Source: a virus
Virus record (IMG/VR): IMGVR_UViG_3300035187_002196
Span: 1-24,857 of that record
DNA length: 24,857 nt
Direction: 5' to 3' (one strand)
A program made the position numbers and the translations under genes. The notes under the pieces were generated by a model. The model ran no database searches and was not told the DNA's origin. It saw only the letters and a list, made by a program, of their open reading frames with translations. Within the stretch, counting starts at the first letter, position 1. Each line of letters opens with the position of its first letter. Below, piece by piece: positions 1-24,857 of the stretch.

Positions 1-2
1 GC

Positions 3-1874
3 AAGAAGATCGAGAAGATTTACATCGACGAGCGGGACATGAGCGAGGGCAATGCCGCCCGGTTCAACATCCTGTGGTCGAACGTCGAGACCCTGCGCCC
101 GGCGGTCTATATGCAGACGCCCAAGCCTAAGGTGAAGCGCCGGCATCGGGACCGTGACCCTGTGGGGCGGCTCACGTCGGCCATCCTTGAGCGGGCGCTT
201 GTCACGACCTGCGAGCTGTATGACTTCGATGCTGCGGTCGACAGCGCTGTGCGGGACCGCCTTGTGGTCGGTCGCGGCCAAGCGTGGGTGATGTACACGC
301 CGGAAATTGTCGGCGAGGGCGATCAGCAGGACGTGGCCTATGAGGCCGCCGAGTGCGTGTATGTGCCCTGGACCGACTTTCTGCACGGCCCGGCCAAGCA
401 ATGGCAGGACGTGCCATGGGTGGCGCGGCGGACGTGCATGGGCCGGCGCGAGCTGGCCAAGTGGGTGCAGGAGCGCGGGCTGCAGGTCAATCTGCAGGCC
501 ATCGAGATGGATTACGGCGTCGAGAACCGGCGTGACGGCGAAGGCAAACAGAGCCAGGCCCAGATTTGGGAGATTTGGGATAAGCAGGGCGGCACGGTCA
601 TCTACCTTGCGCCGGGGTCGAACGAGCATGCGCTGTTAGGGCAGGTTCCGCCGCCGCAGCGCTTCGCTGGCTTCTTCCCGTGTCCGAAGCCGCTGCTCGG
701 CACCACGACAGCGGACAACATGCTGCCGGTGCCTGACTACGTCATGTATCAGACGCAGGCGCAGGAGCTGAACCGCATCACGGCGCGGATCGGGGCGCTG
801 CAGAAAGCGCTGAAGGTCGTCGGCGTGTACAACGGCGACAACGAGGCCATTGGCCAGCTGTTGGCCGGCACTGAAAACGAGATGATCCCGGTGGCGAACT
901 GGGCGATGTTCGCCGAAGGCGGCGGCGCTCGGGGCAACATCGAGTGGTATCCGGTCGAGCAGGTCGTCTCGGTCATCCAGAGCCTGTATCAGCAGCGCGA
1001 GCAGGCCAAGCAGACGCTGTATGAGGTGTCGGGCCTGGGCGACGTGCTGCGGGGCGTCAGCGATCCGAGCGAGACGGCCACGGCGCAGGGCATCAAGGCG
1101 CAATGGGGCAGCCAGCGGGTCAAGCGCTTGCAAAAGGACGTGCAGCGCTTCGTGGTCGATCTGCTGCGCCTCAAGGCCGAGATTTTGAGCGAGGCGGTGC
1201 CGTTCCAGCAGTTGCTGTCGATGGCGAGCATCGACCAGGAGGTGTTGAGCCGTTACGCGCCGCAGGGCCAAGAGATGGCGATCCTGATGCAGGTGCAGCA
1301 GCTCCTGCAGGGCGATCTGGTCCGCACGTTCCGCATCGACATCGAGAGCGACAGCACGCTTGAGCCTGACCAGCAGCAGGAGAAGCAAACGGCGGTCGAG
1401 TTCGTGACGGCGATGAGCCAGTACCTTGAGAAGGCGGCCCCGGTCGCGGCGCAAGGGCCTGAGGTGGCGAAGATGGTCGGCGAGCTGTTGCTGTTCGCCG
1501 TGCGGCGCTTCGACAAGGTGGATCAGCTGGAGCAGGTGGTGGAGCAGGCGGTGGAAGCCGCGGCGAAGCCGAAGCCGCCCGCGCCGCCGGATCCGCAGAC
1601 CGTGAAGGCGCAGGCCGAAGCCGAGATGGGCAAGGCTGAGCTTCAGCTGAAGACGCAGCAGATGCAGATGGACGCCGCTATGGCGCAGCAGAAGGCGCAG
1701 AGCGATGCGGAGCTTGAGCGGGAGCGCTTGGCTCTGGACCGCGAGAAGCTGCGCCTTGAGGCATTGAAGCTGGATCTGGAGCGGCAGCGCTTGGAATGGG
1801 AACGAGAGCGGGGAACGGCGGAGATCGTGACGAAGCGTGAAGCGACGGCGATGCGGCAGGGGCCGCCCGTATGA
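3..1874 (+). CDS. Portal protein, 5'-truncated by the window
   Basis: Dodecameric portal that sits at one capsid vertex, passes DNA and docks the terminase and neck. The frame is open from base 3, before the first ATG at 39, and the residues ahead of that ATG read as normal portal N-terminus, so the gene starts outside the window. The first 100 residues carry the pattern I know from podovirus portals: an RFNILWSN segment, then PxVxRR, then DPVGR, then a VGRGxxWVxY strand. The C-terminal 90 residues are a Pro-rich linker followed by a Gln/Glu/Arg-rich coiled coil. About 620 residues are visible, within the usual size of P22/podovirus-type portals. Its stop overlaps the next start as ATGA. A large terminase would be expected just upstream. 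Family assignment is from recognised pattern, not a search. Confidence 0.88.
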   Translation, partial: KKIEKIYIDERDMSEGNAARFNILWSNVETLRPAVYMQTPKPKVKRRHRDRDPVGRLTSAILERALVTTCELYDFDAAVDSAVRDRLVVGRGQAWVMYTPEIVGEGDQQDVAYEAAECVYVPWTDFLHGPAKQWQDVPWVARRTCMGRRELAKWVQERGLQVNLQAIEMDYGVENRRDGEGKQSQAQIWEIWDKQGGTVIYLAPGSNEHALLGQVPPPQRFAGFFPCPKPLLGTTTADNMLPVPDYVMYQTQAQELNRITARIGALQKALKVVGVYNGDNEAIGQLLAGTENEMIPVANWAMFAEGGGARGNIEWYPVEQVVSVIQSLYQQREQAKQTLYEVSGLGDVLRGVSDPSETATAQGIKAQWGSQRVKRLQKDVQRFVVDLLRLKAEILSEAVPFQQLLSMASIDQEVLSRYAPQGQEMAILMQVQQLLQGDLVRTFRIDIESDSTLEPDQQQEKQTAVEFVTAMSQYLEKAAPVAAQGPEVAKMVGELLLFAVRRFDKVDQLEQVVEQAVEAAAKPKPPAPPDPQTVKAQAEAEMGKAELQLKTQQMQMDAAMAQQKAQSDAELERERLALDREKLRLEALKLDLERQRLEWERERGTAEIVTKREATAMRQGPPV

Positions 1875-2104
1875 GCCATCGCATTGTGTGCATCGTCCCG
1901 TCTGGCGGTGTGCCTGTGACGCTGGTTCCTGATGGGCCGCCGGCTTTGGCCGTGGCGGACGGGCCGCCGGTGACGGTGGTGAGTTCTGGCGCGCCGCCGA
2001 TCTGCGTTGTGAACGGCCCCGGCACGACATCGCCAAAAGAGATTTTTTCGCGCAGTGGGCTGTTCATCGTTGCGCGTGATGGATCAGAGATAGTGGGACG
2101 CTAA
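1871..2104 (+). CDS. Small hypothetical protein after portal
   Basis: A 77-residue protein of unknown function. It is rich in Val, Pro and Gly, with repeated short segments ending in GPP or GAPP (about residues 10-45) that suggest a small beta-rich or extended structural protein. No membrane segment, signal peptide or catalytic motif is visible. Its ATG overlaps the portal stop as ATGA, implying translational coupling, and its stop lies only three bases before the next start. The position in the head operon suggests a minor virion or fibre-associated role, but nothing in the sequence proves this. Confidence 0.6.
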   Translation: MSHRIVCIVPSGGVPVTLVPDGPPALAVADGPPVTVVSSGAPPICVVNGPGTTSPKEIFSRSGLFIVARDGSEIVGR

Positions 2105-2107
2105 GCC

Positions 2108-3205
2108 ATGACCACGATGAACATCTATGACATGGCGGATACGTGGAACGCAGGCGGCACCACGTTCACGGCCATCAAAATGAATGTCACCGACACCGCC
2201 TCCGCAGCGGGCTCCCTGTTGCTGGACTTGCAGGTGGGGGGGACGAGTCAGTTTAAGGTGAGCAAAGGCGGGCGCGTCACGGCGCAGACCCTCACCATCG
2301 GCCTAGGCGGCCAGACGGTTGTCGCAACGAACACCGCACTTGGGTTTGAGGCGCTGCATAGCGCGAGCCTGACGGGAACGAATAACGTAGGCGTCGGGTA
2401 TCGGGCGCTGCTAAGCAACACCACGGGCGGCAACATTAGCGCGGTGGGGATGAACGCGCTCTACTCGAACACCACAGGCTCCGACAGCGTTGCGGTGGGA
2501 ACGAACGCGCTCTTCTCCAACACGACGGGCTCCGACAGCGTCGCGATAGGAACTGGCGCGCTCTACTTTAACACCACGGTCAACCAGATGACGGCTGTTG
2601 GTGTTGCGGCTTTCAACAAAAACACGACAGGAGACCAAGGCGTTGCGGTTGGTTATTTGGCCGGACGGGACCAAACAACTGCAACACGGTCAACATTGGT
2701 AGGCCATAGCGCAGGCAGCAAAATCACGACAGGTGCAGCTAACACAATCTTTGGCGCGCAAAGCGGAATAAACATTACAACAAGCGAACAAAACGTCGCT
2801 TTTGGCAGTTACACGCTAAACGGTGCGGCAGGAAACAACAATGTAGCTGTTGGCAATGGCGCGCTGAACGTGACAACGGGGGCGAACAATATAGCGTTAG
2901 GGTTTAACGCCGGAAACGCTTTGTCATCAGGCGGCTCTAATATTGTGATTGGCGCTAGCATCGAGCTAGATAGCAATACAGCGTCAAACCAAATCAACAT
3001 CGGCGGCCGCTACTTCCACGACCGCATCCGCCTGCTTGAGCGCACAAGCGACCCCGCCAAGCCCGCAGAGGGCAATGTGGTGATTTGGATGTCAGATGGC
3101 ACAGGTCTCGGCGATGACGGCGATATCATGATCGGCAGCACTGCGGGCGGCGTGACCAATTACGGCACGCTCTTTGACCACAGCGGAGGCACATTATGGC
3201 CATAG
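2108..3205 (+). CDS. Beta-roll fibre-like structural protein (trimeric-adhesin-type repeats)
   Basis: A 365-residue protein built mainly of 14-17 residue repeats (about residues 75-290) with the pattern NTTGxxxVAVGxxAL. This is the left-handed beta-roll signature of YadA-type adhesin heads and of phage fibre or spike proteins that often precede an endosialidase-type chaperone. The N-terminal 60 residues resemble a fibre attachment domain (VGGTSQFKVSKxG). The C-terminal 70 residues contain ERTSDPAKPAEG and WMSDGTGxGDDGDIMI, a tail I associate with phage fibre or head-fibre proteins. A weak GGGA lies nine bases before the ATG. Its location between portal and scaffold is unusual for a tail fibre, so a head fibre or capsid-associated fibre is plausible. 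Bases about 2560-3000 are visibly AT-richer than all neighbours, which suggests separate acquisition. Confidence 0.75.
   Translation: MTTMNIYDMADTWNAGGTTFTAIKMNVTDTASAAGSLLLDLQVGGTSQFKVSKGGRVTAQTLTIGLGGQTVVATNTALGFEALHSASLTGTNNVGVGYRALLSNTTGGNISAVGMNALYSNTTGSDSVAVGTNALFSNTTGSDSVAIGTGALYFNTTVNQMTAVGVAAFNKNTTGDQGVAVGYLAGRDQTTATRSTLVGHSAGSKITTGAANTIFGAQSGINITTSEQNVAFGSYTLNGAAGNNNVAVGNGALNVTTGANNIALGFNAGNALSSGGSNIVIGASIELDSNTASNQINIGGRYFHDRIRLLERTSDPAKPAEGNVVIWMSDGTGLGDDGDIMIGSTAGGVTNYGTLFDHSGGTLWP
2468..2569 (+). repeat. Tandem 51-bp coding repeat in the beta-roll gene
   Basis: Two near-identical 51-bp units, 2468-2518 and 2519-2569, each encode a 17-residue NTTGSDSVAxG-type turn of the beta-roll. 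They differ by a handful of mostly third-position changes. More diverged units lie on both sides. DNA-level identity this high suggests recent duplication or recombination between units, a common way for fibres to change length. Confidence 0.7.
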
Positions 3206-3417
3206 ATAATCCGACACCGGAAGAAATTGCACGCCACTACTCAGCGATGCTCGACAGCGTGACCCTGATCAACAGCCTCGTGCCAACCACGGACGCGGAT
3301 GATCTCGACACGCTTGACCGCAATGTTCGTCACCTTGAGCAGATGCTGCTCAACGACTGGTGGGCAGGCTATGACCTCGCACCGATCAACGCAGCAATCA
3401 CAGCAGGCAAGCAATGA
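3196..3417 (+). CDS. Small hypothetical protein downstream of fibre
   Basis: A 73-residue acidic, probably helical protein with no recognised domain. The middle contains TDADDLDTLDRNVRHLEQML, a likely amphipathic helix, followed by an aromatic DWWAGYDL segment. Its start lies 10 bases inside the fibre gene and its stop overlaps the next start as ATGA, so it is part of a tightly coupled set. Small genes immediately after fibres are often assembly chaperones or fibre-tip parts. That is only a positional suggestion here. Confidence 0.6.
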   Translation: MAIDNPTPEEIARHYSAMLDSVTLINSLVPTTDADDLDTLDRNVRHLEQMLLNDWWAGYDLAPINAAITAGKQ

Positions 3418-3587
3418 CACTCGACCTCACCCCCGCTCAATTCCAAACCCTCGCTGGCCTGCTTGACGCAGCGATCAAAACCCTCGGCATCCGCGCGATG
3501 GAGGATGACGTGGTGGACCTGATGCAAGCCGTGAAGGCCGCGGCGCAGGCCGAAGCGCAACCGCAGCCGATGGACGAAGCGGCATGA
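3414..3587 (+). CDS. Very small hypothetical protein (57 aa)
   Basis: The frame from ATG 3414 to TGA 3585-3587 encodes 57 residues beginning MTLDLTPAQFQTLAGLLDAA and ending in a Gln/Ala/Pro-rich acidic tail. It is predicted mostly helical, with LTPAQFQTLAGLL looking like a capped helix. It overlaps the preceding stop (ATGA) and the following start (ATGA), so both junctions fit a coupled operon gene. The composition is normal for the region. I recognise no family. A role as a small structural or chaperone protein is inferred from position only. Confidence 0.5.
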   Translation: MTLDLTPAQFQTLAGLLDAAIKTLGIRAMEDDVVDLMQAVKAAAQAEAQPQPMDEAA

Positions 3588-3682
3588 GCGCTGAGGTCTT
3601 CGCCATGCTCCTGACATGGGTTATCGGCCTGTGCACCGGCTACAACCTCGCTCATGTCGTCATGGTCCTGCGGCGGCGGTGA
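3584..3682 (+). CDS. Tiny single-TM membrane peptide (32 aa)
   Basis: The frame from ATG 3584 to TGA 3680-3682 encodes 32 residues: a short acidic head (MSAEVF), a hydrophobic stretch of about 20 residues (AMLLTWVIGLCTG then LAHVVMVL), and a triple-Arg end. A charged C-terminal anchor of this kind predicts an N-out, C-in single-pass membrane peptide. Its start overlaps the upstream stop as ATGA. Membrane peptides this size are frequent and usually unannotated in phage operons. I cannot assign a function. It could also be a chance frame, but the hydrophobic segment with a positive-inside end argues against that. Confidence 0.4.
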   Translation: MSAEVFAMLLTWVIGLCTGYNLAHVVMVLRRR

Positions 3683-3745
3683 TGCGTTGGCGCGACCTGA
3701 TCCCGCAGCGGCGCTGATCGCCGCAGGGCTGGCGAGGGCCAACGC

Positions 3746-4135
3746 GTGAGGCGCTCTTATCGGCTGTGCCGGCATTGCGGCGACCTACATCAGCTGGGGC
3801 GCTGGCCGGACAACTGCAAAGACGAGGCGCCGCAACGCAGCGATCATGCCGCGCCCTTCGTGGTGCGCGACACGCTGCCGGGCGGGGTCAACGGCCTCTA
3901 CCACCACGCGGCGCTGCGCAAGTTCGACAGCAAGGCGGCGTATCGGCAGGCCACCAAGGACGCGGGCTGCATCGAGATCGGCAACGAGTACGCGGCGGCC
4001 AACACGCGGCGCTCGGTCGACATCGACGACCGCGTCATCGAGAGCGGCGTCAACGAGGCGCTGCACCAGCACGGCATCAGCTCTGAGAGCGATATGGGAA
4101 AACTGCAATGGTCCGTGACACCGACGACGACCTGA
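3746..4135 (+). CDS. Small Cys-containing protein before scaffold
   Basis: A 129-residue protein starting at GTG 3746, with a GAGGG ribosome site at 3734-3738. The N-terminus holds C8-x2-C11, H15 and C24, which could bind one zinc ion. The middle (KFDSKAAYRQATKDAGCIEIGNE) is a pattern I have seen in unnamed proteins next to podovirus portal and scaffold genes. The last 28 bases overlap the scaffold gene in another frame. No enzyme motif is visible. I infer a head-assembly accessory or a small zinc protein. Function is unknown. Confidence 0.65.
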   Translation: MRRSYRLCRHCGDLHQLGRWPDNCKDEAPQRSDHAAPFVVRDTLPGGVNGLYHHAALRKFDSKAAYRQATKDAGCIEIGNEYAAANTRRSVDIDDRVIESGVNEALHQHGISSESDMGKLQWSVTPTTT

Positions 4136-5070
4136 CCGGCGTGGAAGACGACATTGGCGCGCTTCTGGACGAAGCGAACGAGGGGCGCGAGGCGCCCGAG
4201 CGCCAGTACAACCGCGACGAGGTCGGCAAGTTTGCGCCGCGCCCCCGGGAAGAAGCGCCCGCGCCGGCGCAGGCCGCGCCCGCTCAGGCGCCGCAGGAGC
4301 CGCCCTGGAAGCCGGTGTGGTACAAGGACGATTACGGCGACTGGTCGAAGCTGCCGGAGCCCCTGCGCCAAGCGCTGCGGGAGCGCGAGCAGGGTATTGA
4401 ACGCAAGCTGCAAGAGGTCGGCGGCCCGGCCAACAACTGGCGCCAGCTTGAGCAGATGCTTCAGCCGTGGCAGCAGCAGCTGCAACAGGCGGGCGTGCAG
4501 CCGGCGGAGTACTTTGCGCAGCTGCACCAGGCGAACGAGTTCCTGCTTCAAGACCCGGTGCGCGCTCTGGCGTGGCTGGCGCAAGAGAACGGCGTCGACT
4601 TGGTCGATTTCGCCCAACAGGTGCTCGGGCAAACGTCGGCGGGACGTGACCCGACCGTCGCTTACCTGAAGCAGCAGGTGGAGCAGCTGGAAGACCAGCT
4701 GCACAGGGTCAGCACGACGCAGCAGAGCTTTACACAGGCGCAGCAGGCCGCGCGGGACGCGGCGCTGCGCGACGAGGTCGAAACGTTCGGCAAGGATAAG
4801 CCGCACTTCAGCGAGTTGAAGCCGGTCATGGCCCGGCTTCTGCAAGCGGGAGAGGCACACGATCTGCCGAGCGCTTACGAGAAGGCCGTTTGGCTACACC
4901 CGGACGCTCGGGAGCGCATCCTTCAGGACCAGCGCCGCACGAATGTCAGCCGGGCCAGGGCCCAGGCCGTGAGCCCGCGGGGCGCCCCGATTGCGGGGGG
5001 TCGCGCATCAAACGGAGCCCGCCTGTCGTTAGAAGACGAGATCGCAGGTCTCATCGACGGGCTGCAATAA
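4108..5070 (+). CDS. Capsid scaffolding protein
   Basis: A 320-residue protein that would template procapsid assembly and leave before or during packaging. The evidence is composition and order. There is an acidic N-terminus (residues 1-35), then a Pro/Ala/Gln-rich disordered linker (about 45-70) and long Gln/Glu/Leu-rich helical segments (about 85-235). The C-terminus is basic and probably carries the coat-binding helix. It ends 13 bases before the major capsid gene, the standard scaffold position. No protease motif (Ser/His/Asp with GxSxG) is visible, so a separate or fused maturation protease is not apparent. Scaffold sequences diverge fast, so the call rests on position and character. Confidence 0.75.
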   Translation: MVRDTDDDLTGVEDDIGALLDEANEGREAPERQYNRDEVGKFAPRPREEAPAPAQAAPAQAPQEPPWKPVWYKDDYGDWSKLPEPLRQALREREQGIERKLQEVGGPANNWRQLEQMLQPWQQQLQQAGVQPAEYFAQLHQANEFLLQDPVRALAWLAQENGVDLVDFAQQVLGQTSAGRDPTVAYLKQQVEQLEDQLHRVSTTQQSFTQAQQAARDAALRDEVETFGKDKPHFSELKPVMARLLQAGEAHDLPSAYEKAVWLHPDARERILQDQRRTNVSRARAQAVSPRGAPIAGGRASNGARLSLEDEIAGLIDGLQ

Positions 5071-5083
5071 GGATTAACCCACC

Positions 5084-6064
5084 ATGGCAAGCCTGAATAT
5101 CGGGCAGGTGGTTGCGACGACGCTGCGCAACCGCATGCCGGACATTGTCGACAACATGAGCGACAACGTCCCGTTCTATAACCGCATCCGCCAGCGCAAG
5201 AACATGAAGCTGGACGGCGGCCGCGACATCGTCGTGCCTCTCGAGTACGAAGAAAACGGCGCGTTTCAGTTCTACAGCGGCTACGAGACCTTGAACGTCT
5301 CGATCAACGACATCATCGACGCCGCTGTGTTCGATTGGAAGCAGGCCGCTGTGCCTGTGTCCTTCTCGGGCCTTGAGCTGCTGCGCAACAACGGGCGCGA
5401 AGCGGTCATCAAGATCGCCGCGGCGAAGGTGAAGAACGCTCAGCGCACCTTCACCAACCGCATGGGCGCCCAAGTTCACGCTGACGGCACTGGCTCGGGC
5501 GGCAAGGAGATCGGCGGCCTCGGCCTGCTGGTGCCCACCACCGTGACCAACACCGTCGGCGGCATCGACGCGAACGTGAACACGTTCTGGCGGTCGCAGG
5601 TGTTCGACTTCTCGACCATCATCGGCGCCACGACCAGCTCGGCGACGATCCAGAACGGCATGCGGCGCATGTATTCGAGCCTCATGCGCAACTCGGATCG
5701 GCCCGACCTGGTCCTCGCGTCTTCGACCTATTACGACATGTACTGGGGCAGCCTCACGGCGATCCAGCGCATTGGGGAGCCGGGCGAAGGTCGGGGCGGG
5801 TTCGAGAGCCTCAAGTTCGTGAACGCGGACGTGGTGAACGAGGGCGGCGTCAGCGGCCCGATGGCGGAAAGCGCGGTCGCAAACGCCACCATGTTCATGC
5901 TGAACACGAACTATCTCGGCCTCATCACGCACAGCGACCGCAACATCGAGGTGGTCGGCGGCGAACGCCAGTCGATCAACCAAGACGCGACGGTCCAGTT
6001 CATGATGTGGGCGGGCAACATGTACATCTCCAACCGCCAGCTCCAAGGCAAAGGGGTCGAGTAA
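5084..6064 (+). CDS. Major capsid protein
   Basis: A 326-residue capsid subunit, expected to have the HK97 fold. It has a strong ribosome site, AAGGA at 5069-5073, ten bases before the ATG. Supporting features are an N-terminal helix with TLRNRMPDIVDNM, the middle region with VPLEYEENGAFQFYSGYETLN, and the long central helix region ELLRNNGREAVIKIAAAKVKNAQRTFTN, all typical of podovirus coat proteins. A late segment LVLASSTYYDMYWGSL matches the A-domain style 'substitute and measure' strand-helix. The length is typical of coats without a cleaved delta domain, which agrees with a separate scaffold upstream and no visible protease. Its TAA overlaps the next ATG (TAATG). Confidence 0.88.
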   Translation: MASLNIGQVVATTLRNRMPDIVDNMSDNVPFYNRIRQRKNMKLDGGRDIVVPLEYEENGAFQFYSGYETLNVSINDIIDAAVFDWKQAAVPVSFSGLELLRNNGREAVIKIAAAKVKNAQRTFTNRMGAQVHADGTGSGGKEIGGLGLLVPTTVTNTVGGIDANVNTFWRSQVFDFSTIIGATTSSATIQNGMRRMYSSLMRNSDRPDLVLASSTYYDMYWGSLTAIQRIGEPGEGRGGFESLKFVNADVVNEGGVSGPMAESAVANATMFMLNTNYLGLITHSDRNIEVVGGERQSINQDATVQFMMWAGNMYISNRQLQGKGVE

Positions 6065-6543
6065 TGGCTAACACGCTTTTGGGGGTGGATCTCACCGACA
6101 CCCCGACCGCGCTCAACAACACCGCGTTTGAGCAGCAGGGACACGCCCTTGGCACGGTCCATGTGGATCATCGCGGCTACCGCTGGATGTATGTCCGGGC
6201 GGAAGGCGCGTTGGCCGTGGGGACCGTGGTCGCCATCGACGAGCTGTTCGACGCCCGCCCAATCACCAAGGCGTTGGCTGATGCTGGTGAGAAGATCGGG
6301 GTGTCGCAGGTCGTCGCGGCGGACGAGGATTTCTGCTGGGTGCTGATCTACGGCATCGGGCAGGCTCTGGTTCTGTCGTTGTGCGCGGCGGACGTGGCGC
6401 TGTACACCTGCGCGACGGCGGGGTCGCTTGACGACGCCTCGGCCTCGCAGACGCAAATCCGGGGCATCGTCCTCACGACGGCCCGGGGCGGGACGGACGG
6501 CCTTGCGCCGTGCCGGCTCACCACGGAACCGTTCTCGCTTTGA
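6064..6543 (+). CDS. Probable capsid decoration or stabilisation protein
   Basis: A 159-residue protein starting at ATG 6064, which overlaps the capsid stop. An in-frame start at 6007 would add 19 residues of read-through coat gene and is rejected. The predicted structure is almost all beta strand with a hydrophobic core (GTVVAIDELFDA, CWVLIYGIGQALVL). The ending, rich in Thr and Gly, resembles small capsid surface proteins. Position directly after the coat and before a terminator fits a protein made in high copy with it. No homology is proven from sequence reading; a structural role is inferred. Confidence 0.6.
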   Translation: MANTLLGVDLTDTPTALNNTAFEQQGHALGTVHVDHRGYRWMYVRAEGALAVGTVVAIDELFDARPITKALADAGEKIGVSQVVAADEDFCWVLIYGIGQALVLSLCAADVALYTCATAGSLDDASASQTQIRGIVLTTARGGTDGLAPCRLTTEPFSL

Positions 6544-6552
6544 TAGGCAACC

Positions 6553-6584
6553 GGGAGGGGTCGGCGTTCGCGTCGGCCCCTTTC
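6553..6584 (+). terminator. Intrinsic terminator after capsid genes
   Basis: A hairpin lies in the 57-base gap after the decoration gene. The arms at 6557-6566 and 6571-6580 pair over ten positions, with two G-U wobbles, around a stable TTCG loop (6567-6570). Weaker pairs extend outwards to 6553/6584. TTT follows at 6581-6583. The short T run suggests partial termination, leaving some read-through to the neck genes. Confidence 0.7.
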
Positions 6585-6600
6585 CAATGAAGGGCTGAAC

Positions 6601-7269
6601 ATGTTCAACGATTGGTCGCAACCTTACAGCCATCTTGACCCGGGCGAGCCGCAGCAGAACGTGCTGATCGTGCGGTTTCGGGAGGGTGCGGAGCTGAATG
6701 AGCGCCTGTCGCAACACGGGGTCGCGCAATATGACCGCGTCATCCAGGCCGAGGTGATGGCCATCGGCCAGAAGAACAGCAAGCCGATCTATGAGGTCGA
6801 GCGGCTGCGGCCGGACGGCACCAAGCGGGGCGACGCGCATTTTCAGCGCCGCTTCGCGCGCATCTACGCCTTGTGGAAAGAGAAGCAGGAGCCGGCGGTG
6901 TCGGGGACGCCGCTGGAACACTGGCCGATGTTGGGCGACATGGCGATGCTGCGCACGCTGAAGGACGCCAATATCTACACCGTGGAGCAACTGGCCGAGA
7001 TCGGCGACCATGTGCATGAGGCGGTGCGCGGTCCGAGCCGGGCGCTGCAACAGAAGGCGCGCATTTGGCTGGAAGAGGCCCAAGGCGCCGGCGGCGTGGC
7101 GCGAGTGGCAGCCGAGAACGCCAACCTGCAAGAGCAGGTCAAAGCGCTGCAGGCGCAAATGGCCGACCTGCTGCGCAGCCAGAACACACCCGGCTTCGAC
7201 AAGCCCAAGCGCCGCGGCGCAGGGCGCGCGGTTGAGGCGCTGATGGACGATGACGAGGCCGCCCTGTGA
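6601..7269 (+). CDS. Unknown phage structural-region protein
   Basis: A 222-residue protein with a GAAGGG ribosome site at 6589-6594. The N-terminal half (about 15-100) is a mixed alpha/beta region with NVLIVRFREGAELN and KPIYEVERLRPDG. A middle segment, LRTLKDANIYTVEQLAEIGDH (about 121-141), resembles a helix-hairpin-helix-like motif. The C-terminus (about 165-200) is a short coiled coil, ending in a basic patch (KPKRRGAGR) and an acidic tail. Proteins of this design are common just after the coat in podoviruses and are normally left as hypothetical. A DNA-contacting head protein is possible, given the HhH-like piece and the basic patch. The stop overlaps the next GTG. Confidence 0.65.
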   Translation: MFNDWSQPYSHLDPGEPQQNVLIVRFREGAELNERLSQHGVAQYDRVIQAEVMAIGQKNSKPIYEVERLRPDGTKRGDAHFQRRFARIYALWKEKQEPAVSGTPLEHWPMLGDMAMLRTLKDANIYTVEQLAEIGDHVHEAVRGPSRALQQKARIWLEEAQGAGGVARVAAENANLQEQVKALQAQMADLLRSQNTPGFDKPKRRGAGRAVEALMDDDEAAL

Positions 7270-7967
7270 CGCTGAAAACGGCGATCAACGAAGTGCAGCG
7301 CCTGTGCTCGCTGCCCGTCACGTCGGCTGTCGTCGCGGACGGGCAGGAGAGCCAACAGCTGCTCTGGTCGCTGGCGAACCGCGAGGCGCGAGATGTGATC
7401 CGGCGCCATGCCTGGCCGCAGCTGCGGCGGGAGCACACGTTTACGTCGAACACGGCGAGCTTGCAGACCAACGGGCGGCCTGCCAACTTTGAGCGCATCA
7501 TCGCCGGCACGTTCTGGAACCGGGCGTCGGATCGTGAGCTGATGGGGCCGCTTGAGGCGACGGAATGGGCGCTGGCCTATGGCGAGCCGTTCACGAGCGC
7601 CATTCAGCAATACTGGATGCTGCGCCATGACGGCCTGCACATCTTCCCCGTCCCGACGGCGGCGGAAGCGATGGCCTATGAATACCAGATGACGACGCCG
7701 GTCTTGGCGGCGGACGGAACCACGTTCCGCCGGCAGTTCGAGGCCGACACCGATACGTATGTGCTCGATGAAGAGCTGCTGATCCTGGGCGTGACTTATC
7801 GCTTTCTGAAGCAGAAGGGCCTGGACTACGCCGAGGCGCTGCGGGATTACGAGCTTGCGCTGTCCACGGCCATTGGGTCGGCGAAGGGAGCCAAGATCAT
7901 CAATCTGGCGCCGGAAGAAGCGGATGTGCCGCTGCCGCTGATCCCTGAAAGCGGGTACGGGCAGTGA
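7266..7967 (+). CDS. Head-tail adaptor (connector) protein
   Basis: A 233-residue protein that most resembles the ring adaptor below the portal in short-tailed phages (SU10/P22 gp4-like role). The pattern is an N-terminal helical hairpin (AINEVQRLCSLP ... LLWSLANREARDVIRRHAWPQLRREHTF), then beta strands ending in an LHIFPVPTAAEAMAYEYQM segment. A C-terminal helix (EELLILGVTYRFLKQKGLDYAEALRDYELAL) follows. Those blocks in that order are what I recognise from this adaptor family. The start is GTG 7266 overlapping the upstream stop (GTGA), and its stop overlaps the next gene the same way. The position before the nozzle gene agrees. Confidence 0.75.
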   Translation: MTLKTAINEVQRLCSLPVTSAVVADGQESQQLLWSLANREARDVIRRHAWPQLRREHTFTSNTASLQTNGRPANFERIIAGTFWNRASDRELMGPLEATEWALAYGEPFTSAIQQYWMLRHDGLHIFPVPTAAEAMAYEYQMTTPVLAADGTTFRRQFEADTDTYVLDEELLILGVTYRFLKQKGLDYAEALRDYELALSTAIGSAKGAKIINLAPEEADVPLPLIPESGYGQ

Positions 7968-9529
7968 GAACAGCGCTGGCGGGCGCCCGAGGCCCTCGCG
8001 CTCGCAATCTGCCGCGCCGTCAGTCGGGCTCGGTGACGCTGCCGGCCCCGGTTGAGGGCTTGGACAGCGAAACGCCAGTGGCGGAGTTGCCGCCCACCCG
8101 GGCGATTGTGCTTGATAACTGGGTGCCGAAGGGCGTTGCGCTGGAGATGCGCCGCGGCTCAGTCAACCATGTGACGGGCGGGACTGGCCCGGTTGAGGCG
8201 CTGCTGGCATGGAACGGCCCGTCAGGCTCGAAGCTCTGGGCGGCCATCGGCGGCGGGCTCTATGACGTGACCTCGGCAGGCTCGCTGCCGTCTGCGGCGG
8301 TGTCGGGCCTGACCAATGCGCGCTGGAAGGGTGTGAACATCACCACCAGCGGCGGGGCGTTTCTGTGGATCTGCAACGGGGCGGATGCGCCGCGGCACTA
8401 CAACGGCTCCAGCTGGTCGACGCCGAGTCTGACGGTGACGACGTTCACGGCGGCGGACATCAACTACGTCTGCGAGAGCAAGCAGCGGCTGTTCTTCTGC
8501 TTCAAGAACAGCCTGACGTTTGGTTATCTGCCGGTCGACAGCATCGCCGGCACGGTAAGCAACTTCTCGCTGGGGTCGGTGTTCGGCCGCGGTGGTCGCC
8601 TGATCGCCATCGGCACGTTCACGAACGACGGCGGCAGCGGCCCTGACGATTACACCGTGTTTCTCACCTCTGAGGGCGAGGTGGCGATCTACGCCGGCTC
8701 CAACCCGGGCGACGCGACGGATTGGGGGCTTGTGGGCCGCTGGTATGTCGGCAAGCCGAAGGGCGACACGCCCATCGTGGACCTTGACGGCGACCTTGGC
8801 GTCATCACGGTCAACGGCGTGGTGCCTGTGGCGCAGGTGTTCAGCGGTCATCAGGTCGTGGAGCCGCCGCGCTATCTAACGGCGCGCATTTCGAGCCTGT
8901 TTCGCGACCAGGCCGCGACGGGCGCCGCGGACGGCTGGAGCGGGATTTATCACCCGGCGGGCGATCTGCTCATCATCAACTGCCCGGTGTCGGCGAACAT
9001 CTCGGTGCAGTATGTGCGCCACCAGATCACGGGCGGTTGGACCCGCTTCACGGGCTGGAACGCCGCTTCATGGGTCGTGTTCGGCGGCGAGCTGTACTAC
9101 GGCGGCCTCGATGGGACGGTGGTCAGGGCCGACACGGGCTACGCGGATCGCGGCGCGGACGTGACCGGCCTTCTGCAGACGGCGTGGACGTCTCTCGGAT
9201 CTCGCGGCGTGGTCAAGCGGCTGCTGATGGCGCGGCCGGTCATCACGACGGACACGGGCGCTGCGGTGTCGCTGGTGGCGCGCACGGATTACCAAGCCAC
9301 GCCGTTTCTGCCGGCCTTGTCGGCGCCGACGCTCACTGACGCGCTCGTGTGGGGCAGCGGCGTATGGGGCGTGAACCGCTGGGGCGGGCGCGATCTCGGC
9401 ACGCGGCAATGGCGCACGGTGTCAGGCGTCGGGCACGTGGCTTCGCTGGTCATGCAGGCGGCATCGCGCCAGAGCCAATTTGCGCTGAACGGCATTGATC
9501 TGGTGTTTGAGGTCGGAGGGCCGGTGTGA
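7964..9529 (+). CDS. Tail nozzle / stabilisation-type protein
   Basis: A 521-residue, almost entirely beta-stranded protein. The N-terminal part has a PAPVEGLDSETPVAELPPTRAIVLDNW segment and then MRRGS. This is a signature I associate with podovirus tail-nozzle or 'phage stabilisation' proteins, which begin by promising values at fixed loci and then form a propeller-like body. Repeats with GGGLYDVTSAG, WICNGADAPRHYNG and GELYYGGLDGTVVRAD are consistent with blades. It would close the tail tip and hold DNA. Start GTG 7964 overlaps the adaptor stop. Order adaptor-nozzle-GNAT-ejection proteins is standard for this phage type. Exact family unverified. Confidence 0.72.
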   Translation: MRTALAGARGPRARNLPRRQSGSVTLPAPVEGLDSETPVAELPPTRAIVLDNWVPKGVALEMRRGSVNHVTGGTGPVEALLAWNGPSGSKLWAAIGGGLYDVTSAGSLPSAAVSGLTNARWKGVNITTSGGAFLWICNGADAPRHYNGSSWSTPSLTVTTFTAADINYVCESKQRLFFCFKNSLTFGYLPVDSIAGTVSNFSLGSVFGRGGRLIAIGTFTNDGGSGPDDYTVFLTSEGEVAIYAGSNPGDATDWGLVGRWYVGKPKGDTPIVDLDGDLGVITVNGVVPVAQVFSGHQVVEPPRYLTARISSLFRDQAATGAADGWSGIYHPAGDLLIINCPVSANISVQYVRHQITGGWTRFTGWNAASWVVFGGELYYGGLDGTVVRADTGYADRGADVTGLLQTAWTSLGSRGVVKRLLMARPVITTDTGAAVSLVARTDYQATPFLPALSAPTLTDALVWGSGVWGVNRWGGRDLGTRQWRTVSGVGHVASLVMQAASRQSQFALNGIDLVFEVGGPV

Positions 9530-9972
9530 AGGCCGTTTATGACCGCTCAGACGAGCTGGTGCGGTGGGCTGAGCAGCGCTTGGACGTGGTGCGCCACCAG
9601 GGCTTTCCGGAAGGCGCGCGCGCCATCGGCGTGCAAGCGGCGGACGGCCAGATTATGGGCGTGGTCGTGTTCCACGACTACCAGCCCGCTTATCGGACCA
9701 TTCAGGTGAGCGCTGTGGCGGACGATCCGCGCTGGATGCGGGCGCGCAGCGCCTTCCAGCTGATGTTTCGGTATGCCTTCGACGTGTGCGGCGCCGACAA
9801 GATTTACAGCCTGACGCCGGCCAAGAACGGCCGGGCGCTTCGGTTTGTGTGGGGCCTCGGGTTCAAGCCTGAGGCTGTGTTGAAACGCCAGTTTGGCCGC
9901 GACGACGCTGTCGTGAGCGCCTTGTTCCGCGAGGAGTTTTATGAGCAAGCCCAGACCGCCGCCTGCGCCTGA
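9526..9972 (+). CDS. GNAT-like acetyltransferase-fold protein
   Basis: A 148-residue protein with the GNAT alpha/beta layout: a central strand GVQAADGQIMGVVVFHDY, a strand TIQVSAVAD, a helix RARSAFQLMFRYAFDVCGADKIYSLT, then NGRALRFVWGLGFKPEAVLKR. The last two correspond to the common GNAT ending in which a GFK/GF segment follows the second helix. The acetyl-CoA-binding pyrophosphate loop (usually Q/R-x-x-G-x-G/A) is not clear here, so activity is uncertain. Such proteins sit between nozzle and ejection genes in many podoviruses. Target unknown. The start is GTG 9526 overlapping the nozzle stop. Its 3' end overlaps the next gene by 32 bases. Confidence 0.7.
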   Translation: MKAVYDRSDELVRWAEQRLDVVRHQGFPEGARAIGVQAADGQIMGVVVFHDYQPAYRTIQVSAVADDPRWMRARSAFQLMFRYAFDVCGADKIYSLTPAKNGRALRFVWGLGFKPEAVLKRQFGRDDAVVSALFREEFYEQAQTAACA

Positions 9973-11149
9973 TCCGGTTGCCGTCAGCAACGCGCAGGCG
10001 ACCGCGAACCGCGATGCGGCGCGCACGGAAGCGCAGCTGAACCGCGTCAACCAAGTCACGCCCTACGGCTCGGTCACGTTCTCGAACCAAGGCGACAACT
10101 GGACGCAGACGGTCACGGAAAGCGACAACCAGCGGGCTTTGCGGGAGGGCCAAGAGCGCCTTGGCATCAATCTCAACAATCTCGGCCAACAGCAAATCCA
10201 GACCGTCGGCGGCATCTTGGGGCAGCGCTTTACCCCGCAGCGCTTCAACAGCGCGCAAGCGACGGGCGGGCCTCTGGATCTGGCCCGGGCGCTTGGCGGG
10301 GAAGCCGATCTGAGCCGTTTTGACCCCACGCGGCGGCCTGAGGTGAACTTGGGGCGCTTTGATCCGACACGGCAGCTGCCGATGATGGACGCTTCGGGCT
10401 ACGACCCGACGCGGCAAGACTTCGGGACCGACATTGCGGAACGGGCCTTTGCGGGCGCGACGGCGGGCATGGACCGCAGCTTTGACCGGGCGGACGAAGC
10501 GCTGCGGACGCGCATGGCGAACCAAGGCATTACGGCGGGCTCCGAGGCGTTCGGCGCGGAGCGGTCGGCCTTTGAAGAGGGCCGCGCCAATGCTTACGCC
10601 CGGGCGCTGAGCGACGCGCAGATGGTGGGCTTGAACGCCCGCGGCCAGCAGTCGGCGGAGATGGCGCAAGGCTTCGGGCAGAACTTGGCGGCCGACCAGC
10701 GCAACATGAGCGCGCTCGGCATGGGCGCGGACTTGGCGCAGATGCGTGAGCAGAACATGCTCAACCGCTTTGCTATGGGCGCGGACATGACCAACCAGCA
10801 GCGGGCGCAGCGTCTGGCCGAGCTGCTCCAGCAGCGCGGCACGAACCTTGGCGAGGCGACGGATGATTATAACCGCAACTACGCGGCCGATCTGGCGGAA
10901 CGGCAGGTGCCGTTGCAGGAGATTAACGCCATTATGAACGGCGCGCCGTTGACGCCGCTCAATCCGGCGGCTCCGAGTCAGTCGAGCGTGGCGGCCCCTG
11001 ATGTTCTAGGCGCCTATGATTTGCACAACACCGCCAACCAGGCGAACTACCAATCGCAGATGGGCCAGCGTAACGCCCTCATCGGCGCCCTTGGGGGCTT
11101 GGGCGGCGCGGCGATCGGCGGCTTCTTTAGCCGCGGAAGGACGGGCTAA
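9941..11149 (+). CDS. Internal virion (ejection) protein 1
   Basis: A 402-residue protein, mostly helical, rich in Ala, Gln, Arg and Asn, with a Pro-rich N-terminus. A strong GAGGAG site (9931-9936) inside the upstream gene precedes ATG 9941. Early text (RVNQVTPYGSVTFS) and the long central helix containing RMANQGITAGSEAFG followed by many Arg/Gln/Met positions match a family I know from podovirus ejection regions. Residues about 120-165 hold three FDPTR/YDPTR copies. The C-terminus is a Gly/Ala hydrophobic stretch (ALGGLGGAAIGGFF), a candidate membrane-inserting segment. It likely enters the cell envelope with the DNA. The stop overlaps the next start. Confidence 0.7.
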   Translation: MSKPRPPPAPDPVAVSNAQATANRDAARTEAQLNRVNQVTPYGSVTFSNQGDNWTQTVTESDNQRALREGQERLGINLNNLGQQQIQTVGGILGQRFTPQRFNSAQATGGPLDLARALGGEADLSRFDPTRRPEVNLGRFDPTRQLPMMDASGYDPTRQDFGTDIAERAFAGATAGMDRSFDRADEALRTRMANQGITAGSEAFGAERSAFEEGRANAYARALSDAQMVGLNARGQQSAEMAQGFGQNLAADQRNMSALGMGADLAQMREQNMLNRFAMGADMTNQQRAQRLAELLQQRGTNLGEATDDYNRNYAADLAERQVPLQEINAIMNGAPLTPLNPAAPSQSSVAAPDVLGAYDLHNTANQANYQSQMGQRNALIGALGGLGGAAIGGFFSRGRTG

Positions 11150-12480
11150 TGCCTCAACAGCCTTTTCGACCGCACACCTCGACGTATACGCCGGGGTCGT
11201 TCCTTGAACTTGCTCCTGATGTCAAAGCATCGGTGCGGCAAGGCCAGCAGGCCGTGCAGGGCCTTCTGGGCGCGCCCGCGATGCAGCTTCAAGCGCCGCA
11301 GCGCATGGTGCGCCCGCCACAGCAGGAGCTGGCGAACTACGGTCGCGCCCGGGCGCGCGGGCTTGCGGCAGCGCTGAGCAATGACGCCATGCGCCCGACG
11401 CAATCGGGCTCGTGGGTGGAGGGCTTGGCGCGCGCCCTGCAGGTCGGCATGCAGGCCCGGGCGGGCATCGACACGGCGACGCAGGAAGAGCAGGACCGGG
11501 CCAACGATCTCAACCGGGAGCGGCGGCAGGAGTACGGCGCGGCGCAGGCGGCGCAGGCCACCTCGCTGCAAGACATGGCGCGGATCCTAGCGGAGAACGG
11601 CGACCCGAACGCGGCGATGCAGATCAATGCCGGCGTCTTGGGGGCTGATGATGAGGACCGACGCGCTCGGGATCGGTCGGTTTTTGAAGCCGATTTGGGC
11701 TTTAAAAACGAAGCGCGGATGACACCTCTGATGGTTCAGCGCGAAGGCGCGATGACGCCAATCTGGGCGGAGCGGCAGACGCAGCTTGGCGGGATCGAGA
11801 ACCAGCAGCAGGTGGATTTGGCAAGGGCATTGCTGCCTGTGGAAGCCGAGGGCCTGCGGCAGGAAATAGGCATCCGTCAACGGTACGCGACGCCGACTGG
11901 CGGCGGTGCTCAATCTGGCGCTCCAGCCAGCATGCCGCCAGAGTTGCGCGGCCTGTGGAATCAGTGGGAACGCAGCGGCAGCGTGCTAGAGGCGATTAAT
12001 CGCGCAATGGCCCAATCGTCGGATGTTTCAACCGGCATCACAAACGCCGCGACCGGCTGGATTGGCGGCACGCCAGCGTTCGATCTCAATGCAACCGTTG
12101 ACGAGATTACGTCAAACATCGGCTTTGACGAATTGCGAGCGATGCGTGCTGCGTCGCCGACTGGGGCCGCTCTTGGCAGCGTTACGGAGCGGGAACTGGC
12201 CTTGCTGCAATCGGTGATTGGGTCGCTCCGCGCCAGTCAATCGCGTGAGCAGTTTGAATACAATTTACAGCGCGTGCGGGATCAGTACAACAGGTCGCGG
12301 GCGGCCATTCAGCAAGCCATGCAGCAGGACTTTGGCGTCCCGGCTTATCAGCTGGATTGGCGGCGTGATTTCTCGTTTGCCAATGCGCCGCCGCGACAGG
12401 GGGCAGGCGCTGGCACGGGAGCCGCTGCAAACCGGCCGCCCTTGCGTTTTAACCCGGCATCGGGCGGCCTGACAGAATGA
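11149..12480 (+). CDS. Internal virion (ejection) protein 2
   Basis: A 443-residue protein with a very good GGAAGGA site at 11135-11141 and ATG 11149 overlapping the upstream TAA. It begins Pro/Gln-rich, then has a long Ala/Gln/Arg helical stretch (about residues 25-150) and a middle with a Gly/Ala/Pro hinge (GGGAQSGAPASMPPEL). A conserved-looking helical end (about 320-405) with a YNLQRVRDQYNRSRAAIQQ segment closes it. No signal peptide or catalytic motif is seen. Placement between ejection proteins 1 and 3 and the composition support a virion-internal role. Function within ejection is not resolvable by reading. The stop forms ATGA with the next gene. Confidence 0.65.
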   Translation: MPQQPFRPHTSTYTPGSFLELAPDVKASVRQGQQAVQGLLGAPAMQLQAPQRMVRPPQQELANYGRARARGLAAALSNDAMRPTQSGSWVEGLARALQVGMQARAGIDTATQEEQDRANDLNRERRQEYGAAQAAQATSLQDMARILAENGDPNAAMQINAGVLGADDEDRRARDRSVFEADLGFKNEARMTPLMVQREGAMTPIWAERQTQLGGIENQQQVDLARALLPVEAEGLRQEIGIRQRYATPTGGGAQSGAPASMPPELRGLWNQWERSGSVLEAINRAMAQSSDVSTGITNAATGWIGGTPAFDLNATVDEITSNIGFDELRAMRAASPTGAALGSVTERELALLQSVIGSLRASQSREQFEYNLQRVRDQYNRSRAAIQQAMQQDFGVPAYQLDWRRDFSFANAPPRQGAGAGTGAAANRPPLRFNPASGGLTE

Positions 12481-14750
12481 GCGACATCCGCGTCCGCGGC
12501 CCAGACGGGCGCGTTGTGATCTTCCCGGCGGGCACGTCCGAAGAGACAATGCGCAATGCGCTGCACTCCTATTACGGCGGCGGGCGCCAGCAATCGCGGC
12601 CGGAAGCGTTTCGCCGTAACGCTGTTGACTCGCTGACGTGGGGTCGGGCCGATGAGTGGTCTGGCGCGTTTGCGCGGGGATCAGTGGGTGATTTGGGCGG
12701 CATGCTGCGCGGCATTGAGCGCAACATGCCATTGTCTTTTCTCACGCCCGGTTTATCGGACGAGCAGATTGAGCGGCTAAACGCCAGAGAGCGTGAATTA
12801 GGCATTAGAACGCCGTTGAATGATCCTGCCGTTCGGGCGCGAGGCGACGAAGCGGAAAGCCGCGCCACCGAACGTTCCCGCGGCGATCTGGCGGCCGCGC
12901 AGTTTCAGCACCCAGTGTCGTCAATCGCGGGCTCCATCACGGGCGCCCTCCCGCTTGGAGCGGTTGGCGGTGGCGCTGCGGCTCCAGTGCGGGCAATAGG
13001 CGGCGCAGTAACCGGAGCGGGGCGGGGCCTTTTGGCGCTTGGTCGCGGCGGACGCGCTGCAGCGCCAGCCGCTGCCGCGCGCAGCCGAGATGCGGCAGGA
13101 AGGTTTGTGGCGGGTGCGGCAGCGGGGCGTGCGGCGACACCAGCAACAAACGCCGCGACCACAGCAGCGGCGGAGGTCGCGCCGCGCTTTGCGCCGACGT
13201 TGGCTAGGCGCATTGGCGCGGCAATGGGCGCAGGCGGCGCTTTTGGCGGGGCACACGGCTACAACTCAGGCCGGGACGGCGAACGCCTTGAAACCGGCCT
13301 GCGCGGCGCTCGTGACGGCGCCCTGTGGGGCGGCGGCTTGGCGGGTGCAAGCGGCGTGCTCGGTCGCGCCATGCGGATCAACAACCCACGCGTCCAAGCG
13401 GCGGCAACGGGCGGCCTTCTGGGCGCCGGCACGGCGGCAGGAACATACGCCATCACTGGCGACATGGGCTTGACGCCGCAGCAGCGCACTGAAGCAGCAT
13501 TGATGGCGGGCGCGCTGGGCTTGGGCGTAGGCGCAAGCGGCGCAGGTATTCGTCGCGCCTTAACGCGCAATCGCCCTGAAGAAAACGTCATGGGCCGCTT
13601 GGCGCGCCGCAGCAATCTGACGGTGCAGCAGCTGGATGAGCGGATTGCTGCGGCACAGAAAACAAATCAAGGGCGCGTTTTTGCCGACATTCTGGGTCGT
13701 CCAGCGCAGCGTCGCGGGCGTACTTTGGCGGAAATGCCTGGCGAGACGCTTGAGATCGCCGCAGCCCGCATGAACGAGCGCATGGCGAACCAAGGCGAGC
13801 GCATCGGGCAGGCTATCTCTCGGCAAGGGCGTCGCCCCGCTATGGATGCTTTGAGCGAGCGTGTGGAAAAGGCGTCGGCTAAGTTGTTGACGCCCGTCAT
13901 GCGCGCCGTGACGCCGGAGGGCCGCGGCCGCGCAAGCCAAACGCTGGCCGACCTGCAGCGGCGGCCAACAGTGCGGGGCGCTATGCAAGCGGCGCAAGAG
14001 ATGGTCGAAGAAGATGTGGCGGCCGGGCGCCTTGCTTCGACAGCTATGGACGATCCGGTTCAGATGCTGCACGCGCTGAAGATTGTGCTACAGGCGCAAG
14101 CGCGAGACCCCATGACACTGGGGCGAAATTCGCTTGGCCTCATTGACAATGCGCAACTGGTGGCGGCCTCAAACGCCGTTTCGGACACGTTGGAAGCTGT
14201 TGCCCCTGGTTACGCTAACGCCATGGCGCAACTTCAGCGATTGATCGTGCCGCGGGAAATCATGCGGACGGTCGAAAACGCTCAGCGCGGGGATGTGGTG
14301 AACGTGGCCGGCGCCGCGTTGCGCAACCCCCAGGTGCGCCGCAGCATCGCCCAACGTCCTTACAGGCGCATTGGCGACATGCTTCGCCAGGAGGATGAAT
14401 TGTATCAGTCGGCGCGCCGCATGATGCCGGACTCGGGGTCGCAAACGACGCCGATGGCCATGGATGTCATGGACCAACTGGCGACAGAAAACGTGCCGCT
14501 GTCGTTGCAAGGCTGGCTTGACCGGGCCGCGAGGCACATGATGGCAGGTCCCCGCGAGAGCGTCCGCAACCAACTGGGCGCCGCGCTTTACGAGCCGGTT
14601 GACCGCGGGCTTTCCGACTTCAACCCTGAGCGGATCGCCGCTGCCCGCGCTTGGCTGCTGCGCGACATGCAAAGGCGAGCGGCGGCGGGCCGCAATCAGA
14701 TTGGCGACGCGGCAAGCGGCGCCGTTGGCGTGATGGATCAATCGGAATGA
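12477..14750 (+). CDS. Large internal virion (ejection) protein 3
   Basis: A 757-residue protein. Residues about 3-35 form a small module (IRVRGPDG, FPAGTSEETMRNAL, then YYGG) that is common at the start of large phage ejection proteins. Two Gly/Ala-rich hydrophobic regions follow (about 155-190 and 240-360) with small-residue zipper spacing (GAxxGxGGAFGG, GGLLGAGTAAG), candidates for membrane insertion during DNA entry. The rest is Arg/Ala/Gln-rich helix. No lytic transglycosylase catalytic Glu context or peptidase motif was found. ATG 12477 overlaps the upstream stop. The role is inferred from neighbours and composition. Confidence 0.7.
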   Translation: MSDIRVRGPDGRVVIFPAGTSEETMRNALHSYYGGGRQQSRPEAFRRNAVDSLTWGRADEWSGAFARGSVGDLGGMLRGIERNMPLSFLTPGLSDEQIERLNARERELGIRTPLNDPAVRARGDEAESRATERSRGDLAAAQFQHPVSSIAGSITGALPLGAVGGGAAAPVRAIGGAVTGAGRGLLALGRGGRAAAPAAAARSRDAAGRFVAGAAAGRAATPATNAATTAAAEVAPRFAPTLARRIGAAMGAGGAFGGAHGYNSGRDGERLETGLRGARDGALWGGGLAGASGVLGRAMRINNPRVQAAATGGLLGAGTAAGTYAITGDMGLTPQQRTEAALMAGALGLGVGASGAGIRRALTRNRPEENVMGRLARRSNLTVQQLDERIAAAQKTNQGRVFADILGRPAQRRGRTLAEMPGETLEIAAARMNERMANQGERIGQAISRQGRRPAMDALSERVEKASAKLLTPVMRAVTPEGRGRASQTLADLQRRPTVRGAMQAAQEMVEEDVAAGRLASTAMDDPVQMLHALKIVLQAQARDPMTLGRNSLGLIDNAQLVAASNAVSDTLEAVAPGYANAMAQLQRLIVPREIMRTVENAQRGDVVNVAGAALRNPQVRRSIAQRPYRRIGDMLRQEDELYQSARRMMPDSGSQTTPMAMDVMDQLATENVPLSLQGWLDRAARHMMAGPRESVRNQLGAALYEPVDRGLSDFNPERIAAARAWLLRDMQRRAAAGRNQIGDAASGAVGVMDQSE

Positions 14751-16762
14751 GCCTGCGCGCACGGATGCTTTTAACAGCGCTTGGCGCGCGTCCTCGGGCA
14801 ACGGCGGCAGGCGCTGCGGCCGTGGCTGGCGGAGTTGCCTTGGCAGCCCCGCGTGAAGCGCAAGGCGAGCCTCTGGCTCCGATCACGCGCCAAGAGGTCG
14901 AAGACCTGTATGTGCGCGTGGGCGACAGTCCTGCGCCTCGGGTATCGCCGGAACAGAGCCAGCGCGAGGGGCGTAGGCAGGGCCTCGCTTTGGATTGGTA
15001 CGACGATATGCGCCGGGGCGGCCCGCGCGCTCGCTCCGCCCTCCAACAACTGCGCGAGCAGTATCGAGCCGATCCAACAAATCGCGATCTCGCGGCCCGT
15101 TTGATTGCCGCGGAGCAGGCTTATGATCCCGTGACATTTGCCGCCGCGGCCAATCCCGATGAGTTCGGCGGCGGTCGCCTCACGGGCGAAGTGGCGATCG
15201 GCGCCGGGATTGGTATCCCGACATACCTTGCGAGCCGGCGTTTTGGGCAGCGCGGGCAGATGGCCGCTGGGGCTGCTGTTGGCGCCCTCAAAGGCGGCGT
15301 CTATGGCGCCGGGGCAGGAACGGGCGAAGCGACGACGGAAGATCGCATTACAGGCGCTGCCCGCGACGCCGCTATAACGGGCGCGGTGAGTGGCCTTGCT
15401 GTGCCGGTTATGCGCCTAGCGTCTCGGGCGGTCCAGCACGCCCCCATCCATCTGCAACAAGCGCGAAACGCGCTGACACCTAACTACAGCGGCCCGCGCG
15501 CGGTTGACATGAGGTCGCGGCTGGGCGCTCCGCGAGAGCTGACGCTGCGGCCCGGCGTGTCGGCTGATGAAGTCGTAGCGCGCGCGCAGGCAGCGGACGA
15601 CTATCGCGCCTCAGTCCCGGCTTGGCGGCGCGGTCTTGAGCCGTCGCCGCTTGTGCCGCGTCTGCAGGCGGCGGTGAACCTAGACGATGCTGGACGCGCG
15701 GAGCAGCGCCGACTAGGCACGGCGGAGATCGCGCGGCGTATGCCTCCTCCAAGACGCTTTAGCAGCGTCGAGCCGACAGTCGCGGTCAATCTGGAGCGCC
15801 GCGCTTTGCTGCCGCAGTTTGACGTGGCGGAACTGCGCACGGCGTCCAATCAGGAACGCTCGCGACTGGCGAACCTGCTGCGCCGGCGCCTGCGGGACAA
15901 TGCCCTGACCGACGATGAATACGAGTTTCTGGCGACGCCCGCAGGGCGAGAGCGGTTGCGGCAGTTAGGCGTGTTTGCCCCGAATGCCCCCATCGGCGAG
16001 CCTGTTGTTCGTCCTGCCGCGCGATCAGTTAACCCGTCGCTTCGCGACCGAGTGCCGCAACGCATCGCGCCGGAGGCGGCGCAAGAACTGGCGCGGTCGT
16101 TGTCGTTTAGGACGCCTGTCAGCGTGCCCCGCGTCAGCCCACAAGATCCCGTCTCGCCGCGCCGCGCTGGCCTTACCGCGCTGCTGTCAAGCCGGAGGGT
16201 GACGGGGTATGCGCCGGACACCGAGTCGCTGCTGACCAAGGGCTCAAAACTGGCGGCAGCCGCTATTCCGATCCCAATCGCAGGGGGCGTTAACTCTATG
16301 ATGGGGTGGGAGTCCACGCCGAAACCCCAACCAAGCGATTTTCTTGGCACCGACCCTGAAGCGCGGCGGCGCTTGGCCGAGGGCGGCGTTCAAGAAGACA
16401 TTGGCACGGCGACAGCCGGCGTTTCTGACGCTGCCGCCAACGCAAGTCGCCGCATCGACGACGAGATCGCGGCCTTAGAGCGCGAGGCGGCAAGCTTTGA
16501 GCAGGAGGCGCGGGATCAACTGCGGCGCAACCCGCCGACGCGGTGGGTTCGCCGCGGCGAAGAGCGTGTGCAGATCGACAATCGGCGCGAGCATAGAGCG
16601 GCGCAGGCTAACGCGCAGGAGCTTCGAGGCAGGGCCGAACAGGCGCGGCAGGCAGCACAGCGGCTGGAGGCGTCGCGGGCTCAGCGGATTGAGGCAGAAA
16701 CGACAGCAGCCCGGCGTCAGCTTGAGGGCATGCGCGGGCGGTTGGCGGCCCTTAATGAGTAG
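14747..16762 (+). CDS. Large internal virion (ejection) protein 4
   Basis: A 671-residue protein starting at ATG 14747, which overlaps the upstream stop as ATGA. The in-frame start at 14651 would add 32 basic residues lying inside the previous gene and is less likely. The N-terminus has an Arg-rich head and an Ala/Gly hydrophobic stretch (about 15-33) resembling a signal or membrane anchor. Residues about 140-230 repeat the Gly/Ala zipper design of its upstream neighbour. The middle is Arg/Pro/Ala-rich and low in complexity, and the last 110 residues form a strong Arg/Glu/Ala coiled coil. The style matches ejection proteins. No enzyme motif is visible. Its 3' end overlaps a minus-strand gene by 11 bases. 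Confidence 0.65.
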   Translation: MSLRARMLLTALGARPRATAAGAAAVAGGVALAAPREAQGEPLAPITRQEVEDLYVRVGDSPAPRVSPEQSQREGRRQGLALDWYDDMRRGGPRARSALQQLREQYRADPTNRDLAARLIAAEQAYDPVTFAAAANPDEFGGGRLTGEVAIGAGIGIPTYLASRRFGQRGQMAAGAAVGALKGGVYGAGAGTGEATTEDRITGAARDAAITGAVSGLAVPVMRLASRAVQHAPIHLQQARNALTPNYSGPRAVDMRSRLGAPRELTLRPGVSADEVVARAQAADDYRASVPAWRRGLEPSPLVPRLQAAVNLDDAGRAEQRRLGTAEIARRMPPPRRFSSVEPTVAVNLERRALLPQFDVAELRTASNQERSRLANLLRRRLRDNALTDDEYEFLATPAGRERLRQLGVFAPNAPIGEPVVRPAARSVNPSLRDRVPQRIAPEAAQELARSLSFRTPVSVPRVSPQDPVSPRRAGLTALLSSRRVTGYAPDTESLLTKGSKLAAAAIPIPIAGGVNSMMGWESTPKPQPSDFLGTDPEARRRLAEGGVQEDIGTATAGVSDAAANASRRIDDEIAALEREAASFEQEARDQLRRNPPTRWVRRGEERVQIDNRREHRAAQANAQELRGRAEQARQAAQRLEASRAQRIEAETTAARRQLEGMRGRLAALNE

Positions 16763-16994
16763 GTGCGTTGTCGTCGGATTTCCGGCGGTTGGGGTCTTGG
16801 TCGATAACTTCCCCTGCCAAGAAAAGACCAAACCAGTACACGAGCACGACGCATGCGATTGTCAGGAAGATTTTGGCGTCGGCCCCGAAGAGTATCTCAA
16901 ACAAGCGGTGCGCAAACAACACACCAACCAAGAGAGCAACCAGCCCCCCGAGGGCGATAGCGACGCCGTAAGCAATTCGTGACGCCAGTTTCAT
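16752..16994 (-). CDS. Minus-strand two-TM membrane protein
   Basis: An 80-residue protein with two clear membrane helices (about residues 8-28 and 42-61), a short basic/acidic loop between them and a charged C-terminal tail. The start is ATG at 16992-16994, preceded on the minus strand by a GGAG ribosome site about seven bases upstream. That, and a clean two-helix protein, make it credible despite opposing every neighbour. It overlaps the 3' end of the upstream plus gene by 11 bases. Size and topology fit a holin, a superinfection-exclusion protein or another phage 'moron'. Separate strand and start imply its own promoter, which I cannot see. Function unknown. Confidence 0.62.
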   Translation of the reverse strand: MKLASRIAYGVAIALGGLVALLVGVLFAHRLFEILFGADAKIFLTIACVVLVYWFGLFLAGEVIDQDPNRRKSDDNAPTH

Positions 16995-17015
16995 AGCAAA
17001 CTCCGCAGGACGACG
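16995..17015. promoter_or_regulatory. 21-bp divergent gap with two back-to-back ribosome sites
   Basis: The 21 bases between a minus-strand start (16994) and a plus-strand start (17016) hold a GGAG site read leftwards and an AGGA site (about 17006-17009) read rightwards. There is no room for a sigma-70 promoter for either gene, so any promoter must lie within the opposite gene, or the plus gene depends on read-through. Confidence 0.5.
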
Positions 17016-18320
17016 ATGCCAAGAGACTCAAACGGGACATACACGCGGGCGGTGACGCCTCCCGCCAACGGGGATGTTGCGAGCGCGACCGACTTCAACA
17101 CCGAAATGGACGACATTGCAACGGCGTTCACCGGATCGTTGACGGCCAACGGCTCGAAAGCCTGGGGCGCGGACCAGAACGCTAACGGCTACCGGCTGGT
17201 GGGCCTTGGGACACCCGCCTCAAGCGGTCATGCGGCCACCAAGGGCTATGTGGACGGCGCGTTCCAGCCGGTGGATGCCACACTGACGGCCTGGGCGGCG
17301 CTGGTCGGCAGCGCGAACCAAATCGCGTATTGGACCGGGACCGACACGTTCGCGCTGACGGGCTTTACGGCGTTTGGCCGGTCGCTGGTGGACGATGCGG
17401 ACGATGCGGCGGGGCGCACGACACTTGGCCTCGGCACCTCCGCCACGGTGAACACCGGCACAAGCGGGGCGACTATTCCGCTTTTGAATGGGGCGAATAC
17501 GTGGTCGGGGGCGCAGACGATTACCACGTTGCTCACGTTGCAGAACGGCTCAGACCGCGCCATTGACGTGCGTGATTCAGGTGGCACGGTTCGGGGATTT
17601 GTTGGAGTTGCTGGAATTGACGGCGCAGCGCCAACTAACGCTTTGCGCCTTCGTGGCGAAGGTGGCGTTTTCCTCTCATTTAACGGCGGCGGCGGGTTCT
17701 CTCTGACGAGTGCGTCAGCGGCCACTTTGGGCGGCTCCACCGTCTGGCACGCAGGCAATGACGGCGCTGGCTCCACCATGGATGCCGATCTGCTCGATGG
17801 CCTGCAAGCCACCGCCTTTGGGCGCTTGGGTGTAGCCAATACCTGGACTGCGGCTCAGACGTTTAACGTCAACCCGGAAATCCCGGTTGGCATCTATGCT
17901 CGGTTTGGTCTCACAGGGACCAATGATTGGTACTTGGGAAAACCCAACACGACCGACCTGTATCTGTACCGTGATGCGGGCGTCGCCTGGATCATTAGCG
18001 GATCTGGTCTTGAGATCGCGCTCGGCACCCTCCTCGCCCCGATCCGCATCGGCTCTGAGACCAGCGGAACGCTGACCAGCGCAAGCCGAAACACGCAGGT
18101 CCACTGTTCGGGCAACATCACATTGCCCGCCTCAGGCATGACAGACGGGGACATCATTCTGATCGACCCCCGCGGCACAGCCAGGACCATCACCCGCCCT
18201 TCGGCCCACACGATGTACGTCAATGACTCAGACGTGGCGACGGCGACGACGCCAGCCCACAATTTGGTCTCGGCCAAATTCTGCGGCGGGTCAAAGTGGG
18301 TGCTGCAGGGGGCGGTGTGA
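17016..18320 (+). CDS. Tail fibre protein
   Basis: A 434-residue fibre with an AGGA ribosome site and ATG 17016. Its N-terminus reads PRDSNGTYTRAVTPPANGDVA, then DFNTEMDDIATAF and a short linker, the classic anchoring domain of podovirus and lambdoid tail fibres. The repetitive middle (about 90-260) is rich in Thr, Ala, Gly and Asn, with TWSGAQT and TLGLGTSAT type repeats typical of trimeric beta-helix shafts, and HAGND and DADLLDG segments that recur in fibre shafts. The end is predicted beta-rich (about 300-434), which would hold the receptor-binding tip. Bases around 17560-17700 are slightly AT-richer. The stop forms TGATG with the next gene. Confidence 0.82.
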   Translation: MPRDSNGTYTRAVTPPANGDVASATDFNTEMDDIATAFTGSLTANGSKAWGADQNANGYRLVGLGTPASSGHAATKGYVDGAFQPVDATLTAWAALVGSANQIAYWTGTDTFALTGFTAFGRSLVDDADDAAGRTTLGLGTSATVNTGTSGATIPLLNGANTWSGAQTITTLLTLQNGSDRAIDVRDSGGTVRGFVGVAGIDGAAPTNALRLRGEGGVFLSFNGGGGFSLTSASAATLGGSTVWHAGNDGAGSTMDADLLDGLQATAFGRLGVANTWTAAQTFNVNPEIPVGIYARFGLTGTNDWYLGKPNTTDLYLYRDAGVAWIISGSGLEIALGTLLAPIRIGSETSGTLTSASRNTQVHCSGNITLPASGMTDGDIILIDPRGTARTITRPSAHTMYVNDSDVATATTPAHNLVSAKFCGGSKWVLQGAV

Positions 18321-18727
18321 TGCTCATCGCCGCCATCGCAGGCACAATCGGTGGGGCCCGCGTCAGCATCACCAATCAGGGTGTGAGTGATGTGCAGCCC
18401 ACCCCAGGCACAGCATTTGCTGGTTATCGCCTCACGACGACGGGCAAGGTGCAAACCAGCGCCGGTTCTTATGCGGATGTCGAGGACTGGATTACGCCCA
18501 CCAGCGCAGCTTCGGGGGCCTATGAAGTCAAAGCCACGCTCAACAGCGGCGCGCTGACGACAGGCACGACCGGATCATGGCTGGCCTTGTCCAGTACGCG
18601 CGAGTGGACCGTGGAAACATCGATTGGCGTGGTTGATGCTAATCTCACAATCGAAATTCGGCGCGGATCGACGGTGCTGGACAGCGCGACAGTGACCCTC
18701 TCGGCGCAAGTTGAAAGCGGAGCATAG
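18320..18727 (+). CDS. Fibre-associated beta-rich protein
   Basis: A 135-residue protein. ATG 18320 overlaps the fibre stop (TGATG) and has CAGGGGG at 18306-18312; a GTG at 18296 would extend it by eight residues inside the fibre gene and is less likely. Residues 20-130 are regular beta strands in a pattern I have seen in unnamed proteins after phage fibres: PTPGTAFAGYRLTTTGKV, a WITPTSAASGAYEVKATLNSG strand pair, then SWLALSSTREWTV. This suggests an Ig-like or jelly-roll domain. It could be a second receptor-binding subunit or fibre tip. Function is inferred from order only. Confidence 0.62.
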   Translation: MLIAAIAGTIGGARVSITNQGVSDVQPTPGTAFAGYRLTTTGKVQTSAGSYADVEDWITPTSAASGAYEVKATLNSGALTTGTTGSWLALSSTREWTVETSIGVVDANLTIEIRRGSTVLDSATVTLSAQVESGA

Positions 18728-18728
18728 C

Positions 18729-18944
18729 ATGACCGATCAAGAGCTTATCGACCTCATGGCGACGTGGCGGGACACGCTGCACGCGGAGCAAGCGGCGCGC
18801 ACAGGGGCGCGCGCCGCCCGTGTCGGGGACTTTGCCGAAGTGGTGCGGAACTATGCGTGGCGGATTGCGGAGGCCGCTGAAGAAGCGGGCGCGCCGGTGT
18901 CGCTAATTGCGTTTGATCCGCCTGCAGAGGAGCCTGCGCCGTGA
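18729..18944 (+). CDS. Small hypothetical helical protein
   Basis: A 71-residue protein starting at ATG 18729 with CGGAG at 18718-18722; an in-frame TTG at 18711 is rejected. It reads as two helices rich in Ala, Arg and Glu (ELIDLMATWRDTLHAEQAARTG and the following EVVRNYAWRIAEAAEEAG) and an acidic Pro-containing end. It is coupled to the next gene by a GTGA overlap. No recognised family. It may partner with the fibre or the next protein. Confidence 0.5.
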   Translation: MTDQELIDLMATWRDTLHAEQAARTGARAARVGDFAEVVRNYAWRIAEAAEEAGAPVSLIAFDPPAEEPAP

Positions 18945-19606
18945 CCGACATTGATGTGAGCGCGGCTCTACCGGATTGGACCGACGTACGGGCGGAGCGC
19001 GTCGGGCCGCTGTGGGTCGTGTCGGGCGTTGATCCAGCATCCACGCCACGCAGCGGGGCGCGCGACGACCTCGACAGCCTCTTGGCCGATCTGGCCGCGC
19101 AGGGCCGGGAGCCCGTGGCGAACGAACCCGTGCTTGACAGCGACAGCTGGCCCGATGGCCTGCACGCCAGCGCATTGGACGAAACAGCCATCGAGCCGGT
19201 CGCCGCGCCGGAGCTGGAGCTAGAGCCGAAGCCGGAGCCCGAGCCCATGAGCTTTGAGCAGCTGGCGCAAGCCGGCATCATGCTGATGGAGGACGAGCTG
19301 ACTATCCGGCGCGGAGTGGCCATCGCCCGGATCAGCGAGCACGCCGACGCGCTAATCGCGAACGCGGTCGATCCGAACCGGCGCACGGAGTTTGCGGCCG
19401 AGGTGGCCGTGATCTGGAACAAGCGGCAGATGGGGATCGACCTCACGGCAGAAGAGCAGGCGGTGGAGGCTGAGCACGCTGCCCTGAGCGCTTGGGAAGG
19501 GCGTGTGCGGGCGTTTGAGCGGGCCTTGCGCGACGCGGTGCGCCAAGCCTCGCTTGACATGGTGCGCGAGATTGACGTGGACGGCGCCGGGTGGCCGCAA
19601 CGATGA
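18941..19606 (+). CDS. Hypothetical protein with acidic Pro/Glu linker
   Basis: A 221-residue protein starting at GTG 18941, with GAGGAG at 18927-18932. It has a small N-terminal region (1-90), a Glu/Pro/Lys-rich linker around residues 86-103 (alternating E-P and K-P), and a helical C-terminal domain (about 105-215) that includes EVAVIWNKRQMG and an Ala/Glu/Arg-rich long helix. The two-domain layout with a charged flexible linker fits a fibre-assembly or adaptor protein, but I recognise no family. It overlaps both neighbours by four bases, so is translationally coupled in the fibre-to-effector stretch. Confidence 0.5.
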   Translation: MTDIDVSAALPDWTDVRAERVGPLWVVSGVDPASTPRSGARDDLDSLLADLAAQGREPVANEPVLDSDSWPDGLHASALDETAIEPVAAPELELEPKPEPEPMSFEQLAQAGIMLMEDELTIRRGVAIARISEHADALIANAVDPNRRTEFAAEVAVIWNKRQMGIDLTAEEQAVEAEHAALSAWEGRVRAFERALRDAVRQASLDMVREIDVDGAGWPQR

Positions 19607-20280
19607 GCGTGCTGCGGGCAATCTATCGCGCGGCCCGACAGGCAGGCATTCCCGACGAGATCACCCACGGCTATCTGCGCTTCGGACCCGAAGGCATGAC
19701 GCCCGCCGCGCGGCAAACACGCGCCGCCGAGATGGGCATGGAGCCGTTTTTTCGCGGCATGGGCGACCCGCACGAGCGCAGCCGCACGGTGGGCTGGGCG
19801 TCCTCCCGGCCTGATGTGGCGTCGACGTATGCCGTGGACGAGTTCGGCGGCATGGACGGGGCCAATGTGATGCCCTTGATGGTGCGTACGGACGATCTGC
19901 CGACCGTGGAAGGCGCCGGGCGCATGTTCGACCAGATTGCGCCGGAGGGCGTGCCTGCGTCGCTGCGCCCGCATCTGCCGACCGACTTCGCGGCTACGCC
20001 TGACGATTATGCAGCTGCGGCCTACGACGCGGGCTTTCCTGGCGTGCGCATCCGCAACGTCATTGACGACAACACGCGCCGCGGCGAGCGCTTGCCGCCG
20101 TCGGACACGGTGATGCGCTACCCGCAGCCGGGGCAGGTGGAGAGCGGCTATCGCTCAGTTTACGCCGCGTTTGATCCGGCGCGGAGACGCTGGGCCAATC
20201 TGTTGGCCGGAACAAGCGTAGCTGCGCCGACAGGGCTTGGCCTTCTCGCCCTCTTACGACAACGGGAGCAGGACATATGA
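19603..20280 (+). CDS. Probable ADP-ribosyltransferase-like phage protein
   Basis: A 225-residue protein starting at ATG 19603 (ATGA overlap; an in-frame GTG at 19591 is less likely). It follows the pattern I know from ADP-ribosyltransferase domains of phage 'polyvalent' proteins: TPAARQTRAAEMG (33-45), then an FRG strand (50-52) where the family usually has YHGT, then GWASSRPDVASTY (64-76), corresponding to the W-x-S-x-x-P-x-x-A-x-x-Y block. A YDAGFPGVRI strand and SVYAAFDPARRRWANLLAG (family ending) follow. Substitution of the usual His by Arg, and no obvious Glu in the third motif, leave activity uncertain. The last 19 residues before a short charged tail are hydrophobic. Could be ejected with DNA or act on host targets. 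Neighbours are lysis genes. Confidence 0.6.
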   Translation: MSVLRAIYRAARQAGIPDEITHGYLRFGPEGMTPAARQTRAAEMGMEPFFRGMGDPHERSRTVGWASSRPDVASTYAVDEFGGMDGANVMPLMVRTDDLPTVEGAGRMFDQIAPEGVPASLRPHLPTDFAATPDDYAAAAYDAGFPGVRIRNVIDDNTRRGERLPPSDTVMRYPQPGQVESGYRSVYAAFDPARRRWANLLAGTSVAAPTGLGLLALLRQREQDI

Positions 20281-21311
20281 TGGACGACGGCGGCCCGCGC
20301 GCGAGGGAGTTTGCGGCGGGCATTCCGGCTTTTAACGCCGCAGTCGCTCTAATTTGGGCGCGCTGGCGACGCTGGATTGTGACGGGCGCAGGAGGGCTCG
20401 GCCTCGTGTGGCTTCTCATGCACCATCTTTTGTTTTGGGCGGCCACGGTGGCCGCCCTTTTTGTGTGGTACTGGTTCGCCGACACGCCGCGCGTCCGCGC
20501 CTGGTTGCGGCACGCAATCACGGCGCTTCGGCTGCGGCTGTTGCCCCCCGCGGGGGTGTACTTCGTTTGGTCATCGCCGGCGCAAGACGCCGATCATGCA
20601 CAAGCGCGATCTGCCTTCCAGGCCGTGATGGCGCAGCTGGCGGCGTTGCCGCGAGACGTTGACGGCGACGGGAGGGTGGAGCGGCGCAAGTGGCTGTACG
20701 CCGCCACAGAGCAAGCGGATGGGCTGATGATCCGCGGCGACGATCCCTTCTTGGCAATTCGGACACGACCCTTGGCCGCGGCCTCAGCCCCCGTAGCGCC
20801 TATGGGGTTCGTGGGGGCGGCGGCGGCCGGTGGGGTGCTTTCTCGCTGGCGATTGCTTGTCATGGTGGCGCTCAGCGCCGCCGCTGCCCTTTTGTATGCC
20901 CGCGGTGAGGTGCTTGAGGCGGGGCGCGACGCCGCCCGTGCTGACGCGGCTCGCGCGGAAGAGCGCGCCCAAGCCGCGGATCGCCTGCGCCAAGAGGCCG
21001 AGGCTGACCTCGGCGAATGGATTAATCGCAGTCAAGAGGACGTCCGGCTCGTTCTCGAAGAAAACCGCATCAGCCGGGAATATCTGGCGGCGCAGGAAGA
21101 CCGGCGCCGCCGTTTGGAAGCACGGAGGGCTGAACGTGAACGCCAAGCCGCAGAAGCTGTTGTTAACCCTGATCCTGTTGACCTCACTGGGAGCCTGCGC
21201 GAGCTTGCAGCCCCCGCCGCCGCCGCCATGCCCGAGATGCCCCCCGCCGCGCCCGGCAGTGATCCCGCCGGCGGAGTGTCAGACGGAGAGGCCGGGAGTC
21301 CCGGTTTTTGA
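20277..21311 (+). CDS. Inner-membrane spanin (Rz-like) with extra N-terminal membrane segments
   Basis: A 344-residue membrane protein. Residues about 33-48 and 50-68 form a TM hairpin. A soluble stretch follows (about 90-165), then a third TM (about 191-207) and a long Arg/Ala/Glu coiled coil (about 210-295) before a Pro/Ala-rich end. The third TM plus coiled coil is the normal Rz design (single N-terminal TM, periplasmic coiled coil). The overlapping lipoprotein in another frame supports spanin identity. The first 190 residues are not part of ordinary Rz (usually about 150-180 aa in total), so this may be a fusion or an internal start near ATG 20802 may give a second, shorter spanin. An intrinsic-terminator hairpin lies inside its 5' part. 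Confidence 0.62.
   Translation: MMDDGGPRAREFAAGIPAFNAAVALIWARWRRWIVTGAGGLGLVWLLMHHLLFWAATVAALFVWYWFADTPRVRAWLRHAITALRLRLLPPAGVYFVWSSPAQDADHAQARSAFQAVMAQLAALPRDVDGDGRVERRKWLYAATEQADGLMIRGDDPFLAIRTRPLAAASAPVAPMGFVGAAAAGGVLSRWRLLVMVALSAAAALLYARGEVLEAGRDAARADAARAEERAQAADRLRQEAEADLGEWINRSQEDVRLVLEENRISREYLAAQEDRRRRLEARRAERERQAAEAVVNPDPVDLTGSLRELAAPAAAAMPEMPPAAPGSDPAGGVSDGEAGSPGF
20437..20462 (+). terminator. Intrinsic terminator inside the spanin gene
   Basis: A perfect nine-base-pair GC-rich stem (20437-20445 with 20449-20457), a three-base CGG loop and five Ts (20458-20462) form a textbook plus-strand terminator. The bases also encode membrane residues around 54-62 of the spanin. It could end fibre-block transcription when ribosomes are absent, or be an accident of codon choice. 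Confidence 0.6.
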
Positions 21312-21468
21312 GCCTGCGCCGTTGCCGCCGCCTAGCAACCCGCAGCACGCTGTTGCAGCGGCGTTGCAGGCTATGAGCTTTGCCGACGTGCTGAGAGTGT
21401 ACGCGGCCGAAGGCGACGATTTGCACAACAGATGCGCGGAATGGGCGCGGCGGGTTAACGATGAGTGA
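21136..21468 (+). CDS. Outer-membrane spanin lipoprotein (Rz1-like), overlapping
   Basis: A 110-residue lipoprotein encoded in a different frame and overlapping the 3' end of the inner-membrane spanin by 176 bases. It starts at GTG 21136 with a GGAGGG site at 21123-21128. The N-terminus has Lys residues at 4 and 7, a hydrophobic core, then the lipobox LGAC with Cys at 21. Ala at +2 favours outer-membrane sorting. Directly after is a Pro-rich stretch (seven or more Pro) typical of Rz1. The C-terminal 40 residues (ALQAMSFADVLRVYAAEGDDLH) are helical. It would bind the inner spanin across the periplasm and fuse the membranes at lysis. The stop overlaps the next start. Confidence 0.85.
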   Translation: MNAKPQKLLLTLILLTSLGACASLQPPPPPPCPRCPPPRPAVIPPAECQTERPGVPVFEPAPLPPPSNPQHAVAAALQAMSFADVLRVYAAEGDDLHNRCAEWARRVNDE

Positions 21469-21817
21469 TTTTCTGACATCGCGGGATATGTGGGCCATCC
21501 AGCGCGAGCTGGGGATCGCCCAAGCGCGGGATGAGGCCTTAGCCAAAGAGCTGGCCGAGATCCGCACAAGCTTGTCGAGGCTGTCGACAGAGATCGGCGC
21601 CCACGAGGGCCGCATGATTGCGCAAATGGGTTCGCTCCGGGCTGAGCTGATCACAGAGGCCGATCGGGCATCCCATAAGATGCACATGGAGCTGCGCGAG
21701 CTGTCCGCAAAGGTTGACGACCAAGGCCGTCAAAGCAGCAGGCTATTGCTGATTGTGGCGGCCATTGCAGGCGCGGCTCTAGGGCTGGAGGGTCTGAGCA
21801 AGCTTGGCTTGCTGTGA
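21461..21817 (+). CDS. XhlA-like tail-anchored membrane protein, possible holin partner
   Basis: A 118-residue protein: a helical, coiled-coil-like N-terminal 90 residues (charged heptads such as ELAEIRTSLSRLSTEI and AELITEADRASHKM) and one C-terminal TM (about 94-110) followed by a short tail. This layout matches XhlA-type haemolysin/holin-associated proteins, in which a coiled coil is anchored by a C-terminal helix. The first ATG overlaps the spanin stop by eight bases. A holin or holin regulator is the best inference, because spanin genes sit immediately upstream. The alternative is a generic tail-anchored phage membrane protein. Confidence 0.55.
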   Translation: MSDFLTSRDMWAIQRELGIAQARDEALAKELAEIRTSLSRLSTEIGAHEGRMIAQMGSLRAELITEADRASHKMHMELRELSAKVDDQGRQSSRLLLIVAAIAGAALGLEGLSKLGLL

Positions 21818-21837
21818 CGTTGAGAAAGGGCTGATCC

Positions 21838-23217
21838 ATGTTTGACACACTGAAAGAAGCGGCGGCGCGCCTGCGCCCGCCGAAGCCTGAACGCGCGCCT
21901 GAACCCCCCGGCGTAATCCCCGAGAGCCTGGTCAAAAGCGCCGAGCTGGCCAGCTGGATCGCCTTCGCCGCGCTCGTGTATTTCCTTTGGACTTACACGC
22001 TTGACATCGCGGGCGACCGTGCCGCCGCGCTCCAGCTTGACAATGTTGGCCCTTATGAGGGCCTCGGGCTATCGTTTTGGTTCCCCTACATTGTGGGCTT
22101 CGCCGCCGTCGCCGTGGGCATCCCCTACGTCGCCAAGAGCGCGATCCCGGTGTTCATGAGCTTGTCCTGGCGCGGGCAGGCTTGGCCAAAGCTGTGGGCG
22201 CTCATCATCGCCATCAGCGTGTCGCTGGTCATCATCGCCGGCACGTTCGCCATCCAGGGCGACGCGCTCATGGAGCGGGACCGGGCGAGCGCCGTGGCGG
22301 TGGAAGAGGTCGCCCAGAACCGGGCGGCCATCGAGGCGCGCATTCAAGCCCGCACCGACGACCTTAACCGGCTGACGGCGCCGGAAGACGACACGCCCAA
22401 TATGCAACAAATGGCGGCGCGCGCCGGGGAGGCCGCATGGGCGGAGCGCGTCGCTACGGCCACGGCGCAGAACAGCTCACAACGCCTGTCTATTGAGCGC
22501 GCTTTGTCAGACGCTCGGGCCGCCGACCGCATCCGGGCAGACATCGAGGAATTGCGCGTCCAGCTGGCCACGGCGCCCACGACAGCGGCCGTGAGCGCCA
22601 CGGTCGAAACCGGCAGCGGGGCCGTCATCGGCAACCTCATGGCGTGGGTCGAGACGTATCGGGCCATCCTCTTGAGCCTTGTCATGGACATTGTGTGCCT
22701 TATGATGCCCTGGATAGCGTTGCGCCTGCGCCAAGCGCGAGAGGCTCAGCTGGCAGGCCACGCGCCGCCAACGGTGGAGCCCGCTGGAGAGGCGATCACC
22801 GATGAGGGGCATATGATCCCGGACTTGCGTGGCCACGATCCCCTGGAGCCCCAGGTGGACGCCTACTTCGAGGACATTGCGGCCAAGCGATCACAGGCCG
22901 CGCGCAAGGGCTGGACCAAGCGCAAGATGAAGGTGCAGACCAAGGACGGCGCTTTCGAGACGCAAGGCATTGTGGAAGAGCGCGACCCGCCGCTCAGCCC
23001 TGCCGACAATCGCGTGGCGCGGGCGCAAGAGGAGACCGCGCCGACGCCAGAGCAGATTGCCGCGGCGGCGCTTGCCACAGCGGCGGCGGCGGAGATCGTG
23101 GTGGACGCGGACGCCGCGTCTGACCTGACCGATGACGAGTTGATCGCCCTGTATGGCGAGGGCGCGGAGCAACTGCCGGACGGCGAAGGCGTCATGGTGC
23201 GGCAGGCGGCGGAGTGA
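21838..23217 (+). CDS. Four-TM protein with large coiled-coil loop, unknown
   Basis: A 459-residue membrane protein with an AAGGG site (21826-21830). Predicted helices lie at about residues 36-56, 80-100, 119-139 and 275-296. Between helices 3 and 4 is a roughly 130-residue Glu/Arg/Ala coiled-coil region (about 145-245), expected on one face of the membrane. The tail (297-459) contains a basic patch (about 354-366, RSQAARKGWTKRKMK) and then an acidic Ala-rich end. No enzyme motif is visible. Being the last plus gene before the attachment site, it could be a lysogenic-conversion, exclusion or late membrane gene. I recognise no family. Confidence 0.6.
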   Translation: MFDTLKEAAARLRPPKPERAPEPPGVIPESLVKSAELASWIAFAALVYFLWTYTLDIAGDRAAALQLDNVGPYEGLGLSFWFPYIVGFAAVAVGIPYVAKSAIPVFMSLSWRGQAWPKLWALIIAISVSLVIIAGTFAIQGDALMERDRASAVAVEEVAQNRAAIEARIQARTDDLNRLTAPEDDTPNMQQMAARAGEAAWAERVATATAQNSSQRLSIERALSDARAADRIRADIEELRVQLATAPTTAAVSATVETGSGAVIGNLMAWVETYRAILLSLVMDIVCLMMPWIALRLRQAREAQLAGHAPPTVEPAGEAITDEGHMIPDLRGHDPLEPQVDAYFEDIAAKRSQAARKGWTKRKMKVQTKDGAFETQGIVEERDPPLSPADNRVARAQEETAPTPEQIAAAALATAAAAEIVVDADAASDLTDDELIALYGEGAEQLPDGEGVMVRQAAE

Positions 23218-23229
23218 GGTGTAAAACCG
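23218..23229 (+). repeat. Arm-type repeat 1 (GGTGTAAAACCG)
   Basis: First copy of the 11-12 base direct motif that flanks the tRNA core, beginning immediately after the stop of the four-TM gene. A degenerate second copy (TGTAAAAC) follows 13 bases later. Confidence 0.65.
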
Positions 23230-23232
23230 CTT

Positions 23233-23240
23233 TGTAAAAC
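23233..23240 (+). repeat. Arm-type repeat 2 (degenerate)
   Basis: Eight bases (TGTAAAAC) identical to the centre of the motif, with TT in place of GG upstream and GCC in place of CG downstream. It is in the same orientation as copy 1. Degenerate, so less secure as a binding site. Confidence 0.45.
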
Positions 23241-23276
23241 GCCGGCTGCCAGATCGGTCTAATCTCAAGGCGGGCT

Positions 23277-23325
23277 TGGAGCGGGTAGCGGGAATCGAAC
23301 CCGCGTAGCCAGTTTGGAAGACCGG
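23277..23325 (-). other. tRNA-Gly(UCC) 3' fragment, attachment core
   Basis: Read on the minus strand, this segment has a complete anticodon arm with loop CTTCCAA (anticodon TCC), a variable loop, a five-pair T arm with TTCGATT loop, a seven-base acceptor strand TACCCGC, a discriminator T and CCA. The D arm and 5' acceptor strand are absent, and the sequence upstream of the anticodon stem no longer fits a tRNA. So it is not a gene. Integration would restore an intact tRNA-Gly at the target site. Confidence 0.8.
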
Positions 23326-23352
23326 CGCTGCTCCATGCGCGCCTTTGCCTTT

Positions 23353-23364
23353 GGTGTAAAACCG
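23353..23364 (+). repeat. Arm-type repeat 3 (GGTGTAAAACCG)
   Basis: Identical over 12 bases to copy 1, on the integrase side of the tRNA core and in the same orientation. It lies in the short gap before the integrase stop codon at 23373. Confidence 0.65.
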
Positions 23365-23372
23365 AGCGCCAA

Positions 23373-24413
23373 TTAGGCCCCTTGCGCTTGCGCCAGTGTA
23401 AAACCGCGCTCGGCCTCTGGATCGACATACGTCGCCAGCATGCGCGCCACTTCTCCTTCGCTCCAACCGAGCCGCCGCGCGATCTGGCCATTGCTGAGCC
23501 CTTGAGCGCTCAGCCGCGACGCGGCCAAGCGGCGCAGCCCATGCAGCCGATACTTAATGCCAAGGGCGTCCAGCTCCGCCGTCAGGCTGTTATGCAACCC
23601 GTCTGGCGTCCAGGGCTTGCCCTTAGTGTTGGTGAGGACCGTCAGCTTGCTGCGGTCGCAGCGGTCCAGCGTGGCCCGTAGCTCGGGCGTCAGGTCGATA
23701 ATCGCTTCCCGGCCAAAACGCGCGCCTTTGCTTGTGCGCCAACGGATGACGCCCGCTCCCTCGTCGACGGCCGCCCATGTCAGCGCCACAAGATCACCGC
23801 GCCGCAAGCCGGTGTTGACCGCCAAAGCAATCGGCGCGGCTAGTTTTGGCGGCAGCCGCGTCATGGCCAGTTGCAGCGCGGCTTCGGTCCACGCCGGTTG
23901 CGGCGGGGCGCGATAGGCCGGGCGCATGTCGGCGCAGGGCTTGCACGACGCAGGCAGAACGTCTTCGCGTCGTCCGTAGCTCGCCACTGCCCCGAGCACG
24001 GTTCTGATCTGATCTGCCACGCGCGGCGTCGACGCCTCGGCCCGCCATTTGCGGATTGCGTCGCGTCCGACCCGCTCGCCAAACTGCTTCAGCGCCACCC
24101 GCCCAAGCCGAGCTTTAGCCTCGCGCAAGTATGGCTTGTAAAGCGCCTGCGTTTGCGCGCTTAGGGCCGCGAAGTCGGCGCTGCGCTCGTAGTCGTCTAG
24201 GAGCCGCGCGACCGTGCCAGGCGCCGGTCGCTCGTCCCGTGCAGCCACATAGGCACTGGCGATTGCCACAGCGTGAGCGGCTTCATCCTCTGGCGCTCCG
24301 CGCCACAGCAGATCGCCGCCCCGGCTGGCGTACCAATAGACGCGGCCTTTTGCGACGACCCTATGAGCGCCGGGAAGCACGATCCCTGATCCTTGCCGCA
24401 AATTTTTCAACAT
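23373..24413 (-). CDS. int: Tyrosine-family integrase
   Basis: A 346-residue site-specific recombinase that would exchange the attP core with a chromosomal tRNA-Gly gene. The N-terminal arm-binding part is about residues 1-60, the SAM-like core-binding domain about 63-160, and the catalytic domain about 172-340. Catalytic residues visible: Arg204 in NTGLRRGD, Lys229 in TSKG, His291 and Arg294 in HGLRR, Trp317 in LGWS at the usual second-His position (a known substitution), and Tyr329 in ATYVD. All main positions are filled, so it looks active. The start at ATG 24411-24413 has a nearly perfect ribosome site. The gene's 5' end overlaps the upstream small gene by 53 bases, and its 3' end contains an arm site. 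Confidence 0.92.
   Translation of the reverse strand: MLKNLRQGSGIVLPGAHRVVAKGRVYWYASRGGDLLWRGAPEDEAAHAVAIASAYVAARDERPAPGTVARLLDDYERSADFAALSAQTQALYKPYLREAKARLGRVALKQFGERVGRDAIRKWRAEASTPRVADQIRTVLGAVASYGRREDVLPASCKPCADMRPAYRAPPQPAWTEAALQLAMTRLPPKLAAPIALAVNTGLRRGDLVALTWAAVDEGAGVIRWRTSKGARFGREAIIDLTPELRATLDRCDRSKLTVLTNTKGKPWTPDGLHNSLTAELDALGIKYRLHGLRRLAASRLSAQGLSNGQIARRLGWSEGEVARMLATYVDPEAERGFTLAQAQGA
23395..23406 (+). repeat. Arm-type repeat 4, inside the integrase 3' end
   Basis: AGTGTAAAACCG, one base from copies 1 and 3. Spaced exactly 42 bp from copy 3. It encodes part of the integrase C-terminal tail (around residues 336-340), so the arm site and the coding sequence share bases. Confidence 0.62.
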
Positions 24414-24594
24414 CGGTCACCTCCTGCGGAGCAGGGGGAGCAGAGTCGGTTAACGGTTCTGCGGCGGGCTCGGCATGCAGCGTCAGCGCGCCCTCTCGCA
24501 GCTCCACAGCGACGCGAGCCGGGCCACTCCAGCCGCTCTCGCGGAGCAAACGCAGCGCCAAAACCCGCGCTCGGTTCAGGTCGGCGGCGGTCAT
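24361..24594 (-). CDS. Small protein upstream of integrase
   Basis: A 77-residue protein starting at ATG 24592-24594, which overlaps the upstream stop (ATGA). A longer in-frame start at 24702 would add 36 Arg-rich residues lying inside the upstream gene and is less likely. It has an N-terminal helix (DLNRARVLALRLLRES), a short strand pair (PARVAVELREGALTLH), an acidic Pro-rich linker and a helical basic end. It overlaps the integrase start by 53 bases. Its place could suit a recombination-directionality factor, but no winged-helix or MerR-like motif is seen, so the role is open. Confidence 0.55.
   Translation of the reverse strand: MTAADLNRARVLALRLLRESGWSGPARVAVELREGALTLHAEPAAEPLTDSAPPAPQEVTDVEKFAARIRDRASRRS
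24417..24425 (-). promoter_or_regulatory. Strong ribosome binding site of integrase
   Basis: The minus strand reads AGGAGGTGA just before the integrase ATG at 24411-24413, matching most of the anti-Shine-Dalgarno. It fixes the integrase start even though the site lies within the preceding gene, and allows initiation independent of coupling. Confidence 0.75.
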
Positions 24595-24857
24595 GGCTGC
24601 GGCTCCTGTGCTTTTGCAATCTCCGCCCAAAGCAGGGCGGCGATGAGGGCGCGGGCGGGAGTTAAGCCAATGGCTCCGTGATCGCCGATTATAGCGCTCC
24701 AATGAGCCGATCCGGCATGGCCTTCAACATCAAGCACGCACCCCGGCAACCGCCGCTCTACCAGCGCCACGGCGGCGTCAAGCGAGGTTGTAAAATGCGG
24801 CAGCGGCTCCCATTCGCAATCGTCCTGCCAGCGGAATTGCCATACGGCGTCCAAGCT
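24591..24857 (-). CDS. Phage ABA-sandwich-type small protein, possibly 5'-truncated
   Basis: At least 87 residues. The first ATG in view is 24852-24854, but the frame stays open to the window edge, so the true start may lie outside. The pattern W..., PHFTTSLDAAVALVERRLPG, and the end LTPARALIAALLWAEI matches the small alpha-beta 'phage ABA sandwich' domain proteins common in temperate phages, of unknown function. The TPALALxxALL-type ending is the part I recognise best. It overlaps the next gene as ATGA in a leftward operon with the integrase. Confidence 0.55.
   Translation of the reverse strand, partial: SLDAVWQFRWQDDCEWEPLPHFTTSLDAAVALVERRLPGCVLDVEGHAGSAHWSAIIGDHGAIGLTPARALIAALLWAEIAKAQEPQP

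Follow-up and report, generated by a model that had tools for sequence, protein, structure and literature searches.

A probable mobile mosaic fibre cassette between the portal and scaffold genes of an Mx8-like phage

A mobile mosaic fibre cassette very probably occupies the junction between the portal and scaffold genes of an Mx8-like phage, as judged by comparing the phage with its relatives. The phage is represented by an IMG/VR virus record of 24,857 bases, which was analysed at full length and is referred to here as the window. The cassette (~2030-3706, ~1.7 kb) is translationally coupled and consists of the end of a leader ORF, a repeat-shaft fibre gene, a gene for a 73-aa helical protein, a 57-aa ORF and a 32-aa ORF. 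The first-pass annotation had suggested that the fibre gene may be movable. This view gains strong support from the absence of the gene in the two nearest portal relatives, from a stretch of 1045 bp that recurs at 100% identity in an unrelated phage, from scars at the cassette edge and from the distribution of related cassettes over seven backbones. We propose that the whole cassette moved by junction-to-junction illegitimate recombination and that each move trimmed the adjacent gene, which would have left nested scars. The shaft would then have been swapped by homologous recombination inside the conserved ends. The product would be a trimeric accessory fibre that is attached to the virion, binds host surface glycans or appendages and is assembled with the 73-aa protein as a helper.

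A repeat fibre gene interrupts the portal-scaffold pair

The window follows the gene order of an Mx8-like podovirus, in which the portal gene, the insert, a 129-aa gene, a scaffold-like gene and the major capsid protein (MCP) gene succeed one another on the plus strand. The portal gene (39-1874; phrog_12082, E 1.9e-160), the left neighbour of the cassette, encodes a protein with 34.5% identity to the Mx8 portal. The 129-aa gene (3746-4135) is the native right neighbour of the cassette and takes the position of p46 in Mx8, where portal, p46, p47 and MCP are consecutive. The scaffold-like protein (4108-5070) adjoins the MCP (5084-6064; phrog_9953, E 8.6e-93) upstream and is homologous to ORFs in L058, L004 and L006; Pfam and PHROG searches with it gave coiled-coil noise and no family. 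A tRNA search of the window found none, and the portal used as a query on genome contigs retrieved no relative.

An intact 365-aa ORF (2108-3205, plus strand) lies downstream of the portal gene and upstream of the scaffold-like and MCP genes, so the initial description of a repeat fibre gene that interrupts the portal-scaffold pair is correct; the gap also holds the 129-aa gene and several small ORFs. The encoded protein consists of an N-terminal anchor (residues ~1-60), a shaft of 17-residue repeats (~70-290) and a conserved C-terminal domain (~285-365), and the period of 17 is evident from a lag-17 identity of 0.355 versus a shuffle maximum of 0.199. Its fibre-like nature is supported by matches to two virion structural families, phrog_6002 (E 6.9e-28) and phrog_23837 (E 1.7e-21), and to the tail spike family phrog_4636 (E 3.7e-19), all of which span the shaft and adjoining residues rather than the full 365 aa. 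No known head-fibre family was found in Pfam at E 0.1, and the PHROG matches are generic virion structural ones. The likeness to YadA turned out to be mere resemblance. Pfam YadA_head (PF05658) scores 7.9 bits (E 5.8) against a cut-off of 25, no membrane anchor or other Pfam family appears at E 0.1, and inspection by eye revealed no signal peptide; Pfam thus gives no support to an identity as a trimeric autotransporter adhesin.

An AF2 model of the fibre, weak overall (mean pLDDT 57.9), places a strand at each 17 residues and reaches a pLDDT of ~70-84 at residues 91-200. With this low-confidence model, Foldseek found no PDB match under 0.001, VIA-align pointed to parallel beta-helix proteins (Z 9-13), and BFVD yielded 15 matches under 0.001, including repeat adhesin-like viral proteins. 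A PDB search by sequence returned one match at E 0.084 and nothing usable. The family and structure type of the protein suggest an adhesive function.

At the DNA level, a 51-bp tandem repeat of 2.7 copies with 79% match was detected by TRF at 2440-2577 on the plus strand. The lag-51 identity at 2408-2601 is 0.683 versus 0.595 in synonymous shuffles, of which 3/1000 reach the observed value. Over the whole shaft, lag-51 identity does not exceed that of synonymous shuffles (66/1000 reach the observed value), and DNA tandem repetition across the entire shaft was rejected. The repeats are real, and extra similarity at the DNA level is confined to 2408-2601. Active repeat change, which had been suggested for this gene, is supported in relatives, with a local signal only in the window gene itself. 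The fibre gene of L017 is shorter than that of L019 by exactly 789 bp of repeats, a deletion or insertion with a 17-bp microhomology, and the two show 0 differences over 2975 compared bp that comprise the 5' flank and the start of the gene.

Companion genes of the fibre

The 77-aa leader ORF (1871-2104, plus strand) overlaps the portal stop, and its C-terminal end is cassette-derived from ~2030. Its C-terminal 28 aa match a 46-aa ORF of L017 at 54%, and DNA similarity to L018, L062, L064-L066 and L070 begins at 2037. The 73-aa ORF (3196-3417, plus strand) overlaps the fibre stop and travels together with the fibre. Its product is predicted to form a three-helix bundle (pLDDT 93.7), had no Pfam match above the cut-off and no PDB structure match under 0.001, and might, as a guess, serve as a helper or chaperone. 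Members of the 73-aa family are also found in other contexts, including L184-L189, L192 and L198-L203, and a head/packaging location may not be a strict rule. The two remaining plus-strand ORFs are the 57-aa ORF (3414-3587), which overlaps the preceding stop (ATGA) and has homologues in L017, L064-L066, L070, L082, L095 and L096, and the 32-aa ORF (3584-3682), which has homologues in L017, L019, L082, L095 and L096.

The cassette resides in seven backbones

Cassettes with the fibre in view occupy seven backbones (A-G), for the most part among head/packaging genes. The cassette lies behind the portal gene in backbone A (the window; portal phrog_12082), backbone B (the BPP-1-like group; portal phrog_332 in L016) and backbone C (L060; portal phrog_156, MCP phrog_334). 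It is located between TerL and portal in backbones D (L082/L095; portal phrog_12, MCP phrog_10) and F (L073; portal phrog_1216, MCP phrog_1328), between MCP and connector in backbone E (L017/L019; head-tail adaptor phrog_477, minor tail phrog_290), and behind head/packaging-class structural genes in backbone G (L018; phrog_399, phrog_437). The MCP of backbone E is related to that of 'capsid protein E' phages. A further locus, H (L096), is distantly related to C and has only the 3' end of the cassette in view. Six portals and seven MCPs were compared pairwise by blastp, and E values <1e-3 were restricted to C-H and to a 71-residue stretch of the A and F portals; the partial TerL of L002 is 43.5% identical to the group B TerL. 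The module is homologous in phages whose backbones are otherwise unrelated.

Fibre sequences change faster than the genes around them in some of these phages. L016, L063 and L064 have portals of 94.4-95.6% DNA identity and fibres of 64.8-68.5%. Likewise, backbone DNA is 92-97% identical between L095 and L082, but their fibre bodies diverge from residue ~50 onwards and their following ORFs differ too.

How can one fibre serve virions of such different construction? The ending of the leader ORF pairs with the N-terminal type of the fibre in 14/14 loci (L064 and L066 being identical), and a given N-terminal type can recur on more than one backbone, whereas group B contains different types. Because the N-terminal types recur across unrelated capsids, the docking partner may be encoded by the cassette or be a surface feature common to many virions; an anchor that fits one capsid protein only would not show this distribution. 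A structural question is thereby raised, namely, how one N-terminal anchor serves virions with different portal and capsid families. Speculatively, and with a fairly low likelihood in our estimation, the cassette could be a self-contained plug-in that brings its own dock (leader ORF or helper), equips unrelated capsids, enters head/packaging operons by junction recombination and retains a log of its route as nested scars.

From gene position only, attachment to the head or neck is slightly favoured over attachment to the tail. The strongest rival, which falls somewhat short of an even chance, accepts the same mobile cassette and holds that its product is a tail fibre or tailspike adaptor and that gene position is uninformative about the site on the virion. 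In clade B, L060 and L018, the cassette is directly followed by a gene for a pectate-lyase-like tailspike, and spikes are tail-attached structures; the PHROG matches include a tail spike family, and the fibre relatives from cultured phages are annotated as tail fibres. However, no spike follows the cassette in the window, L017, L082 or L073, a separate tail-fibre ORF of the window was identified by PHROG at 17016, and the same N-terminal types extend across different capsid and portal types. As outlined in PMC10386132, the usual place of tail-fibre genes in podoviruses of this kind is to the right of the core genes.

The shaft is identical to that of a BPP-1-like phage

The core of the mobile cassette (2186-3230, plus strand) is 100% identical to the corresponding segment of L016 (1045/1045 bp), and the identity stops abruptly at both sides. 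L016, an 8.2-kb contig, represents a BPP-1-like phage with TerL phrog_2 and portal phrog_332, the latter sharing 60% identity with Bbp21 of Bordetella phage BPP-1. When the window outside the cassette was compared by blastn with the 14 cassette loci, no match was obtained except two stretches in L096. Phages of the L016 type carry portal, fibre and tailspike genes in this order, to which the complete block in L066 adds scaffold and MCP. By annotation, the slot lacks such a gene in BPP-1 and the Manatee Spring relative, and neither the core nor the cassette was matched at the DNA level in annotated phages and plasmids. As an incidental finding, the podoviral portal of L092 (PQ492659.1, Limnohabitans phage DC33; 39-kb record) is 62% identical to that of L016; its GenBank lineage, Inoviridae, is probably a misclassification.

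The cassette outside and within the core resembles other cassettes in patches. Exact runs are present with L017/L019 at 2129-2184, 2200-2241, 3232-3299, 3450-3525 and 3527-3559, and with L082 at 2096-2124, 3477-3529 and 3657-3706, and the C-terminal part of the core is mostly 83-97% similar to L018 and mostly 70-80% to L017. The simplest reading would be that one cassette came in and that a BPP-1-like phage later supplied a new shaft to it, with the direction of this exchange being deduced. A special conserved crossover block at 2186-2212 was also considered. The 27-mer is exact in 10/17 entries listed (window and L002 both counted), and the block is not significant, given that 1358/5000 permutations reach the top window.

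Could the identity with L016 be produced by a chimeric metagenome assembly? We consider this improbable. L016 is indeed a single contig, and L197, a phage like it, can be traced through its contig name to the sample of L002. However, the arrangement of the window is repeated in L002 with 1 mismatch in 4415 bp, and the contig name of L002 points to a sample other than that of L016. Moreover, both L016 junctions fall in diverged homologous sequence with intact reading frames, and mosaicism, scars and deletions are present in other loci too.

Probable nested scars at the right edge

Past the 32-aa ORF, the window reads TGATG and then contains 25 bases (3682-3706, plus strand) identical to the start of the HK97-type portal gene (phrog_12) of L082/L095, which encodes MRWRDLIP. 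The similarity stops at 3706, and the exact run of 50 bp shared with L082/L095 (3657-3706) extends 25 bp inside their portal gene. Because L144, which has a related portal, begins with MRWNLPW and aligns from residue 1, MRWRDLIP looks like a true portal start. Conversely, MRWRDLIP may have originated as the 3' end of the cassette itself and have turned into a portal start in L082.

The scar junction was found in three viral contigs, L095, L096 and L002. In L096, the same scar is followed by a truncated copy of the 129-aa gene of the window (the first 59 codons, 96.6% identity), beyond which lies an unrelated backbone with portal phrog_156 and MCP phrog_334. This copy is best read as a mark of passage through a window-like phage, and the nested arrangement would suggest at least two hops, in which the cassette went from an L082-like phage to a window-like phage and then to an L096-like phage. 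Beside the second scar, 34 bp of L096 (485-518) are 85-91% similar to a small ORF of the BPP-1-like group (L063 7488, L066 11380); this stretch is too short to be claimed as a third scar.

Probable expression with the late genes

Stop and start codons overlap (ATGA or TGATG) between most of the cassette genes, the fibre gene begins 3 bp past the leader ORF, and all are oriented with the late genes. A scan for certain promoter types found 0 promoter-like sites in 1700-4300, and terminator-like sites were on the minus strand only and within chance. These features point to probable expression of the cassette within the late operon. They argue against a classical moron, that is, an insert that is independently transcribed in the prophage and perhaps alters the lysogen surface rather than the virion. 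The insertion between two structural genes and the deviating composition would suit a moron, but the overlap with neighbouring genes, the promoter scan and the virion structural nature of the PHROG relatives would not, and we consider this reading very improbable.

Presence, absence and base composition

A portal tree of 17 rows places L003 and L058 together as the sister group of the window (support 100/99), and in both relatives the portal gene is followed by the 129-aa homologue with no fibre gene. Among the 17 Mx8-like loci with the slot in view, this cassette is found in 1/17 (the window, repeated by L002), other large ORFs in 6/17 (L004-L008, L010) and no ORF >150 aa beyond portal pieces in 10/17 (L003, L009, L012, L013, L058, L087-L091). 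The slot is out of view in three of the 14 portal loci (L011, L014 and L015), and 5/10 phage records with a portal match were compared (Mx8 has a duplicate record). L004 (2566-6132) and L005 (10132-12884) have near-identical portals (725-aa ORFs) and different slot proteins of 874 and 793 aa that have a C-terminal region in common; the slot is swapped even between close relatives. Based on the census and on the differing slot genes of L004 and L005, the junction downstream of the portal is a recurrent insertion site in this group.

The first-pass annotation had also singled out the AT-richer centre of the gene. GC is 0.507 at 2551-2850 and 0.490 at 2701-3000 versus ~0.65 in the surroundings, and GC windows and codon usage delimit an AT-rich shaft part at 2588-2998 on the plus strand (GC3 0.42-0.53). 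In 40-codon windows, GC3 is 0.42-0.53 across 2588-3007 versus 0.82-0.88 in 2348-2587. The low-GC shaft deviates from the synonymous expectation by z -4.4 to -5.7, depending on the segment, and other late genes (e.g. near 15790, 14860 and 17556) also have z values of ~-5. Shaft GC3 is 0.46-0.70 in 13/13 fibres examined and is below that of both ends in most of them, although not in the first segment of L070. The observation itself holds, but AT-richness was rejected as proof of import: because the low-GC shaft recurs in most family members on any backbone, it is a family property and not evidence of import alone.

Universal presence, vertical descent and normal composition, which would speak against a movable gene, were tested and are not what the data show. 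An old vertically inherited gene, lost in relatives and with a composition set by protein repeats, would agree with the low-GC shaft in most members on any backbone, but it is contradicted by 10/17 empty slots, which include both sister lineages, by 0 differences in 1045 bp with an unrelated phage and by the scars, and is the least credible of the readings weighed here.

Relation to known fibre modules

Exchange of fibre modules between phages is already known; what is novel here is the head-block location, together with one near-contemporary hop and nested scars. The closest likeness is the tail fibre and chaperone module that Alteromonas phages A5, V22 and P24 carry across morphologies without other similarity, as described in PMC10579305, in which illegitimate recombination is proposed. 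Both modules combine a fibre with small companion genes, putative helpers in the present cassette, common to otherwise dissimilar phages. However, the Alteromonas module lies in the tail region and shows ~35-67% protein similarity in most pairs of the table in that report, whereas the present cassette shows up to 100% DNA identity over 1045 bp, head/packaging placement and nested scars. Furthermore, the chaperone family of the Alteromonas module, DUF4376, is unmatched by the present cassette in Pfam. Metaviromic islands of marine phages, as presented in PMC3909814, contain fibre genes that vary among near-identical phages, including one tail fibre with a YadA C-terminal domain; they vary within one lineage at a tail-fibre locus, whereas the present cassette is traced through unrelated backbones. 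As an accessory fibre candidate among head genes, the cassette product also resembles the head fibres of phi29 (gp8.5) and Agrobacterium phage 7-7-1, as reported in PMC7602432 and PMC12796354; the phi29 fibre is described there as alpha-helical, and no sequence match was found for the present fibre. In a limited literature survey, no published description of the nested edge scars or of the present cassette was found. Fibre exchange is usually inferred from old, diverged similarity; with one hop preserved at 0 differences, sequence may reveal by which route and mechanism adhesins travel between phages.

Other variable genes

Further variation was observed around the slot and in the window. In L010 (7806-11880), a 405-aa ORF that has weak PHROG matches lies between two parts of the portal similarity, as though an insertion had split the portal gene. 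L007 has a 159-aa ORF (12969-13448) between a small p46-like gene and the scaffold gene that is missing in its close relative L006, and we take this ORF, by eye, to resemble an HNH homing endonuclease. Finally, a 229-aa ORF of the window (19591-20280) matches no PHROG family. L096 contains two stretches homologous to it (3748-4854 and 7903-8853), which fall in different structural regions, and the ORF is perhaps a second travelling gene.
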